Part shown: positions 1-64,000 of the stretch, piece after piece | How positions within the stretch are numbered: position 1 is the stretch's first letter | Layout of the letters: every line of letters starts with the position of its first letter | Assembly (NCBI GenBank): GCA_030530215.1 | Contig: JAUMVJ010000005.1 | Coordinates: 1-64,000, forward strand | DNA length: 64,000 nt | Direction: 5' to 3' | DNA from: Coriobacteriia bacterium | GTDB lineage: Bacteria; Actinomycetota; Coriobacteriia; Coriobacteriales; Eggerthellaceae | Made by a program: the position numbers and the translations under genes | Notes under the pieces: model-generated | The model's database searches: none | Told to the model about the DNA's origin: nothing | Seen by the model: the letters and a program-made list of their open reading frames with translations, nothing else

Positions 1-153
1 GCAGCTTGGGCCTTGTGGCGTAAGGATTTGGTACGGAAAAACGTTACCATCCCCATGCGTCCATCATTTTTAGTGTTTAAGCTAAGTGGAAATTTAAACG
101 GCAGGGGACAACGTTTGCTCGACGCAGGCTTACTTAAAGCATATAAATGTTAG
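1..153 (+). CDS. C-terminal end of an upstream gene (partial)
   Basis: Frame 1 is open from the first base for 50 codons and ends at a TAG at 151-153. The tail is basic and mixed, and ends in LLDAGLLKAYKC. The next gene begins 8 bases after this stop, so the two were probably cotranscribed. The next gene is an envelope glycosyltransferase, so this may also be an envelope polymer gene, but the fragment is too short to identify its family. Confidence 0.5.
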   Translation, partial: AAWALWRKDLVRKNVTIPMRPSFLVFKLSGNLNGRGQRLLDAGLLKAYKC

Positions 154-161
154 GAATTACC

Positions 162-2816
162 ATGCCTACTGCTCCGGCGATTACTTTGATTATTCCTGTA
201 TATAACAAGGGGAAATATCTAAATGAATGCTTGGATTCCGTAAATAGGCAAAGTATAGACAAGTCGGAGCTTGAATTATTGCTTGTTAACGATGGTTCGA
301 CCGACAATAGCCTTGCTATTTGTGAGAAATTTGTTAACGGTGCTTCGTATGCTCGGGTGATTGATAAACCGAATGGTGGCGTGTCTTCGGCGCGAAACGC
401 GGGAATTCTTGCTGCGAAAGGAAGATATATTGCCTTTCTCGACGCGGATGACGCTTTAACTGAAGACTCGCTCGGGTCCATAGTGCATGCTTTTGACGGT
501 ATGGACAATGAAGTGGACCTTCTTGCATATCACCTTGCATATCATCATACAAACACAGGTGAGATCACCTATCACAAGCGTGACAAGTGGCTTAATAAGA
601 CTGGCGTTTACAAGTTGGCAGAAAACCCCAACATTTGCCAGACGACCATGAATGTCGTTGTCAAAAACAGGGCGGATGACCCCATCCTTTTTGACGAGTC
701 CTTAAGGATGGGCGAGGACCAGCATTTTGTAACCCGTCACTTACTCGATAAAGGCACAATCGGCTATTGCGCCGAGGCCGAATATTGCTATGTTCGCGAT
801 GGGGGAGGTGCCTCCACCATCGCGAACAGGCCTTTATTTGCCTATGAAGACATGATGCGCCTATATGAGTTCTTCATCGATGTGGCGGCGGATCGCCCTT
901 CAATGGCGGAGTATGCTCGTCAACTGTTGCTGCACAATATTTCCTGGCGGCTTAGTGGCGACATGCTGTTTCCCGATCATTTAACTGGTGAGGAATTCGA
1001 GCGTCAAAATGCGCGATTGACCGCGATCCTGAACCAGGTGCCAGCGGAATCTTACGGACGGTCTCCATTTCTCAAGCGCTGGCACAGGGCTTACCTTATG
1101 AAGCGTTATGGTTGCCTGGAAAAGGGCACAGAGATTTCTTTTGAGGGAAGGAAATCAACGGTTAGCTTTCCTTCGCGTGATTACACATGGAAGACCATAG
1201 CTCCAAAGTTGAGTGTTCTTCGCTTGATTGAGTGCAAGAATGCTTTTAAGGCAATGCTGCGCTTTGGTTGCCCGGTTTTTTACCTTGATGATCAAGTCTC
1301 TCTTGAGGTAAAGCTTGGCGGAACCTGGCAAAAGCTTGAGTTGGCGTGCTCGTCTTACGACTATTGGCAAGCGCATGAGAAGGTGTGCCGATTCTTTCAA
1401 GTCGCCTTCGAAATTCCCTTTGATGCACTTGATGCGGATTCTGAGGTCGAGTTTAGGTGCTTTGGCTCCAAGGGCATGGCAAAAGGTTTAACGCTTGAGC
1501 TCAATGAAAAGCTTATGGCTTGGCGCGCAAATTGTTCTGTGCGCAACGGGAGCTGGCTCTTTGCTAATTATTGCGTTTCTGCAAACGGGAAAAGACTCAA
1601 GTTTAAGCGCTTAGTGCTAAGGGATAAGTTGAAGCGGAGCTTGGCCGGAAAGCAGGCTCCCGCTTACTCGCTTAGGCAAAGGTATAAAAAGGCGCTCAAG
1701 CAGCACAAAGGCAAAGAGATCTGGATTTACGCCGATCTACCTTCTTCGCCGAGTGCCGGTAATGCTCTGCTTCAATTTGTGCACGATATTAAGCAAAACG
1801 ATGGCGTTGAACGTTTTTTCATTACCGATTGCGCCGATATGCTGTTGGACAAGTATCCGGAGCTCAAAGGTCATACGTTCGAGTGCGGCTCGGATGAGCA
1901 CAAGGTGGCTATGCTTGCTGCGTCTGTCTTGCTAACCTCGTACAAAGAGAAATGGATTTTTTATCCGTTTGATCACGAGGAATGGCTTGCTCTTGGCGAT
2001 TTTGCTCAAGCAAAAAGGATCGTGTATTTGCAGCACGGAATCCTTCATGCTCACATGCCTTGGTATTTAGGTTACGATCGAACTTTGTTTGATTATGCGG
2101 TTGTTTCTTCTTCAACGGAAAGCAAGATTTTACAGGGGGACTATGCATACCCCCGTGAAAGCCTGCTTGAAACGGGCGCACCGCGTTTAGATTTGCTTTC
2201 GGCAGGAGACGTGCCTAAGGCAAAGAAGATAGCGTGTATCCCTTCGTGGCGTAGTTGTCTGGTTGGAGGGAACGGTAAGCAGCGTTTAGCTGAGGACGAT
2301 CGTTTTTTGGTGTCGGCGTTCTATAAAGGATTGGTTGGGTTCCTTGATGCCGTGCATACTAGCGGGATTCTTGAGGAATATGGCTATCAGCTAGATGTGA
2401 AGCTGCACCCGAATTTCAAATGCTATGAGCAGCATTTCAACTTCGCTATTCCCAACGTCAACACAGTGTTTGAGGGGATTAACGAGGCGGAATATGCAGT
2501 GGCGATTACTGATTTTTCGTCGTACGTATACGACTTTATTTACTCTGGCGCTCGGGTAATGTACTTCCTTCCGGATGAAATGGAATTTCGTGGTGGCTTG
2601 AACCATTACCGCGAGCTGGAGATTCCCCTCGGCTCCTTTGGGCCTTATTCGTCCGATCCGGCTAAAGCTGCTGCTGATCTGAGGGGGATTTTAGCTTCTT
2701 TAGAGGCACGTAGTCCGTCCCCTTATCGGAAAAAGGCGGAATCCTTCTTCCTTCATCGTGACTTTCAAGCGCGCGATAGGTTGTATGAGGTTTTGTCTGA
2801 TCTTGATGTGTACTAG
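162..2816 (+). CDS. GT2 glycosyltransferase fused to a CDP-glycerol glycerophosphotransferase-like domain
   Basis: A two-domain envelope polymer enzyme of 884 residues. The first ~230 residues are a GT-A family 2 glycosyltransferase: they open with ITLIIPVYNKGKYL, continue with LLVNDGSTDNS, and hold the metal/nucleotide-sugar motif FLDADDA near residue 95. The C-terminal ~370 residues resemble TagB/TagF glycerophosphotransferases, with the block YLQHGILHAHMPW near residue 623 and a later ITDFSSYVYDF segment. The likely product is a teichoic-acid-like or decorated wall polymer made on the inner membrane face. The start at 162 is chosen because AGGA stands 6 bases before it and the GT2 fold begins at once; an upstream ATG at 147 has no ribosome site and overlaps the preceding gene. 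The acceptor and sugar donor cannot be told. Confidence 0.85.
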   Translation: MPTAPAITLIIPVYNKGKYLNECLDSVNRQSIDKSELELLLVNDGSTDNSLAICEKFVNGASYARVIDKPNGGVSSARNAGILAAKGRYIAFLDADDALTEDSLGSIVHAFDGMDNEVDLLAYHLAYHHTNTGEITYHKRDKWLNKTGVYKLAENPNICQTTMNVVVKNRADDPILFDESLRMGEDQHFVTRHLLDKGTIGYCAEAEYCYVRDGGGASTIANRPLFAYEDMMRLYEFFIDVAADRPSMAEYARQLLLHNISWRLSGDMLFPDHLTGEEFERQNARLTAILNQVPAESYGRSPFLKRWHRAYLMKRYGCLEKGTEISFEGRKSTVSFPSRDYTWKTIAPKLSVLRLIECKNAFKAMLRFGCPVFYLDDQVSLEVKLGGTWQKLELACSSYDYWQAHEKVCRFFQVAFEIPFDALDADSEVEFRCFGSKGMAKGLTLELNEKLMAWRANCSVRNGSWLFANYCVSANGKRLKFKRLVLRDKLKRSLAGKQAPAYSLRQRYKKALKQHKGKEIWIYADLPSSPSAGNALLQFVHDIKQNDGVERFFITDCADMLLDKYPELKGHTFECGSDEHKVAMLAASVLLTSYKEKWIFYPFDHEEWLALGDFAQAKRIVYLQHGILHAHMPWYLGYDRTLFDYAVVSSSTESKILQGDYAYPRESLLETGAPRLDLLSAGDVPKAKKIACIPSWRSCLVGGNGKQRLAEDDRFLVSAFYKGLVGFLDAVHTSGILEEYGYQLDVKLHPNFKCYEQHFNFAIPNVNTVFEGINEAEYAVAITDFSSYVYDFIYSGARVMYFLPDEMEFRGGLNHYRELEIPLGSFGPYSSDPAKAAADLRGILASLEARSPSPYRKKAESFFLHRDFQARDRLYEVLSDLDVY

Positions 2817-3030
2817 GTGACTATTGCAGCCTTGTAAGCTGGGTTGCCAATTAAAAAGGCGGGAGTTCGATGGGGGGTTCGAGTTTGAAGCTTGAGCAAA
2901 GCGCGTGTTCGAGCTTGTTGAATACATCTGTAAATACAAAGTGGACAAATGCCCCCGTTCCTCTTTTCTGGCTTATAGTAAAAATTAGAGGATTTATCGA
3001 CATCGATATTTGCAAGGAGAACATACTTCT

Positions 3031-4416
3031 ATGGGGGCGTTTTGTAAGCGTATGTTTGAGGATTGGCGCGGCAGCCTATCGTTTGTTTTGACGATAATGG
3101 TATTGAGCCTTTTGCTTTGCTGCACGCGTACGGCATTTGCCTCTGACTGGTCTGATACTCTTTATGCGAGCGTTTATTCGACAAGCGATAAAAGCATCAC
3201 ACTGAAGTGGTCTAACTTGACCGGTAAAACCGTAGATAAGTATGTTGTCTATAAGGCGAAGGGCGATAAAAAAGGCAAAAAGCTTAAGACGCTGTCCGCC
3301 ACAGCAACTAAATATAAAGTTGCTAAATTGAAAAAAAATAAGAAATATAGCTTTGTTGTGGTTGCCAAGCTAGCCGGCGGAAAGAGCGTTCGATCACTAG
3401 TTGTCAACGCGAAGGCGCAAGGTAGAAGTAAGAGTCGAAATGTGAAGAAAGTCACTCCGAAGTGCTCTGCGCTTGTGCTGAAGGAACTTGGATCTAAGCA
3501 ATTAACAGCTAAAGTTGCTACGTATAGCGGCAAGAAGGCTTTCGATAAAAAAATCCGTTTTGTTTCCAGCAATTCAAAAATAGCCAAGGTCTCGTCTGAC
3601 GGTCATGTCTCCGCGATAGCGCCAGGCACTTGCTATGTGTATTCGGTTGCTCATACCGGTGAAATAGGCAAGACGAAAGTTGTAGTCAATCAAGGGTTGC
3701 TTGTTCTTGGTTATCACGGTGTTGCAACCGATTGGGAAAAGCAAAATCTTTATCCCAATGACAAGTTCACCATCACGCTTGGCACCTTCGAGAAGCAATT
3801 GAAGAGGCTTCACGATAAGGGCTACAAGACAATAAGTTGCGAAGAATATTATCAATGGATGAAGGGGAAAATCTCCCTACCGAAGCGGACTGTCCTTATA
3901 ACCTTCGATGACGCTCGTTACTGCGCGGTCAAGAACGCACCGGCGGTTCTTAAGAAGTATGGAATGAAATCTACTTGGTTTGTTATTGGCAAGCGCACTG
4001 CTACTTCCGATGGGACTGACGCTCATCGCTACACTGCAACCGTCGATGATTTGACGCAAATGATTGACGAGTATTCTGGCGTCGAGCTGCAGGGGCATTC
4101 TTATGGGCTTCATGACACCGATAGTGTCGGAAAGGCTCTGATTTACTCTAAGAGCTATGAAGACGTTTTGGATGATTTTTCGCAGTTGAACAGCTTTGCC
4201 AGTAAATCGGGGCTAGGGAATTTCAAATATTTTGCATACCCTTATGGTTCCGATCCGGAATGGTATAGGAAGGGCGTAAAGGACTCTGGGGTTAAAGCCG
4301 CATTTGGTTTTGGTGATGACGCCTTAGCCGCAAAGACCGATAACATTTATGCGATTTCGCGCGTGGGTGTTAGAACTACAACCACAGATTCCGTATTTAA
4401 TAAGTGGGTTCGGTGA
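3031..4416 (+). CDS. Secreted polysaccharide deacetylase (CE4) with FN3-like and Big2-like domains
   Basis: A predicted extracellular carbohydrate esterase of 461 residues. It starts with a signal peptide (basic start, hydrophobic stretch, AFAS cleavage region near residue 38). A lysine-rich FN3-like domain follows (~45-125), then a Big2-like Ig domain (~145-225) containing the typical SSNSKIAKVSSDG pattern, and then a NodB deacetylase domain (~235-455). The metal motif appears as LITFDDA near residue 288 and the second His motif as GHSYGLH near 355. CE4 enzymes remove N-acetyl groups from peptidoglycan or other glycans. The ATG at 3031 has AAGGAGA upstream; a TTG at 3010 would put the ribosome site inside the gene. 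A strong inverted repeat follows the stop codon. Confidence 0.85.
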   Translation: MGAFCKRMFEDWRGSLSFVLTIMVLSLLLCCTRTAFASDWSDTLYASVYSTSDKSITLKWSNLTGKTVDKYVVYKAKGDKKGKKLKTLSATATKYKVAKLKKNKKYSFVVVAKLAGGKSVRSLVVNAKAQGRSKSRNVKKVTPKCSALVLKELGSKQLTAKVATYSGKKAFDKKIRFVSSNSKIAKVSSDGHVSAIAPGTCYVYSVAHTGEIGKTKVVVNQGLLVLGYHGVATDWEKQNLYPNDKFTITLGTFEKQLKRLHDKGYKTISCEEYYQWMKGKISLPKRTVLITFDDARYCAVKNAPAVLKKYGMKSTWFVIGKRTATSDGTDAHRYTATVDDLTQMIDEYSGVELQGHSYGLHDTDSVGKALIYSKSYEDVLDDFSQLNSFASKSGLGNFKYFAYPYGSDPEWYRKGVKDSGVKAAFGFGDDALAAKTDNIYAISRVGVRTTTTDSVFNKWVR

Positions 4417-4421
4417 GTGAA

Positions 4422-4460
4422 AATATCGCCGGTCGGTTAGCGAAACCGGCCGGCGATATT
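4422..4460. terminator. Bidirectional terminator between convergent genes
   Basis: AATATCGCCGG pairs with CCGGCGATATT, and the stem extends inward through CGGTT/AACCG around a 4-base loop. The flanks are A- and T-rich on both sides, so it can serve the deacetylase gene on the plus strand and the membrane-protein pair on the minus strand. Confidence 0.8.
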
Positions 4461-4461
4461 G

Positions 4462-4671
4462 TTAGCGCTTGTTGCGTAGGTTTCTCTTTGCTTGAAGGGA
4501 TTGGCGGAAGCCATCGGAGATAGCCCAAGCCGAAGCGATGATGAGGGCAAAGCCGACATTGATCTCCCAGGCGATTGATCCGGTTGCAATGAGGTTGCTT
4601 ATTCCGAGTACGATGAAAGCCCCAATACCGCCAAAGGCGTACTTGCCGATTGTTCTAAGTATATCTTCCAT
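4462..4671 (-). CDS. Small two-helix membrane protein
   Basis: A 69-residue protein with two hydrophobic segments (about residues 13-32 and 36-55) and a basic tail (QAKRNLRNKR), which suggests an inner-membrane protein with a cytoplasmic C-terminus. I do not recognise a family. Its ATG lies 2 bases after the stop of the larger upstream membrane gene, so the two form a translationally coupled pair. Confidence 0.6.
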   Translation of the reverse strand: MEDILRTIGKYAFGGIGAFIVLGISNLIATGSIAWEINVGFALIIASAWAISDGFRQSLQAKRNLRNKR

Positions 4672-4673
4672 GC

Positions 4674-5297
4674 TTACATCACTTCCGTTTTGGCAATCTT
4701 TGGTTTACGGAGCGTTGGCTTTTCACTTGCTACCAAGAAGGTGCAAATGCAATTGAGCAACGTGAACAGGAGGCTTATGGCCGAGATGGGTTCGCTAACG
4801 CCAACAAATAAATTCACCGCAATGAAGAACGCCATCGAAGCGATGCCTAGTATGGCGAGCAGAGCGTAATAGGCATACGGCGCTCTATCGTCGTACATCC
4901 AGTTGAATCCGACCAAGTTGATGCAAATCGAGATTATGGCAACGAAAAGGCAGAACAACGCTTCGATTCGCAGCAAAAAGGCAAAATCCCAGCCGTTCAA
5001 TTGTGTGCCGCCAGTGGCGACGAGCTCGATATAGCTGTACTCCTGCCCTTGAAAATAGGAAAAAACGCAGCAGAATAAGGCAAAAAGTGCGATAGCCAGA
5101 CCACCAACGAAGTAGATGTTGAGCAGATTATGCAGCATTTTGCGCACTTGGGTCATAGGATAGCCATCGTCGCCGAGCTTGTTTCCATCGGCATCGTAAT
5201 TGACTACCTGGATTTTGCGCTTTGCCGGTGCATCGTCGTTAAGTGGTTTGTTCCAATAAGCCTTTTTTGACTTCTGTTTTTCTTTTTTTTGCGACAT
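4674..5297 (-). CDS. Polytopic membrane protein of unknown function
   Basis: A 207-residue protein with a long basic cytoplasmic N-terminus (MSQKKEKQKSKKAYWNKP) followed by about four hydrophobic helices, the last near residues 160-185. The start at 5297 is preceded by GGAG at 5 bases. An upstream in-frame ATG at 5312 would lie before this ribosome site. It is the first gene of a two-gene minus-strand unit that converges on the deacetylase gene. No catalytic motif or named family was recognised. Confidence 0.65.
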   Translation of the reverse strand: MSQKKEKQKSKKAYWNKPLNDDAPAKRKIQVVNYDADGNKLGDDGYPMTQVRKMLHNLLNIYFVGGLAIALFALFCCVFSYFQGQEYSYIELVATGGTQLNGWDFAFLLRIEALFCLFVAIISICINLVGFNWMYDDRAPYAYYALLAILGIASMAFFIAVNLFVGVSEPISAISLLFTLLNCICTFLVASEKPTLRKPKIAKTEVM

Positions 5298-5661
5298 GGG
5301 CACTCCAATCATCCGAAATCAATTGGGATTGGGGGAGCCCCGTTGCGATCTTTGACTGCAACGTCCCCTCGATAAAGCAGTGTAAGGGTGAACGCGTTCT
5401 CTTTTCTTGCTTAGACGGGAAAGCCTATAGCTTTTTGTAATACGTCGCCCTGGATGCCCAATAAAACGCAATTTGCGAGGGTATCGGTAAAGACGAAATA
5501 CTCATGACGTGCTCAAAAGCATGAACTGAACATGTTCAATTTGCTTGAGTGCAAGGAGGGATCGTGCGCTTTCCTTGGCTATAGAGGGTTGCCTGAAAGC
5601 GTGGCGATTAATATCGCAAAACCCCGAGGATTGGGGTTGGGAAAAGAAAGGTGGTTGAGTT
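5298..5661. other. Divergent intergenic region upstream of the MFS transporter
   Basis: About 360 bases without a convincing gene. It holds the palindrome TGAACATGTTCA at 5527-5538 and, just before the transporter ribosome site, two small hairpins: GCGAT/ATCGC at 5604-5617, and AACCCC/GGGGTT at 5619-5638 with a GAGG-containing loop. The rest must include promoters for both directions, but no clear -35/-10 pair could be assigned. Confidence 0.6.
5527..5538. promoter_or_regulatory. GAAC-NN-GTTC operator-like palindrome (MFS gene)
   Basis: A perfect 12-base palindrome, TGAACATGTTCA, centred 129.5 bases before the MFS start codon. The same GAAC-NN-GTTC core occurs upstream of both intact shikimate dehydrogenase genes (12556-12569 and 14978-14987). 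The binding factor is unknown. One of the local LysR proteins is an obvious candidate, although the compact shape is not the classic T-N11-A box. Confidence 0.55.
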
Positions 5662-7062
5662 ATGGCTGCTTCCGAACTGCAAAGCTCGTATCACGGCATC
5701 GCTGCTCGCTTGGACCGTCTTCCTATCACAGGCTTCCACAAGAAGATCATGTGGCTACTTGCAGGCATTACGTTCTGCGACTCTATTGACATGAACATTG
5801 GTGGACCTATCATCGCGCAGTTACTGGCTACTGGCTGGTCTGATGCTGGTCTAAACTCCCTGTTCGTATCAATCACGATGGTTGGTTATTTCTTCGGCGG
5901 TCTTTTGGCAGGCGCCCTTTCCGATGGCATTGGCCGCAAAAAGTCGGCTGTCATTTGTACCGTCATTTTCACTATTGGCTGCTTCGCCGCTGCCTTCTCC
6001 CCTGACATGCACTTCCTGATTGGTTGCCGCTTTGTTATGGGCCTGGGCCTTGGTACTGCATTCCCCGCAGGTTATTCTGCTTTGACCGAGTTTACCCCTG
6101 CTTCCAAGCGTGGTAAGTATCAGTCCTATGTTGGCTTGATTGCTAACTCCGGCGTTTTGGTCGCATCGTTCTTGAATCTTATTATTCTGCCCATCGCTGG
6201 CTGGCGCCCCGTCTTTATTGTCGCTGGCATCATGGGTGCTTTCGTTGTGATTATGTGCATCATCTTCCTCGACGAGTCACCTCGTTGGCTGGCCATGATG
6301 GGTCGCAATGATGAAGCGGAAGCTTTGGTTTCCGGCTATGAGGCCAAGATCAAAGCTCAAGGTAAAGATTTTCCTGAGGTTACTGAGGAGGAGATTCGTC
6401 AGCGCGAGGCGGCTGAGAACGTAAAGCAGCTTCCTTGGAGCTTCCTCTTCAAAAAGAAGATGATTACTCGTACCTTGACAGCTATGTTCCTGTGCTTTGC
6501 GATGAACGCATGTGTCTACACGGTCGCTACTTGGACGCCAACCATTTTCGTTATGCGTGGTTTTGACGTTACCTACTCCACTATGATGACTGTTGTTATG
6601 CAGCTGGGTATTCCCGTGGCTGTTGGCGCTCTGACTTTCTATGTTGAGAAAGTCAACCGCAAGACCATCTTGATTGTCACTTATGTGCTGATTGCCATTA
6701 TCGGCTTTGCGTGGTCCTGCATCCCTGCCGACCAAACCACGCTGATTATGTTCTGCGGCTTCCTGGTCTGCTGCGTTACCTATACCAATTCGGTTACGAC
6801 TTCTGCAATTTATTTGTCTGAGCCTTTCCCGACTGCTTGTCGTATCCGTGGTGCAGGTATCGCTAACGCGTTTGGTCGTATCGCCGGCATCCTTTCTCCG
6901 ATCTGGATTACTGCACTGCTCAACTCGACGTTTGGCGCCACTGGCGTATATGCCGTAAATGCGGCCATTGCAATCTTCGTTGCTGTTTGGGTTGCCATTT
7001 TCGGTGTCGAGACCCGCGGTCGTACTCTCGAGGAAGTTACTGCTGGTCTGCTGGACGATTAA
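5662..7062 (+). CDS. MFS transporter, sugar/aromatic acid:H+ symporter type
   Basis: A 466-residue permease with about 12 hydrophobic helices. The first inter-helix loop carries the MFS signature as GALSDGIGRKKSA (residues ~88-100), and the RGKYQS and DESPRW motifs are typical of the sugar-porter/AAHS branch. Members with a similar N-terminal arrangement take up shikimate, quinate or benzoates with protons. The ribosome site GAAAGG precedes the ATG. A strong terminator separates it from the VOC gene 100 bases downstream. Nearby SDH genes and a shared upstream palindrome suggest that the substrate is an alicyclic hydroxy acid; this is inference from context. Confidence 0.8.
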   Translation: MAASELQSSYHGIAARLDRLPITGFHKKIMWLLAGITFCDSIDMNIGGPIIAQLLATGWSDAGLNSLFVSITMVGYFFGGLLAGALSDGIGRKKSAVICTVIFTIGCFAAAFSPDMHFLIGCRFVMGLGLGTAFPAGYSALTEFTPASKRGKYQSYVGLIANSGVLVASFLNLIILPIAGWRPVFIVAGIMGAFVVIMCIIFLDESPRWLAMMGRNDEAEALVSGYEAKIKAQGKDFPEVTEEEIRQREAAENVKQLPWSFLFKKKMITRTLTAMFLCFAMNACVYTVATWTPTIFVMRGFDVTYSTMMTVVMQLGIPVAVGALTFYVEKVNRKTILIVTYVLIAIIGFAWSCIPADQTTLIMFCGFLVCCVTYTNSVTTSAIYLSEPFPTACRIRGAGIANAFGRIAGILSPIWITALLNSTFGATGVYAVNAAIAIFVAVWVAIFGVETRGRTLEEVTAGLLDD

Positions 7063-7099
7063 TTTTTGAAGCGCCTCCATCCCTCTTGTTGACGCTTGT

Positions 7100-7129
7100 G
7101 GGCGGGGCTTCGTGCCCCGCCCGTTTTGT
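7100..7129 (+). terminator. Intrinsic terminator after the MFS gene
   Basis: GGGCGGGGC and GCCCCGCCC pair around a TTCGT loop, followed by GTTTTGTTT. The VOC gene starts only 33 bases downstream, so its expression probably depends on read-through of this hairpin. Confidence 0.85.
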
Positions 7130-7161
7130 TTGAATTGCATTAAAGGAAGGATGGGATAGCC

Positions 7162-7692
7162 ATGAGCTACGAAGACCTTAAAAATGATACCGAGCTGTTC
7201 GAATACCTTGGACCTATTGTGCAGGTCGGAATAGTCGTTAAAAGCAATGAAGATATCAAGAAAGGAATGAGGAAGGTGTTTGGGCTTGATCCCAGCGCTG
7301 AGAGCGAAAACACCTATGTTGATACCTGGTACCGCAACCCTGAAACGGGGAACGTGGGCATTATTGACGCTCCGGTAGATGCTTTGTTCTATAGAATGTT
7401 TAACGTTGAACTTGAGTTCTTGGCTCCACGTGGCAATACGGATACGGTTTGGCACGATTACCTGAAAGAAACCGGCTTGCTCGAGCCTAGCAAGAACCCC
7501 GGTCACTCATTGCACCATCTTCGTTTCAACGTCTTAGACAATGACCATGCAACTGAGCTTCTTGAGGCACGAGGCATCAAGAAATACATGGAGGGCAGGT
7601 CTTTGGTGGATCCTACCGCCAAGTTCACCTATTACGACGCCATTGATCAGCTTGGTTTTGTTGTTGAATGCGTGACCGCACCTAAGGAATAG
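7162..7692 (+). CDS. VOC (glyoxalase/epimerase-fold) family protein
   Basis: A 176-residue protein with two beta-alpha-beta-beta-beta repeats of the vicinal-oxygen-chelate superfamily. Repeat 1 begins VQVGIVVKSNEDIKKGM and ends at the metal-type glutamate in ELEFLAP. Repeat 2 begins LHHLRFNV and ends at VVECVTA. This is the layout of methylmalonyl-CoA epimerase-like proteins, except that the first metal histidine is replaced by Gln (VQVGIVV). The paralogue at 17927 has the same Gln. AAGGAAGG precedes the start. The enzyme probably acts on an intermediate of the local acid-degradation pathway, but the reaction is unknown. Confidence 0.75.
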   Translation: MSYEDLKNDTELFEYLGPIVQVGIVVKSNEDIKKGMRKVFGLDPSAESENTYVDTWYRNPETGNVGIIDAPVDALFYRMFNVELEFLAPRGNTDTVWHDYLKETGLLEPSKNPGHSLHHLRFNVLDNDHATELLEARGIKKYMEGRSLVDPTAKFTYYDAIDQLGFVVECVTAPKE

Positions 7693-7822
7693 GGTTTAGG
7701 ATGCTTGGGCTGACGTTAAAGATATTTAGAGCTTCGGCTTAGCTTCGGCTCTTTGACTGTTCACCGCAGCTGCCGGAGGGGTGGTTGCTTTAGGCTATAT
7801 GAGTCTTGCTGAGGGGCTAACT

Positions 7823-8302
7823 ATGGATGATAAGGAATTCGAGGATTATGTCGGGGTTGCGCCTTTAGGCTATTCGTCTGAGTTTTTGAAGGGTGATGTA
7901 GGCAATTACCACAGATTCCGACTCGATTTAAGATACGCTTTGGGCGAATATGGCGTTGTCAAAGACAAGATCATAGTAAGCCGAGCGAAAAAGCAGATGG
8001 CCAAAGATGCGATTGCGTTCCTTATGCCTATGCGAATTAAGCTGGAAGATCCCGATGTGGCCTGGATGGCCATCGACTCTTGCAACGATAAAGACTTTGA
8101 GTTGATTTCGAGGTACGTGCTTAATCTCAGGCACGATTGCATTCCTTCGCTCATGAGACTTTGCGCATATACCAAGTACTCAGGCGAGAGCACTAGAGAG
8201 ACAATCGATTCCTTCCCGGAGTTTTTGCGCTACGGTAAGGCCGAAGATCGCTTCAAAGGCGTGCTGGAAAGAGAGTTCGATAGGCGTCGGGTCAAGCGTT
8301 AA
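7823..8302 (+). CDS. Hypothetical protein
   Basis: A soluble, charged 159-residue protein with no signal or membrane segment and no family I recognise. It looks largely helical, with a central DVAWMAIDSCNDKDFELI stretch and a basic C-terminus (REFDRRRVKR). The ATG at 7823 has GAGGGG 6 bases upstream. The in-frame GTG at 7781 and ATG at 7799 are badly placed relative to the GGAGGGG at 7775. It lies between the VOC and oxidoreductase genes and is followed by its own terminator. Confidence 0.6.
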   Translation: MDDKEFEDYVGVAPLGYSSEFLKGDVGNYHRFRLDLRYALGEYGVVKDKIIVSRAKKQMAKDAIAFLMPMRIKLEDPDVAWMAIDSCNDKDFELISRYVLNLRHDCIPSLMRLCAYTKYSGESTRETIDSFPEFLRYGKAEDRFKGVLEREFDRRRVKR

Positions 8303-8323
8303 TACATTGCTCTAACTTCCTCG

Positions 8324-8365
8324 TAGCCCCAGGTGAGAACGTTAACCTGGGGCTATTACTTTTTG
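8324..8365 (+). terminator. Intrinsic terminator
   Basis: AGCCCCAGGT pairs with ACCTGGGGCT and is followed by ATTACTTTTTG. It ends the hypothetical gene at 7823-8302. Confidence 0.8.
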
Positions 8366-8448
8366 CAATAGGGGACCTCTAATTCGCCTCCAAGACTATT
8401 AGCGGGCATTCCTTCGATGCTGGATTATCGAATTAAGGGTTAGCGCTA

Positions 8449-8475
8449 CTCATCTTGGCAAATAAAGAAGATGAG
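8449..8475 (+). promoter_or_regulatory. Leader hairpin before the Gfo/Idh/MocA gene
   Basis: CTCATCTT and AAGATGAG form an 8-base stem around an 11-base loop, ~45 bases before the start codon. A GCGAGGGG stretch and the AGGAGGGAA ribosome site follow. Other genes of this region also have hairpins just ahead of their ribosome sites. Function unknown. Confidence 0.35.
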
Positions 8476-8520
8476 CAGCGAGGGGTCTAGCCCACGAGTC
8501 CATTAGTAGGAGGGAATACC

Positions 8521-9564
8521 ATGGATAAAGTAAGGATGGCCGTTCTTGGCCTGAATCAGGGCTCCAAGATTGCTCGCGACGCTGTTGCAAGTGATGAAAT
8601 TGAGCTTGTTGCCGTAGCTGGTTTTGGCGACCAGGCTGAAGCTGTTGCAAAGGAACTCGATCAGAAGCTTTACGAGGATTACACGCTCCTCCTAAAGCAG
8701 GAAGAGCTTGATGCTGTCGCAATCGCGCTTCCTAACAAGCTTCATCTTCCCGCCGTTGAGAATTCGCTTGCAGCTGGCATTAAGAACATCCTTCTTGAGA
8801 AGCCCATTGCTAGTACTGTCGAAGACGCCGAGCGCATTATTGAGATTTGTGAAGAGGCCGGGGCGACACTCTTGGTGGGTCATCATCGCCGCTCTTCTAG
8901 CAAATATCAGCTGCTCAAGAACGTTATTGCATCTGGTAAATTGGGCGATATTGTGGGCATCCAGTCGACGTATGCTACCGCAAAGCCGCATAGCTACTAC
9001 GATGTCGAGTGGCATACAAAGAAGGGTGGCGGCCCTCTTCTGATTAATGCGATCCATGACTTCGACGATTTGAATTACGTAGCCGACCGTAAGCCAGTTA
9101 AAGTTTACGCTGCTGCTAATAACACTATTCGTGGCAACGAGATTGAGGATTCTGTTTCTGCGGTTGTCGAGTACGAAGGCGGCGTTACCGCATCTTACTG
9201 GCTTTCCGATGGCACTCCAAGCCCTTGGAACTATGACTTGGCTGCAGAGGAGAATACTTTCTTCACCATGTGCCCTGGCGAAAACAGCCTCCATGTGTTT
9301 GGCACTCGCGGATCTTTTGGATTCCCCAACATGGATTTGTACTACTACGATCCCGACGATTACGGTTGGACTTCGCCAATGATCCACGAGCATCTTGAAT
9401 GTCCGAAGAACGATCCCATGACTGCCGAGCTCGAGCATTTCGTTAGATTGTGCAAGGGCTCCGAGACCAAGCCTCGTTGCACGGGCGAAGATGGTTTGGC
9501 TACGCTCAAGGTCATCAATGCGATTCTCGAATCTTGTGAGTCTGGAGTCCCAGTTCAGATTTAA
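8521..9564 (+). CDS. Gfo/Idh/MocA family NAD(P)-dependent oxidoreductase
   Basis: A 347-residue dehydrogenase. The N-terminal Rossmann fold has the nucleotide loop as VLGLNQGSKIA (residues ~9-19), a variation on GxGxxG. The family motif EKP appears as LLEKPIASTVEDAE near residue 97. The C-terminal alpha/beta domain (from ~125) carries NAIHDFDDLNYV, where the conserved His/Asp of this family sits. Members oxidise or reduce hydroxyls on sugars, inositols and other cyclic polyols. In this setting an alicyclic polyol acid is a plausible substrate, but this is inference. AGGAGGGAA precedes the ATG, and a clear terminator follows. Confidence 0.85.
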   Translation: MDKVRMAVLGLNQGSKIARDAVASDEIELVAVAGFGDQAEAVAKELDQKLYEDYTLLLKQEELDAVAIALPNKLHLPAVENSLAAGIKNILLEKPIASTVEDAERIIEICEEAGATLLVGHHRRSSSKYQLLKNVIASGKLGDIVGIQSTYATAKPHSYYDVEWHTKKGGGPLLINAIHDFDDLNYVADRKPVKVYAAANNTIRGNEIEDSVSAVVEYEGGVTASYWLSDGTPSPWNYDLAAEENTFFTMCPGENSLHVFGTRGSFGFPNMDLYYYDPDDYGWTSPMIHEHLECPKNDPMTAELEHFVRLCKGSETKPRCTGEDGLATLKVINAILESCESGVPVQI

Positions 9565-9593
9565 TCGATTTTTTCAGCTCTTTCTCCTTTTTT

Positions 9594-9638
9594 GCCGCCA
9601 GAGGGTCCCTCAGCCTCCTCTGGCGGCTCTTATTTTTT
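9594..9638 (+). terminator. Intrinsic terminator after the oxidoreductase gene
   Basis: GCCGCCAGAGG pairs with CCTCTGGCGGC, followed by TCTTATTTTTTC. Confidence 0.85.
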
Positions 9639-9736
9639 CAGTGAATCCATCCACCTAACCGCAAGCATATCTAATGGCAAAGATGCTAGTGAAGGCTATA
9701 AAATGTTTTCAAAATTAGGGGAGGAATTTTAAAAAC

Positions 9737-10640
9737 ATGAGGATTGAGTATCTGTATTACTTTAAGCGTCTAGCAGAAACGCTTAGTTACACAAAGGCCG
9801 CAAAGGATCTATATGTTGCACAGCCAACTTTATCTGTGGCTATAAAACGAATGGAGCAAGAGTACGGCTTTGCTTTGTTTGACCGTGGAAGTTTCGGGGG
9901 GGGTGCATCTCACCGAAGCTGGCGGGCTTATGTACGAGCACGTTAGCACTGCTTTAAGGAGCTATGAGAAAGGGCTCGCTGCTGCACGCGAAACGCTTGG
10001 TAATGTCAATTCCGAATTGAAACTGGGCACTATTTATGCAATGCAGGGCAAATTCTTTTCTGAGGCAATTTCGGAATTTCAAGAGGCATGCACTTTTAAT
10101 CCCCTAATTAAAATCGAGCAGGCGTATTCCAGGGAGCTTATAGCGCGCGTCCATAAAGGCTCCATTGACGCTGCTTTTGCTTCTTTGGTGAACGAGGCAA
10201 AGGATCTGAAGAAGGTCGTTTGCTGGTCTCAGCCTTTGGTGCTTGCTGTTAATTCAAAATCAAAGCTCGCAGAACGTAGTTCTATAACGCTTGAAGAACT
10301 TGCGGGTTTGGAAATCTCAACTTACAACAAGGAATCTCCCGTTTATAACGGCGTGAATTCGCTGGCGAGGAAAAACGGCCTCAATCTTTCTTATTCGTTC
10401 GATGACGAGATAACCATGTCGTCGATGGTGACTGCGAATCCTAACGTTGCAGCGATGTTTTGTCATTCTTTTCTGGTCAAGGCCTTTGAGGACGTCGTAT
10501 GCCTGCCCATTAGGGGTGTTCCTGCTGATTTTCATAAAGTTTACTTGATGAGCCGTAGGGAGAGCCAGCCAAAAGTGGTTGAGGAGTTCATCGACTTTAT
10601 GGGGCAGTACAGGTTTCCGAACGTTCTTTTATCTGAGTGA
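9737..10640 (+). pseudogene. LysR-type regulator, split by a one-base shift in a G8 tract
   Basis: The 5' frame encodes the winged-helix N-terminus (IEYLYYFKRLAETLSYTKAA, then LFDRGSFGG) and is lost at a run of eight G at 9896-9903. The second frame resumes exactly there with VHLTEAG and runs through the substrate-binding domain to 10640. With seven G instead of eight, one frame of ~300 residues results, the normal LysR length. This may be a frameshift mutation, a phase-variable tract or a sequencing error. GGGGAGGAA precedes the ATG. It lies upstream of a second LysR gene in the same orientation. If active, it would probably control the surrounding acid-catabolism genes. Confidence 0.8.
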
Positions 10641-10711
10641 TGGGCGCAATTAACTGTCGCTCGATCTTCCCTTGTCTGCTGTTAAGACGTTTTGATTCTT
10701 AGGATTGCAAA

Positions 10712-11653
10712 ATGAACCTTTCTCACCTGTATTACTTCCGCAAGCTTATCGAGGTTGGTAGTTATTCCGTTGCTGCTAAGGAGTTGTTTGTCGCTCGGCC
10801 AACTTTGTCCCTTGCGGTGAGCGGCTTAGAGAAGGAACTCGGTGTCCCTTTGCTGAAGAAGAAAAGGCACGGCATCGAGCTGACTGAGGATGGCGAAGAG
10901 TTCTACACCGCAGTTTTAACCGCAACCAACGTGCTAGATAGCTGCATCTCTGAAATCCAGCACCGTGCTAAGGAGGAATATAGCAGCATCAAGATCGGTG
11001 TTGTTTATTCCGTTCAGAGTAAGGCCTGGTCTAATTTGATTAGTGAGTTCAGACGTGTTACGGGTGTTGATATTGAGCTTCGGCAGGGAATTACCAGCTC
11101 TCTTTTGAAGGATCTCAAGAGCGGTGAGCTTGATGTGATTTTCTCTGGCCTTCTTGGCGAGGGGGATTCCGAGCTGGTTTCTATACCTTGTTTTACTCAG
11201 CGGGCTGCGCTTGTTGTGAACAAAAACCATCCGTTGGCGCAGTTTAAAGAGGTTAAACTTTCGGAGCTTTCTTCCTACAACGTATTTACTTATCTGTCTA
11301 ATGAAGGGCCTTTCGCCAAAGAGCTGAATATGCTTTTCGGTGGGGCGATACCTAAAAATGTGAGATGCGGTTTTAGCGATGAATTGCCGCTATGTTCCAT
11401 GGTCGTGGCCGACCCTCGATGCGTGGCTATCGTTGCATACTCCTGGCTCGTTGATTCGTTCCCAGATTTGGTGACGCTTGAAATTAGTGAGGCTCCCGAG
11501 GATTTTCATCAGTTTTATATGAGCTACAGGAGGCAGGGGAGGAAACCTCTTGCTGTTAAGACCTTTATTGATCTTGCTCGTGGCTATTCTTTAATAACGA
11601 TAGTCCTGCCATTTCGGCGGCCGTTAGGGCCGAAACAAAACAGAACCCGGTAG
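10712..11653 (+). CDS. LysR family transcriptional regulator
   Basis: A 313-residue regulator. The winged helix occupies residues 1-60 (LSHLYYFRKLIEVGSY, then ARPTLSLAVSGLEKELG), followed by the periplasmic-binding-protein-like effector domain from ~90. It is a close paralogue of the protein at 13736. The final ~22 residues, from about YSLITIVLPF on, do not match that paralogue. The other frame over the same bases does (…FNNDSPA against FINVSPA), so the gene appears frameshifted near 11590 and its original frame continues into the shikimate dehydrogenase-like gene downstream. The shift falls after the DNA-binding and effector domains, so the regulator may still work. Confidence 0.8.
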   Translation: MNLSHLYYFRKLIEVGSYSVAAKELFVARPTLSLAVSGLEKELGVPLLKKKRHGIELTEDGEEFYTAVLTATNVLDSCISEIQHRAKEEYSSIKIGVVYSVQSKAWSNLISEFRRVTGVDIELRQGITSSLLKDLKSGELDVIFSGLLGEGDSELVSIPCFTQRAALVVNKNHPLAQFKEVKLSELSSYNVFTYLSNEGPFAKELNMLFGGAIPKNVRCGFSDELPLCSMVVADPRCVAIVAYSWLVDSFPDLVTLEISEAPEDFHQFYMSYRRQGRKPLAVKTFIDLARGYSLITIVLPFRRPLGPKQNRTR

Positions 11654-11709
11654 AGGTTTCGAGCGAAACATTACAGACGGCTCTAATCGGTTTATCCGTA
11701 GAGCAGTCT

Positions 11710-12525
11710 TTGTCTCCCGCGATCCATACATATTCGTACGACAAACTCGGTTTGAACGCAGTCTATGCGCCATTCGATGTGGGCCTAGATCAGCTTGAGT
11801 CCATTGTTGAAGGGTTTAAGCATTGGGGAGTTGTTGGCTATAACGTCGGTATCCCAAATAAATTTGAGGTTGCTCAGTACTTAGACGAGCTCTCTCCGGT
11901 TGCTGAACTTTCAGGAGCCGTTAATTGTGTGAAGGTGGAAAACGGCAGGTCGGTAGGCTATAACACCGATGGTCCTGGCTTTGTCTCCAATCTTAAGCGC
12001 CTAGGGTTTGACCCTTCACGTAAGCGTGTGACATTGTTGGGCTTTGATGAAATGGGGCTTGCGGTTACGATGGCGCTCGCGCTTGAGAGCGTTGAATCGC
12101 TTGATGTTTTTGTGAGGAATGCTTTTATTGAAGAATCAGCGGTAGATTGCATTCAGCGGTTGCGGTTGCAGGAGGGTATCTGTATCAATCTCCATGATTT
12201 TGCGGATTATGAGGAGCTCTGTGACTGCATTGCATCAAGTGATCTTTTAGTGAACTCTCTTCGCCCTGGGTCAAGCGTCCTGGATGAGTTGATTGCTGAT
12301 GCGCCTGCGATTTTTTCCGACGGTTTAATGGTTGCGGATGCCGTTCATACAAGAGAGATAAGCGAACTGGTGGAGCAGGCAAAGCAGATGGGGCTTAAGA
12401 CGGCATCGGGAATCGAATCGCTTATCGCCCAAGCGGCCTTGTGCGAGAAGATATGGTTTGGTGTCGAGATGCCGATAGATTCGGTGCTAAACAGGTTTGG
12501 TGGGGTTTTAGGTAGTAATAAATAA
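11710..12525 (+). CDS. Degenerate shikimate dehydrogenase-like protein, probably the C-terminal half of a split LysR fusion
   Basis: It is homologous to the two SDH paralogues downstream, but homology begins before any start codon: frame 1 reads TALIGLSVEQSLSPAIH from ~11677. The only canonical start is TTG at 11710, with no ribosome site, and it would remove the first strand. The frame is open back to 11572 and overlaps the 3' end of the LysR gene. Shikimate-site features remain: SLSP, a lysine in GIPNK, and NTDG. The glycine-rich cofactor loop (GCGGAG in the paralogues) has become GFDEMG, so NAD(P) binding is doubtful. If one base is added near 11590, LysR and this domain form a single ~604-residue protein. 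A sensing rather than catalytic role is conceivable. Confidence 0.6.
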   Translation: MSPAIHTYSYDKLGLNAVYAPFDVGLDQLESIVEGFKHWGVVGYNVGIPNKFEVAQYLDELSPVAELSGAVNCVKVENGRSVGYNTDGPGFVSNLKRLGFDPSRKRVTLLGFDEMGLAVTMALALESVESLDVFVRNAFIEESAVDCIQRLRLQEGICINLHDFADYEELCDCIASSDLLVNSLRPGSSVLDELIADAPAIFSDGLMVADAVHTREISELVEQAKQMGLKTASGIESLIAQAALCEKIWFGVEMPIDSVLNRFGGVLGSNK

Positions 12526-12555
12526 CGCGTAATAATAACGTTGTTAACCTAAACC

Positions 12556-12569
12556 TTGAACGCGTTCAA
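12556..12569. promoter_or_regulatory. GAAC-NN-GTTC operator-like palindrome (SDH gene 1)
   Basis: A perfect 14-base palindrome, TTGAACGCGTTCAA, centred 116.5 bases before the SDH start at 12679. The second intact SDH gene has GAACGCGTTC at the same distance, although the bases around it differ. This favours a conserved regulator site. Confidence 0.6.
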
Positions 12570-12635
12570 AATCTTCTTTCGGCGTAATTACGCTTCCTTT
12601 CTGGGGTAACCTTCAATCAAGTCAAATGGTTGATC

Positions 12636-12658
12636 TTGAGGATCGAGGGGGTCCTCAA
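12636..12658 (+). promoter_or_regulatory. Leader hairpin before SDH gene 1
   Basis: TTGAGGA and TCCTCAA form a 7-base stem with a loop containing CGAGG, ending ~5 bases before the AGGAGGGAA ribosome site. The other SDH leader has a comparable hairpin (15055-15072). It could modulate translation; no known riboswitch was recognised. Confidence 0.35.
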
Positions 12659-12678
12659 AAAATTAGGAGGGAATCGCC

Positions 12679-13545
12679 ATGGAACAACCTACTATTTCCG
12701 GACACACCAAGCTGCTCGGCCTTCTTGGACATCCCGTCGATCATTCGATGTCCCCTGCAATGCACACCGCATCCTACGCTCATCTAGGGGAGGACGTAAT
12801 TTACCTATCCTTTGATGTGGAGCCTGAGGGCCTGAAGGCCGCCGTCGACGGCATGAAGGTCATGGGTTTCCTTGGAGCTAACGTCACTATGCCTTGTAAG
12901 ACTTTTGTGCTTCAGTATCTTGATGAGCTGACCCCTGCAGCGGAGTTGATGGGTGCAGTCAATACCATCTCTATTCGCGATGGTAAAGCAATCGGTCACA
13001 ACACCGACGGCGCCGGATTCGTCAAGAATCTTCAGCTCAACGGCGTGACCGTTGAGGGCGCGCACGTTACCCTTATCGGCTGCGGCGGCGCCGGCTCCGC
13101 GATCATGACCCAGCTTGCCCTGGATAAAGCCTCTAAGATCGACGTGTTCAACGCCAAGGACCAGTTCTGGGACGCAACGCTCGACCGCGTGGCCAAGGTC
13201 GCCGAGAAGACGGGCACCCCCATCGAGCTGCACGACCTGGCCGACAAGGACGACATGAAGGCATGCGCCCTGGCGTCCACCATCTTCATCAACGCAACGC
13301 CCGTCGGCATGGCCCCCAACACCGACGGCTGCGTCGCCACCGAGGACATGCTGCACGAGGGCCTGGCCGTGGGCGACACCGTGTACAACCCCCGCGAGAC
13401 CAAGCTCATCAAGATGGCCAAGGCAAAGGGCCTCACCGCCTGCGGCGGCCTGGGCATGCTGCTTCAGCAGGCGGCCCTGGGCGAGGAGTTCTGGAACGGC
13501 GCCAAGATGGACACCAAGTTCATCGAGGAAAACTTCTACAACTAG
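12679..13545 (+). CDS. aroE: Shikimate/quinate 5-dehydrogenase (AroE/YdiB family)
   Basis: A 288-residue NAD(P)-dependent dehydrogenase that interconverts 3-dehydroshikimate/3-dehydroquinate and shikimate/quinate. The substrate pocket shows HSMSP (residues ~21-25), the catalytic lysine in NVTMPCK (~74), and the aspartate of HNTDGAG (~111). The cofactor loop is IGCGGAGSA. The segment after the second strand reads FNAKDQFWD, closer to YdiB (FNRRDEFF) than to the Arg/Thr pattern of biosynthetic AroE, which suggests NAD use and a catabolic role. AGGAGGGAA precedes the ATG. The 3' half is almost identical to the copy at 15099, and the middle of the gene is more divergent. Confidence 0.85.
   Translation: MEQPTISGHTKLLGLLGHPVDHSMSPAMHTASYAHLGEDVIYLSFDVEPEGLKAAVDGMKVMGFLGANVTMPCKTFVLQYLDELTPAAELMGAVNTISIRDGKAIGHNTDGAGFVKNLQLNGVTVEGAHVTLIGCGGAGSAIMTQLALDKASKIDVFNAKDQFWDATLDRVAKVAEKTGTPIELHDLADKDDMKACALASTIFINATPVGMAPNTDGCVATEDMLHEGLAVGDTVYNPRETKLIKMAKAKGLTACGGLGMLLQQAALGEEFWNGAKMDTKFIEENFYN
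13135..13545 (+). repeat. Near-identical 411-bp duplicate of 15555-15965
   Basis: The 3' part of the two SDH genes matches base for base over 411 positions, with one difference (GAGGAA against GAGGAG near the stop). A second identical stretch of over 60 bases lies near the 5' ends, while the middle differs at many silent sites. This mosaic suggests recent gene conversion between tandem copies. Confidence 0.85.
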
Positions 13546-13584
13546 ATGTCTTTGGTTTCGAGCTAACTAGCTGCCAATTGAACG

Positions 13585-13622
13585 AAGGCCTTGAGAGCGG
13601 CTTGTTCTCAAGGCCTTTTTGT
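13585..13622 (+). terminator. Intrinsic terminator after SDH gene 1
   Basis: AAGGCCTTGAGA pairs with TCTCAAGGCCTT, followed by TTTGTTT. Confidence 0.9.
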
Positions 13623-13735
13623 TTACCCGAAGCTCGCCGCTCACAAGCCTATTCATCTGCGATTATGTGAAAAGTGCTAGGATGGATGCCCTAGATAGAT
13701 CGATGCTGGAGTATGAGTCATCGAAGGGGAAGCCG

Positions 13736-14680
13736 ATGAATCTTTCGCATTTGTATTATTTCCGCAAGCTGGTTGAAGTTGGTAACTACTCGGATGCTGC
13801 GGACGAATTGTTCATCGCCCAGCCTACCCTTTCCTTGGCGGTTTCGAGCCTTGAAAAGGAACTCGGCGCGCCCCTGCTCAAGAAAAAGCGTAACGGCGTC
13901 GAGCTCACTGAGGATGGCGAGGAATTCTACACGGCTACCCTTACGGCCACCAACGCGTTGGACAGTTCTATCGCCTCCATCAAACAACGCGCGGAAAACG
14001 AATACGATTCCATTCGCCTAGGCGCGGTATATTCCATCCAAAGCCCTGAATGGTCGCGCTTGATCTCGCAGTTCAGGCGTACGGTCGACAGCCGTCTGCA
14101 CATCGACGTGCGCCAGGGAACAACCAGCAGCCTCTTCAGGGACCTAAAGGCGGGCGAGGTTGATCTGATTTTCTCCGGCATCCCTTTGGGCGGCGATTCC
14201 GAGGTAACCTCGATCCCCTGCTTCACTCAAGGGCTCACCTTGGTGGTTAACGAGGATTGTCCTTTGGCTTCCCTTAACAAGATCTCCCTCGATGAGCTGG
14301 CGGGCCTGCGCCAACAACTAATTTCCTACACTCTTAAGGGCGGGCCCTTTGAAACCGAGCTTTCTCAATTGTTAGAAAGCCATCCGCGCCTGAACGTCCG
14401 CTGCAACTACTCCGACGAAATCACTCTGTGCTCGCTTGTTGTGGCCGACCCCGGCGTTATCGCACTGGCGTGCCATTCCTGGCTGGTAAGCACTTTCCCC
14501 AACGTTCACACCGTTGAGCTTGTGGACGCCCCGAAGGATTTCCACCAGTTCTATATGAGCTATCGCAAGCGCGGCCGTAAGGCCTTGGCGGTGGAGGCCT
14601 TCTTGGATATGGCCAAAAACTACGAGTTCATCAATGTTTCCCCAGCTTACAACGAGGATGAAGAGCCTGCGGGGAAATAG
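13736..14680 (+). CDS. LysR family transcriptional regulator
   Basis: A regulator of 314 residues. The winged helix is at residues 1-60 (LSHLYYFRKLVEVGNY, then AQPTLSLAVSSLEKELG), followed by an effector-binding domain ending FINVSPAY. The ATG at 13736 has GAAGGGGA 5 bases upstream and aligns with the paralogue at 10712; the 39-codon extension from 13619 lies in the preceding terminator. It sits directly before an SDH gene in the same orientation, as the paralogue does, so a LysR-SDH unit seems to have been duplicated. Expected role: effector-dependent control of the SDH and transporter genes. Confidence 0.85.
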   Translation: MNLSHLYYFRKLVEVGNYSDAADELFIAQPTLSLAVSSLEKELGAPLLKKKRNGVELTEDGEEFYTATLTATNALDSSIASIKQRAENEYDSIRLGAVYSIQSPEWSRLISQFRRTVDSRLHIDVRQGTTSSLFRDLKAGEVDLIFSGIPLGGDSEVTSIPCFTQGLTLVVNEDCPLASLNKISLDELAGLRQQLISYTLKGGPFETELSQLLESHPRLNVRCNYSDEITLCSLVVADPGVIALACHSWLVSTFPNVHTVELVDAPKDFHQFYMSYRKRGRKALAVEAFLDMAKNYEFINVSPAYNEDEEPAGK

Positions 14681-15098
14681 CCTTAAGGGCGCGTTGAATA
14701 ATTGGGCCGGCTACGGAGCTAGCTTTCGCGCTAGCCGTGATCTTGTTTAGGGCATCGGTCGTGGTGCCGTCTGCAGCGTTGGCAACGGTCTCGGTTGCGG
14801 TGCCGTCTGCGGCCTTGTGGCGTTCTTGGGGTTGGCTGTTGTTTTAGCCACGGCGCCGGCCACGGAATCGGCCGCGGCGCTGGCCGCAACATCGGTGCAG
14901 GCCAGGAGCTCCAGGCCTTCCTAGCCGGAGATTTTGAGACTTGCAACCAGCAACGCTCCTTTAAGAATGACAATAACGAACGCGTTCAAACAAGGTTTCC
15001 GCAAACATACGCCATTGATTCTTGGCTATTCTTGAACCATCGAAAAGGAAATTCGAGATGCGAGGGCATCTCATCTTCTTTACATGGAGGGAATAAAA
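14681..15098. other. Intergenic region between LysR and SDH gene 2
   Basis: Begins with a hairpin, GCTAGC-TTTCGC-GCTAGC, near 14720-14740, probably the LysR terminator. Next comes a GC-rich stretch (14760-14910) with imperfect repeats such as GGTGCCGTCTGC (twice); it has no convincing open frame and may be a decayed gene. The GAACGCGTTC palindrome at 14978-14987 and a hairpin, GAGATGC/GCATCTC, at 15055-15072 precede the ribosome site GGAGGG. Confidence 0.55.
14978..14987. promoter_or_regulatory. GAAC-NN-GTTC operator-like palindrome (SDH gene 2)
   Basis: GAACGCGTTC, with AAA following as at the first SDH gene, centred 116.5 bases before the start at 15099. The distance is identical to that at SDH gene 1, although the intervening sequences do not align well. 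Confidence 0.6.
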
Positions 15099-15965
15099 AT
15101 GGAACAGCCAAACATCACCGGCCACACTAAGCTCATCGGCCTTCTTGGACATCCCGTCGATCATTCGATGTCCCCTGCAATGCACACCGCATCCTACGCT
15201 CATCTGGGCGAAGACATCGTTTATCTTTCCTTCGACGTTGAGCCTGAGGGCTTGAAGACCGCCGTCGACGGCATGAAGGTTATGGGCTTCGTTGGCGCAA
15301 ACGTGACCATGCCCTGCAAGACCTTCGTTGGTCAGTACCTCGACGAGCTGACTCCCGCCGCCGAGCTTATGGGCGCCGTCAACACCGTTGCCATCCGCGA
15401 CGGCAAGGCGATCGGCCACAACACCGACGGTGCGGGCTTCGTTAAGAACCTCGAGCTTAACGGCGTGACCATCAAGGGCGCGCACGTCACCCTTATCGGC
15501 TGCGGCGGCGCCGGCTCCGCGATCATGACCCAGCTCGCCCTGGATAAGGTTGCCAAGATCGACGTGTTCAACGCCAAGGACCAGTTCTGGGACGCAACGC
15601 TCGACCGCGTGGCCAAGGTCGCCGAGAAGACGGGCACCCCCATCGAGCTGCACGACCTGGCCGACAAGGACGACATGAAGGCATGCGCCCTGGCGTCCAC
15701 CATCTTCATCAACGCAACGCCCGTCGGCATGGCCCCCAACACCGACGGCTGCGTCGCCACCGAGGACATGCTGCACGAGGGCCTGGCCGTGGGCGACACC
15801 GTGTACAACCCCCGCGAGACCAAGCTCATCAAGATGGCCAAGGCAAAGGGCCTCACCGCCTGCGGCGGCCTGGGCATGCTGCTTCAGCAGGCGGCCCTGG
15901 GCGAGGAGTTCTGGAACGGCGCCAAGATGGACACCAAGTTCATCGAGGAGAACTTCTACAACTAG
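15099..15965 (+). CDS. aroE: Shikimate/quinate 5-dehydrogenase (AroE/YdiB family), second copy
   Basis: A 288-residue paralogue of the gene at 12679 with the same pocket and cofactor motifs (HSMSP, NVTMPCK, NTDGAG, GCGGAGSA, FNAKDQFWD). The ATG at 15099 has GGAGGG 7 bases before it and aligns with copy 1; an upstream ATG at 15084 overlaps that ribosome site. Codon choice is strongly biased to C-ending codons, consistent with high expression. Two nearly identical copies suggest gene dosage or slightly different substrates; the few protein differences lie mostly in the N-terminal half. A biosynthetic role cannot be excluded, but the transporter and LysR context favours catabolism. Confidence 0.85.
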   Translation: MEQPNITGHTKLIGLLGHPVDHSMSPAMHTASYAHLGEDIVYLSFDVEPEGLKTAVDGMKVMGFVGANVTMPCKTFVGQYLDELTPAAELMGAVNTVAIRDGKAIGHNTDGAGFVKNLELNGVTIKGAHVTLIGCGGAGSAIMTQLALDKVAKIDVFNAKDQFWDATLDRVAKVAEKTGTPIELHDLADKDDMKACALASTIFINATPVGMAPNTDGCVATEDMLHEGLAVGDTVYNPRETKLIKMAKAKGLTACGGLGMLLQQAALGEEFWNGAKMDTKFIEENFYN

Positions 15966-15996
15966 GTGTTCGAAAAGCGTATTTAACGCTCGCAGA

Positions 15997-16035
15997 GGGC
16001 CCGCAAGCAAAATCGCTTGCGGGCCCTTCGTGTTT
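15997..16035 (+). terminator. Intrinsic terminator after SDH gene 2
   Basis: GGGCCCGCAAGC pairs with GCTTGCGGGCCC around AAAATC, followed by TTCGTGTTT. Confidence 0.85.
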
Positions 16036-16175
16036 CGCAAACCCAAACCAAGAAAGCGGAGCGCCCTGAAAAGGCTTCGCGCAAATGCCTGATAAAACAA
16101 AGCAATCTTCCTAATTGGTCCGGGTTGCCTTCTTGGTTGGCCTGGACGGCTCACAGCTCTGAAGTCGTTTTTGCC

Positions 16176-16235
16176 AATCTTGTCTTCCTGGAAGACAAGA
16201 TTCGATATAATCTTGTCTTCCAGGAAGACAAGATT
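16176..16235. repeat. Two 27-bp perfect palindromes in tandem
   Basis: Each unit (16176-16202 and 16209-16235) has 13-base arms, AATCTTGTCTTCC and GGAAGACAAGATT, around one central base (T in the first, A in the second). They are six bases apart, so centres are 33 bases apart, about three helical turns. They end 20 bases before the ATPase start codon, so they could be an operator or form a strong leader hairpin. Confidence 0.9.
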
Positions 16236-16255
16236 TGCAAAATTGGTGGTTCTAA

Positions 16256-17623
16256 ATGGCAATCAGAGCGCTAATCGAAGAAAAAATAAGAGATTTTGAG
16301 CAGCAGGGTCTGCCCCAGGTCTTCAGCCGCGACCTTGATCTTGGAGCTATCCAAGAACCGAGCCGTGGCAACCTGGTTAACGTTGTTGTTGGCATGCGCC
16401 GCTGCGGTAAAACCTATCGTTTGTACCAGGAAATGCGTAGATTGCTAGCGGAAGGCCATTCCTTCAGCCGCATGCTTTACTTCAATTTCGAGGACGAGCG
16501 GCTGAAGCCCTATTCGACGACCTTGCTTGAAGAGGTGGCCGAAACCTTTTTCGCCATGCATCCTGAAGCCCGAAGCGAAGGAGCCTTCCTTTTCTTCGAC
16601 GAAGTACAAGAGGTGCCCGATTGGGGCACTGCATTGAGGCGCATGGTCGACTCGCTCAAAGCCACGATTTACGTTACAGGATCATCCTCGAAAATGCTTT
16701 CGGCTGAGCTTTCGTCTGCATTCCGTGGCCGCTCTATCTCGCGCGAGCTTTTCCCCATGAGTTTTTCGGAGTTCGTAAGATTTCAAAGTGGAACAGAATT
16801 TGCGGACAAGGCGGGTTTTTCCTCCGCCGATCGCTCAATGCTCCGAAATTTGTTGTCAGAATATTTGGTTCGTGGCGGCTTTATTGCTCCTTTGGGTTTG
16901 TCGTCGTCGGATGCGATGCTTCTTTTGCAGGAATATGCATCGCGAACGGTGGCTATGGACGTTGTAGAGCGCTACGGTTTGCGCAACCCTCGCGTGGCCT
17001 CGTTGTTTTTGACCCGTTGCCTTGCTTCGTCGGCGCGTGGGCTTTCGGTGAGCAAGGTCTATGGGGAGTTCAAGAGCCGCCAGGTTTCGGTTTCTCGCGA
17101 GACCCTGGGCAATCTTCTGGCTTATTACGAGGACGCCTATCTGCTGTTTTCGGTTTCGGAGTTCTCGCGATCTTTGGCGGATAACGCGCGTGCTTCGGCA
17201 AAGGTGTACGCGGTCGATCCGGGTTTGTTTGCGGCGTTCTCGCCCGCATCGACGGCCGACCTTGGTCAGCGTCTCGAGACAGCGGTTTTTGATTTCCTTC
17301 GTTCCAGCAAACCAAGCGTTCGTCGTGGCACGGTATCGCGCCTCTTGGCTCCTGACGGGTCGCGCCAGCTTGAGGTCGACTTCATCGTTGGCGATGCCCT
17401 GTTGATGCAGGCCTCCGAGCTTGTGCAGGTAAGCGTCTCGCTCGAAGACGAAAAAACGCGTGATCGGGAATTTCGCGCGCTCGAATTGGCCATGTCTCAG
17501 TTCGGGAAAGGCGAATCATGGGTAGTTACCTTGGATGAAGAAGAAGAGGTTAAGGTTTCTTCGGGTTTGATTCATGTGGTGCCGGCCTGGAAATGGCTGC
17601 TGGGAGTGGGTTTTCCTGAGTGA
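16256..17623 (+). CDS. AAA-family ATPase with DUF4143 domain
   Basis: A 455-residue ATP-binding protein. The N-terminal P-loop domain shows Walker A as VGMRRCGKTYRL (residues ~44-55), Walker B as LFFDEVQEV near 114, and the sensor segment VTGSSSKML near 140. The C-terminal ~200 residues have the DUF4143 arrangement, including VYAVDPGLF and a nuclease-like late segment, LEVDFIVG. These proteins are common, often stand alone and are of uncertain function; links to mobile elements or stress are proposed. The ribosome site is weak (GGTGG). Two long palindromes lie immediately upstream, and the gene seems unrelated to the catabolic genes on both sides. Confidence 0.85.
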   Translation: MAIRALIEEKIRDFEQQGLPQVFSRDLDLGAIQEPSRGNLVNVVVGMRRCGKTYRLYQEMRRLLAEGHSFSRMLYFNFEDERLKPYSTTLLEEVAETFFAMHPEARSEGAFLFFDEVQEVPDWGTALRRMVDSLKATIYVTGSSSKMLSAELSSAFRGRSISRELFPMSFSEFVRFQSGTEFADKAGFSSADRSMLRNLLSEYLVRGGFIAPLGLSSSDAMLLLQEYASRTVAMDVVERYGLRNPRVASLFLTRCLASSARGLSVSKVYGEFKSRQVSVSRETLGNLLAYYEDAYLLFSVSEFSRSLADNARASAKVYAVDPGLFAAFSPASTADLGQRLETAVFDFLRSSKPSVRRGTVSRLLAPDGSRQLEVDFIVGDALLMQASELVQVSVSLEDEKTRDREFRALELAMSQFGKGESWVVTLDEEEEVKVSSGLIHVVPAWKWLLGVGFPE

Positions 17624-17926
17624 TCTTCGGCCAATCGGCGATAACCAAACAAGAATTCTTTAAGGAAATCTATGGAAATGGGGCGCTGGGTAAATTTGCG
17701 CAAAGTAAGCGCGTAGGCTAGAAAGCGCAAATTGGATTATTCATCGCCGCAGCTCGATAATGTTTTCAGAGGGAATTGGTGCTCGTCTTCGAGCCGCGCC
17801 AAGGCCGACAACCGGCCAATCGTTTGAGAAGGCGTTGTTCGGGCGGGCACCAGGGGTTATCGGCGGTCCAAACGCTCGATGCCCAACTTCATAAACTAAG
17901 GGCTAATCAACCGAAAGGGGCGCATC
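17624..17926. other. Intergenic region before the second VOC gene
   Basis: About 300 bases with no supported gene. It must hold the VOC promoter. No GAAC-NN-GTTC palindrome and no clear terminator for the ATPase gene were found. Confidence 0.5.
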
Positions 17927-18403
17927 ATGAAGGTGCAAGATATGACTCTGACCGACGAGTTCAAAGAGATTGTCCAGGTGGGCATTGTTGTCAAGGATCT
18001 TGAGCAGACCAAGAAGGCCATGCTCGAGGTATTTGGCCTGGAGCCCGACTCCGGCGGAGAGTCCTTGTACACTCATTGCCTGTACCGCGACGGTTCTTAC
18101 GTCGACGCACCTGTGCTGAGCGCCTTCTATGATTTCTGGAATATCCAGCTTGAGTTCCTGGAGCCCATCGGCGACGTTCATACCGTTTGGTCCGACTATC
18201 GCGACATGGGTATGTATGGCCTGCATCATGTGCGTTTCGACGTGGACAACCACGACGCCGCCAACAAGATGATGGCCGACAAGGGTATCGGCATTTGGAT
18301 GGAAGGCCACTCCTTGTTCAACCCTGAGAACCGCTTCACCTACTACGATTCTCTGGACAAGCTGGGCTTCATTGTCGAGGCCGTTACGCGCAACAAGGCC
18401 TAA
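17927..18403 (+). CDS. VOC (glyoxalase/epimerase-fold) family protein
   Basis: A 158-residue paralogue of the protein at 7162. Repeat 1 runs from VQVGIVVKDLEQTKKAM to the glutamate in QLEFLEP. Repeat 2 runs from LHHVRFDV to the glutamate in FIVEAVT. As in the paralogue, the usual first metal histidine is Gln. The shared segment FTYYDSLDKLGF suggests the same substrate class. GAAAGGGG precedes the ATG at 8 bases, and a terminator follows. It could be an epimerase, isomerase or lyase in the acid pathway; the sequence does not decide. Confidence 0.75.
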   Translation: MKVQDMTLTDEFKEIVQVGIVVKDLEQTKKAMLEVFGLEPDSGGESLYTHCLYRDGSYVDAPVLSAFYDFWNIQLEFLEPIGDVHTVWSDYRDMGMYGLHHVRFDVDNHDAANKMMADKGIGIWMEGHSLFNPENRFTYYDSLDKLGFIVEAVTRNKA

Positions 18404-18443
18404 ATCTACCTGCGCGATAGCGTGTTGGTTTTGCAACGAAAAC

Positions 18444-18478
18444 AGCCTGCGGGGGTTAACCTCGCGGGCTATTTTTAT
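18444..18478 (+). terminator. Intrinsic terminator after the VOC gene
   Basis: AGCCTGCGGGGGTT and AACCTCGCGGGCT form an imperfect stem, followed by ATTTTTATG. Confidence 0.8.
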
Positions 18479-18631
18479 GTCTGGTAGATATTGTCCAATG
18501 CTCTCTATGTAAATAATGGAGAAATCGAAGAGGGCGTATCTGTTCTAATAAATAGCGGGCTATCTGCTAAAATTCCAAGTGTCAGCGAAGCCCGAGGTTG
18601 TAACTCTTGGCGGGCGGCGCTAGATACTTTG

Positions 18632-18664
18632 GGCTCGGTAGTTGCTGCTGCCGAGCTTCTTTTT
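18632..18664 (+). terminator. Orphan plus-strand terminator
   Basis: GGCTCGG(TAG) pairs with (CTG)CCGAGCT around TTGCTG and is followed by TCTTTTT on the plus strand. No plus-strand gene ends here: the VOC gene already has its own terminator at 18444, and the next gene, EamA, is on the minus strand. It may end a short untranslated RNA starting near 18500. Confidence 0.6.
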
Positions 18665-18687
18665 ATCTGGGCCTTCCGGCGTCTGCA

Positions 18688-19584
18688 TCAATTAGATTTG
18701 CGTTTGAGGCTCATTAGCCCAATCGAAAATATAACCAAAGCGATGCCCAGCAAAGTCGGGGCGTTTAAAGCTTCGCCGAAGAAGGCCGTGCTCAGCAAGG
18801 CGGTGGCGATCATCTCGACTGACGCGAAAACGGGCACCTTGCTGGTTTCGCGCATTTTCAGCACGCCCTTGTAGTAGACCAAATAGGCGATTGACGTGGG
18901 GATAAGCGCAAGCAAGAAGCCAAACCCCAGCACTTCGGGCTTGAAGAGCGCAGCGCTTTCCCAGGGCCGAAAAGCCACGGCAACCGTGATGGCTGCGAAC
19001 AGGTAGCTGTAGGTACTCATAACGTAGGCGTTGGTGCCGGGACCCGATAGCCGTGTGACGATAGCCGCCATGCCGTAGGTGAAGGCCGATGCAGTTCCGC
19101 ACAGGATGCCCAGCACTGAAAGCGAAGCTAGGTCAAGCTGCCCGTGGGTAGCGGCCAGGCAGCACCCCGCAATGTTCACAAGGAGCGCAAGCACTTTGCG
19201 CGGTCCGATTCCTTCGCGGAAGATAATCACCGAGGCGATAATTGTGAACACGGGCGCGCTGTTTAAGAGTACGGCGCTCACCGTGATGCCGGCGTATTGG
19301 ATAGCTAGGCTGTACACCAGGTTGTATACGCCGTTGCAAAAGACACCAAGAACGATAACGGCTATGAGCTCTCGCCGGCTGAGCTTAAACGAGGAAGGCC
19401 CGAACTTCGCCAAAGTGATAACGCCCATGATCGCGAAGGCCATCGCCATTCGGATGAAGCTTGTCGATGCGGCGTCCGACCCAGCCCATTCCATCAGCTT
19501 GACCAAAGGCCCAACAAGACCCCAAAGGCATCCGGCCAGAAGGATTTGCAGGGTGGCTGTGGCCTCTGTGCCAAGCTTGTTCAT
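18688..19584 (-). CDS. EamA/DMT-family transporter
   Basis: A 298-residue permease with ten predicted helices in two EamA repeats. The first repeat carries LAGCLWGLVGPLVK, and the second ILCGTASAFTYGMAAI (near residue 160). Members export amino acids or metabolites, or take up small organic compounds. AGAAAGAAGGAAC precedes the ATG at 19584. It is divergent from the CoA-transferase gene 526 bases away. A role in moving a substrate or product of the local pathway is possible but unproven. Confidence 0.85.
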   Translation of the reverse strand: MNKLGTEATATLQILLAGCLWGLVGPLVKLMEWAGSDAASTSFIRMAMAFAIMGVITLAKFGPSSFKLSRRELIAVIVLGVFCNGVYNLVYSLAIQYAGITVSAVLLNSAPVFTIIASVIIFREGIGPRKVLALLVNIAGCCLAATHGQLDLASLSVLGILCGTASAFTYGMAAIVTRLSGPGTNAYVMSTYSYLFAAITVAVAFRPWESAALFKPEVLGFGFLLALIPTSIAYLVYYKGVLKMRETSKVPVFASVEMIATALLSTAFFGEALNAPTLLGIALVIFSIGLMSLKRKSN

Positions 19585-20110
19585 GTTCCTTCTTTCTGCG
19601 GCTGGGGTGCTGTTGGCGGATAACGGGTCGTGCTATCGGCGGACCGCGGGTCGTTCAGCCGGCGGCCAGCAGGGCGGTCTACCCGAGACCAACGCAATGC
19701 TTCCTGCGGTTGCGAAGCCCACGAAAGCGCTCGCGCCAGCGAGACCTGCGGAAGCCTTGCGCCGACCGGCCTGCGTGCGGCGTTTGCGGTGCGCCCATGA
19801 TACCCCTAAGAGCGCCAAGCTTTCTCTTGCTTTCGCCTTGTGGTTCCCTTGCTAATGGGACGAAATCGACGATTCGGGTAAAAGGCTTTTCCTGGCCCGC
19901 GTCCATTCGTTAGAAAAATTTTTCCAAAACCTGCCGCTCGGGTGTTTTTTTCGGACACATAGGGATGTTTGACCGTCATTGCGTACAGGCGAATGGTAGA
20001 TACTTATATAAACAAGGTTCAAAAGTGCAATCAGGCGCTCGCTTTTGCTCAGTCCGCTTGAATCGCATCGAACCCCAGAAGGATAAGCAAAAAGGAAGGG
20101 AGAAATCCGT
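19585..20110. other. Divergent region between EamA and the CoA-transferase
   Basis: 526 bases without a supported gene. The half near EamA is GC-rich and may be decayed coding sequence; the half near the CoA-transferase (from ~19900) is AT-richer and probably holds its promoter. A TTGACC at 19974 is a possible -35 box, but no -10 box at the usual spacing could be assigned. No GAAC-NN-GTTC site was seen. Confidence 0.5.
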
Positions 20111-21424
20111 ATGACCACTACGGACAAGCTTAACGGCTTTGGTCCTCTCGCCGGCGTTAAGATCGTCGAGCTGTGCGAGTGGGTTGCTGCTCCTGCGGCA
20201 GTCCGCAACCTCTCCGAGATGGGCGCTACCGTCATCAAGACCGAGCCCCTGCACGGCGACGCTCAGCGTACCCAGGGCCCTGGCTTCGGTTGCGAGAAGA
20301 ACGACATGGAAGACCCCACGTTCGACCTCAACAACACCAACAAGGACCTGGTCTCCATCAACCTCAAGAACCCTGAGGGCATGAAGTTCATGAAGAAGCT
20401 GCTCGCAGACGCCGACGTTTTCGTCGTCAACCTGCGCGACAAGGCTCTGAAGAAGCTCGGCCTCGACTGGGAAACCCTGCACGCTGAGTTCCCCCACCTG
20501 ATCTGGGCTCAGATGCGTGGTTACGGCGAGTTCGGTCCCGAGAAGGACTCTCCCGGATACGACGCAGTTTGCTGGGCTGCTCGCGGCGGCGTCGCAAACG
20601 TCTTCCGTGAGGCTGGCCAGTCTCCTGCCATCGCTCCTCAGGCATTCGGCGACAACAACGCTGCTTGCATGCTCGCCGGCGGCATCTGCGCTGCTCTGTT
20701 CAATCGCACCCGCACCGGTGTGGGCGACAAGGTTGTTACCAACCTCTACGCTGCAGCTATCTTCGCTTCCGACATCGGTATCTGCGCTCAGCAGTTCGGC
20801 GCCGACTACCCCAAGTCCCGCAAGCACGTTTCCAACCCCTTCAACAACACCTACAAGACCGCTGACGACAAGTGGATCTACATCTGCATGCCTCAGTACG
20901 ACTTGTACTACGAGATGATGATGGGTCTCTTCGGCCGCGAGGATCAGAAGAGCAACCCCGACACCTGCAACCTGCCTGCCCTTAAGGCATCCGGCAAGCA
21001 GCCCGAGGTCATCGGCTGGCTCGAGGAGGCCTTCGCTCAGAAGCCCTTCGCCGAGTGGATGGAGATCTTCCGCGAGAACCAGGTTCCCGCTCAGAAGCTC
21101 TTCCGCTTCACCGACATCCTTCAGGACGAGGAAGCTTACGTCAACGACTCCCTGCGCTACGTCGAGTACGACGAGTTCGGCAAGCATGCGCTGCCTATGA
21201 CTCCTTTGCGCTTCGAGTCCGCTGGTGATCCTCCTGTGATCCTGGCCAAGCCCGTTGGTTATCACACCTCTGAAGTCATGAAGAAGTATGGCTACACTCA
21301 GGAAGAGATCGATGCCATCGAGGCAGACGGCGGCGTTGGCGTTTACCATGGCCCCGAGATTGAGGATCGCATCTTCAAGTCTCAGCGCCAGGAGGCCGGC
21401 GAGGCAGCTTGCACCTGGGAGTAA
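20111..21424 (+). CDS. Family III CoA-transferase (CaiB/BaiF; FldA/HadA-like)
   Basis: A 437-residue CoA-transferase that moves CoA between carboxylic acids. The N-terminal Rossmann-like half begins GVKIVELCEWVAAPAAVRNL. The catalytic aspartate is expected in SPGYDAVCW (~residue 150). The segments DLNNTNKDLVSINLKNPEG and RDKALKKLGLDWETL, together with the overall length, recall the cinnamoyl-CoA:phenyllactate transferase FldA and the 2-hydroxyisocaproate transferase HadA. The gene has strongly biased codons, like the SDH genes, so it is probably highly expressed. AAGGGAG precedes the ATG. It could activate an aromatic or alicyclic acid for reduction or dehydration; the exact substrate is inference. 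Confidence 0.85.
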   Translation: MTTTDKLNGFGPLAGVKIVELCEWVAAPAAVRNLSEMGATVIKTEPLHGDAQRTQGPGFGCEKNDMEDPTFDLNNTNKDLVSINLKNPEGMKFMKKLLADADVFVVNLRDKALKKLGLDWETLHAEFPHLIWAQMRGYGEFGPEKDSPGYDAVCWAARGGVANVFREAGQSPAIAPQAFGDNNAACMLAGGICAALFNRTRTGVGDKVVTNLYAAAIFASDIGICAQQFGADYPKSRKHVSNPFNNTYKTADDKWIYICMPQYDLYYEMMMGLFGREDQKSNPDTCNLPALKASGKQPEVIGWLEEAFAQKPFAEWMEIFRENQVPAQKLFRFTDILQDEEAYVNDSLRYVEYDEFGKHALPMTPLRFESAGDPPVILAKPVGYHTSEVMKKYGYTQEEIDAIEADGGVGVYHGPEIEDRIFKSQRQEAGEAACTWE

Positions 21425-21486
21425 GCTTTAGAGCTTGCGCTTAGGCCGAGCATTTGCCCGACCAAATCTCGCATTTGCGAATTCAA

Positions 21487-21516
21487 GAAAGGACCCTTCG
21501 GGGTCCTTTCTTTTAA
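21487..21516 (+). terminator. Intrinsic terminator after the CoA-transferase
   Basis: GAAAGGACCC pairs with GGGTCCTTTC around TTCG, followed by TTTT. Confidence 0.9.
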
Positions 21517-21626
21517 GGGATCGTTTGCCCGGCCTTTTGGCGTGGGGTTTTGGGGTGTGGAATTTTTGGCAAGCCAGAGCGCGTATGCGGCTTGCCCGCG
21601 GAAAGCTATGGTTGAATTAGTTCATT

Positions 21627-22637
21627 ATGAATACGACTACCACTAAATCCGATCAAGCCGAGGCGCTTGATCTGCACGGCAGCCAAGCTCTTATCGATGC
21701 GCTCAATTTAGCTGGCGAGCCTAAGAAATCAATCGCGCTTGAGGCGACCGTAAAACCAAATCAGGCTGATGCCCCCGAGCTGACGAGCGCGATTGCGCTT
21801 GCCGAATCGCTTGAGGCAAACGAGCTAACCGATACCTTGCAGCAGGGAACTACTGAATCTTCGGAGGGCCCGTCTGGTGCCAGCCCCAATTTGTCGTTGC
21901 AGCGCAAACCGGACGCACCCGGCTTCACCATTGAAGGATCCTTGGAATTCGTCAGCCTGGAAACTATGAGCCCGGCCGAGCGCCTGAGTGCCTTTGAGCA
22001 CAAGGTTCATCCTTTAATCCGCCGCTACGAAGCAGGCATGTATCAGATGCACACGCGCCTGAAAACTTTGGACAACGACCTTGAGATGCGCTTCAAACAC
22101 AACCCCATCAACCATGTGGAAAAGCGCATCAAGTCGCCTCGCAGCATCATGGAGAAAATGCAGCGCCGCGGCTATCCGCTGACCATCGATTCCTTGAAGG
22201 AAAACGTGCTCGACATCGCGGGCATTCGCGTTGTCGCAAATTACGTCGACGACGTGTATTCGCTGGTTAAACTTTTGTTTTCACAGGACGACCTGCAGAT
22301 TCTCAAGGTCAAGGACTATATCGCGCATCCTAAGGAGAATGGCTACCGCAGTTTGCACGTGGTGCTGAGGGTTCCGGTATACCTGACCGACGGCAAACAT
22401 ATGGTCCCGGTTGAGATTCAGTTCCGCACCATCGCTATGGACTTTTGGGCAAGCCTGGAGCACGCCCTTCGCTACAAGGGCGCCGCCGAGGTGACCGCGA
22501 TTGACATGGCCAGCGAGTTGAAGAATTGCGCCGATATGATCGAGGACGTGGAGGAGCGCATGCAGATTCTTATGCGCGCGGTTCGCACCACCGAGGAGCT
22601 CGAGCTTTCCAAGCAGGACACCGATCTGGTTAAATAG
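21627..22637 (+). CDS. Small alarmone synthetase ((p)ppGpp synthetase, RelA/SpoT domain)
   Basis: A 336-residue protein with a RelA/SpoT synthetase domain at about residues 125-320. The order of signatures is HVEKRIKSPRSIMEKM, DIAGIRVV, HPKENGYRSLHVV, VEIQFRTIAMDFWASLEHAL. There is no hydrolase or ACT domain, so it belongs with the YjbM/YwaC class that makes (p)ppGpp from GTP or GDP and ATP. The first ~110 residues are low-complexity and acidic, which is unusual for this class. The ribosome site at 21627 is weak, and a later start such as ATG 21966 would give a standard-length protein. Confidence 0.85.
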   Translation: MNTTTTKSDQAEALDLHGSQALIDALNLAGEPKKSIALEATVKPNQADAPELTSAIALAESLEANELTDTLQQGTTESSEGPSGASPNLSLQRKPDAPGFTIEGSLEFVSLETMSPAERLSAFEHKVHPLIRRYEAGMYQMHTRLKTLDNDLEMRFKHNPINHVEKRIKSPRSIMEKMQRRGYPLTIDSLKENVLDIAGIRVVANYVDDVYSLVKLLFSQDDLQILKVKDYIAHPKENGYRSLHVVLRVPVYLTDGKHMVPVEIQFRTIAMDFWASLEHALRYKGAAEVTAIDMASELKNCADMIEDVEERMQILMRAVRTTEELELSKQDTDLVK

Positions 22638-22795
22638 CGCGTGCCTGGCGCTTGGCATGGGGCGCTGTGGACTTTTGCCAGCCGTCGCGGGTTCGAGGCA
22701 AGCCCGTTCTGCCTGATCGGCTGGGTGGTCTTGTACGCCGTTTATGCTCGCGGGCTTAAGCCCGGCCGTGTCCGCGCGCTCTCGCAGACGTGCAT

Positions 22796-24004
22796 CTAGG
22801 CGAACAAAGCATCAAGGTCGAGTGAGTAATAGGTGTAGTGACCTTGCTTTTTGCTGGCAAGCAGGCCGGCATCCTTGAGCTTTTTGCGGCGTTTCACTGC
22901 GGTAGGGGCAGTGATGCTGCAGGCATCGCAAAGCTCGTTAGTCGTGATGCCGTTTTCGGCAAAGATGCTTGCTTGTGCCAGTGCACAGGAAAAATCATCG
23001 AGCTCTTCCAATTGCGCTGCGGGCAATGAGCTGCGGAGCTTGCTCTGTGCCACCCTGTAATTCCCCGATTTTTCTTCAAGCTGAGCCAAGGCCTCTTCTT
23101 GCGCGGACACGAAAATCTGCGCAAAGGCGATAACGAAGGGGGTTAGGTCTCCTTTGTTGAGCAGATGCTCGCAGGTGGTGAAGGCCTTGTAGTAGGCGCT
23201 CAACTTTTCATGGATCTTTAAAGACAGCTTGAAGCTGACGACGGGATGGTAGTAGCTTGCTAGCGCAGAGCTGCTGATGAAGCGATTAACGCGCCCGTTG
23301 CCATCGTAAAAAGGATGGATGTAGCCGAACATAAAGTGGAAGAGTGCAGTCCTTGGCAGGGGATGTAGTTCCTCGCTAGTAAGCAGCCTGAGCGCTTGCT
23401 TAAGGAGCTGTGTGATTTCCTCTTCCGTTTGTGCGCCGCGATGGACCTCCTTTTGAACAGCCGAAATGACGCTTACCGACCCTTTGCGGAAGAGTTTGCC
23501 GTCGGGCACGTTCGCGGGATTCTCTTCGCGCACCTCGGGCAGGACGAGCTCGTCGTAGAGCGCGCGGATGTCCGCCGGCGAGTTTAGCGGCGGGCGCTTT
23601 TCCTGGCTGAGCGCGCGATATTTCCGCGTTAGGCCGTAGAGGCGTCCCGCCTTCCCTGGGCTGTTAAGGTGCTCAAGAATCGTGCTGATTTCTTTTCTTG
23701 TTGAGCTGACGCCCTCGATCTTGTTGGTAAGGAGGACCTCGTCGATAAGGCAGGAGTCCATATATTGCTGCAGCGCGGAATTGGGGATCTGAGCTGCAAG
23801 GTTTCTGATGTCGCGGTCGAGCTCAAGAGACCGGACGATGAGCTCGTAAATCGCAGAATCCATTAGGAAAAACGCCGGATGCTCGGAAACCTCGAAATCA
23901 AAATGATGGGCTTCCTTGCTATGGAAGCGTTCTTGGTAGACGCAGGCGGCGTCGCTCTCGGAGGCATGGAACAGCGCGCGTAGGGTTTTGTAATTTTGAG
24001 CCAT
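22796..24004 (-). CDS. Fic family protein with C-terminal winged helix
   Basis: A 402-residue Fic protein. The AMPylation motif is complete as HPFYDGNGRVNR (~residues 228-239). An N-terminal inhibitory helix motif is present as TNKIEGVSST (~90), fitting the class II [ST]xxxE[GN] pattern. The C-terminus (~345-400) is a winged helix (TTNELCDACSITAPTAVKRR). Such proteins transfer AMP or related groups onto targets and are often self-regulated; targets are unknown. It stands alone on the minus strand between plus-strand genes. Confidence 0.9.
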   Translation of the reverse strand: MAQNYKTLRALFHASESDAACVYQERFHSKEAHHFDFEVSEHPAFFLMDSAIYELIVRSLELDRDIRNLAAQIPNSALQQYMDSCLIDEVLLTNKIEGVSSTRKEISTILEHLNSPGKAGRLYGLTRKYRALSQEKRPPLNSPADIRALYDELVLPEVREENPANVPDGKLFRKGSVSVISAVQKEVHRGAQTEEEITQLLKQALRLLTSEELHPLPRTALFHFMFGYIHPFYDGNGRVNRFISSSALASYYHPVVSFKLSLKIHEKLSAYYKAFTTCEHLLNKGDLTPFVIAFAQIFVSAQEEALAQLEEKSGNYRVAQSKLRSSLPAAQLEELDDFSCALAQASIFAENGITTNELCDACSITAPTAVKRRKKLKDAGLLASKKQGHYTYYSLDLDALFA

Positions 24005-24175
24005 GCTCGCCCTCCTCCATGTTGGCCTCTGCCGTTTGTTTTATTGTAAGTCTAATAAAAAACTGCTGATAATTTAATTGGAAATTTGGGGAAGAAGGGC
24101 GGCTGTGCTGTTTCGCTTTAGAGCGATGGAGTAAACTCTTTAAAACTCTTTTCTAACTCGTATGAGGGGGCATGC

Positions 24176-24460
24176 ATGGCGGAAATCCGTACGCAGGAAG
24201 TCAACGATTTGTTGGCCGTTTTAGCCGGCACTACCGACCCGGACAACGTGTACATGCTGCTGGAAGACCTTCTTACCGTGCGCGAAATTAAGGATGCTTC
24301 GCAGCGTCTTACCGTGGCGCGTCTTCTTGACCAGGGGAAATCGTACAGCTCCATCGAGCGCGTTACCGGGGCAAGCGCCACCACGATCGCGCGTGTTTCC
24401 AAGGCCCTGAATTACGGCAGCGGTGGTTACAGCGCCGCCCTGAAAATGCTGGAGGGCTAG
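24176..24460 (+). CDS. TrpR-like protein YerC/YecD family
   Basis: A 94-residue DNA-binding protein of the YerC/YecD family, related to TrpR. It is all-helical with a helix-turn-helix at about residues 58-80 (SSIERVTGASATTIARVSKA). The tryptophan pocket of TrpR is not evident, so the ligand is unknown. GAGGGGG precedes the ATG. Its stop is followed after one base by the start of a deacetylase gene, so the two are tightly coupled. Confidence 0.85.
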   Translation: MAEIRTQEVNDLLAVLAGTTDPDNVYMLLEDLLTVREIKDASQRLTVARLLDQGKSYSSIERVTGASATTIARVSKALNYGSGGYSAALKMLEG

Positions 24461-24461
24461 C

Positions 24462-25910
24462 ATGTCCGATCGCGATTATCACAGCTCAACGCAAGGACAT
24501 TCGACTCAGGGGCGCCCGCGAAGGTCGGCCTATGCCCAAATGCGCTTCGGGGACGCCCAACCTGGGCAGGAAACCCAGGACGCTCAAGCTTACTCGCGCT
24601 CGCAGGGCGGGCGAGCTTACGCATCGCAGCACGGGCACACCGCCAGTGGCCGTGGGATAAGTGGCCGAACAGCCAGCAGCCGTGGGGCAGGCGCCCGAAC
24701 CGCTAACGGCCGCGGGGCAGCCGGCCGCACGGCAAACGGCCAGGTTGTTGTTAGGCGAGCCCCCAAGAAAAGCAGGCTCCCTCTCGTTGGCCTTGCGCTC
24801 GGCGTTCTGTTGATTGCGGGCGTCGGCGCCTTCGGCATCACACAGCTCACAGGTGGCGGCACCCCTTCTTCAAGCAGCGGGCCGCTTACGGTTAGCGACA
24901 CTACGCAAACGAACCAGGCCGCTTCTTCTTCCGCAAACACCAACGGCACAAGCTCGACGGACAACGCCGACAAAGGCCAGATCATCCTTACCCTGGGCGG
25001 CAGCGCCGACACCTATGTGGCGAAGGGCGAGGAATACATCGAATCCGGCTGCCATGCCTTCGACAAAACCGACGGCAACATTACCAGCCAGGTGAAAACC
25101 GAGGGTTCGGTGGACGCCTCGACGGTGGGGGACTACAAGGTCACGTACTCGGTGACGGACTCGCAGGGCGCCACAGCCAGCAAAGAGCGCACCGTGCATG
25201 TGATCGACAACATGGATAAAAACAAAGACGGCATCCCCGTGCTGATGTACCACTACGTCTACACCAAAGACGACCCGCCCAAAAAGAAGGACGCCAACTA
25301 CCTGCTGGACACCAAGCTCGAGGCCCAGCTGAAATGGCTCACCAAAAACAAGCACTACTATCCTTCGTACCAGGAGCTCGCCGCCTATATCGACGGCAAG
25401 CATTCCCTGCCGCGCAAGTCGGTCATCCTCACTTTCGACGACGGCCAAGAAGGCTTTTTGAAGTACGGCATCCCGCTGCTCGAGAAGTACCAGGTGCCCG
25501 CCACCTCCTTCATCATCTGCAACCAAAAGAAGGCCGCGCAGAAAATCTCTGATTACGCGAGCGAGTACGTGAGCTTCCAATCGCATTCTTACGCGTGCCA
25601 CCAGGACGGACACACCAACATCGGGCGTGGCGGCGCGATTTACGACAAAAGCGAGTCGCAGCTGATCAAAGAGGAAAAGAAGGCCACCGAGCTTTTGGGC
25701 ACCAACGAGGCCTTCGCCTACCCCTACGGCGACGTGTCGGACGTGGCTCCTTCGGCCCTGAAAAAGGCGGGCTACCTGTGCGCTTTCACCATCCACAACG
25801 GTCGCGTTAAGAAGGGTGACGATCCGATGCAGCTCACGCGCGTACGCATGCTTGGCGAGTCGGCGCTCGAGGGCTTCAAGGCCCAAGTTCTGGGCGAGGA
25901 CTACAAGTAA
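24462..25910 (+). CDS. Membrane-anchored polysaccharide deacetylase with DUF5011-like domain
   Basis: A 482-residue type II membrane protein. The cytoplasmic N-terminus (~1-100) contains GR-rich imperfect repeats around GRTANGRGAAGRTANG. A single transmembrane helix follows (~105-127), then a Ser/Thr linker, a DUF5011/HYR-like domain (~165-245), and a NodB deacetylase domain (~255-475) with LTFDDGQ near 324 and QSHSYACHQDGH near 368. It should act on cell-wall glycans outside the membrane. The ATG lies one base after the stop of the TrpR-like gene. The cytoplasmic repeat tail is unusual for this enzyme class. Confidence 0.85.
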   Translation: MSDRDYHSSTQGHSTQGRPRRSAYAQMRFGDAQPGQETQDAQAYSRSQGGRAYASQHGHTASGRGISGRTASSRGAGARTANGRGAAGRTANGQVVVRRAPKKSRLPLVGLALGVLLIAGVGAFGITQLTGGGTPSSSSGPLTVSDTTQTNQAASSSANTNGTSSTDNADKGQIILTLGGSADTYVAKGEEYIESGCHAFDKTDGNITSQVKTEGSVDASTVGDYKVTYSVTDSQGATASKERTVHVIDNMDKNKDGIPVLMYHYVYTKDDPPKKKDANYLLDTKLEAQLKWLTKNKHYYPSYQELAAYIDGKHSLPRKSVILTFDDGQEGFLKYGIPLLEKYQVPATSFIICNQKKAAQKISDYASEYVSFQSHSYACHQDGHTNIGRGGAIYDKSESQLIKEEKKATELLGTNEAFAYPYGDVSDVAPSALKKAGYLCAFTIHNGRVKKGDDPMQLTRVRMLGESALEGFKAQVLGEDYK

Positions 25911-26086
25911 GCGCGGAAGCTCGCGGGCCAACGAGAGAGCAGTTGCGGGCTGGCAAACGCGCAGCCGCGAAGCGGGGCAGCCTTGTCCCCGGATTTTGCG
26001 AGCAAACGCAAAGTAGTTCGACTAAAGGAAACATTCCAGGCGGATATTTGAGCAAAGGCAAACCGCCAGATACCAATTTTCGGCAA

Positions 26087-26114
26087 AACCAACCATCAGG
26101 AACCAACCATCAGG
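26087..26114 (+). repeat. 14-bp exact tandem duplication at the aminopeptidase ribosome site
   Basis: AACCAACCATCAGG occurs twice without a gap. The second copy runs into AGGAAGGAA, the ribosome site of the aminopeptidase gene. It adds spacing only and may be a replication-slippage event. Confidence 0.8.
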
Positions 26115-26125
26115 AAGGAAACGAT

Positions 26126-27607
26126 ATGGAGCGTCCCAACGCGTGGAAGAAACTGAATGAAGAACAGCTGGCCGAGCTTGAAACCGTGAACGCCGGCTAC
26201 ATCGACTTTTTGAGTGAATGCAAAACCGAGCGTCGCGCTGCGGCCAAGTGCATCCAGCTGGCACAAGAGGCGGGCTACAAGCCTTTGTCCGAGCTTGTTG
26301 CGGCAGGCACCAAGTTGAAGGCTGGCGATAAGGTATGGGCCGACATCTACGGCAAGTCGGTTATCTTGCTCCAGCTGGGCACCAAGCCTTTGGAACAAGG
26401 CCTGAACATCTTGGGCGCCCACATCGATAGCCCGCGCTTGGACGTCAAGCAGAACCCGGTATACGAGGCTAATGAGCTGGCCTTCTTGGACACGCACTAC
26501 TATGGCGGCATCAAGTCGTATCAGTGGGTCACTACGCCCCTGGCCCTGCATGGCGTGATTGCGAAGAAGGACGGCTCGGTTGTCGACGTCAACGTTGGCG
26601 AGGATGCGGGCGACCCCGTTTTCTGCGTGACCGACTTGCTTCCTCACCTGGGCGGCGAGCAGATGGCCAAGAAGGGCAACAACGTCGTCGAGGGCGAGGC
26701 GCTTGACCTTTTGGTGGGTAGCCGCCCGCTTGTCATCAAGAAGGACGAGGACGCTAGTGCGGACAGCTCCTCTGCCAACGCTACCAACGCCGACAAGCCC
26801 GAGGACGAGAAAACCTATGCCGAGAAGATCGAGGACATGGCCACCAAGGAAGCGGTGAAGGCCCAGCTGCTAAGTGTTCTTTCCCGGAAGTATGACATCG
26901 AGGAAGAGGACTTCCTGTCCGCTGAACTCGAGATCGTCCCCGCCGGCCCCGCCCGTGAGCTGGGCTTCGACCGCAGCATGGTTTTGGGCTATGGCCAGGA
27001 CGATCGCGTGTGCGCCTACACCAGTCTGCTCGCCCAGTTGGCCGTGAACGACCCCGAGCGCACCGCGGTGTGCATCCTTGTGGACAAAGAGGAAATCGGT
27101 TCGGTGGGCGCAACGGGTATGACCAGCGCCTTCTTCGAGAACACGATTGCCGAGGTCATGGAGCTCGCGGGCGAATCGGGCGCCTTACCCCTGCGTCGCT
27201 GCCTGGCCAATTCCAACATGCTCTCGAGCGACGTCTCGGCTGCCTTTGACCCGGCCTACGCCAGCGTGTTCGAGGCGAAGAACAGTGCCTTCGCCGGCCA
27301 TGGTCTGGTGTTCAACAAGTTCACGGGCGCGCGCGGCAAGTCTGGCTCCAACGACGCGAATGCGGAGTATGTTGCCAAGGTTCGTGCCTGCATGGACGAT
27401 GCCGGCGTGTGCTTCCAGACCGCTGAGCTCGGTCGCGTGAATGCGGGCGGCGGCGGCACCATCGCCTACATCCCCGCGAAGTACGGTATGAACGTCATCG
27501 ACTCCGGCGTTGCGGTTCTTTCGATGCATGCGCCTTGGGAGGTAACCAGCAAGGTCGACGTGTACGAGGCCTATCGCGGCTACATCGCTTTCTTGGGTAT
27601 CGCCTAA
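26126..27607 (+). CDS. apeB: M18 family aminopeptidase
   Basis: A 493-residue zinc aminopeptidase of the M18 (aspartyl/lysyl aminopeptidase) family, a cytoplasmic oligopeptide-processing enzyme. Metal and catalytic motifs are GAHIDSPRLDV (~97), DKEEIGSVGATGM (~320) and the late SMHAPWEVTSK histidine region (~463). An acidic Ser/Ala-rich insert (~208-235) separates two halves of the domain; family members often vary there. The ATG at 26126 has AGGAAGGAA upstream; the longer frame from 25943 includes the non-coding leader. A terminator follows at 27686. Confidence 0.85.
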   Translation: MERPNAWKKLNEEQLAELETVNAGYIDFLSECKTERRAAAKCIQLAQEAGYKPLSELVAAGTKLKAGDKVWADIYGKSVILLQLGTKPLEQGLNILGAHIDSPRLDVKQNPVYEANELAFLDTHYYGGIKSYQWVTTPLALHGVIAKKDGSVVDVNVGEDAGDPVFCVTDLLPHLGGEQMAKKGNNVVEGEALDLLVGSRPLVIKKDEDASADSSSANATNADKPEDEKTYAEKIEDMATKEAVKAQLLSVLSRKYDIEEEDFLSAELEIVPAGPARELGFDRSMVLGYGQDDRVCAYTSLLAQLAVNDPERTAVCILVDKEEIGSVGATGMTSAFFENTIAEVMELAGESGALPLRRCLANSNMLSSDVSAAFDPAYASVFEAKNSAFAGHGLVFNKFTGARGKSGSNDANAEYVAKVRACMDDAGVCFQTAELGRVNAGGGGTIAYIPAKYGMNVIDSGVAVLSMHAPWEVTSKVDVYEAYRGYIAFLGIA

Positions 27608-27685
27608 GTAAGGACAAAGCGCGGGCGTTGCCTGCGATAGAAGGTGGCGGGAGCGCCTGACGCAACACCGCACGCACCGTTAACG

Positions 27686-27737
27686 AAAAGCGCGGCGAGT
27701 GGGTCCGAACGGCACCCTGCTCGCCGCGCGCTTTTGC
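27686..27737 (+). terminator. Intrinsic terminator between aminopeptidase and IMP dehydrogenase genes
   Basis: AAAAGCGCGGCGAG pairs with CTCGCCGCGC…CTTTT around a ~20-base loop, ending in a T-run. The rest of 27608-27910 holds no gene; the IMP dehydrogenase promoter should lie after 27740. Confidence 0.75.
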
Positions 27738-27910
27738 GACAAGGCCTGGTTAAAGCGCAGCGCGTCGAAAAACAGTGAAAAACAAAGGAGCTTGCCTTGG
27801 TTGTGCTTAAGGAAACGAGCGCGGCGGAGTACAATAGCGGGAATATCGCTCTTCATTCAGAAGAGTCGAGGGGTTGAACAATCGGACGTCATGAAAAAGG
27901 AGTTGCATCA

Positions 27911-29416
27911 ATGGCCTACATTTTCGAAGAACCTTCTCGTACCTTTAACGAGTATCTGCTTGTTCCCGGGTATTCCTCTTCCGAGTGCATCCCCGAAAAG
28001 GTCAGCCTGAAGACTCCTTTGGTCAAATACAAGCGTGGCGAGGAGCCCGCTTTGAGCCTGTCCATCCCCATGGTTTCCGCGGTTATGCAGGCTGTCTCCG
28101 ACGATGGCATGGCCATCGCTCTGGCTCAGGAGGGCGGCCTTTCCTTTATCTTCGGTTCTCAGACCATCGAAGATCAGGCCGCGATGATCCGCCGCGTCAA
28201 GGATCACAAGGCCGGCTTCGTCGTGTCCGACTCCAACCTTACCCCCGCGGCAACCCTGGCCGACGTCCTCGCTCTTAAAGAGGCTTCCGGCCACACCACC
28301 ATGCCCGTCACCGAGAACGGCCGTTCCAACGGCAAGCTCCTGGGCATCGTCACCGGCCGCGATTACCGCGTGTCCCGCATGGACCCTGAAACTCCTGTCT
28401 CCGAATTCATGACCCCTCGTGAGAACCTGATCGTCGGCGGCCCCGAGACCACCCTTAAAGAAGCCAACGACATCATCTGGGACAAGAAGCTCAACAGCCT
28501 GCCCATCGTCGATGCCGAGGGCAACCTTATGTACATGGTTTTCCGTAAGGACTACGAATCTCACAAGTCCAACCCCAACGAGCTCTTGGATTCCCATAAG
28601 CGCTACATGGTTGGCGCGGGCATCAACACTCGCGACTACGCCGAGCGCGTCCCTGCTTTGGTTGATGCTGGCGTTGACGTTCTGACCATCGACTCCTCCG
28701 AGGGTTATTCCGAGTGGCAGTCGCGCACCATCGAGTGGATTCGCGCCCACTACGGCGATTCCGTGAAGGTTGGTGCCGGCAACGTTGTCGACGCCGAGGG
28801 CTTCCGCTTCCTGGCCGAGGCCGGCGCTGACTTCGTGAAGGTCGGCATCGGCGGCGGTTCTATCTGCATCACCCGTGAGCAGAAGGGTATCGGCCGTGGC
28901 CAGGCAACCGCTCTTATCGACGTTGCTCGCGCCCGCGACGAGTACTTCGCCGAAACCGGCATCTACGTGCCCGTTTGCTCCGACGGCGGCACGGTTTACG
29001 ATCATCACGTCACCTTGGCTTTGGCCATGGGCGCCGACTTCATCATGCTCGGCCGTTACTTCGCTCGCTTCGATGAGGCCCCCAACAACAAGGTTGTCGT
29101 TAATGGCCAGCACATGAAGGAGTACTGGGGCGAGGGTTCCAGCCGCGCTCGCAACTGGCAGCGCTACGACCTGGGCGGCAAGAAGAAGGGTATGACCTTC
29201 GAGGAAGGCGTCGATTCTTACGTCCCCTATGCAGGCTCGCTGCATGACAACGTGGCCATCACGCTTGCCAAAGTCAAGTCGACCATGTGCAACTGCGGTG
29301 CGCTCACCATCCCCGAGCTGCAGGACAAGGCCAAGCTCACCGTCATCAGCTCCACCTCGATTGTCGAGGGTGGCGCGCACGACGTCGTCCTGCGAGAAAA
29401 AGCTTCCCACAAATAA
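27911..29416 (+). CDS. guaB: IMP dehydrogenase
   Basis: A 501-residue enzyme that oxidises IMP to XMP with NAD, the first committed step of GMP synthesis. A TIM-barrel is interrupted by a CBS-domain pair (~95-220). The catalytic loop reads [18 protein letters not shown], with the active cysteine near residue 319. The barrel continues with [11 protein letters not shown] and [13 protein letters not shown], and the mobile flap is in the [11 protein letters not shown] region. The ARNWQRY flap and the long form resemble the variant common in Coriobacteriia and some other anaerobes. AAAAAGGAG precedes the ATG. Confidence 0.93.
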
Positions 29417-29424
29417 GCTTTACC

Positions 29425-29456
29425 AGGCAGGTTGCGACTTCGCAGCCTGCCTTTTC
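29425..29456 (+). terminator. Intrinsic terminator after guaB
   Basis: AGGCAGG-TTGCGA and CGCAG-CCTGCCT form the stem around a CTTCG-type loop, followed by TTTTCC. Confidence 0.85.
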
Positions 29457-29528
29457 CATTTACGTTTGCGACCGTTTGATAAGCGTTCGCTTGTAACCGG
29501 CGATGCTTGAAAAAAGCGAAGGAAGAGT

Positions 29529-32084
29529 ATGAAGGAATACAATCCGCACGAGATTGAACCGCGTTTGCAGAAGGCATGGGAAGACGCCAACGTCTACCAT
29601 GTTGAGGAAAACTCCGATAAGCCCAAGAAGTACATCCTGGAGATGTTCCCGTATCCTTCCGGCGACATCCACATGGGCCACGTGCGCAACTACTCGATCG
29701 GCGACGTGACCGCTCGCTACTACAAGATGCGCGGCTACGACGTGCTTCATCCCATGGGTTGGGACGCTTTCGGCCTGCCCGCCGAGAACGCTGCCATCAA
29801 GCGCAACAGCCATCCCGCTAAATGGACCTATTCCAACATCGAAACTCAAAAGGCCAGCTTTAAGCGCATGGGCTTTTCCTACGACTGGGATCGCACGGTT
29901 GTTGCTTGCGACCCCGAGTACTACCGCTGGGGCCAGTGGATCTTCCTTCAGTTCTGGAAGAAGGGCCTGGTCGAGCGTCGCAACAGCCCTGTTAACTGGT
30001 GCCCCAAGTGCGCTACCGTTCTTGCTAATGAGCAGGTGACCGAAGGCCGCTGCTGGCGTTGCGATTCCGAGGTGGAAAAGCGCGACCTCACCCAGTGGTA
30101 CTTCAAGATCACCGATTATGCGCAGGAGCTCCTGGACGATCTTGACCAGCTTAAGGGCTGGCCCGATCGCGTGAAGCAGCAGCAGGCCAACTGGATCGGC
30201 CGCTCCGAGGGCGCCGAGGTCGACTTCGTTCTGTGCGACGCCGAGGGCAATGCTCCCGCTAACCCCACCGCCGACGATATCATCACCGTCTTCACCACGC
30301 GCGCCGACACCCTGTTCGGCTGCTCCTTCTTCGTTTTGGCTCCCGAGTACAAGGGCCTAGACGCCTTGGTTGCGGGCACCGAGTACGAAGCTCCTGTTAA
30401 GGAGCTGGTCGAGGCCGCCAAGAAAGTCAGCGCTGTTGAGCGCGCCCAGGGCGATCACGAGAAGCACGGCGTATTCACCGGCCGTTACGCGGTTAATCCC
30501 ATCAACGGCGAGAAGGTGCCCATCTGGGTGGCCGATTACATCGTCGCCGATTACGGCACGGGTGCTGTTATGGCGGTTCCTTGCGGCGACCAGCGCGACT
30601 TCGAGTTTGCACGCAAGTACGATCTGCCCATCATCCCCATCATCTTGGCCGACGGCGACCCTCTGATGGATCAGCTTAAGGGCGAGCAGAATCGCGTTGT
30701 CACCAGCGTCGATTGGGAAACTGCCATGGCCGCCGAGGGCACCTTGGTTCAGTCGGGCAAGTACACCGGCCTGGTGGGTGGCAAGCATTCCGAGGGCGAA
30801 GCAGCCATCGTTGCCGATCTTGAGGCTGCGGGTGTGGGCCGTCGCAAGGTGGAGTTCCGCCTGCGCGATTGGCTGATTAGCCGTCAGCGCTACTGGGGCA
30901 ACCCCATCCCTGCTATCCATTGCGAAGATTGCGGCGTTGTGCCCGTCCCCGAGGAAGATTTGCCCATTCGCCTGCCCGAGGATATCGATCTTGCCGCGGG
31001 CGAGACTCTGGCAAGCCATGACGAATTCGCCAAGTGCACCTGCCCCAAGTGCGGCAAGCCTGCCCGTCGCGAAACCGACACCATGGATACCTTTACCTGC
31101 TCCAGCTGGTATTACCTACGCTATACCGACCCTCACAACACCGAGCTTCCCTTCGCCAAAGACAAGGTGAACGCCTGGATGCCGGTCGATCAGTACATCG
31201 GCGGTATCGAGCATGCCATTTTGCACCTGCTCTACAGTCGTTTCTTTACCAAGGTGCTGCGTGACCAGGGTTTGCTCGATTTCGACGAGCCTTTCACCAA
31301 CCTGCTTTGCCAGGGCATGGTGCTCGACGCCAACGGCGACGTTATGTCCAAGTCGAAGGGCAACGTCATCAGCCCCGAATCGCAGATCGCCGAGTACGGC
31401 TGCGACGCCTGTCGTGCCTATATCCTGTTCATGGCTCCGCCTGAAAAGGATCTGCAGTGGGACGAGGACGGCCTGGCCGGCATTTACAAGTTCCTTAACC
31501 GCGCATGGCGCATCGTCAACGATTTGGCCGGGGCCGCCGACGAGCAGAGCTACTATCAGCCTGGCAACGAGGCCAAGGCCGAGGAGGCGGCTAAGGAGCT
31601 TTTGCGCGAGCGCCATCGCGTTGCCGCCAAGGTGTGCGAGGACTTCGAGCGCAACAGCTTCAACACGGCCATCGCCGCCATTATGGAGCTTACCAACGCT
31701 GCTATCGCCTACCTGCGCTCCACCGCTCCCGAGGCGCGTGATGCATCCTTTGCCGCCGACATCGCCGAGGCCATCGTGAAGATGCTGGCACCCATCTGCC
31801 CGCATTGGTCTGAAGAGCTTTGGAACACGGTGCTCGGCCACAGCGATTCCGTGCACGTGCAGCCTTGGCCTGAGTTCGACCTGTCTAAGGCAAAGGCAAG
31901 CGAAGTTGAGCTTGCGGTGCAGGTCAACGGTAAGGTTCGCGCTAAGATCGTCGTCGACGCCGATGCTCCCGAAGAGGACGTCCGCACCGTTGCCTTGGAT
32001 GCGGTGGCTTCAGCCGTCGAGGGCAAGGATGTGAAGAAGGTCATCGTTATTCCTGGACGATTGGTGAACATCGTAGCCAAGTAA
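29529..32084 (+). CDS. leuS: Leucyl-tRNA synthetase
   Basis: An 851-residue class Ia aminoacyl-tRNA synthetase that charges tRNA-Leu. The HIGH motif is HMGHVRNY (~48-55), and KMSKS appears as VMSKSKGNV (~604-612). The zinc-binding CxxC groups ([20 protein letters not shown]), the editing domain (~220-410) and the C-terminal anticodon/tRNA-binding domains are all present. The length is normal for a bacterial LeuRS. GAAGGAAGAGT precedes the ATG. A terminator lies 57 bases after the stop. Confidence 0.96.
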
Positions 32085-32140
32085 GTTCAATTCGATACTA
32101 TGGTTGGCATCGCAGGATTGCCACTTGCATAGCTGGTATT

Positions 32141-32168
32141 CGACCTCGGTTCGCCGGGGTCGTTTCAT
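32141..32168 (+). terminator. Intrinsic terminator after leuS
   Basis: CGACCTCGG and CCGGGGTCG pair (one wobble) around TTCG, followed by TTTC. It lies upstream of the SanA-like start codon. Confidence 0.75.
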
Positions 32169-32241
32169 TGCATGGCGAAGCTCGTTTTTTCTTGCGCGCT
32201 GTATGAACGATCGAACGCCCGATGGGAAAGGAGGAACACCG

Positions 32242-32973
32242 ATGCCAACGCGTCGCGTCGTGAAAACGGGGCACCGGAGCCCCGCCCGATTCTTTCTTCG
32301 TGCGTTTGCTATTTTGCTTCTTGCGACCTTGCTGGCGCTCGGCGTACCCAACCTCGTTATGTTTCTGCAGAATACGGGCGACATTGAATCCACAGAGCAA
32401 ATGACCGAGCAAAGCGAAAGCTTCAACGCTGATGCCATCATGGTATTGGGGGCCGCGGTTCACTCCGACGGCACGCCGTCGCCGCTTTTGCAGGACCGGC
32501 TTGATGTGGCCATCAAACTGTACAAGCAGGGCGTGGCGCCTAAGATCATCATGAGCGGCGACAACTCGGACAGCCACTACAACGAAGTCATGAATATGTG
32601 CAATTACGCCATTGGCCAGGGCGTAAGCAAGGATGACATTTTCTGCGACCATGCGGGCGTCAACACTTACGACAGCATGTACCGCGCGAAGAACGTCTTC
32701 GGCGCTGAGCGCTTGGTCATTGTGACCAACGAATATCACCTGTATCGCTCGATGTTTTTGTGCCGATCCTTCGGCATCGATGCTCGTGGTGTCGCCTCCG
32801 ACCAGGGCAGCTACACCGACATGGACTACTATGAGCAGCGCGAGTTCTTTGCGCGTATCAAGGATTTCTACGGTGCGCTGACCAACGCCGAGCCTTCCAC
32901 CTACAGCGAGCCGGTGAGCCTTGCGGGCTCGGGCACGGCTACCCAATGGTGGAAGAAGAGCTCGCAGCAATAG
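32242..32973 (+). CDS. SanA/YdcF-like DUF218 membrane protein
   Basis: A 243-residue protein with one N-terminal transmembrane helix (~18-38) and an outward-facing DUF218 domain (~60-220). Family motifs are ADAIMVLGAAVHSDG (~67), KIIMSGDNSD and VTNEYHLYRSM. Relatives (SanA, YdcF) are linked to envelope barrier function; a biochemical role is not settled. The ATG at 32242 has AAAGGAGG upstream, and the longer frame from 32104 would include the leuS terminator. It is convergent with the phosphoesterase gene. Confidence 0.8.
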   Translation: MPTRRVVKTGHRSPARFFLRAFAILLLATLLALGVPNLVMFLQNTGDIESTEQMTEQSESFNADAIMVLGAAVHSDGTPSPLLQDRLDVAIKLYKQGVAPKIIMSGDNSDSHYNEVMNMCNYAIGQGVSKDDIFCDHAGVNTYDSMYRAKNVFGAERLVIVTNEYHLYRSMFLCRSFGIDARGVASDQGSYTDMDYYEQREFFARIKDFYGALTNAEPSTYSEPVSLAGSGTATQWWKKSSQQ

Positions 32974-33105
32974 GCGCAGCTCTTGCGCAAGCCATCGGGC
33001 AGCGCGTGCCATTGGCTTGTAGGCGCTTGGCTTCGCGCGGGCATCTCTTCGAGGGCTTGCACGAAGCGATTAACGCGGTAGGTCCGCGCCCGAAGGCTCG
33101 CAGTC

Positions 33106-33552
33106 TTAAAGCTCCACGAATTTCAGATTGGTAATTTGTCCGTTTTCAGCGGTGAGCTTGATGATGCTTTTGCTGCTGCCGCCTCGCGGCTTGCGCGTGC
33201 TGCCAGGGTTGAGGTAGCGGATGCCGTTGATCATTTCGTCGCGTGGAATATGGGTGTGCCCGTGCACGACCACCTGGGTTCCCTCGGGTGGGGTGTGGAT
33301 ATCTTCAGGGCGATGCGTCATGAAGAATTGCACGCCGCCCAGGTTGAAGCTTTCATTGAGCTTGGGGCCGCCCAGCTCCAGGGCGTCGCAGTTGCCGCGC
33401 ACCGCAATTACCGGGGCGATAGTCTCAAGCTCCATTAGTACCACGGGGCGCTCGACGTCACCGGCGCACAGGATGTAATCGCAGCCGCTGAGCGCCTGGT
33501 AGGCCTCGGTGCTAAGCAGGCCGTGGATGTCAGAGCATATTCCAATGAGCAT
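33106..33552 (-). CDS. YfcE/MJ0936-type metallophosphoesterase
   Basis: A compact 148-residue calcineurin-fold phosphodiesterase. The metal ligands appear in order as CSDIHG (~7), AGDVE (~31), RGNCDA (~53), MTHRPED (~80) and VHGHTHIP (~97). Substrates in the family are small phosphodiesters or nucleotides; the physiological one is unknown. The ATG at 33552 (MLIGICSDIHG) follows AAAGGGAACGCTC and places the first motif at the expected position; a longer frame from 33675 adds 41 unrelated residues. Confidence 0.85.
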   Translation of the reverse strand: MLIGICSDIHGLLSTEAYQALSGCDYILCAGDVERPVVLMELETIAPVIAVRGNCDALELGGPKLNESFNLGGVQFFMTHRPEDIHTPPEGTQVVVHGHTHIPRDEMINGIRYLNPGSTRKPRGGSSKSIIKLTAENGQITNLKFVEL

Positions 33553-33781
33553 GAGCGTTCCCTTTCGTTGGGGTGCTTTGTTGGCGAGCGAGCCGTTCTG
33601 TGAGCCCGCCCGATTCCTTAGGCGAGGGGAGGCCTGCTTGTTCTCACCGTATAGTTCGTCGATGCGGCGTGGCACGGTCTCCTTGATGTGGCGCGATGTG
33701 CCATGGTTTCACTATGGTCAGGCCATAGTTGGGCCATGGTCTCGTGATCGGGCCATGGTCGACAAAAGCTCGCACCAGACA

Positions 33782-33820
33782 AAACAAAAGGTGGCAGGCC
33801 GAAAACAACCTGCCACCTGT
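33782..33820 (-). terminator. Terminator downstream of tRNA-Lys
   Basis: Read on the minus strand, ACAGGTGGCAGG pairs with CCTGCCACCT, followed by TTTGTTTTGT. It begins 8 bases after the tRNA 3' end. Confidence 0.85.
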
Positions 33821-33827
33821 AGTTTCG

Positions 33828-33903
33828 TGGTGCGCTGTGAGAGACTCGAACTCTCGACCTTGGGATTAAAAGTCCCCTGCTCTACCAACTAAGCTAACAG
33901 CGC
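33828..33903 (-). tRNA. tRNA-Lys (TTT)
   Basis: A 76-base cloverleaf on the minus strand. The acceptor GCGCTGT pairs with ACAGCGC, a D-arm (GCT/AGC) is present, and the anticodon loop CTTTTAA gives anticodon TTT. The T-arm is GAGAG-TTCGAGT-CTCTC, and CCA is encoded. The 27-43 position of the anticodon stem is a G-A mismatch. It is transcribed alone, with a terminator directly behind it. Confidence 0.95.
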
Positions 33904-34008
33904 ACGGTGCAGCTCATTGTAAAGTTGCGAGCCGCTTCGGTCAATCGTAAAGAGGGATTTTCATTAGGCAGGCGCACTTTGCGCGCAGCGCGCCTGGGCT
34001 CGTGTGGC

Positions 34009-35325
34009 CTACCACTTGTTCTTGGTTGCAAGTACGTAGGCTTGGCGTGCATAGGCCTTGCGATTGTTCATTAAAGGCTTGCCGGCGCGCTCGTAGCACT
34101 CGCAGAAAGCCTCGGTGGCCATGTCGACGTTCTTCCATGTCTTCCAGTAATCAACGGATGTTTTGCTGCCATTGATTTTGTAGTTGCTGCCAAACCATTC
34201 GCTGTAATGCTTGGTGCCGTTGAGGGTGTAGCCGCTAAGCTCCATGAACAGGAAGTCCAGCTGCACGTAGATGTTGCTCATCGGCTTGCCCTTGGATTTG
34301 GCGTAGGCCTCAAGCGCGTCGTAGCGGGTTTCGGTCATTTGGAACAGGCCGTAGCCGATAAGGCGGTTTTTCTTCTTGGTTGCCGCGGCGTCGACCTTGC
34401 CGTTTTTATCGAGCACGTCTTTGGAGGTGCAGGTGGGGTTGAGGCTCGATTCCTGCTGGGCATTGCCCACGATGGCGGCTGCAACGGCCTTGGAGCAGCC
34501 CTTCTTTATGGCGTACTGATAGATGATTTTGGCGTTGGCGGTGTTGCTGAGCGCCAGTTTGTCGCCGCCCGAGGTATCGCTGTTCACCGAGCCCGAGCTT
34601 TTAACTTTGAAGGCTTGGCTGATCAGGCGCGAGCTTGTTTCGTGCACGTACACGCGCAGGCGATAGGTGTAGGTGCCGGCTGCGAGCTTGCCGCAGGTCA
34701 GCGTGTTATCGATTTTGCTGTTGTAGATGGTATAGCTCTTTTTGTTGGGCTTTACCGTTACCGATTGCACGGTTTTGCCTGCGGAGTTAAGGATGACCGC
34801 CTTGATTTTCTTAATGGCGTAGTTGGACTTTACGGTTCCGCAGAAATCATAGGCACTGCCAAGCGTAATTTCAGCGGGGTAGGAAAGCTGGGATCCGTAG
34901 ATCTTGGTTACCGCGCATTTTTTCTTAGCGCTCCATGCGCTGTACACGATTTTCTTGCCGTACTTTTTGTAGGTACGTGCTTGCACGTAGTACTTCTTGC
35001 CGGTTTTGAGCTTGGTGATCTTGACCGTCTTGCTAGTGGATTTCTTGGTCTTCGCGCCCTTCATTTTTGAGGAGGTGCTGTAGCGAACCTGATAGCCGGA
35101 AACTCCAGACTCCTTGGCAAGCGTGGCGGTGATGCCCGACATGGACTTGGAATAAAGCTTGGTGATCTTGGTTTTTGCTGGCGTGGCGGCCTGCGCTTGC
35201 TCCACTCCAAAGAGGGGCTGGATGGCCACGCTTGCGGCGAGGGCAAGGCTTATGAGAGCGGCGCCCGCAAGCAAGCGCAGAGGCTTTGCGTTTAGAGTTA
35301 AGGCCGAGCTGTGTTTGTGTTGCAT
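34009..35325 (-). CDS. Secreted phage-lysozyme-like (Phage_lysozyme2) cell-wall protein
   Basis: A 438-residue secreted protein. A signal peptide (~1-46, ending AQA) is followed by a lysine-rich FN3-like domain (~50-135), a second all-beta region (~145-245), and a C-terminal lysozyme-type domain (~265-438). The catalytic-type glutamate sits in IVGNAQQESSLNP, and the helix block contains GYGLFQMTETRYDAL. Such domains cleave peptidoglycan in phage tails and in some bacterial surface proteins. No phage genes are nearby, so this looks like a cellular autolysin. The lysine-rich beta domain resembles that of the deacetylase at 3031. Confidence 0.75.
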   Translation of the reverse strand: MQHKHSSALTLNAKPLRLLAGAALISLALAASVAIQPLFGVEQAQAATPAKTKITKLYSKSMSGITATLAKESGVSGYQVRYSTSSKMKGAKTKKSTSKTVKITKLKTGKKYYVQARTYKKYGKKIVYSAWSAKKKCAVTKIYGSQLSYPAEITLGSAYDFCGTVKSNYAIKKIKAVILNSAGKTVQSVTVKPNKKSYTIYNSKIDNTLTCGKLAAGTYTYRLRVYVHETSSRLISQAFKVKSSGSVNSDTSGGDKLALSNTANAKIIYQYAIKKGCSKAVAAAIVGNAQQESSLNPTCTSKDVLDKNGKVDAAATKKKNRLIGYGLFQMTETRYDALEAYAKSKGKPMSNIYVQLDFLFMELSGYTLNGTKHYSEWFGSNYKINGSKTSVDYWKTWKNVDMATEAFCECYERAGKPLMNNRKAYARQAYVLATKNKW

Positions 35326-35396
35326 TTTCGTCCTTCGTTTGTACGGTGCGGCAATTTTACCAAGCGTATGTGAAGGACGGGAGGAGGCCTTGTGGG

Positions 35397-36710
35397 TTAC
35401 TGGTAGCGCAGCGTTTCGGAGGGGTTGAGTTTTGCAGCCTTCGCGGCAGGGTAGTAGCCAAAAACGATGCCGATAAGCGTGCAGACGGCAAATACCAGCG
35501 CCACAAGCCCAGGGCTGGTTACCGCGGTAAGGCCCTCAAAGCTGCTCTAGGCGTTCACGATTGCTTGAGCTAAGGCTTGCGCGCCGCCCCATCCGGCAAG
35601 CGTGCCCACTAATCCGCCGATAAGGCACAAAGCGATACTTTCGCTTAAGAACTGCAGTTTGATGTCGATGGGTCGCGCACCCAGACTCTTACGCAGGCCG
35701 ATTTCGCGATAACGCTCCGTCACGTTGGTGAGCATCATGTTCATGATGCCGATGCCGCCGACGCTCAGGGCAATGCCCGCAACCAGCGCAGCCAACGCGT
35801 CGAAGGCCGTCGTGAAGCTTGCAAGGCTCTCCTGCGCCGACTCGGTGGTGCTTGCGCTGTAGGCGCTTTGGCTGCCGTCCTCGTCGTAGCTGATGTTATG
35901 ACGCGCGACCAAGGCTCCCTCTACCTGCGCGGCCGTGTAGCTGACGTCGGCATCGTCTGTGGCCTGGGTATAAATCGAGTCAACCTGGTTTGTCCCCAGG
36001 AGGACCGAGCACATGTTTTGGTAGCTCACGTAGCCAAAGCACAGGCCGCTGATTCCTTGCAGCAGCTGGCTCGACTCGCTCACGCCAACGATGGTGTAGC
36101 TCTCGGAGCCGAGCGTGAGCGTTTGCCCTACGGGGTTGTACGAGCTGTCGCCGTAGATGCTTTCAACCGCGTTTTCATCGATAACCAGCTGATTTTCTTC
36201 GTTGTCCTGATAAGCGCTGCCTTTGATCAGGCTGATGTTCTGCATGCTGAAGTACTCGCTGCTCACGCCGGTAAGCTGCAAGGTGGTGCTGCTGGACGAC
36301 GAACTGTCCGAGCTGCTGGAGCCCGAGGAACTAGCGGCCGCTGTACTGGAGCTGCTTGTCGTGCTGGTCGAGCTGGCCGACGAGCTCGTCGAGCTCGATG
36401 TCGCACTGCCGACGCTTTGGCTTGTGCTCGCTTGCGGCAGCGCGCAGCTCACGTTGTCGATGCTCTGCGCAAGGAAGTCGGCGTCGTCTTCGCTAAGCGC
36501 ATGTTCGCTATCTTGACTGGTAACCGTGATAACCCGCGCGCTTCCCAGGCCCATGGAATCCTCGAGCCAGTTCTCGAAGCCGGTGATAAGGCTTGCCATC
36601 ACCACAACAGAGGTAATGCCGATGGCGATTCCTAAAATCGTAAGCGCCGAGCGCCCCTTGTTGGCCAGAAGGCTCGCGCGCGTTTCATGCATTAGGTCGG
36701 GAAATCTCAT
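35397..36710 (-). pseudogene. MacB-like ABC transporter permease interrupted by an in-frame TAG
   Basis: An open frame from 36710 encodes a FtsX/MacB permease: one N-terminal helix, a Ser-rich extracellular domain with a poly-serine stretch (~105-145), then helices 2 and 3 with GIGIMNMMLTNVTERYREIG. It stops at a TAG (35547-35549) after 387 residues. The same frame continues for 49 codons and ends in TAA with the canonical family C-terminus: the last helix, then YYPAAKAAKLNPSETLRYQ. The stop therefore removes helix 4. The product is probably non-functional unless the amber codon is read through. The gene overlaps the ATPase stop by 4 bases. Confidence 0.85.
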
Positions 36711-37414
36711 CTTTGGCCTGCACTTTCATGTGCATGGCCAGGAACGATAAGGCCATCGCGGATGACAATCTGCCTATCGGCCTTGGCGGCCACCTCGGGG
36801 TCGTGCGTGACAAGAACGATCGTGCGTCCCTTATCGCGCAGCTTTTTAAAGGTGTCGATCACCTTCGCGCTCGTTTTTTGGTCGAGGTTGCCCGTAGGCT
36901 CGTCGGCAAGGATGAGCGCCGGATCGTTCACCAGCGCACGGGCCACGGCCACGCGCTGCATCTGGCCGCCCGAAATCTCGTTGCCGCGGTGCTCCAGGTA
37001 TTCAAGAGGAAACTCGGCAGCGGCAAGCGCCTTGATGGCGCGTTGCTCGCGCTGGGCAACCGGGCAGCTTTTGTTGTAGATCAAAGGCAGCATCACGTTG
37101 CGCAAAACGCTCGCACGCGGAAGCAGGTTGAAGCTTTGGAAAACGAAGCCGATGCGGCTCGCGCGCAGATAGGCAAGCTCTTCTTCGCTACAGCTTGAGG
37201 TATCAACCCCTTCAAGAAGGTAATGCCCGCTGGTGGGGACGTCCAAGCATCCGAGGATGTTCATAAGAGTCGATTTGCCGCTGCCGCTGGGGCCGACGAT
37301 GGCGACGAACTCGCCCTTCCCAACGGTTAGGGAAACGCCGCGCAGGGCATAGGTGGTTTGATCTTTGCTGAAGTAGGCGCGGTGCAGGTCCGTCGCTTGA
37401 AGTACGTAGGACAT
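36707..37414 (-). CDS. MacB/LolD-type ABC transporter ATP-binding protein
   Basis: A 235-residue ABC ATPase. Walker A is GPSGSGKST (~41), the Q-loop is in FVFQSFNLLPRA, the signature is ISGGQMQRVAVARAL (~143), and Walker B is LILADEPTGNLD (~165). This subfamily powers MacAB-like export of peptides or macrolides, or lipoprotein release. It overlaps the permease start by 4 bases (ATGA) and follows the adaptor gene by 9 bases, forming a three-gene operon. Confidence 0.92.
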   Translation of the reverse strand: MSYVLQATDLHRAYFSKDQTTYALRGVSLTVGKGEFVAIVGPSGSGKSTLMNILGCLDVPTSGHYLLEGVDTSSCSEEELAYLRASRIGFVFQSFNLLPRASVLRNVMLPLIYNKSCPVAQREQRAIKALAAAEFPLEYLEHRGNEISGGQMQRVAVARALVNDPALILADEPTGNLDQKTSAKVIDTFKKLRDKGRTIVLVTHDPEVAAKADRQIVIRDGLIVPGHAHESAGQR

Positions 37415-37423
37415 GGGCCGGCC

Positions 37424-38989
37424 TTAGTTCCCGCTGGGCGCGCCGCCGCCGCTCGGGGGAGTGCCGCCCTGGCCACCGCCCGAGCCTCCCTGCCCGCCGC
37501 CTTGGCCATCATTGCCGCCGCCGGGCGCTCCTTGCTGTCCGCCGTTATCGGAGCTGCCCATGCCGCTCATCAGGGAATTTGCGGCATCACTTTGGCTGGA
37601 ATCCGAGCTATCGGTGTTCACCTGGTAGTTCACGACGATTTTGTCGCCCTCGGAAAGCTCGTCGCTTGCGACTGCAGAGGTTTCGTCGTCGCTGCCCTTC
37701 ACCGTGACGGCCACCTGGGAGGTGCTGCCGTCGTCGGCCTGGACGGTCACGGTGGAGCTGTCGCCTTGGGTGGACACGGCGCTCGTGGGAACAAGAAGCG
37801 CGTTCTTGTATTCCTTGTAGGTGATGGTTGCCGTGGCGTTCATGCCCGCGAGCATCCCGCTCGAGGGTTTCTTGATCTTCAGCGTGACCGTGTAATAGGC
37901 AGTCGAGCTGTCGTTGGATTCGTTGGCGGTGGAGCTAACCTTGCTTACCGTTGCCGAGGTTTCCTTATCAAGTGCGGTGACCTTCACCTTCGCGCTTTGG
38001 CCCTTTTTGATGTTGCCGATGTCATATTCGCTGACGTTAACCGCCAAGGTCATCGTGTCGGTGTTGCTGATAGTCACGGCGGCATCGCTGCTCTCGGTGC
38101 TTAGCTGGTCGCCCGCGGCCACGTTCACGGCCGTCACGGTGCCTGCCTCGCTTGCGGTTACGGTTAGGTCGTCAAGCGCATCGATGGCGTCGGTGTAGCT
38201 GTCGCAGGCATCTTCGTAGCCGCTCTTCGCCGAGCTCAGACTCTCGGTTGCCTTGGTTACGTTTTCTTCGGCAGACTGAACGGCGCTTGTGGACTCGCTT
38301 AGTTGCGAGTTGCTGGAGGAGTCGCTGGCTGTGCTGCCGGAGGCGTTGTTGCTGGAGGCGCTGGAAGCTTTGGAAGCCTTGGCGGCCGCTTTCTTCGCCT
38401 TGGCTGCGGCCTTCTTGGCCTTCTTGAGCGCTGCCTTTGCCTTGCTCAGGTTGCTTTTTGCCTCGGAGTAGCTGCTGTAAGCGGAGCTTTTCTTCTTCTT
38501 GGCGTCCGTCACGGCATCGGAGAGGCTGTCGCTCGTGAGCGTGAATAGGGTGTCGCCCTTGGATACGCTGTCGCCCTCTTCAACGTAAACCTTCTTTACC
38601 TCGCCGCTGACCTTGGCCGTGGCGCTGGTGGTGGAAGCCGCGGCAAGCGTGCCTGAGCCTTCGATGGTGAGCGCGAGCGTGCCCTTTTCGACGGCTTGCG
38701 TGTAGCTCTGCGTCGTCGGGGCTTCTTCGGGCTGATTGTTCGCGGACGACAAGGTAAAGCTTCCGGCAGCAAGGGCCACTACGATCACGCCCACAATGGC
38801 TCCGCGCTTTATATATTTGTTACGCCGCGCGCGCTTTCGGGCTGCGATGAACTCCAGGGGGACCTGCGTATCGTCGGTGGGGGAGGCGCTTTGCTGCGCA
38901 GCCTGCAAGGCCTGGCCGCCTACGGGTTTCATACGAGTGGTTTCGTCCGAGGATGCGCTGCCTGCGCCGCCGTGTTTGAAGAAGGGCAT
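37424..38989 (-). CDS. MacA/HlyD-like periplasmic adaptor (membrane fusion) protein
   Basis: A 521-residue adaptor for the ABC exporter. It has a long cytoplasmic N-terminus (~1-60), one transmembrane helix (~63-82), a lipoyl-like half motif (VKKVYVEEGDSVSKGDTLF ~130), an Ala/Lys-rich coiled coil (~165-235), the second lipoyl half (GTVTAVNVAAGDQL), beta-barrel domains, and a Gly-rich tail from ~480. It is the first gene of the operon with the ATPase and the broken permease. The order and motifs match MacAB-like exporters of monoderm bacteria; the cargo is unknown. Confidence 0.88.
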   Translation of the reverse strand: MPFFKHGGAGSASSDETTRMKPVGGQALQAAQQSASPTDDTQVPLEFIAARKRARRNKYIKRGAIVGVIVVALAAGSFTLSSANNQPEEAPTTQSYTQAVEKGTLALTIEGSGTLAAASTTSATAKVSGEVKKVYVEEGDSVSKGDTLFTLTSDSLSDAVTDAKKKKSSAYSSYSEAKSNLSKAKAALKKAKKAAAKAKKAAAKASKASSASSNNASGSTASDSSSNSQLSESTSAVQSAEENVTKATESLSSAKSGYEDACDSYTDAIDALDDLTVTASEAGTVTAVNVAAGDQLSTESSDAAVTISNTDTMTLAVNVSEYDIGNIKKGQSAKVKVTALDKETSATVSKVSSTANESNDSSTAYYTVTLKIKKPSSGMLAGMNATATITYKEYKNALLVPTSAVSTQGDSSTVTVQADDGSTSQVAVTVKGSDDETSAVASDELSEGDKIVVNYQVNTDSSDSSQSDAANSLMSGMGSSDNGGQQGAPGGGNDGQGGGQGGSGGGQGGTPPSGGGAPSGN

Positions 38990-39275
38990 GGAAGACCTTT
39001 CGTCCAGAGTTTGACGAGGCTAGGCTAGCGAAGCTAACTTAAAAGCAACTGAAAGCAGGAAAGCGATACGTTTTGTTCAGCGCCGCGAAGCTTTCATGCG
39101 ACGCTGCCGCCTTCTTCGAATGGATTAATTGTGAAGAAATCGTGTAATCGGGTTTGAATCACATATTATCTTATGGCTTGAATTGCCGCATACACGTGCG
39201 CAAGACACTGCTCATAACGCGTTTGAGCAGGACATTTGCGCGTGCGGCACTTATAGGACGAACGAAGGAAGAGTT

Positions 39276-39494
39276 TTGGCAAAGCAAGACGCTATTGAGT
39301 TGGAGGGCACCGTTCTCGAGGCACTCCCCAATGCTATGTTCAAGGTTGAGCTGGAAAATGGTCACCAGATTCTCGCTCACATTTCGGGCAAGATGCGTAT
39401 GCACTACATCAAGATCCTTCCCGGCGATAAGGTTCAGGTCGAGCTTTCCGTTTACGACCTCGATCGCGGTCGCATCACCTATCGCTACAAGTAA
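39276..39494 (+). CDS. infA: Translation initiation factor IF-1
   Basis: A 72-residue S1-fold protein that binds the ribosomal A site during initiation. Sequence blocks are [40 protein letters not shown] and GRITYRYK. The start is a TTG at 39276, with GAAGGAAGA 3 bases upstream; it gives exactly the standard IF-1 length, whereas the upstream ATG at 39183 would add 31 unrelated residues. It opens the alpha-type ribosomal operon. Confidence 0.93.
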
Positions 39495-39677
39495 GTAGCG
39501 CATCCTTCTTAAGTGAAGGCAGGGGGCACGCCGCAAGGCGCGCCTTTTCGTGTCTCTTGAGGTCAAGCGCTCAAGCGGCATCGGGGCTAAGCCGAAAGCC
39601 CTGTTCGTAAGTAAGAAAATTACCGCCTGCGGCTGGGCGTGTATATATACCACGCATTACCGAAAGGAAATTGAATT

Positions 39678-39791
39678 ATGAAGGTACGTCCTTCGGTCAA
39701 GAAAATGTGCGACAAGTGCAAGATTATCCGACGCCACGGCAAGGTCCTCGTCATCTGCGAGAACCCCCGTCACAAGCAGCGTCAGGGCTAA
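39678..39791 (+). CDS. rpmJ: 50S ribosomal protein L36
   Basis: A 37-residue zinc-ribbon ribosomal protein, [20 protein letters not shown] and onward, with the CxxC…C…H pattern (C-type L36) ending [26 protein letters not shown] precedes the ATG. It is the usual small gene between infA and rpsM. Confidence 0.96.
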
Positions 39792-39809
39792 AGAAGGGAA
39801 ATTACTTTT

Positions 39810-40178
39810 ATGGCACGTCTCGTTGGTGTCGACCTCCCTCGCGACAAGCGCATTGAGATCGGCTTGACCTACATCTACGGCATCGGTCTGACCACCTCCA
39901 AGAAGATCCTGGCAGAGACCGGCGTCGATCCCGACATCCGTGTCCGCGACCTGTCCGAGGGCGACCTCGGCAAGTTGCGTGATTACATCACCAACAACCT
40001 CACCACTGAGGGCGACCTCCACCGCGAGGTTTCCCAGAACATTAAGCGCCTCATGGAGATCGGCTGCTACCGTGGCCTGCGTCATCGCAAGGGCCTGCCC
40101 GTTCGCGGTCAGCGCACCCACACGAATGCACGTACCCGCAAGGGTCCCAAGCGTCAAATCGGCGGCAAGAAGAAGTAG
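39810..40178 (+). CDS. rpsM: 30S ribosomal protein S13
   Basis: A 122-residue head protein of the small subunit that contacts the 50S and P-site tRNA. Typical blocks are [40 protein letters not shown], and a basic tail ending [19 protein letters not shown] precedes the ATG. Length and operon position are normal. Confidence 0.97.
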
Positions 40179-40190
40179 AGGTAGCTTAAA

Positions 40191-40586
40191 GTGGCAAAGA
40201 AGAACGTTCGCACCCGCATTAAGCGCTCCGAGCGCAAGAACATTGCAGTTGGTGCAGCTCACATCAAGAGCACTTTCAATAACACCATCGTGTCCATCAC
40301 CGACCCCCAGGGCAATGTGATCTCCTGGCAGTCCGCTGGCACCGTCGGATTCAAGGGCTCCCGTAAGTCCACTCCGTTCGCTGCTCAGATGGCCGCCGAG
40401 GCAGCAGCTAAGACTGCTATGGAGCATGGCCTCAAGAAGGTTGCTGTTTACGTGAAGGGCCCCGGTTCCGGTCGCGAGACCGCTATCCGCTCCCTCCAGG
40501 CAGCAGGCCTCGAGGTTTCCAGCATCCAGGATTGCACTCCCATCCCGCACAACGGCTGCCGTCAGTGCAAGCGCCGTCGCGTGTAA
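40191..40586 (+). CDS. rpsK: 30S ribosomal protein S11
   Basis: A 131-residue small-subunit platform protein. It includes [19 protein letters not shown] and ends with [18 protein letters not shown], the typical C-terminus. The start is GTG at 40191, with GAGGTAGC upstream, 12 bases after the rpsM stop. Confidence 0.97.
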
Positions 40587-40606
40587 ATTGAAAGGACCGA
40601 TACATT

Positions 40607-41209
40607 ATGGCAATCAATAGGACCCCCGTCCTCAAGCGCTGCCGCCAGTTGAACCTGGACCCTTCTGTCCTTGGTTACACCGGCAAGTCCAAGAGCAGCA
40701 GCATTCGTCAGCCCAAGCGTCGCCGCAAGGAGTCCGAGTACGCTCTGCAGCTGCGCGAGAAGCAGAAGGCTAAGTTCATCTACGGCGTTCTGGAGAAGCA
40801 GTTCCGCGGCTACTTCAAGCGCGCTAAGTCCATGCCCGGCGTCACCGGCGAGAACCTGATGCAGATTCTCGAGTCCCGCCTGGACAACGTGGTTTACCGC
40901 CTTGGCTTTGCCAAGACCCGTAAGGAAGCTCGTCAGATCGTCACCCACGGCCACATCCAGGTCAACGGTGTTCGCACCGACGTTCCTTCCTTCCGCGTCC
41001 GCACCGGCGACCTCGTCTCCGTCTGCCCCAAGTCCAAGGAGCTCCTGGTTATCAAGTCTGCTCTCGTTTCCAACGAAGGCGTCCAGGTTCCTGCATGGCT
41101 CGAGGTTGACATCGAGAAGCTTCAGGGCAGCGTCATCGCCGCTCCTCAGCGTGATCAGATCGATTTCGAAATCAACGAACAGCTTATCGTCGAGCTTTAC
41201 TCTAAGTAA
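40607..41209 (+). CDS. rpsD: 30S ribosomal protein S4
   Basis: A 200-residue primary 16S rRNA-binding protein with an S4 RNA-binding domain (~90-150: ESRLDNVVYRLGFAKTRKEA, then VTHGHIQVNG). The N-terminus lacks the four-cysteine zinc site, so it is the C-minus form. GAAAGGACC precedes the ATG. In many bacteria S4 autoregulates this operon; no such RNA structure was identified here. Confidence 0.97.
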   Translation: MAINRTPVLKRCRQLNLDPSVLGYTGKSKSSSIRQPKRRRKESEYALQLREKQKAKFIYGVLEKQFRGYFKRAKSMPGVTGENLMQILESRLDNVVYRLGFAKTRKEARQIVTHGHIQVNGVRTDVPSFRVRTGDLVSVCPKSKELLVIKSALVSNEGVQVPAWLEVDIEKLQGSVIAAPQRDQIDFEINEQLIVELYSK

Positions 41210-41247
41210 TCATTGCCATCGCGGTTTTTTAAGGAGGCTACAAACAT

Positions 41248-42198
41248 ATGACAGAGTTCATGAGGCCTACAGTAACGACGGAAGAAGTAAACGATACCGT
41301 TACCCGCTTCATCGTCGATCCGCTAGAGCGTGGCTATGGTTTCACGCTGGGCAATAGCTTGCGCCGTGTGCTGCTGGGTTCCTTGGATGGCGCCCGCGCA
41401 ACCGCAATCCAGATCGAAGGTGTTCAGCATGAGTTCACGACCGCTGAAGGTGTAGTCGAGGACATCACCGACATCGTTCTGAACGTTAAGGGCCTGGTTT
41501 TCACGGCTCTGAACAGCGACATCACCGAGGCTACGGCACATATCCATGCCGAGGGCCCCTGCACTGTCACTGGCGCCGACCTGGAGGTTCCTACCGAGTT
41601 CACTCTGGTCAACCCCGAGCACGTCATCGCTACTGTTGCCGACGGCGGCACGCTTGAGATGACCGTTCGCATCGGCGTTGGCCGCGGTGTCGTCACCGCA
41701 GATCGCAATAAGCGCACGGAAGATCCCATCGGCATCATCCATGTCGATTCGAACTTCTCGCCCGTCTCCCGCGTCACCATGACCACGGAAGACACCCGTG
41801 TCGGTCAGCGTACCGACTACGACAGGCTCATTCTCGAGGTCGAGACCAACGGCTCCATCACTCCCACCGAGGCAGTGTGCAGCGCCGCCAACATCATCGA
41901 CCAGTACATGAGTGCTTTCCTGACCCTCGGCGAAGTCGAGGAGGACGAAGAGGGAGAGGTTGTCTCCATTTTCGCTCCCGAGAATCAGGAAACCAACGCC
42001 GAGCTTGACAAGCAGATCGAGGATCTGGACCTTTCCGTCCGTTCCTACAACTGCTTGAAGCGCGCCGGTATCCACTCCGTCCGCCAGCTCGTCGAGTACT
42101 CTGAGAACGACCTGCTTAACATCAGGAACTTTGGTGCGAAGTCCATCGAGGAAGTGAAGGACAAGCTCATTTCCATGGACCTCAACTTGAAGCTATAG
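41248..42198 (+). CDS. rpoA: RNA polymerase alpha subunit
   Basis: A 316-residue subunit. The N-terminal assembly domain contains ERGYGFTLGNSLRRVLLGSL (~31). An acidic linker (~230-245) leads to the C-terminal domain that contacts UP elements and activators (LDLSVRSYNCLKRAGIHSV, then IRNFGAKSIEEVKDKL). AAGGAGG precedes the ATG. Operon position between rpsD and rplQ is standard. Confidence 0.97.
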   Translation: MTEFMRPTVTTEEVNDTVTRFIVDPLERGYGFTLGNSLRRVLLGSLDGARATAIQIEGVQHEFTTAEGVVEDITDIVLNVKGLVFTALNSDITEATAHIHAEGPCTVTGADLEVPTEFTLVNPEHVIATVADGGTLEMTVRIGVGRGVVTADRNKRTEDPIGIIHVDSNFSPVSRVTMTTEDTRVGQRTDYDRLILEVETNGSITPTEAVCSAANIIDQYMSAFLTLGEVEEDEEGEVVSIFAPENQETNAELDKQIEDLDLSVRSYNCLKRAGIHSVRQLVEYSENDLLNIRNFGAKSIEEVKDKLISMDLNLKL

Positions 42199-42210
42199 GA
42201 GAAATTTAAA

Positions 42211-42606
42211 ATGAGGCATAAAGTCAAGGGCCGCAAGCTCGGTACCGATGCTAGCCATACCAAGGCTATGAAGAAGAGTCTCGTTGCTGCGCTGTTCACC
42301 AACGATCGCATCAAGACGATCGAGGCACGCGCCAAGGAGATCCGCCCCGATGTTGACAAGATCATCACCTGGGCAAAGAAGGGCGACCTGCATTCTCGTC
42401 GTCTGGCAATCGCTGCACTCGGCGACAAGGAGCTCGTCCGAGAGATCTTCGAGAAGGTCGAGCAGGGCATGTTTGCCGATCGTCAGGGCGGTTACACCCG
42501 CATCATGAAGCTTGGCTTCCGCAAGGGCGACAACGCTCCCATGGTCATCATGGAGCTTTGCACCGAGCCCGTGCAGAAGAAGGCTAAGGCTGCAGACGCC
42601 GAGTAA
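42211..42606 (+). CDS. rplQ: 50S ribosomal protein L17
   Basis: A 131-residue large-subunit protein near the exit tunnel. It begins MRHKVKGRKLGTDASHTKAM and contains GGYTRIMKLGFRKGDNAPM. AGGAGAAATTT precedes the ATG, 12 bases after rpoA. It is the last gene of the operon and is followed by a terminator. Confidence 0.97.
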   Translation: MRHKVKGRKLGTDASHTKAMKKSLVAALFTNDRIKTIEARAKEIRPDVDKIITWAKKGDLHSRRLAIAALGDKELVREIFEKVEQGMFADRQGGYTRIMKLGFRKGDNAPMVIMELCTEPVQKKAKAADAE

Positions 42607-42633
42607 ATCGGTTTAGCAACCAAACGCGTACTT

Positions 42634-42666
42634 AAGGAAGGTCCCGAAAGGGGCCTTCCTTTTTTG
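42634..42666 (+). terminator. Terminator of the ribosomal/rpoA operon
   Basis: AAGGAAGGTCCC pairs with GGGGCCTTCCTT around GAAA, followed by TTTT. Confidence 0.92.
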
Positions 42667-43038
42667 CAGTAAAGGTGGGTGTATTGAAAAGGTGGTGCGT
42701 TCTGTGGTTGCGGAACGACGGGTGATTGAGAGTTAGGGGAGGAGCGGCACATCTTAGGGGTTTCGTCGTATCGGGGGCTTGCGCAAATATAGTCAGAACG
42801 CATTAGCCGTTTTCTAACGCCACGTTCTGCGATGTAGTGCATGTTTGCCGCGCTATTTATTTGGTGCGCTTAGATTGTCTCTGAGTTTGCACAAGTGGCG
42901 CAAAGCATAAGACCGCCTTCCATTCCCCGCTAGAGGAATGGGAGGCGGTTCGTGTGGACTTAGGGCTTTTCGGTCCTTGGGCAAATACCTAATGGCTCGC
43001 CCAGGGATCCCCGGACGAGCCATTAGCATGGCCTGATG
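42667..43038. other. Gene-free region with two long hairpins
   Basis: No gene is supported. A 15-base stem with one mismatch (ACCGCCTTCCATTCC / GGAATGGGAGGCGGT) lies at 42912-42949. An 11-base perfect stem (CTAATGGCTCG / CGAGCCATTAG) lies at 42989-43026. The second is 13 bases beyond the stop of the minus-strand secreted-protein gene and is probably its terminator. The first has no T-run on either strand. Confidence 0.6.
42989..43026 (-). terminator. Probable terminator of the secreted-protein gene
   Basis: CTAATGGCTCG / CGAGCCATTAG stem, followed on the minus strand by GTATTTGCCC; the T-run is short. Confidence 0.55.
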
Positions 43039-45255
43039 CTACTTGACTTTAACCTTGACGGTGACGGTCTTGGTGGCGGCGTTGTAGTTGCCGTTGCCGG
43101 CTGCCTTAACCACGACCTTGACCTTGTAGGTGCCTTTCTTGGTCTTCTTCTTGACGGTGATCTTGCCGTTGGAGGCGACGCTCAGCTTGGCGGAGCCGCT
43201 CTTCTTGGCGTAGGTCACCTTGCCCTGGGCGCCCGTCACCTTGATGGCACCGGAGACCTTTTGGACCTTCTTCTTCACCTTGGCCTTTTTCACGGTCTTG
43301 GTGGAAGCCTTGGCGGTGAGGCTCTGGTTGGCCTTGGCGATGGTGAATTTGCTGCTTGCAGTGTCCTTGTAGCCGCCAATGCCGGTGATGGTGATGCTTG
43401 CCGTGCCTGTGTTGGTGTTGTTGACGTAGCTTAGCGTGTAATCGGTGCCCTGGCTGAGCGTTTTGCCGTCAAGGGTAACGCTCACCTTAGGCTGTCGAGC
43501 CTTGCCATTGTAGGTGCAGGTACCGCTGATGCTGATCTTGGCATTGGAGAGCGAGGCAACCTTGCTGGCAATTGCTTTCTCAGCGTTTACCAGGGTGTCG
43601 ATATTCGTAACGAAGCCCTTAACGTCGGAGCAGAGCGCATCGTAGGCGCTGCGCTGAGCGGCAACGGCGGCCTCGTCGGAGGTATCCATGCTTGCGATGC
43701 CCTCGTTCACCTCGCTGGCTTTAACCATTTGCTCAAGATCGTAGATGGTCTTGCAGCCCGAAGTATGGCCGATGGTGTAGCCGACGCTTATATGGGTGAT
43801 GTTCGGGTCTTTGGTGGTTATCGTGTAATAGCCCTCGCTATCGCGATTCTTGAAGCTAACGTAGTCGGTTTCAAAGTCGGCCCAGCTGTAGCTCGTGGTG
43901 GTTTCGCCTTTTTTGTTGGTGGATGTTTGCGGGTTCAGCTGCAAAGACGTCGGATCGTATTTAACCAGCTCCGTTTTGTCAGACTTGTTCTTCACGATGT
44001 CATGATTCTCTGCGGAGGTGGTGGAACCGCCCAAGGCATAGATGCTGAAATCGGTGGGTACCGAGGCGCCGCTGCGATCCTGGAGCTTGTAGTAGTGCTT
44101 GATGGTATAGGTACCGTCGTCGTTCTTGGTCACTGACGTGCTGTCGAGCGGGTTGCTGGAGACGTCGATGGAGGAATTGCTGGTGTTGTTCTTTTCGCCA
44201 TCGATGGTGATCTTCACGTTGTCGGCGATGGTTTTCACGTAGCCATCGTTGACCGAGCTCATGATGGCCTCAACGTAAGGGGTTGAAACCAGGGTGGCGC
44301 CGGTAACGGTATCAAGGTCTGATGTTGCGTCGGAGCCGCCGTTGAGCGAGCTGGCATAGGCCTGCAAAGTGCGCTGCGAAATCATGGATGCGGTTGCATA
44401 TGCCCATTTGTCGCGGTTGGTGGAGGCCATGTTGCCCGTGTAGGACGCATCGTCGTCGTAGCTAGTGTCGGCAACGCAATTGTCGATGTAGTTGTTCGCG
44501 GTGTCGCTTCCGTCAACTGAGCCATCTTCGCCGATAGTGAAGTAGGTGTCGAAGTAGAGCCCGTTTTCAGTGCCAATTTGGTAACGAACGCGAACCAGGT
44601 TGATGTCTTGGTAGTCGCCGAGGGTGATGGTGCCCTTTTCGTCCCAGTTAGCGCTGTTGGAGGCAACTTCGTAGCTCATGTCTTTCCCGTCGGAATCCTG
44701 ATTGACGGCATTATCGGACACGCTCATAAGGGTGACCGCATTAACGCTGTAGCCAGCGGAGTTGGCGCCGGTCAAAGAAGCGGTGTACACGCCATCGGAC
44801 TTCTTCTCCGCGTTGAAGTTAACACCCTTTGGCAGATATCCGTTGATGTAGACCTTGTTATGGCCGGAGCGCATGTAGCCCCAGGTGCCAGCGAAGGTGT
44901 CGTTGGCGCTGCTCATATCGATGGCGGTCATGGTTCCAGATTTATCGTAGGTGATTTTGGTGTAAACGCTGTAGCCCAGGAAGTGCGCGCCGTTATCGGA
45001 GTTCGCGTAGCCGCGGTAGGTCACGCTGCTGGAGCCGTCCGAGTTCGTTTTCTGATCGACCTTTTCAACGGAGCCGATGTCCAGGCCGTCGGAGGTTTGG
45101 CCGTCTTTACCGAAGATGACCATGTTGTCGTTGCTGTATTCGTAATGAGCGAACGCGGCGGCAGGTGCCAGGGATAGGGCAAGGCCGCAGGTTACGAGCG
45201 CGCAGCAAGACTTTTTGCTCAAAGTTCCGAGCTTTGGGAGTGGAGTATACTTCAT
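43039..45255 (-). CDS. Large secreted protein with a flavinylation-like motif and a C-terminal lysine-rich module
   Basis: A 738-residue exported protein. A signal peptide (~1-36, ending AFA) is followed by a beta-rich region of unknown family. Then comes LDTVTGATLVSTPYVEAIM (~305-325), which fits the Dxx[S/T]GAT motif where ApbE attaches FMN. The C-terminal part has an MBG/Ig-like segment (CTYNGKARQPKVSVTLDGK) and a ~98-residue basic module rich in VKKAKVKKKVQKV-type sequence. That module is identical in DNA to the end of the gene at 45925. The ApbE gene is about 5.4 kb away. Function is inferred only: an extracellular redox or surface protein. Confidence 0.65.
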   Translation of the reverse strand: MKYTPLPKLGTLSKKSCCALVTCGLALSLAPAAAFAHYEYSNDNMVIFGKDGQTSDGLDIGSVEKVDQKTNSDGSSSVTYRGYANSDNGAHFLGYSVYTKITYDKSGTMTAIDMSSANDTFAGTWGYMRSGHNKVYINGYLPKGVNFNAEKKSDGVYTASLTGANSAGYSVNAVTLMSVSDNAVNQDSDGKDMSYEVASNSANWDEKGTITLGDYQDINLVRVRYQIGTENGLYFDTYFTIGEDGSVDGSDTANNYIDNCVADTSYDDDASYTGNMASTNRDKWAYATASMISQRTLQAYASSLNGGSDATSDLDTVTGATLVSTPYVEAIMSSVNDGYVKTIADNVKITIDGEKNNTSNSSIDVSSNPLDSTSVTKNDDGTYTIKHYYKLQDRSGASVPTDFSIYALGGSTTSAENHDIVKNKSDKTELVKYDPTSLQLNPQTSTNKKGETTTSYSWADFETDYVSFKNRDSEGYYTITTKDPNITHISVGYTIGHTSGCKTIYDLEQMVKASEVNEGIASMDTSDEAAVAAQRSAYDALCSDVKGFVTNIDTLVNAEKAIASKVASLSNAKISISGTCTYNGKARQPKVSVTLDGKTLSQGTDYTLSYVNNTNTGTASITITGIGGYKDTASSKFTIAKANQSLTAKASTKTVKKAKVKKKVQKVSGAIKVTGAQGKVTYAKKSGSAKLSVASNGKITVKKKTKKGTYKVKVVVKAAGNGNYNAATKTVTVKVKVK
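43049..43345 (-). repeat. 297-bp exact copy of 45935-46231
   Basis: The C-terminal module of the two secreted proteins is the same over 297 consecutive bases, silent sites included. It ends abruptly within the coding frame at TGGCGATGGTG. Such identity implies recent duplication or gene conversion of a domain cassette. Confidence 0.9.
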
Positions 45256-45600
45256 ACGATCCTTTCTGTAGTGGCTGTGGTGAGCCCGCGGAATGGAGGG
45301 GCTTCCTGCACTACGCCAATAGATTGCAGGAAGCTTTTTTGTTGGTGTTCGCGCCGCCTAAAGCGCAAAAGTCGTTAAAAAATAAGAGAGAAAGGATGAG
45401 GCCGTTAGATTAGCCTCGGGAAAAGAAAAAGCTTTGCATGCTGGAGCAGGCAAAGCACAGTTAATGCACGGCTATATAACCACCCCCTTTACCCTGGTGA
45501 GCAAACTGAATATTGCAAAGCCTATGTTTGGTGCCCTGCAAAACAGCCGCAACCAAGGCGACTCGGGGGTCGGATTCCGCCGACACTTTTAAGACCGACG
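45256..45600 (-). promoter_or_regulatory. Long structured leader of the secreted-protein gene
   Basis: The minus-strand leader contains an intrinsic terminator at 45422-45457: GCTTTGC, a loop, GCAAAGC, then TTTTTCTTTT, about 165 bases before the start codon. The ~150 bases upstream are rich in potential stems (for example GTCGGCGGAATCCGAC). Promoter-proximal termination suggests attenuation or a riboswitch, or a separate small RNA. No known riboswitch class could be matched by eye. A plus-strand terminator (GCTTCCTGCA/TGCAGGAAGC then T6) sits at 45301-45340, opposite to this leader. Confidence 0.5.
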
Positions 45601-45604
45601 AAAT

Positions 45605-45620
45605 GTTAGCATAGGTTAAC
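45605..45620. promoter_or_regulatory. GTTAGC-N4-GTTAAC site
   Basis: A 6-4-6 motif, GTTAGC-ATAG-GTTAAC, at the upstream end of the leader of the secreted-protein gene (43039-45255). It belongs to a group of sites spread over the flavin cluster. Confidence 0.5.
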
Positions 45621-45818
45621 TTTAAAGACGAAGAGGAATTTTAAGAAGTTTCTAAATTTATGCTGGTGGTTTATCGGGCTTCTTTTACGCGCCTTGTTTC
45701 TTGCTTGCTCGTGGGGCTTGCAGGGTTTTCGGCGGCTTGTGCGTTCCTGGCGTGGCTTTGCGGGCGGGTCTGGCCTTGGTTCTGGCGACATTTGGTGGCA
45801 TGGCAGCGCGCAAAGAAA

Positions 45819-45845
45819 GAGGGCGCAGCTAAAAGCTGCGTCCTC
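45819..45845 (-). terminator. Terminator of the second secreted-protein gene
   Basis: Minus-strand stem GAGGACGCAGCT / AGCTGCGCCCTC around TTT, followed by TTTCTTTG. It lies 80 bases beyond the stop at 45925. The remaining bases of 45621-45924 hold no supported gene. Confidence 0.65.
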
Positions 45846-45924
45846 CCTGATAGTTAGATTTACTGTCGGGCTAACTAGAGGGGCAAGTTGCCTTTCTAGC
45901 TTGTAGCAGTGCGGTTAGTAAACC

Positions 45925-47853
45925 TTATTTCACCTTAACCTTGACGGTGACGGTCTTGGTGGCGGCGTTGTAGTTGCCGTTGCCGGCTGCCTTAACCACG
46001 ACCTTGACCTTGTAGGTGCCTTTCTTGGTCTTCTTCTTGACGGTGATCTTGCCGTTGGAGGCGACGCTCAGCTTGGCGGAGCCGCTCTTCTTGGCGTAGG
46101 TCACCTTGCCCTGGGCGCCCGTCACCTTGATGGCACCGGAGACCTTTTGGACCTTCTTCTTCACCTTGGCCTTTTTCACGGTCTTGGTGGAAGCCTTGGC
46201 GGTGAGGCTCTGGTTGGCCTTGGCGATGGTGTAGCTCTGGCTCACAGCGGAAGTGTCGCCCTCGGCATTCCATGCGTAGCCCTTAGCAGGTGCAACTTGA
46301 GCAGTATAGGTGCCTGCGTTGGTCTGCTTCCCGCTAACGGTGTAGCCTGCGCCGTCCTTGAAGGGCGACTGCTGCTTGCCGTTGTAGGTGAGCTTAGTGG
46401 AGCCCGCAGTTGGCTTTGCGATCACCTTGACAAGGTTGTTAAGAGCCTCAGTGACGTGCTTGATCTGCTGGCTGCAAGCAGCTTCGGTGGCGTCGTTTTT
46501 GGCGAGCAATTCCTCGGCTTCACCAAGCTCGATCTTAAGGTTATTCCAGGTTTTACTGGTGTAGTCTTTCTCGGTTAAAGCTGCACCCTGATCGTAAATA
46601 GCCTGAAGCTTCTGCTTCGTGTTTTCTGTGACGAGGGTTCCATCATCAATGTTGCTTTCAGAGATGGAGAACAAAGAAGTCGTATAGTCTTCGTAGCCAA
46701 GCGCATGGACGGTGAGCTTCCAGTAGCCCGTGCCATCGTAGCCTTCAGGGAATTGGCAGCGAATGGAGTCAGTTAGGCCCAGCTGAATATGCATTTTTTT
46801 ATGCATCCAGTTATCAGCAGCAAACTTAGTGCCGAAGGTTTGAACAACGTTGGTACCGGTGGAGTCGTTTCCATAGTAGGTCCAGGTTACCGATTGAAGA
46901 TTGGAACCAAGGTCGCCATAATCGCCATCAAGGTCAACGCGAATCATCTCGCCAAAAGCTCCAGGCTCAACGTCTCCTCCAATTTCGGCGACGATTGGAT
47001 AGATTTTGCCGGCTTTATCTTGGTCCGAGGCTGCTTCGTAACCCTCTTTAGTCGTCTCGGTGACTTTCTTCAAAGAGCTTTGATCTTTAATACCGGAACC
47101 GGTTAGGGATTCGACGGCGGCCGAGAAGCTAAAGCTGCCGTCTGCATTTTCGGTTGCGGTTTTTAGGCCATGGGTGGTTGCGTCTACGTCGGCGATTGCC
47201 GTGTAGGACTTAAGAACATTTTCAGTGTAGCCGCCAGTAAGGGTGCCACCGTTTTCTACGACAGCGTAGCCCTCTTTTTCACGGTCGGTCTTGAAGGCTT
47301 CGAATTCAGAGGTCTTTACTTTGACAGGGACATACTTGAGGCCGTAAACATCGTAGGTTTGAAGGGTGTATACAACGCCGTTATAGGTGCAGTAGCCCTT
47401 AGCAACGCCGCTCACTTTCGCTGTTTTGTATTCAACGGTTTCACCACTAGTGGTGGTAAAGCTTTTTCCGTCGTCGGCCCAATGGGAGATTGCAAAGTCC
47501 TTTTTGTTGCCGTTATCGTCCTGGGCATGGATGGTGGCGTTGCACTGGAAGCTGCCGCGATGGAGTCCATGGTTGGTCGTAGCGCGAGACACTGTGTCAA
47601 AAGCGCCGCGGTCGTACTGTCCGCTGGAGTCGGTTTTGTCGGAAGTCTCGGAGCTTCCTGCTGCCAGGACGTCTTCGCCGGCCCAATACTCGGCCCAGCT
47701 GAGGCCTGCGTAGCAGTAGGTGTAGTCGTCGTCGCTTGTGGTTTCAGCGGCGTTTGCCTGGCTTGCGTTGATCAATGCCGTGGAAGACATCGACAAAGCC
47801 AGAGCGCCGGCAAAGAACAACCTTGCCGGCTTGGTTGCAGCGATCTTTATCAA
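45925..47853 (-). CDS. Secreted protein with Tp47-like N-terminal region and C-terminal lysine-rich module
   Basis: A 642-residue exported protein with a signal peptide (~1-35). The N-terminal half contains YTYCYAGLSWAEYW (~43) and FDTVSRATTNHGLHRGSFQ (~84), sequences I associate with the Tp47 penicillin-binding lipoprotein family; this assignment is tentative. A Gly is replaced by Arg in DTVSRAT, which otherwise looks like a flavinylation motif. A helical region (~430-480), an MBG-like domain (~485-540) and the same 98-residue basic module as the neighbouring secreted protein follow. GAAAGGAGG precedes the ATG. Both proteins are probably wall-associated. Confidence 0.6.
   Translation of the reverse strand: MIKIAATKPARLFFAGALALSMSSTALINASQANAAETTSDDDYTYCYAGLSWAEYWAGEDVLAAGSSETSDKTDSSGQYDRGAFDTVSRATTNHGLHRGSFQCNATIHAQDDNGNKKDFAISHWADDGKSFTTTSGETVEYKTAKVSGVAKGYCTYNGVVYTLQTYDVYGLKYVPVKVKTSEFEAFKTDREKEGYAVVENGGTLTGGYTENVLKSYTAIADVDATTHGLKTATENADGSFSFSAAVESLTGSGIKDQSSLKKVTETTKEGYEAASDQDKAGKIYPIVAEIGGDVEPGAFGEMIRVDLDGDYGDLGSNLQSVTWTYYGNDSTGTNVVQTFGTKFAADNWMHKKMHIQLGLTDSIRCQFPEGYDGTGYWKLTVHALGYEDYTTSLFSISESNIDDGTLVTENTKQKLQAIYDQGAALTEKDYTSKTWNNLKIELGEAEELLAKNDATEAACSQQIKHVTEALNNLVKVIAKPTAGSTKLTYNGKQQSPFKDGAGYTVSGKQTNAGTYTAQVAPAKGYAWNAEGDTSAVSQSYTIAKANQSLTAKASTKTVKKAKVKKKVQKVSGAIKVTGAQGKVTYAKKSGSAKLSVASNGKITVKKKTKKGTYKVKVVVKAAGNGNYNAATKTVTVKVKVK
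45935..46231 (-). repeat. 297-bp exact copy of 43049-43345
   Basis: Second copy of the C-terminal cassette; see the entry at 43049. It lies at the same reading frame and end position relative to the stop codon. Confidence 0.9.
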
Positions 47854-47946
47854 GATCGCCTCCTTTCTCTCTTCTTAAAGCTCGCGCTTTTGCCAGGCTA
47901 AGCAGCCACTAGGCAATGGCTGCGCAAAAGACCTTGCTTTAAGTTT

Positions 47947-47996
47947 GTTAGCCAGAGCTAACTTAATATGACTATTAGATGTTAACTGTGGTTAAC
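47947..47996. promoter_or_regulatory. Paired GTTARC-N4-GYTAAC sites
   Basis: Two 6-4-6 palindromic motifs 34 bases apart: GTTAGC-CAGA-GCTAAC (47947-47962) and GTTAAC-TGTG-GTTAAC (47981-47996). They lie 94-143 bases upstream of the secreted-protein start at 47853, where a promoter is expected. The leader between them and the gene can fold into a nested hairpin (TTTTGC…GCAGCCA/TGGCTGC…GCAAAA). Confidence 0.6.
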
Positions 47997-48058
47997 AGTT
48001 GGTCAAGGGGTGAAATCAGCGAAATTGAAAATCTTGGATATACGGCGCTGTAGGCGGG

Positions 48059-48847
48059 TTAAAGAAGTGCACAAAGAAACAAGAACGCCGCGCCGAGAGC
48101 AAGGGCTGCCATGTCATTTGGCCCAAGCTTGTAGCCGCGGAAGCAAGTTCTGTCGCTCGTGACCCCATACTCCCTATTCGCTATAGCCAAGCTAAGCGTT
48201 TCTGAGCGGTGAAAGGCGCTGGTGAATAGCGCGGTGATCGTAGGGATTTGAGCCTGAACAAGCTTTGCTGGGCTTGCATCGCGCGTTGAAAAATCGGCCC
48301 CTCTGGCTACTTGCGCTTTGCGGATCCTCTGCAATTTCTCGGAGAAACTGGGGATAAAACGCAGCGCCATGCCCAGACCGAGCGCAAGATCGTCCACTTT
48401 CACGCCGATGTGCTTAAGCGGCGAGCATAAAAGCGCGGTTGCGTCGGTAAGCTCTGTAGGCGAGGTGGTGCGCATGAGCACCGAGGTGGCAAGAAGAATG
48501 CAGACAAAGCGCACCGCCGACTCGCAGGCGAAGTGCAGACCCTCCGAACTCAGGCCGATGCTTCCCGCTTGCCACCAGATTTCCCCACCAACAACGCAAA
48601 GGCAGTCGAAGACGAAGACGAATACGATAAGCCCCGCAAAAGGCTTGAGGCTACGAAGGGTTTGCGGTGCGGAAACTCCCGAGGCGGCCAAAATGCCCAG
48701 GCTTGCCGCGCATAGAACAAGGAACCCCAGGGCGTCCTGAGCCAGGAAAGCCCCGATCATGAACAAGAGGACGCCGAGCATCTTGCTGCGCGGGTCAAGA
48801 CGGTGCATAAGGCTCGATCCCGCCTGGTAAACGCCAAAGTCGCTCAT
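48059..48847 (-). CDS. ecfT: ECF transporter transmembrane component (EcfT)
   Basis: A 262-residue scaffold subunit of an energy-coupling factor transporter, with about five membrane helices. The coupling-helix motif appears as RKAQVARGADF (~180). It begins SLMHRLDPRSKMLG, typical of EcfT/CbiQ. The ATG at 48847 overlaps the end of the upstream S-A fusion gene by 4 bases. Together with that gene it makes a complete ECF module (S, A, T). In this context the cargo may be a flavin or its precursor. Confidence 0.85.
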   Translation of the reverse strand: MSDFGVYQAGSSLMHRLDPRSKMLGVLLFMIGAFLAQDALGFLVLCAASLGILAASGVSAPQTLRSLKPFAGLIVFVFVFDCLCVVGGEIWWQAGSIGLSSEGLHFACESAVRFVCILLATSVLMRTTSPTELTDATALLCSPLKHIGVKVDDLALGLGMALRFIPSFSEKLQRIRKAQVARGADFSTRDASPAKLVQAQIPTITALFTSAFHRSETLSLAIANREYGVTSDRTCFRGYKLGPNDMAALALGAAFLFLCALL

Positions 48848-50184
48848 TGCGCCACCTCTTTGCTTGCGAGCAGTCCGGCAAGCTGTGCGCAAAGATCTTC
48901 TTCTGAAGCCGAAGGACGAACGGGGAGCCCGGAGTTTTTGAGTTTTTGCGCAAACTCAAGCGCAAAGGGGAGTTCGAGCCCTTCGTTGGCAAAGGTGGCG
49001 CCAGCCTGGGAATTTTGCACAAGTTTGTGCGGCGCTTCCTGTAAAACGATGCGACCTTTGCTTACAAGGGCAAGGGAATCGCAGGCAAAGGCATCGTCCA
49101 TGGAGTGGGTAATGAGCACAACGGCTTTGCCTTCGCTGGCAAGCCTGCGGCAGTGAGCCATGAAACGCTTGCGCGCACAAGGGCTGAGCATCGCCGCGGA
49201 TTCATCGAACACCAGGGTGGCGGGGGACATGGCGATAAGCCCCGCTGTTGCCACCTGCTGCTTTTCTCCGCCGGAAAGCTCGGCGACAGGTCGATTGGCG
49301 AGTTCGGAAAGGTCCAGGCCGGAAAGCGTTTCGCCTACAATGGCACGCATCTCGCTGCGCGGGACGTCGCGGTTTTCCAAGCCGAAGGCGCAATCGTCCT
49401 CAACGATGGAAGAGACAATTTGGTTGTCGGGATTTTGGAAGGCGATGCCGGTGAAACCAGCGATGCGTGAGTCGGCTGCATCGCACGGACTAGCTGCGCC
49501 GCATGGGCAAATTGCGCTGTTCGGATTAGCCGCGTTGCTTGGCTCGCCCCCTAGCGGAAGCAGCCCTGCTATCTTAAGGGCGAGGGTGGTTTTTCCCGAG
49601 CCGTTGCGCCCGACCACTGCTGTGATCTTACCTGGCTCAACGGCGAGCTCTTCCCCTTCAAAACGATAGGGCCTGGCGGTGGGCGTGGGCACGGCGGCAA
49701 CAACCCCCTGGGCAACAAGCCCGGTTAGAAACCCGGTGATGCAGGCGGCAAAGGCCAGCACAGGCAGCGTTAGGAAGACCGCCGTGGTGGAAAGGAAGAA
49801 GGCCGCCACCGCAAGCTGCCCCGTGTTGTGGAGGATGGCGGCAACCATGCTGGTGGGAACAAGGTCGATCCAGGGGATCGCGCGGCAGACGAGCATTCCT
49901 GCGAAGGCCAAAAGGGTGCCGCCCGCACTGTAGGCCAGCATTAAGGGCGAGCCAAACAAAAAACCCGAGGCCAATACCTTGATGAGCATGACAAGGGTGG
50001 CGCTGCGCACATCGCAGAGGCAAAGCGCAATAAGGACGGCGATGTTAGCGAGCCCTAGCTTGATACCCGGTACCGCAAAGGGCAGTGGAATCATGGTTTC
50101 CAGGTAGCTTAAAACCAGGGCAAGGGCCGACATAAGCGCGACTTGGGCAAGCCTTCTGATGCGTACGATACGTTGCTGCTCCAT
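48844..50184 (-). CDS. Fused Gx/EetB-like S-component and ECF ATPase
   Basis: A 446-residue fusion. Residues ~1-170 are a membrane domain of the Gx transporter (heptaprenyl diphosphate synthase component I-like) family, beginning ALMSALALVLSYLETMIPLP. From ~185 an ABC ATPase follows: Walker A as VGRNGSGKTT, Q-loop as AFQNPDNQIVSS, signature as LSGGEKQQVATAG, and Walker B as LVFDESAAML (Ser in place of the usual Pro after DE), with the H-loop in LITHSMDD. S and A subunits are normally separate genes. The single ATPase would have to act as a homodimer. It is cotranscribed with ecfT and the NusG-II/ApbE genes. Confidence 0.82.
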   Translation of the reverse strand: MEQQRIVRIRRLAQVALMSALALVLSYLETMIPLPFAVPGIKLGLANIAVLIALCLCDVRSATLVMLIKVLASGFLFGSPLMLAYSAGGTLLAFAGMLVCRAIPWIDLVPTSMVAAILHNTGQLAVAAFFLSTTAVFLTLPVLAFAACITGFLTGLVAQGVVAAVPTPTARPYRFEGEELAVEPGKITAVVGRNGSGKTTLALKIAGLLPLGGEPSNAANPNSAICPCGAASPCDAADSRIAGFTGIAFQNPDNQIVSSIVEDDCAFGLENRDVPRSEMRAIVGETLSGLDLSELANRPVAELSGGEKQQVATAGLIAMSPATLVFDESAAMLSPCARKRFMAHCRRLASEGKAVVLITHSMDDAFACDSLALVSKGRIVLQEAPHKLVQNSQAGATFANEGLELPFALEFAQKLKNSGLPVRPSASEEDLCAQLAGLLASKEVAQ

Positions 50185-50223
50185 GCGGGCTCCCCTGCGT
50201 TGCTGCGCGGCAATCGGCCGCCC

Positions 50224-50694
50224 TTAGCGGCTACTTGCGTCGAAGCTGTCGGCTTTGGAAGTGTCCATCGATCCGGATTTGCCTTCGTCGGATACGATTT
50301 CGATCCAGAGTTTATGGGGCAGGCAGATGATCTGCTTGTCGGCAGTGCTGATGGTGCCCTGGTGCACGCAGTCTTGGTTGTCGCAATCGGCGCTTTCAAC
50401 GCGCACCTCGCCGTTTTTCACCACAACGGTGTTGGTGCCGTAGCTGGTGGTGAAGGTTTTGGTGGTGTCTTCGGCCAGGCTCAGCTTGGTGGTGCCGCCG
50501 TCACCGTCGTGCACGAGAGCGGAAGTTCCCGTCCCAGCGGAAGCGTTCGACAAAAGCACGAAGCCCCAGGCGAACACGACGACGGCAAAAATCACCGCTA
50601 CGGCAAGGACGCTGCGGTTTTTCTTCTGCTTGTAGCCCATGGTTGCAAGCGCCGCCTTGGAGGTTGGATTGATGTTTTGTTTGAACAAAATCAT
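50224..50694 (-). CDS. NusG domain II-containing membrane protein (EetA-like)
   Basis: A 156-residue protein with one transmembrane helix (~29-50) and an external NusG-II-type beta domain (~70-140). The domain signature is DCDNQDCVHQGTI, then IICLPHKLWIEIV. Such proteins recur beside Gx-family and ApbE genes in flavin-based extracellular electron-transfer loci. Its start follows the ApbE stop by 2 bases, so the two are translationally linked. A biochemical role is not known; an assembly or electron-transfer partner is likely. Confidence 0.8.
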   Translation of the reverse strand: MILFKQNINPTSKAALATMGYKQKKNRSVLAVAVIFAVVVFAWGFVLLSNASAGTGTSALVHDGDGGTTKLSLAEDTTKTFTTSYGTNTVVVKNGEVRVESADCDNQDCVHQGTISTADKQIICLPHKLWIEIVSDEGKSGSMDTSKADSFDASSR

Positions 50695-50696
50695 GG

Positions 50697-51746
50697 TTAC
50701 AGCACCTCGAAGGGGGAGTTGTCGGTGGTGGACACTTTGTCTTTGCTGTTGACGACCAGCCCCTGGATGTCGGGGTGGCTTTTGAGGAATTCAAGCGCTT
50801 TGTCGCGCCCGAGCAGGAACAAAGTGGTGGCGTAGGCGTCGCCGTCGATGGATTTCTCGGAGTAGATGGAAGAAGCAAGAAGGTCGGTTTTGGCAGGATA
50901 GCCCGTTTTGGGGTCGAGGATGTGGTAATACATCACGCCGTCCTTGGTGAAGTTGCGCTCGTACAAACCGCTGGTAACGATGGATTTGCTGGCCGCCTCG
51001 CAGGAGGCGATCACGTTTTCACTCCCATCGCTGTTGGGGTCGTACACGCCCACCTTCCAATTGCTCCCGTCGGGCTTGGTTCCCAACACGTACACGTTGC
51101 CGCCCAAGTTCAAGCAAGCGCTTTCGCAACCGGCTTCTTTGAAAAGCTCGGCCAGGTCGTCGGCGATGTAGCCCTTGGCAATGCCGCCTAGGTCGAGCTT
51201 TGCCTTGGGGTCGGCCAGGGTAACGGTGGTGCCATCGACCGCGATGTTTTTGTAGTCGATGTGCTTGATTGCTTCCTTCAACTTTTTATCGGAGGGCTTA
51301 ATGCCTTCGTTGAAATCCCACAGGGTGCTTGCCGCGCCGATAGAGATGTCAAAGAGCCCGTCGGTTTCCTTGGAGTATTCGAGCGACTTCAAGATGATGT
51401 CGGCGGTTTCTTCGGCCACGGTAACGGGTTGGCCCTTGGCGCTGTTGATCTTGGAGATGTCGCTTCCCTCGATGGTGCGCGAGAAGATGTTCTCGAAGTA
51501 GGTGCAGCGCTCCTGCGCCTGGTCGAGCACGCTTTGCTCGCAGTAGGCGCTCAAGGTGATAACCGTGTCGAAGGCGAAGAAGGTAGTTTCGCAAGGATCG
51601 CTTGACGTGGAGCTTGAGCTAGAGCCGGTGCTTGAACAGCCTGTCAGGTAGGCCAGGGATAAGCTGGCGAGCGTGCTTGCGCCAAGCAGGGCGAAGCTGC
51701 GGCGCGTGAGGTTTGGGTTGCTGTTTAAAAGTGCGCTAGCGCTCAT
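50697..51746 (-). CDS. apbE: FAD:protein FMN transferase (ApbE), lipoprotein
   Basis: A 349-residue enzyme that attaches FMN from FAD to a Ser/Thr of target proteins outside the cell. The N-terminus has a twin-arginine-like TRRSFALLG stretch and a lipobox LTGC (~36). Family motifs are FFAFDTVITLSAY, GLFDISIGAASTLWDF, LDLGGIAKGYIADDL and CLNLGGNVYVLG, with the magnesium-site region near DGDAYATTLFLLG. Targets nearby carry DxVSGAT motifs (53018, 53545 and perhaps 43039). It heads the minus-strand unit that runs through NusG-II and the ECF genes. Confidence 0.93.
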   Translation of the reverse strand: MSASALLNSNPNLTRRSFALLGASTLASLSLAYLTGCSSTGSSSSSTSSDPCETTFFAFDTVITLSAYCEQSVLDQAQERCTYFENIFSRTIEGSDISKINSAKGQPVTVAEETADIILKSLEYSKETDGLFDISIGAASTLWDFNEGIKPSDKKLKEAIKHIDYKNIAVDGTTVTLADPKAKLDLGGIAKGYIADDLAELFKEAGCESACLNLGGNVYVLGTKPDGSNWKVGVYDPNSDGSENVIASCEAASKSIVTSGLYERNFTKDGVMYYHILDPKTGYPAKTDLLASSIYSEKSIDGDAYATTLFLLGRDKALEFLKSHPDIQGLVVNSKDKVSTTDNSPFEVL

Positions 51747-51900
51747 GCTCTTCTTTCTTCGGGTGGCGCGGGCTTGTCAGGCGATACAGGTTCGAGCGAT
51801 GCCGTCGAGTTTGGCCGAAGCTCAGAAAACCCCGAAGCCAAGTAGCCCCGACGAGTTTGCGGACACCGCTTCCCGCAGTCTCCTCGTTTGCAATGAAAAA

Positions 51901-51916
51901 GTTAACCTAGTTTAAC
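51901..51916. promoter_or_regulatory. GTTAAC-N4-TTTAAC site upstream of apbE
   Basis: GTTAAC-CTAG-TTTAAC, ~155-170 bases before the apbE start. It overlaps the stop codon of the polyferredoxin gene, whose last codons are constrained by it. It fits the pattern of the other cluster sites. Confidence 0.5.
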
Positions 51917-53025
51917 ATCCAGGGCAAGGCAAAGGGGAGGACATCTTGCGGGGAAGGCACGAAGCGAAGCGCGCCCACCAGCCAGCAACCGATAAGAAGC
52001 AGGGCGGCCTTAACGAGTATGCTTGCCCAGAATGAGCCGCTGATTTGGAATTTCGGTTTGAGCGTTTTGGTGTCGACCCCCAAGCGCAGCACCGATATGT
52101 TGCCAAGAGGGCAGTTAACGGCGCAGTCGCCGCAGGCAATGCATTCGCCCGACTGCAGGCTTCCTTTGTCGGGCCAAATGTCCACCGGGCAGTTTTTGCG
52201 ACATTGTCCGCAGCTTTTGGGGCAGCGAGCTTCGTTGCGGTCGCGGATGGCGAAGGGCAGCATGGGCAGCAGCGAGAAAATGGCGCCCATCGGGCAGAGG
52301 AACTGGCAAAACGCCCGTTTGCGTAAGGCCATAAGCGCAACGATTGCTGCCAGGAGCGCAAACGCCCCTGTGCGGATACCTTCGGTGCTTCCTGCTACGA
52401 TTCCTGCAAAAGCCGTCCAGGGGCTGTAGCTTGATACCTCGGAATAGGAGGCCAGAAAGCACAGCGCGCAGATGCCCGCCAGCACCACAAACTTCAAAAG
52501 TTGGAGCACTTTCACCAGCGGTTCGGGGAAAGTGAGATCAGGGATCCCGATTTTATGGCGAAGTGCGGCGGTGGCGTCATACACTAGGTCGCCCAAGAAG
52601 CCGAAAGCGCAGGCGTAGCCGCAAAAAAAGCGACCCATGATAACCGTCGCGCCAACAACGACGATGAGCAAAAGTACGAAAGAGGTCAGCTCCACGGGGC
52701 TTAAAGCGCCGATTTGGCCGGCGATGTATTTAACGCCCGAAAACGCGGCGGAAAAAAGTCCAGGTGCTAAAACGAAGAAGAGTGCCTGCACGGCATAGCG
52801 CAGGGCACGATGCCTGAACAGGCGCGCTTTGCGCTGGGTTGCCTTGGAGATGCGTTTTTTGCCGAGTTTGGCTTGCGTGTTTGGCTGCGCCTTTTTGGTG
52901 ACGCTGTCGTTCGTGCTGGCTGGGGCGCTTGGTGTTTGCACAGGCGCGCTTGCCTGGGAGGTAGTGTCTGCCTTGAGGGCGCCGCTTGTCTGCGCGGCGT
53001 TGTTTGCTTCCTGCATGCTATTCAC
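51907..53025 (-). CDS. Membrane polyferredoxin (NapH/NosR-type 4Fe-4S protein)
   Basis: A 372-residue electron-transfer protein. A low-complexity N-terminus (~1-60) is followed by about five to six membrane helices with cysteine motifs at their ends (CGYACAFGF, FCQFLCPMGA). Two ferredoxin-type clusters follow (CPKSCGQCRKNCPVDIW, CIACGDCAVNCPL; ~270-320), and a last helix ends the protein. It probably carries electrons from the cell interior or quinones to the flavinylated proteins outside. Its start overlaps the stop of the FMN-binding gene (53018) by 8 bases, which suggests coupling. Confidence 0.88.
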   Translation of the reverse strand: MNSMQEANNAAQTSGALKADTTSQASAPVQTPSAPASTNDSVTKKAQPNTQAKLGKKRISKATQRKARLFRHRALRYAVQALFFVLAPGLFSAAFSGVKYIAGQIGALSPVELTSFVLLLIVVVGATVIMGRFFCGYACAFGFLGDLVYDATAALRHKIGIPDLTFPEPLVKVLQLLKFVVLAGICALCFLASYSEVSSYSPWTAFAGIVAGSTEGIRTGAFALLAAIVALMALRKRAFCQFLCPMGAIFSLLPMLPFAIRDRNEARCPKSCGQCRKNCPVDIWPDKGSLQSGECIACGDCAVNCPLGNISVLRLGVDTKTLKPKFQISGSFWASILVKAALLLIGCWLVGALRFVPSPQDVLPFALPWMLN

Positions 53026-53464
53026 CGGCCTCCTCTTTTTGGATGGCCTTTTTCACCGCGTTGATCATGCCCGTGCTGGTGAAAGTGGCGCTTGAAACGG
53101 TATCCACCTGGGGGCTTTGAGCTTTCTTGATGGCTGCAGGGATGCCCTGGCACATTTTGAGCCAAGCCTCGTCCTCGTGGCTCACGTCAACGATGTCCAC
53201 CGATTCGATGTAGCCGTCTTTGATGGTGACGCTCATGGTTACCGTTCCGCCGTAGCCCTTGGCGGAGCCTTCCCAGGTGCCGTCGTTTGCGTAGGGGCCG
53301 CGGTTACTGGCGTGCTCGGCTGCTTCGATTTGCTCTTGCACGGCGGCATCGGCCGCATTGCGATCGGACGCCCAGGCGCTTAAGCCCGTGACCGCCGCAA
53401 TGACGATCGCCAGGTTCACGAATTTGAAAAAAGTGTTGCGCAGCAGCGCCAAAGTCTTGAGCAT
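53018..53464 (-). CDS. FMN-binding domain protein (RnfG-like), short
   Basis: A 148-residue protein with one N-terminal helix (~13-31) and a single FMN-bind domain (~60-145). The flavin attachment motif reads VDTVSSATFTSTG: Ser replaces the usual Gly of SGAT. It should be exported and flavinylated by the nearby ApbE, then accept electrons from the polyferredoxin whose gene overlaps it. It diverges from the larger FMN-binding gene at 53545. Confidence 0.85.
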   Translation of the reverse strand: MLKTLALLRNTFFKFVNLAIVIAAVTGLSAWASDRNAADAAVQEQIEAAEHASNRGPYANDGTWEGSAKGYGGTVTMSVTIKDGYIESVDIVDVSHEDEAWLKMCQGIPAAIKKAQSPQVDTVSSATFTSTGMINAVKKAIQKEEAGE

Positions 53465-53500
53465 GAGCCTTCTTTTCTGTTAAAAGTAACAAGGTAAAAA

Positions 53501-53516
53501 GTTAACCAACTCTAAC
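53501..53516. promoter_or_regulatory. GTTAAC-N4-TCTAAC site between divergent FMN-binding genes
   Basis: GTTAAC-CAAC-TCTAAC sits in the 80-base gap between the divergent starts at 53464 and 53545. A single bound regulator there could affect both genes. Confidence 0.55.
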
Positions 53517-53544
53517 AAAATTTCAAGAGAGGCTTTTGAAATTC

Positions 53545-54966
53545 ATGGCGAAGAGCAGCAAGGAAAATAAAGCGGGTAACAGTGCGCCCGCCGGCGCATC
53601 AACCGACAAGGCAGCTGGGGGGTCAGCCCTTGCAGGCACTGCCCCCGCTGCGCGCAAGGCTCGCGTTTCCGGGTTTTTAGCCGGTGCGGGCCGTTCCGTT
53701 TTGTCGGTTGGCTTTTTGCTGCCCGCCGCGCTTACCTGCTTTGCCGTTGGAGTGACGGCCTCGAACTACTCGCCTTTGATCTTCGACCCCAGCCAGTATG
53801 CTCAGCAGCAAAGCTCGGTGAAGAAGATGCTCGAGGCGGGGGAGCTTGAGCTGCAAGTCGTCGATGAATCAAAGCGCACAACCGACACTCAAACTTCCGA
53901 GCAAAAGGCCAAGGCCGCCGCATCGAGCAATTACGGAATGAAGGCTCCGGCGGGTGGTTACACCGATGGCGTCTACACCGCCAAAAGCTACGGCTACCGC
54001 AGCTACATCACGGTGCAGGTAACCATCAAGGGCGGCAAGATCTCGGGCATTAAGGTGCTCTCCGAAAGTGAGGACCGCCCTTACTTCTCCAACGCGAAAG
54101 CCGTTATCAGTCGCGTGATTTCGAAGCAGGGCACCAACGTCGACACCGTTTCAGGCGCCACCTATTCTTCCAAGGGCATTCTTGCTGCGGTAAAGAAATG
54201 CCTGATCAAAGCTTCTAAATCTAAAGCTACTAAGGAAAAGGTGGAAGAGAACAAGCCCGATACATCGCAGGATACTGCTGATGACGGCAAAACAAGTTGG
54301 GGCGATAACAGCTCGGATACCAAGGGCGACACCGGCTATCAATGCAGGCTCTACGCTAACGGAACATGGACCGGTGAGGGCGAGGGCTACGAAGTGCTGG
54401 TCGATCATGGCGACACCAAGATCACCTTGCAGGTGACAACGCTCGACGACAAAATCACCGGTATCAAAATCGTCTCGCATGCGGAGGACTTCCCTTATTT
54501 CCGCTACGCGACCAGGGGCAAGGGCGCCAAACTTGGCGTGATCGAGCAGGTGCTGAACAAGCAAACATCCGATGTTGACGTGGTGTCGGGCGCAACCTAC
54601 TCTTCCAAGGGCCTGATGGCAGCGATTGCCGACGCTCTTGATAAGGCGAAAGCGGCGCTTGAAGAGCAGAGCAAGAAGGACGACGCCGACAAAGATGGCG
54701 GTAAGGATGATTCCGGCAAGGACGATTCGAGCTCGGACAAGGGCGATAGCGGCAAGGACGACTCTTCCTCTAGCAAGGATGATTCTGGCTCCAGCGGTAC
54801 CGACAAGGCCGAGTCTTCCAGTTCCGGGGCTTCTTCCAGTTCGAGCTCCGAGGCAAGCTCCAACAAAGGCGACGCCAGCAAGGAAGACTCCGGGGATGCC
54901 GACTCTAAGCAAAAGAGCTCCGATTCCGATAAGTCCGGCGCAGACGAAGAAAGCAAAGCTTCTTAA
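53545..54966 (+). CDS. Exported protein with two FMN-binding domains
   Basis: A 473-residue membrane-anchored protein. A basic cytoplasmic tail and one helix (~48-70) are followed by two FMN-bind domains (~135-222 and ~275-370), each with the full attachment motif (VDTVSGATYSSKG and VDVVSGATYSSKG). The last ~100 residues are Ser/Asp/Lys/Gly low-complexity, probably a wall-spanning stalk. It is likely the terminal flavoprotein of an extracellular electron-transfer chain, comparable to the PplA-type flavoproteins of Firmicutes. The ATG at 53545 is preferred to a TTG at 53536, which is too close to GAGAGG. Confidence 0.85.
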   Translation: MAKSSKENKAGNSAPAGASTDKAAGGSALAGTAPAARKARVSGFLAGAGRSVLSVGFLLPAALTCFAVGVTASNYSPLIFDPSQYAQQQSSVKKMLEAGELELQVVDESKRTTDTQTSEQKAKAAASSNYGMKAPAGGYTDGVYTAKSYGYRSYITVQVTIKGGKISGIKVLSESEDRPYFSNAKAVISRVISKQGTNVDTVSGATYSSKGILAAVKKCLIKASKSKATKEKVEENKPDTSQDTADDGKTSWGDNSSDTKGDTGYQCRLYANGTWTGEGEGYEVLVDHGDTKITLQVTTLDDKITGIKIVSHAEDFPYFRYATRGKGAKLGVIEQVLNKQTSDVDVVSGATYSSKGLMAAIADALDKAKAALEEQSKKDDADKDGGKDDSGKDDSSSDKGDSGKDDSSSSKDDSGSSGTDKAESSSSGASSSSSSEASSNKGDASKEDSGDADSKQKSSDSDKSGADEESKAS

Positions 54967-55372
54967 GCCTTATGCCGTTTAAGCAGAGGCCTTGCTTGGT
55001 CAAGCGGGCAAGTGGCTGGTCGCCTGCAGAGCCGCTCCTTGTTTCGCGCTTCATCTGCGGCGCTTCGATGCCCGCTCCTTGCATTTAACCCTGCGCGTAT
55101 TTTGTGCAGATGCATTGCCGCGCGTTAGAGGATAGGGCATAGGGGTATTCTTTAAATTGCTATAATTTATAATAGTTTAGTAACTTAACTAAACTCCATG
55201 GCAAGGCCTTTGCGAAGTGGCGGCCGAGCTTGCTGCAAGATCGCGGTGAAGCCGTCGGCGAGGAATGCGCCGAAGGAGCGAGCTGGCATTTGCCAGCTCA
55301 TAATCTTGGTTCATTCTGCGCAATCTGCTCTAGCAAATGCCTTGTCCTTGCCCAACGGAAAGGATTCCTCTC
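54967..55372. other. Intergenic region before the zinc-ribbon/MarR operon
   Basis: About 400 bases with no supported gene. Two TATAAT boxes (55161-55166 and 55168-55173) are followed directly by the palindrome at 55174-55195. This looks like a repressible promoter for the operon starting at 55373. Confidence 0.5.
55174..55195. promoter_or_regulatory. Operator-like palindrome AGTTTAGT…ACTAAACT
   Basis: A 22-base inverted repeat with 8-base perfect arms, placed directly after two TATAAT boxes and ~180 bases before the first gene of the MarR operon. It is related in composition (TTA-rich arms) to the cluster sites but spaced differently. Autoregulation by the MarR protein is a reasonable guess. 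Confidence 0.5.
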
Positions 55373-55783
55373 ATGCCAAAAGGCGATTGGAAAGCCAAGA
55401 TGTATCGCTTCATGCAAGGGCGCTACGGCATTGATGAGCTGGGGCAGGTGTCCATGGTTGCCTCGATGTTGTGCCTTTTGCTCGACATGATTTTTGGCTC
55501 GGGGATTTTGTACCTGCTGGGCACCCTGGGGATGATCTACACGATTTTTCGCATTTACTCGCGCAACATCACGGCGCGGCGCAGGGAGCTTAATTGGTAC
55601 GCGCTGAAGGCTCGCAAGCCCAAGGCTTGGTACAAGCTGACCAAGAAGCGCTGGCAAAATCGCAAGACCACCAAGTACTTCAAATGCAAGAAGTGCGGCC
55701 AGGTGATGAGCGTGCCCAAAGGCGTGGGCACCATTAAAGTCACCTGCCCAAAATGCAAAGACGTCACTCAACATAAGGCTTAG
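55373..55783 (+). CDS. Two-helix membrane protein with C-terminal zinc ribbon
   Basis: A 136-residue protein with two membrane helices (~28-47 and ~48-66), a basic linker, and a C-terminal zinc ribbon with CKKCGQ and CPKCKD pairs (~105-130). No specific family is known to me. The ATG at 55373 follows GGAAAGGATTCC. It is 21 bases upstream of the MarR gene and in the same operon. The zinc ribbon faces the cytoplasm by the positive-inside rule. Confidence 0.7.
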   Translation: MPKGDWKAKMYRFMQGRYGIDELGQVSMVASMLCLLLDMIFGSGILYLLGTLGMIYTIFRIYSRNITARRRELNWYALKARKPKAWYKLTKKRWQNRKTTKYFKCKKCGQVMSVPKGVGTIKVTCPKCKDVTQHKA

Positions 55784-55804
55784 GCCTCAATGCTGGAGGA
55801 AGCT

Positions 55805-56518
55805 ATGACAAACGAAAACGATCAGGCGAAAGCCAATGAAGTGGTTGAAGCCTTGGATTCGGTGGACGAGCCCAATTTCGACCTAGGGTCGCTGATGGAA
55901 GATGGTATTTTAGGCGAGCTTTCCGAGGAAGACGTGCAAAGTGATCTGCACGAACCGGGGGAGGCCCTTATCGAGGCTGAGCGTGAGGACGTGGGCTATG
56001 TGCCGCAGGTCGGCATGGTGCCCATCAAACGCCAGGGCGGTAAGACAACCTACCTGGTGCCATCGCGCGACGATCTTGTTATCAACCGCGACGCTTTCAG
56101 GCTGGTACGCGATTTGAAGCTCGCTTTCGACAAGCTGGCTATGCCCATCTGTAAGGAATGGGGCGTTACGCACAGCCAATTTGAAGCTCTGCGCGAGATC
56201 AGCCTTGAGCCCGGAATGTCGGCCACGGAGCTTTCGCGGCGCTTGAATTTGCAGCGATCGAACACGGCTTCGCTTTGCAAGAAGCTCGCCGAGAAGGGCC
56301 TCATCTCGATTTCTCCTAACGTTCACGATCGTCGCGGCATCAGCCTTAACCTGACCGACGAGGGCAAGGATCTTGTTGAAGGGATTGAGCGTGAGCTTAT
56401 TGCCGTGTTCGACATGAACCTTTCGGCAAGCAGGCGCGACACTTTCGAGAAAATCATCGTCGGCATGACCGCCATGCGCGAGCTTCTGGCTGAAATGCGC
56501 ACCGAGCAAGTTGAATAG
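55805..56518 (+). CDS. MarR family transcriptional regulator with acidic N-terminal extension
   Basis: A 237-residue regulator; typical MarR proteins are ~150 residues. The winged helix is in the C-terminal part: MSATELSRRLNLQRSNTASL (~138-158) as recognition region and VHDRRGISLNLTDEG (~175) as the wing. The first ~85 residues are acidic and predicted disordered, and could bind a partner. The ATG at 55805 has GGAGGAAG upstream. It lies next to the flavin electron-transfer cluster and is a candidate to bind the TTARC-N4-GYTAA sites there. Confidence 0.85.
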   Translation: MTNENDQAKANEVVEALDSVDEPNFDLGSLMEDGILGELSEEDVQSDLHEPGEALIEAEREDVGYVPQVGMVPIKRQGGKTTYLVPSRDDLVINRDAFRLVRDLKLAFDKLAMPICKEWGVTHSQFEALREISLEPGMSATELSRRLNLQRSNTASLCKKLAEKGLISISPNVHDRRGISLNLTDEGKDLVEGIERELIAVFDMNLSASRRDTFEKIIVGMTAMRELLAEMRTEQVE

Positions 56519-56627
56519 AACCTGGGCCCTGTTGGCATGATGCCCTGAGCAGGCTTCCGATCGCGGTTGGCGCTTGTTCGTATAAACTTGATCGAGCAAG
56601 GGAAACTAAACGGAAGAAAGGAAGCTC

Positions 56628-57122
56628 ATGGAAATCTCAGGTCTCAAAACAGTCAGAGGGCTGGGCACTGCAATCGTCGTCCTGGCCATTTTGGGAATTG
56701 TCGTTTCAGCGATCTGCATTCTCGCAAGCGATTTCCTTGCCCAGAACATCATGCAGAGTAGCCAGTCCGATTATGAATCTGCCCTTTCGGCTGTTGGCCT
56801 TACCGTCCAAGACGTGGGTAGTCTCCCCGAAGTGGAAGATCAACTTGAAAGCAACAAGCTGAGCATCATTACCAGTTGCGTTGTTAGCATTATCTTCGGC
56901 GTGCTTCTTCTTATTGCCGGCCTTAAGGCGCGCAAGGTCACCGTAACCCCCGACTTTGCCACTGTTAAAACGGCTCGCAACTGGGGCATCGCTGCAATCG
57001 TATTCTCCGTTTTGGGAAGCGACCTTATCACGCTCATTTTGAGCATCATTTTGGTGGTGATGGCAAACAGGGCGAAAGGGCAGTTGGCCACCGTTCCTGC
57101 CCCGGTAAACCCAGCGGCATAA
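56628..57122 (+). CDS. Small polytopic membrane protein
   Basis: A 164-residue protein with three to four hydrophobic helices (~14-36, ~82-100, ~118-150) and a soluble, acidic loop between the first two. No family recognised. GAAAGGAAGC precedes the ATG. It is convergent with the membrane protein at 57236 and they share a bidirectional terminator. Confidence 0.65.
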   Translation: MEISGLKTVRGLGTAIVVLAILGIVVSAICILASDFLAQNIMQSSQSDYESALSAVGLTVQDVGSLPEVEDQLESNKLSIITSCVVSIIFGVLLLIAGLKARKVTVTPDFATVKTARNWGIAAIVFSVLGSDLITLILSIILVVMANRAKGQLATVPAPVNPAA

Positions 57123-57179
57123 TCCCTTCAGGGCTAAGGGTCAAATCCTGCACTAGGCCCTGTGTACAAGTAAGTAAAC

Positions 57180-57214
57180 GAAGCGGCAGGCGTCTAATAA
57201 GCGCCTGCCGCTTC
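57180..57214. terminator. Bidirectional terminator between convergent membrane genes
   Basis: GAAGCGGCAGGCG pairs with CGCCTGCCGCTTC around TCTAATAAG, in the gap between stops at 57122 and 57236. Confidence 0.8.
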
Positions 57215-57235
57215 GTGCGTTTCTGGAAGTTCAGC

Positions 57236-57625
57236 CTATGCTTTGACTATCGCTTGCTTTTCAATGTAGGCGATTACCATTAGAAGAAGCAGGCTGAGTG
57301 AAATGCAAGCAAGAACTTCTGGCAGGACGCTGGTTTCCCATGCGATTGAAAGTGCTCCTGACACAAGACAGAAAAGCTGGAATGCGGCGGTTGCCAGCAG
57401 GCAGATCCCCCTTAGGTATTTAAAAATGCCCTGAAGCTGGCGCTTGTCTTTAAGCCAATTGATCTCATGGCGTGCAAGGCAGCATAAGGAAAGAGCGGAT
57501 AAAGAAGAAACGATCAGAAGAAAATGGCTAAATCCTTGGTAGTCATTGGGGCTGAGAGCCAACCCCAGGGCGATAGCCGCGATAGCTAATGCTTGCGGAG
57601 CAAAGACCCAGCTGAGTGAATGCAT
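57236..57625 (-). CDS. Four-helix membrane protein downstream of an XRE regulator
   Basis: A 129-residue protein with four hydrophobic segments and a short basic loop (~58-66). It resembles the small DUF2975-like membrane partners of YozG-type regulators, but the family cannot be confirmed. It starts 48 bases after the XRE gene in the same orientation, so the two probably form a regulator-membrane-protein pair. Confidence 0.6.
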   Translation of the reverse strand: MHSLSWVFAPQALAIAAIALGLALSPNDYQGFSHFLLIVSSLSALSLCCLARHEINWLKDKRQLQGIFKYLRGICLLATAAFQLFCLVSGALSIAWETSVLPEVLACISLSLLLLMVIAYIEKQAIVKA

Positions 57626-57672
57626 ACTTCTCCTTAGTAACTAACTGTGTAGCGGTAACGGTTTTAGGGTTT

Positions 57673-57903
57673 CTAGTTCTTAGTTGTCGTATCTTGCTGG
57701 TCATCCACGAATTCGATAATGTCGCCAGGCTGGCATTTTAGATAACGGCAGATTCCTTCTAGAGTTGAAAAGCGAATGGCTTTGATTTTGCCGCTTTTGA
57801 GGTTTGACATGTTTGCGCGTGTGATGCCGACAGCGCGCGCCAATTCAGAAACGCTAACCCCGCGATCGCCCATGACCTTATCCAAATGAATAACGATAGC
57901 CAC
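57673..57903 (-). CDS. XRE/YozG-type helix-turn-helix regulator
   Basis: A 76-residue Cro/C1-type repressor. The helix-turn-helix reads VSELARAVGITRANMSNLKSG (~17-37), and the end CQPGDIIEFVDDQ is characteristic of the YozG group. The start is GTG at 57903 with AAGGAAAA upstream, which places the typical MAIVIHLDKVM at the N-terminus. It is divergent from the split small-protein gene at 58034. Confidence 0.8.
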   Translation of the reverse strand: MAIVIHLDKVMGDRGVSVSELARAVGITRANMSNLKSGKIKAIRFSTLEGICRYLKCQPGDIIEFVDDQQDTTTKN

Positions 57904-58033
57904 ACTTTTTCCTTTGCAACCTTGGGCTGGTTTTGCCAATCGATCAAATCTGACAAGATCAGTGTAACCGTATTGACAAACGATACAACCATCAAATATC
58001 GTGAAAGCAAGAAACCCAGCTCAAGGAGGAATT

Positions 58034-58434
58034 ATGGAATCCAATATTTCTAGACGAGGATTTTGACGGCAGTTGCTCGGTGCGGTATTTCGGCGCTTGC
58101 GATTCCCCTGATAGGCATTGCTCTATATCTTCTCGACAGTTCGGCTCTATTCCAATACCAAAGGGGAAACATCAATGATATCGGGCTTTTTGCATGGAGA
58201 GGCTTGTTCTTAATCTTTCTTTCGGCCTGCATTATCTGGTTGAGCTCCAGGGCGCTTTCACCCAAGCCGGGAGATTTGCCAAGTATGGTTGTCGGCCTTG
58301 TGCTGTGCTCGGCTTTCATTGTCTATTTCAAACTTGCGCCTGTTATGTATGACTTCGGGTTGCTTTATGCTTTGCTATGTTGCATATATATTTGCGCGCT
58401 TGTGGTTGGGTTTGCTGGAAGGGCAGTCGCTTGA
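58034..58434 (+). CDS. Small membrane protein with Tat-like start, frame split at a T4 run
   Basis: The ATG at 58034 has a perfect AAGGAGG and encodes MESNISRRGF before a TGA at 58064-58066. Frame 1 continues from an overlapping TTG (58063) for 123 residues with four hydrophobic helices. With one more T the product reads MESNISRRGFLTAVARCG, a good twin-arginine-type motif (SRRGFL) followed by a hydrophobic stretch. Either a base is missing, or translation re-initiates at the TTGA overlap. A TTGACA with an 18-base spacer and TATCGT (57974-58003) could be its promoter. Function unknown. Confidence 0.55.
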
Positions 58435-58483
58435 TACAGCAAAGCGCCGAAGGCCAGTTGAATAAAAATATGATTTAGTGAAA

Positions 58484-58524
58484 ACGCCGCGTATGATTCT
58501 AAGCTAGAGGATCATACGCGGCGT
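58484..58524. terminator. Bidirectional terminator between convergent genes
   Basis: ACGCCGCGTATGAT pairs with ATCATACGCGGCGT around a 13-base loop between the small membrane gene and the P-type ATPase gene. Confidence 0.8.
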
Positions 58525-58583
58525 CTGTTGCTGGAGCGCTGGTGGTAGACGTTAGCTTTTCTTGAGGCTAAACCAGCTTCGCT

Positions 58584-60692
58584 TTATTCTTCGGCCGTTT
58601 CGGGCAGGAACTTGCGAGCTTCCCAGGCGCTCAGCATGACGGTGGAGCCGTTGTGAAGCGCGCTTGAGAGCTGGGGTGTGATGATTCCGCCGATGCCGAG
58701 CGCCATCAGAAGAGAGTTGAAACCGATCGCGAAGCCATAACCTTTGTTCATACGGCTCATGAGGATGGTGCTGATTTTGCGCAGCTCCACCAGAGCCTCC
58801 AAGTCGTTGGACACAAGCGTGATGTCGGCGGCCTCGCGCGCCACGGCGCTACCGCCGCTCATGGCAACGCTTACGTGCGCGGCGCTAAGCGCGGGCGAGT
58901 CGTTGACGCCGTCGCCGACCATGCAAACCCTGCGGCCCTCTGCCTGTAGCTTCTTCACGTACTCATGCTTATCTTCGGGGAGCATCTCGGCCACGAACTC
59001 TGTGATACCGGCTTCTTCGGCGATGATTTTCGCAGTGGACTCGTTGTCGCCCGTGAGCATGATGACGTGCTTGAATCCTTGCTCACGAAGCTCGGCGATA
59101 ACCTGGGCTACCTTGGGCTTCATGGGATCTTCGATGAAGATTACGCCACGCAGGATGCTGTCTACCGCCAAGTACAAAGGTGAGCTTCCGTTGGCTTTAG
59201 CGTGAATGCGCTCCAGCTCGGCGGCGGGAATTTCAACGCCTTCATCTTCAAGGACGAAGTGCTCCGATCCGATAACGCAACGTTTGCCGTCAAGACTTGA
59301 GGCGATGCCGTGGGCGACGATGTACTCAACCTCGGCGTGGCGCTCGCGATGTTCGATGCCTTCTTTCATGGCCTTGTTAACCACGGCACGGGCAACAGGA
59401 TGTGGGAAGTGCTCTTCCAAGCAGGCCGCCAGGCGCAGGACCTCGGTCTCATCGTAGCCGTCGTAGGTGTTCATGCAGCAAACCGCAGGGGCTGCCTGGG
59501 TAAGGGTGCCCGTTTTGTCGAAGACGATGGTGTCGGCTTCGGCCATGTGGTCAAAGTAGCGCGAACCTTTAACGGTGAAGCCGCGTTTGGCGCTTTCGCG
59601 CTGGGCAGCCATGACAGCGATGGAGCCACTGAGCTTGAGCGCGCAGGAGTAGTCGACCATGAGCGCCGCGGTGGTTTTGGTGAGGTTGCGCGTGGTGAGC
59701 GCGACGATGCCTGCGAGCAGGAAGTTCCAGGGAACCAACGAATCCGCCATCGATTCGACGCGTTTTTGATCGCTGGACTTTAACGCCTCGGACTGCTCGA
59801 CCGTGGTGACGATGGAGCGAATCTTGGAGTCCTGCGGATCGCCGGTGATGCGAATCATGATCTCGCCCTCTTCAACGGCGGTGCCGGCGTAAACGCTGTC
59901 GCCCTTCTTGCGAACGATGGCGATGGGCTCGCCAGTGAGCGAGCTTTGGTTGATGGCTGCTTCGCCGCTTACGACTTCGCCATCGACGGGGACGGCGTCG
60001 CCGAAGCGCGCGACCACGACGTCGCCCGGCTTAAGCTTGGAGATGGGAACCTCAAATTCCATGTCGCCCTTAACAAGACGGGCGTTGGTGGGGATATCAA
60101 GCAAGCTTTGCACCAGGCTCGATTCGCTACGGCGCTGCGTGTAATCTTCAAGCACGCCGCCGACGTTGAGCAGGAACATCGAGCTGCCCGCTGCCCCCGA
60201 GCCGCTGATGAAGCCCATCAGGATGGCCGCGCCGTCAAGCACGGCGACGTCGAGTCTGCCTTGGCGCAACGATTTCAGCGCGGCCCTCCAGAAGGGGATG
60301 GCGCGCCACAGGCGGAAGGCGAACAGGATGGGCTTGGGCAGGAAGAAACGGCGCGCGTAATGCATGACCGTCATCGTGGCCAGCTTATGGAACAGGTGGC
60401 GCGGGCGCGGGGCAAGCGCAAGCGAATCCTTGGGTTCCCAGGTTTTCACCTCGTCAAGCGACAGCCCATCAAGGTAGGAAACGATGCTCTCGCGCGTTGC
60501 GGCAAGGCTTTCTAGGGGCGCCTCCTCGAAGGTGACGGTGAGGCAACCTGCCTTGGGGTAGGCGACCGTCTTGGTGACGCCGGGCAGGGCGATCAATAGC
60601 TCTTCAAGCGCAACGGCGTCGTGCTCGGGGATTTTGCCCTGAAAGTCGAAGCGGATGCGACCAGGAAGTTCGTTTTTGATGAGATAACGCAT
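58584..60692 (-). CDS. Heavy-metal P-type ATPase (P1B)
   Basis: A 702-residue cation pump. A degenerate ferredoxin-like HMA domain lacking CxxC is at the N-terminus (~1-75). Then come the actuator domain with LTGEPI (~255), the phosphorylation site as DKTGTLTQ (~391), and the hinge as GDGVNDSPAL (~591). The membrane metal motif usually written CPx reads DYSCALK (~345), so the selectivity is not the classical Cu or Zn/Cd type. The next gene upstream encodes a small basic/acidic protein often found beside such pumps. The start has AAAGAGGAATC upstream. Confidence 0.9.
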   Translation of the reverse strand: MRYLIKNELPGRIRFDFQGKIPEHDAVALEELLIALPGVTKTVAYPKAGCLTVTFEEAPLESLAATRESIVSYLDGLSLDEVKTWEPKDSLALAPRPRHLFHKLATMTVMHYARRFFLPKPILFAFRLWRAIPFWRAALKSLRQGRLDVAVLDGAAILMGFISGSGAAGSSMFLLNVGGVLEDYTQRRSESSLVQSLLDIPTNARLVKGDMEFEVPISKLKPGDVVVARFGDAVPVDGEVVSGEAAINQSSLTGEPIAIVRKKGDSVYAGTAVEEGEIMIRITGDPQDSKIRSIVTTVEQSEALKSSDQKRVESMADSLVPWNFLLAGIVALTTRNLTKTTAALMVDYSCALKLSGSIAVMAAQRESAKRGFTVKGSRYFDHMAEADTIVFDKTGTLTQAAPAVCCMNTYDGYDETEVLRLAACLEEHFPHPVARAVVNKAMKEGIEHRERHAEVEYIVAHGIASSLDGKRCVIGSEHFVLEDEGVEIPAAELERIHAKANGSSPLYLAVDSILRGVIFIEDPMKPKVAQVIAELREQGFKHVIMLTGDNESTAKIIAEEAGITEFVAEMLPEDKHEYVKKLQAEGRRVCMVGDGVNDSPALSAAHVSVAMSGGSAVAREAADITLVSNDLEALVELRKISTILMSRMNKGYGFAIGFNSLLMALGIGGIITPQLSSALHNGSTVMLSAWEARKFLPETAEE

Positions 60693-60807
60693 GATTCCTC
60701 TTTAAGGGATTGCGGGTGTTTTGCCTGGGGGGGGTGGCTGCTAGCTGATTTGCTTGGGGTCGGCCGTTAACAGATATGCTGCAGCCGAAAGAAAGCAGCT
60801 AAAGCAG

Positions 60808-60838
60808 CGACGCCCACCGTGTTGTGCGATGGGCGTCG
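60808..60838 (-). terminator. Hairpin between the small partner gene and the P-type ATPase
   Basis: CGACGCCCA pairs with TGGGCGTCG around 13 bases. The minus-strand tail (CTGCTTTAGC) has only a short T-run, so it may attenuate rather than stop transcription into the pump gene. Confidence 0.5.
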
Positions 60839-60864
60839 GGAATACCTATGAATAAGGCGCGTGT

Positions 60865-61110
60865 TTAGGCTTCGATTGCCTTTTCGTCGGCTTCCTCTTC
60901 GACCTCGACCTTTTTCTCGTAGCCGGCCTCGGCCATCATGTCGTCGAACTCAGCCTTGGCCTCGTCGATGACGGTCTCGACTTCTTCTTTTGCCTTAAGG
61001 CCGCAAGCGATGGTTTTCACGTAACCCTTGCGAGCGGTTTTGGAAGTGGCGGCCTTGATGCCTGCGGTACCGAGGAGGAAACCTGCGCCAACGAGCAATC
61101 CGGGATGCAT
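60865..61110 (-). CDS. DUF6110-like small protein upstream of the P-type ATPase
   Basis: An 81-residue protein with a short N-terminal hydrophobic segment (MHPGLLVGAGFLLGTAGIKA) and a long charged helix ending in many Glu. The assignment to the DUF6110/DUF1490-like group rests on this layout and on its position directly before a P1B ATPase; it is tentative. It may be a metal-handling partner. The ATG at 61110 has AAAGAGGTTC upstream; the longer frame from 61269 is unlikely. Confidence 0.65.
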   Translation of the reverse strand: MHPGLLVGAGFLLGTAGIKAATSKTARKGYVKTIACGLKAKEEVETVIDEAKAEFDDMMAEAGYEKKVEVEEEADEKAIEA

Positions 61111-61823
61111 AATGAACCTCTTTCTTTTTTGAGGGATGGTCTTTTGCTGAGCATTGCAGCTTGCGGCTAAGCCTTGCGGCTGCAGCTGACGTGTGCAACG
61201 CCGTGATTCGAGTATACGTTCTTTTCCGCGGACTGCGCTAAAGAATCTTTGCGCTGATGAACGGCACATATGCGCAATTGCTCAGGTGTTGTTAGGGCGG
61301 GTTGACTCGCCTGTTCAACCTTTGAGTTAACCAGGGCTTTCCGGGGTGTTTCGCGGGGTTAACGCATGAAGAAGATATGGATGTTGCCTAAGGTTTATCG
61401 CAATGTTGCCCAAGGCTTACCGCGAATCAGGAGCGTGAGCTGCTGCTATGCTCCGTTTTTGTTAGTGCGCTGTTGAAGTTGGCGACGTTATTTGCCTTGT
61501 GGTGCTTTTCGCATTGCCATGCATCTACATGAATTCCGACACTGTTTAACAAATGTCGAATTAGCCATCGGCAAACTGACGAAATTGCCTACCAGGAATT
61601 AGATGAACGCCCGATATCGCATATTTTGAAATCTGCAATGCTTTCGTACTTTTTAGTAAGGCATTATCAAGCGTTTTCGCAGGTAGTTACTGCTTATTGT
61701 AGATGCTTGCAAGCTATTCGATTTTTGTCGGCAAAATTTCCGTTTTGGTGTTCTTTCGCTTCCCGGGTTTGCCGCGCACGTTTTCGAGGATGGTGCTTGA
61801 TTGTTCCTGGAGGAAGGGCGCCC
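61111..61823. other. Long divergent gene-free region
   Basis: Over 700 bases between the divergent small partner gene and the TetR gene, with no supported gene. It has an imperfect 22-base tandem repeat at 61381-61424 (ATGTTGCCTAAGG… / ATGTTGCCCAAGG…). An inverted repeat, TTCCGACA-N12-TGTCGAA, lies at 61534-61560 and is a plausible TetR-type operator. The part from 61560 on is AT-rich and likely holds the promoter. Confidence 0.5.
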
Positions 61824-62438
61824 ATGGCTCGCATTGCGTACGGTCGAACAGATATTCAAGCTCGGCAGCGCTTGATTGACGAGCTTTGGTGCCTGCTTGA
61901 AGTGGAGCCCTTCAGGAAGGTGACCATTTCCCAGCTGGCCGAGCGAGCACAGTGCAACCGAGCCACTTTCTATTATCACTACGAGGATTCGGGCGATCTT
62001 TTGCAAAAGGCACTCGAGCAGGAGCTGGTGTTTTCGGCTGGGGCTATCTCGGCTTTGTCTGATTTGGCCTCAGAAGGTGGGACTCTCTGTTGGAACATAG
62101 CCGACCATCCGCGTCTTGTTCTTGCTTTCAAGCAAGTTGACCGAGCGATTCTTTCGGAGAAGCTTCAGAACTTTCTTATTAGATTGTGGACGCTCGTGCT
62201 TTGCCGCGAAGGGGAGGAAATCAAGCCCGATGCCGTCGTCGTTATCTCCTTTTTGGTTGAAGGGATGTTGGGCGCTCATTCCCGTGCGCAGGCTATCGGG
62301 GCGCAGGATGGCTGTAAGCTCGTCCTTGATTTGGTGTCGCAGGGCGTTCGCGAGATAGGCGAGATGCATGGTGCCACCGGCGCGGAGCTTTCAGCTCGTT
62401 TGCGCATGGCCGAGCGCGTCTGGTCGTCGCTCGATTAG
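61824..62438 (+). CDS. TetR family transcriptional regulator
   Basis: A 204-residue regulator with an N-terminal helix-turn-helix (~25-50: VTISQLAERAQCNRATFYYH) and a helical ligand-binding domain. The ATG at 61824 has GGAGGAAGGG upstream; the longer frame from 61626 would add 66 residues from the promoter region. Ligand unknown. Possible targets are itself, the divergent metal-pump operon, or the EcfT gene downstream. Confidence 0.85.
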   Translation: MARIAYGRTDIQARQRLIDELWCLLEVEPFRKVTISQLAERAQCNRATFYYHYEDSGDLLQKALEQELVFSAGAISALSDLASEGGTLCWNIADHPRLVLAFKQVDRAILSEKLQNFLIRLWTLVLCREGEEIKPDAVVVISFLVEGMLGAHSRAQAIGAQDGCKLVLDLVSQGVREIGEMHGATGAELSARLRMAERVWSSLD

Positions 62439-62582
62439 GGACTGCGCCTATACAGATCGGGCGCCGCAGGCTGATTGGGCTGGCTAAGTTCGGCTTGCCT
62501 GGCTAGCTGTTGGCATGTTCAGCCTTAATCGGATTTCACCATCGCCGGAGCCCAGGGCGCTGCAGCCGCTATACTTGAGCGC

Positions 62583-63422
62583 ATGTCCGCCGTCCTCGAC
62601 ATCTTCATTCCCGGCACGGGTCCGCTATATCGCCTGGATGCCCGGGTAAAGCTCGTTTTGCTCGCCGTCTTTTCGGTGGCGGTGTTTTTTATCGAATCGT
62701 GGCGCGGCCTGGGTATAGCGTTTCTTCTGCTGCTTGCGGCCGCCATGGCGGGACGGCTGCCGTGCAGACGCTTGCTTCTTACAGCTGCGCCCGTTTGCGC
62801 GATTCTGTTATTCATCGTGGCCTGCAACAGCGTGATAAACGTGGAAAACGGTTCTGCCCTAGCAAGCTATACGGGGGTTTCCGCCGGCTTTGCCGAGGGG
62901 CTCCCTCCAATTGCGATTGCGGGCAGCATTGCTTTCAGCCCCCAGGGGTGCATGCATGGGCTGTTCTACGCGTGTCGTATCGTGCTGATCGTGTGGGCGA
63001 GCTTCGTGCTCGTTTTCTCGACCCCGGCAACTAAGATCACCGACGCTCTGCGCTCTCTTTTGTCGCCTTTGCGCTGGCTGCATTTTCCCGTGAAGGATGC
63101 GGCCATGGTTTGCGCTCTGGTTTTGCGTTTTATTCCTTTGGCTTATGCGTCGTATCTTGGTTTGCGGCGCGCCCAGCTGAGCCGCGGCGCCACTTACGAC
63201 CAGGGCGGGCTGTTAAAGCGCGTGCTGGCTCACGCCTCCTTGTTCATTCCCTTGATCGTTTCGCTGTTTCGCCAGGCCAACCGTCTGGCCGACGCGATGG
63301 ACGCTCGCTGTTACGGCTCAGATAGGCAGTCGCATCTGAATTCCGGCAAACTTCGTCCTGCCGATGTTGCGGTGCTGCTGCTTGGGGTGCTGGCCCTCTT
63401 CTTCCTTGCGTTCTTTCTTTAA
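62583..63422 (+). CDS. ECF transporter transmembrane component (EcfT), orphan
   Basis: A 279-residue membrane protein with about six helices. It starts with GPLYRLDARVKLVLL and has the coupling motif LRRAQLSRGATYD (~198). No S or A component is next to it in the window; upstream is a TetR gene and downstream is enolase. The ribosome site is poor (TTGAGCGC), so the start is uncertain. It may work with ATPases encoded elsewhere. Confidence 0.8.
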   Translation: MSAVLDIFIPGTGPLYRLDARVKLVLLAVFSVAVFFIESWRGLGIAFLLLLAAAMAGRLPCRRLLLTAAPVCAILLFIVACNSVINVENGSALASYTGVSAGFAEGLPPIAIAGSIAFSPQGCMHGLFYACRIVLIVWASFVLVFSTPATKITDALRSLLSPLRWLHFPVKDAAMVCALVLRFIPLAYASYLGLRRAQLSRGATYDQGGLLKRVLAHASLFIPLIVSLFRQANRLADAMDARCYGSDRQSHLNSGKLRPADVAVLLLGVLALFFLAFFL

Positions 63423-63425
63423 TAA

Positions 63426-64000
<575 letters not shown>

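Follow-up and report, generated by a model that had tools for sequence, protein, structure and literature searches.

Gene content and class of the locus

We analyzed a gene cluster of a gut bacterium in a 64-kb window (that is, the whole 64,000-nucleotide stretch of DNA under analysis), in which every gene named in the original prediction is present, with its open reading frame at the predicted coordinates (Table 1). Next to two large secreted proteins of 738 and 642 residues, the cluster encodes an ApbE flavin transferase, a NapH-like polyferredoxin, two membrane-anchored FMN_bind proteins and the parts of a probable FAD exporter, in which EetB is the S subunit and belongs to a known type of EetB-ECF-A fusion (PMC9973259).

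Table 1. Genes and regulatory boxes of the locus, in window coordinates
Feature	Position	Strand	Evidence or placement
738-residue secreted protein, putative divergent FMN_bind domain, C-terminal Lys-rich Ig-like module	43039..45255	-	
DtxR-type box GTTAGCATAGGTTAAC	45605..45620	.	350 bp upstream of 738-residue gene
642-residue secreted Tp47-family protein, DTVSRAT (Tp47_a signature)	45925..47853	-	PBP-Tp47_a residues 41-218, PBP-Tp47_c residues 226-403
DtxR-type box GTTAGCCAGAGCTAAC	47947..47962	.	94 bp upstream of Tp47-family gene
DtxR-type box GTTAACTGTGGTTAAC	47981..47996	.	128 bp upstream of Tp47-family gene
ECF transporter T component, CbiQ family, FmnA-like role	48059..48892	-	PF02361, E 2e-33
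EetB-type S component (PF07456, Gx) fused to ECF ABC ATPase; probable FAD exporter	48844..50184	-	Pfam and PMC9973259
EetA-type NusG domain II (NusG_II) membrane protein	50224..50694	-	PF07009, E 4e-26
ApbE FAD:protein FMN transferase, lipoprotein, lipobox LTGC	50697..51746	-	PF02424, E 7e-81
DtxR-type box GTTAACCTAGTTTAAC	51901..51916	.	155 bp upstream of apbE
NapH-like membrane polyferredoxin, transmembrane electron carrier	51907..53025	-	PF12801 (Fer4_5), E 5e-16; Fer4; NapH TIGR02163, E 8e-16
Membrane-anchored single FMN_bind protein; DTVSSAT, non-canonical (not SGAT)	53018..53464	-	PF04205, E 1.6e-14
DtxR-type box GTTAACCAACTCTAAC	53501..53516	.	Divergent promoter region, 37 bp and 20 bp from the two genes
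Membrane-anchored protein, two FMN_bind domains (DTVSGAT, DVVSGAT)	53536..54966	+	PF04205, E 4e-28

Two known classes of system bear on this inventory. A PF12801 protein encoded with FMN_bind and ApbE genes marks NapH-like flavinylation systems, and the combination of apbE/fmnB with the EetA, EetB and ECF parts of FAD export marks the Listeria-type FLEET/EET locus. Strict FLEET/EET, in the operational definition of PMC8238504, has the NADH dehydrogenase Ndh2 inside the cluster. Neither the open reading frame list nor Pfam reveals Ndh2 among the cluster's genes, and the NapH-like protein stands in its place; this is therefore not Listeria FLEET proper. The locus is a NapH-type flavinylation cluster plus an EetA/EetB/ECF FAD exporter, so that the predicted FLEET-like locus holds for its genes and its chain of flavin export and flavinylation, but not in the strict, Ndh2-based sense.

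Like the NapH-like systems described by Meheust et al. 2021 (PMC8238504), the cluster combines a membrane NapH-like Fe-S protein, separate FMN_bind proteins and ApbE. That work already noted large wall-binding proteins (SLH, FIVAR, Rib, LysM) in multi-flavinylated clusters. It does not describe large proteins of Tp47 identity, a family of divergent FMN_bind proteins or a DtxR-type box that the clusters have in common with feo. With Listeria FLEET/EET (Ndh2, EetA, EetB, FmnA, FmnB, PplA) the locus shares ApbE, EetA (NusG_II), EetB (PF07456), ECF-type FAD export and membrane-anchored FMN_bind proteins; it differs in that the cluster lacks Ndh2 and genes for quinone synthesis, the polyferredoxin replacing Ndh2, and in the added wall proteins of the Tp47 and 738-residue families.

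The two large secreted proteins

The putative, divergent FMN_bind domain of the 738-residue protein looks, from its sequence, to be split in two, with a β part at about residues 94-118, a part containing the DTVTGAT helix at about residues 313-337 and an insertion of ∼150 residues. An hhalign comparison with FMN_bind gave a match in these two halves that scored above all 100 column shuffles. The window protein itself falls under the Pfam FMN_bind cut-off; two homologues pass it (23.0 and 24.2 compared to 22 bits), exactly at the DTVTGAT site. This motif lies at the true motif position of FMN_bind and matches D-x-x-[S/T]-G-A-[S/T], a pattern that 2% of shuffled versions of the protein also contain. 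The site is kept in all seven homologues, where the same column reads SGAT, SAAT or SSAT, and the family, although small (7 genomes), lies beside FMN_bind and NapH genes in flavinylation clusters in every case (7/7). An AlphaFold2 model of the protein alone had a pLDDT of 39 and was not used, and a search of the gene's 350-bp leader for an RNA regulatory element returned no Rfam family. We consider the 738-residue protein a plausible and good candidate substrate of ApbE at DTVTGAT, as had been proposed.

The 642-residue protein is homologous to Treponema Tp47. Pfam recognizes in it the Tp47 domains a and c (PF14889/PF14888) with E values of 1.5e-52 and 1.1e-54, PDB entry 1o75 is matched at E 2e-17, and a model of the protein superimposes on the 1o75 fold with a Z score of 23.2. 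No family but Tp47 stood well above background in VIA-align, a result that does not by itself argue against other folds. The protein shares with Treponema pallidum Tp47 (PDB 1o75) both domains, the D-x-V-S-R-A-T signature and the fold; unlike Tp47, it is Sec-secreted, ends in a Lys-rich module—common to the 642- and 738-residue proteins—and is encoded behind a DtxR-type box within a flavinylation cluster; its gut relatives carry additional domains (FMN_bind, Shr-like, FIVAR or SLH). The Tp47 identity of this protein, the DTVSSAT motif of the small FMN_bind protein and the iron link through feoAAB were all absent from the original prediction.

That prediction had also read DTVSRAT as a flavin attachment motif. 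The motif departs from D-x-x-[S/T]-G-A-[S/T] by an Arg in place of Gly, and this Arg is present at 45/45 loci as well as in Treponema Tp47; DTVSRAT is thus the signature of Tp47, its Arg invariant, and the reading as an ApbE motif is not supported. Homology between Tp47_a and FMN_bind was likewise rejected, as hhalign gave a probability of 4.6% and aligned only the 9 motif residues. One could still propose that DTVSRAT bears FMN and that both secreted proteins are ApbE substrates, given that both Tp47_a and its diverged repeat (DAVSSAT/DAVTSAT) in the same clusters retain D-x-V-[ST]-x-A-T with the conserved Thr, and that a Gly-to-Ala change in one substrate retained ∼50% flavinylation (PMC12052999). 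The invariant Arg, the 1o75 fold and the lack of detectable kinship with FMN_bind make this quite unlikely.

Treponema Tp47 is usually described as a penicillin-binding protein, although to our knowledge penicillin binding and β-lactam turnover have been reported for the Treponema protein alone. This name, together with the recurrence of the C-terminal module in other secreted proteins of the genome, could suggest that both proteins are ordinary wall proteins, such as adhesins or β-lactam-binding proteins, that merely neighbor a redox locus. We regard this as very improbable: both share their box with the redox genes, the 738-residue family is found only in such clusters, and of 48 loci retrieved independently from gut Bacillota and Coriobacteriia, 44 have Tp47-family genes adjoining flavinylation genes, as do two further genomes. 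In addition, Tp47-family proteins are often fused to FMN_bind or Shr-like (Shr-like_HID) domains. PF14889 is rare in Bacillota overall (1/299 sampled genomes) and exceeds the cut-off in 12/250 genomes of one family. Through these clusters the Tp47 family gains a genomic setting that the literature searchable to us does not report.

A shared DtxR-type box and its candidate regulator

The genes of the locus share the motif GTTAR-N6-YTAAC, a DtxR-type dimer box. GTTARNNNNNNYTAAC occurs exactly five times in the 64 kb, always within this locus, either between its genes or upstream of them, compared to ∼0.24 copies expected at even base composition. The predicted regulatory motif common to both secreted proteins is therefore real, and their coregulation with apbE is supported as far as shared boxes go. 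Genome-wide there are nine exact boxes, of which five belong to this locus, three to feoA-feoA-feoB and one lies elsewhere, compared to three for a reversed-pattern control; the genome is a MAG that is 63.6% complete, so further regulon members may be missing. Most one-mismatch matches elsewhere, such as one within a recF-like gene, seem to be chance occurrences.

The box agrees with the dimer half TTAG-N6-CTAA, present twice in the DtxR consensus TTAGGTTAGCCTAACCTAA (PMC7762939), and such palindromes precede both the locus genes and iron uptake genes, as in the DtxR/IdeR iron regulons of Actinobacteria. Unlike those regulons, the present one has a single-dimer box and a short MntR-like regulator, and its box is common to Bacillota and Coriobacteriia and covers flavinylation clusters. 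The same box lies ahead of the cluster in 37 of 48 loci, with strict 6-bp spacing that other spacings do not match. It also precedes feo in a genome of the same family, Collinsella, Agathobaculum, Blautia and Fusicatenibacter, and lies near feoA in Faecalibacterium; in total, feoA-feoA-feoB is boxed in six genomes of two phyla, with feoA near a box in a seventh. In relatives, flavodoxin-like and ZIP-type genes are boxed too. A Fur box (7-1-7) ahead of the clusters was also considered and found to be weak (17/48 loci compared to 9 expected, the largest shuffle giving 16).

The genome encodes a DtxR/MntR-family regulator, whose homologue in a Blautia genome is divergent from the boxed feoAAB. 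A MarR gene at 55790-56518 was considered less likely as the regulator, given that the box has the form of a DtxR-type dimer site and is present at feo as well. The DtxR/MntR-family protein is short and MntR-like, without the SH3-like domain or the C-terminal extension, and is closest to the MntR models of NCBIfam (E 5e-20 compared to 2e-11 for DtxR). Because short forms without the SH3-like domain have so far not been Fe2+-responsive in vivo (PMC7762939), the metal could be manganese. In that case the regulator would be an MntR-type sensor and the locus would serve a manganese response or manganese reduction rather than iron, which the boxed ZIP-type transporters of relatives would also suit. 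The boxed feo genes of two phyla and the boxed flavodoxin-like gene make this unlikely. Flavodoxin-like genes are typical of iron sparing.

Proposed function

Flavinylated electron transfer is widely predicted in Gram-positive gut bacteria. We propose that the locus is probably a surface electron transfer system, derepressed when a metal, most likely iron, is scarce, which reduces extracellular ferric iron or the iron of heme and other complexes for uptake by FeoB. Extracellular iron reduction is probable because the box is common to the locus and to ferrous iron uptake genes; the cluster itself contains no iron transporter gene, and the link to iron rests on this box. Elsewhere, flavinylation has been tied to iron assimilation (PMC8238504).

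Mechanistically, a repressor of the DtxR/MntR family would release the GTTAR-N6-YTAAC boxes upon metal scarcity, after which the EetB-ATPase fusion and the CbiQ-type T subunit, by analogy with Listeria EetB and FmnA, would export FAD. ApbE would then place FMN on the FMN_bind proteins, including the wall-associated 738-residue protein at the Thr of DTVTGAT, and electrons would pass across the membrane through the NapH-like polyferredoxin to the FMN proteins and, via the 738-residue protein, to the wall. The Tp47-family protein, presumably not itself flavinylated, may be a module that binds the iron-containing substrate or acceptor at the surface or holds it in position, a role suggested by its conserved place in the clusters and by its FMN_bind and Shr-like fusions.

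One point against an iron reductase is that related systems of other bacteria are used for respiration as well. The locus might instead carry out dissimilatory extracellular electron transfer, discharging electrons onto external acceptors for redox balance, the common box then reflecting a general low-metal or redox response, as the boxed flavodoxin-like and ZIP-type genes of relatives would allow. Most NapH-like systems are associated with respiratory reductases (PMC8238504), and the Listeria locus is described as one of extracellular electron transfer, with ferric reductase activity as readout (PMC9973259). Yet eight of the nine exact boxes of the genome belong to this locus or to the genes for ferrous iron uptake, and Pfam finds no terminal reductase domain (e.g., fumarate reductase-like) among the cluster proteins; we thus hold respiration to be a distinctly less probable purpose. 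A box shared with ferrous iron uptake, at strict spacing and in two phyla, points to a specific purpose, the acquisition of a metal (most likely iron), which is testable in cultured species, e.g., Collinsella aerofaciens, Faecalibacterium and Blautia.

More speculatively, Tp47_a-type domains, including the DAVSSAT/DAVTSAT repeats, may serve flavinylated surface reductases as a module for redox reactions or for handling iron/heme, and might themselves be modified by ApbE, in which case Treponema Tp47 would derive from an iron acquisition reductase; we offer this as a tentative idea that is more doubtful than the iron reductase itself.

Tp47-family proteins beside flavinylation genes

Under published operational definitions (PMC8238504), the locus at 43039-54966 is a NapH-like system (see table). 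The original prediction of a FLEET-like locus was borne out for the ApbE, NusG_II, Gx/ECF, polyferredoxin and FMN_bind genes, all of which are present, but not for the class, as the cluster lacks Ndh2, the gene that defines the Listeria-type EET locus. The EetB family (PF07456) is common to both; EetB is needed for FAD export in Listeria, and EetB-ATPase fusions are already known (PMC9973259). All three FMN_bind domains detected in the genome, a MAG that is 63.6% complete, lie at this locus.

Although flavinylation clusters, their NapH-like form, large wall-bound proteins and iron links are already known (PMC8238504), Tp47 is not named in either of two published flavinylation surveys, and in the open-access literature searched we found nothing that connects it to flavinylation or to extracellular electron transfer, a scope that makes this weak evidence. 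Scanning named genomes with the Tp47 part only as query, and hence blind to neighbours, we retrieved 48 loci from Lachnospiraceae, Faecalibacterium, Ruminococcus, Agathobaculum, Thomasclavelia and Coriobacteriia. Flavinylation genes flank Tp47 in 44 of these (FMN_bind in 41, NapH-like in 41, ApbE in 35, EetB in 23 and EetA in 20), with an FMN_bind or ApbE gene at most 4 kb away in 40; the four loci that lack flavinylation genes in their flanks are three Anaerostipes loci and one contig fragment. An independent Pfam search again placed a Tp47 gene beside flavinylation genes in two more genomes. In a scan of nine Tp47-family proteins, fused FMN_bind was present in six and a Shr-like hemoglobin-interacting domain in five; FIVAR, SLH and Big_2 are among their wall modules.

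Features of the locus (genes from left to right) and of related loci
Feature	Location	Strand	Box copies
738-residue secreted protein	43039..45255	-	350 bp before gene
Leader of 738-residue gene	45256-45600		
642-residue secreted protein (Tp47 family)	45925..47853	-	94 and 128 bp before gene
Near-identical 3' ends of these two genes	43040-43345; 45926-46231		
CbiQ-type T subunit		-	
Gx (PF07456) S subunit fused to ECF ATPase		-	
NusG_II protein		-	
ApbE		-	155 bp before gene
NapH-like polyferredoxin		-	
Small FMN_bind protein	53018-53464	-	divergent region, shared with next gene
Protein with two FMN_bind domains		+	as preceding gene
Overlapping near-boxes, same genome	G000:C4:63858-63887 (L050)		
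Diverged Tp47_a repeat proteins, other genomes	L206:3250-4086; L166:8658-9509		

Candidate flavin attachment sites in the two secreted proteins

Both secreted proteins had been proposed to carry ApbE attachment motifs. The DTVTGAT of the 738-residue protein is a full match to the ApbE motif, and Ala variants should be tolerable, because D-x-x-[S/T]-G-A-[S/T] is sufficient as seven residues and about half of the modification remains after Gly is changed to Ala (PMC12052999). No Pfam family exceeds its cut-off in this protein. Searches of the order and family yielded six homologues of its N-terminal part, and all seven genes have a small FMN_bind gene and a NapH-like one as direct neighbours; ApbE is also close to most of them. 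The motif column reads DTVTGAT, DTISGAT (three times), DTVSAAT (twice) and DIVSSAT. The Pfam FMN_bind cut-off is passed by two homologues over exactly the half that contains the motif, and two others give a weak match. In a profile comparison with 112 FMN_bind domains, using 100 column shuffles as control, approximately residues 313-337 scored 44.9 (best shuffle, 18.4), and approximately residues 94-118 matched the preceding beta part with 30.0 (best shuffle, 22.3). The simplest reading of these matches is that ∼150 inserted residues split a single FMN_bind domain, and FMN may be covalently bound at the motif.

The 642-residue protein contains both Tp47 domains, matches PDB 1o75 in sequence (E 2e-17), and its model (pLDDT 83, 44 sequences) aligns with 1o75 at Z 23.2. 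Its DTVSRAT is, as judged by conservation, the signature of the Tp47 domain itself: all 45 loci that could be read keep [FY]D-x-V-[ST]-R-A-T-x-N-H-G, Arg included, and the Treponema Tp47 sequence is DAVSRAT. Because of this, and because profile comparison found no relation of Tp47_a to FMN_bind, there is no support for the proposed attachment site in this protein. A Tp47_a repeat that has diverged (hhalign probability to Tp47_a, 89%) also occurs in these clusters; it reads DAVSSAT or DAVTSAT, which leaves a small chance of attachment at a Tp47-type motif.

Secreted proteins of this diverged repeat (IPYADFY...DAVTSATKxKTR) occur at L166 and, in Faecalibacterium sp. I4-1-79, at L206, where the gene, ∼14 kb away from the Tp47 cluster, is immediately preceded by a DtxR-type box. 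In the small FMN_bind protein, the candidate site is DTVSSAT, with Ser for Gly, instead of the DVVSGAT of close homologues. Over 306 bp at their 3' ends, the two secreted-protein genes are 99.0% identical, the result of a recent copy or gene conversion; the Lys-rich module encoded there is also present elsewhere in the genome, on at least five more contigs.

A DtxR-type box shared with feoA-feoA-feoB

The 64-kb window contains exactly five copies of GTTAR-N6-YTAAC, and the regulatory motif predicted for both secreted-protein genes indeed precedes both, as well as apbE. The whole MAG has nine exact boxes (five at the locus, three at feoA-feoA-feoB and one elsewhere), compared to three copies of the reversed pattern. 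In our dissection of the DtxR consensus, TTAGGTTAGCCTAACCTAA (PMC7762939), TTAG-N6-CTAA is present twice, overlapping. The genome encodes a short DtxR/MntR-family regulator, nearest to MntR models. Across the 48 loci, GTTAG-N6-CTAAC precedes cluster genes exactly in 22 and with one mismatch in 37, whereas the other spacings between 0 and 11 each gave zero to two loci without mismatches, and unrelated genes carry the box in 3 of the 48. Ten whole genomes hold 74 exact boxes compared to 10 for the reversed pattern. The box precedes feoA-feoA-feoB in a same-family genome, Collinsella, Agathobaculum, Fusicatenibacter and Blautia (there divergent from a DtxR/MntR-type gene), lies near a feoA in Faecalibacterium, and also precedes ZIP-type, flavodoxin-like and other genes, these non-feo names being read from the sequences.

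Starting from the observed gene content, conserved association, shared boxes and domain and motif identities, we consider the following working model most likely. Low metal, presumably iron, would lift a DtxR/MntR-type repressor; the ECF-type complex would export FAD, and ApbE would load the FMN_bind proteins and probably also the 738-residue wall protein. Electrons could then reach the surface via the NapH-like protein and the FMN proteins; ferric or heme iron may be reduced there with the help of the Tp47-family protein, and FeoB would take in the resulting Fe2+.

Several further box contexts were observed. The 350-bp leader between box and start of the 738-residue gene is unusually long and has no Rfam match. 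At L050, two overlapping near-boxes precede an operon of a membrane anchor and a DMSO-reductase-like molybdopterin oxidoreductase. In Anaerobutyricum hallii (L216) and Blautia massiliensis (L229), the enolase gene, an unexpected metal-regulon member, has an exact box at most ∼100 bp upstream. At L203, L221, L226 and L231, the box precedes genes of small, multi-spanning membrane proteins that look similar to ECF S components, two of them adjoined by T components, and these genes possibly encode uptake systems for an iron compound.
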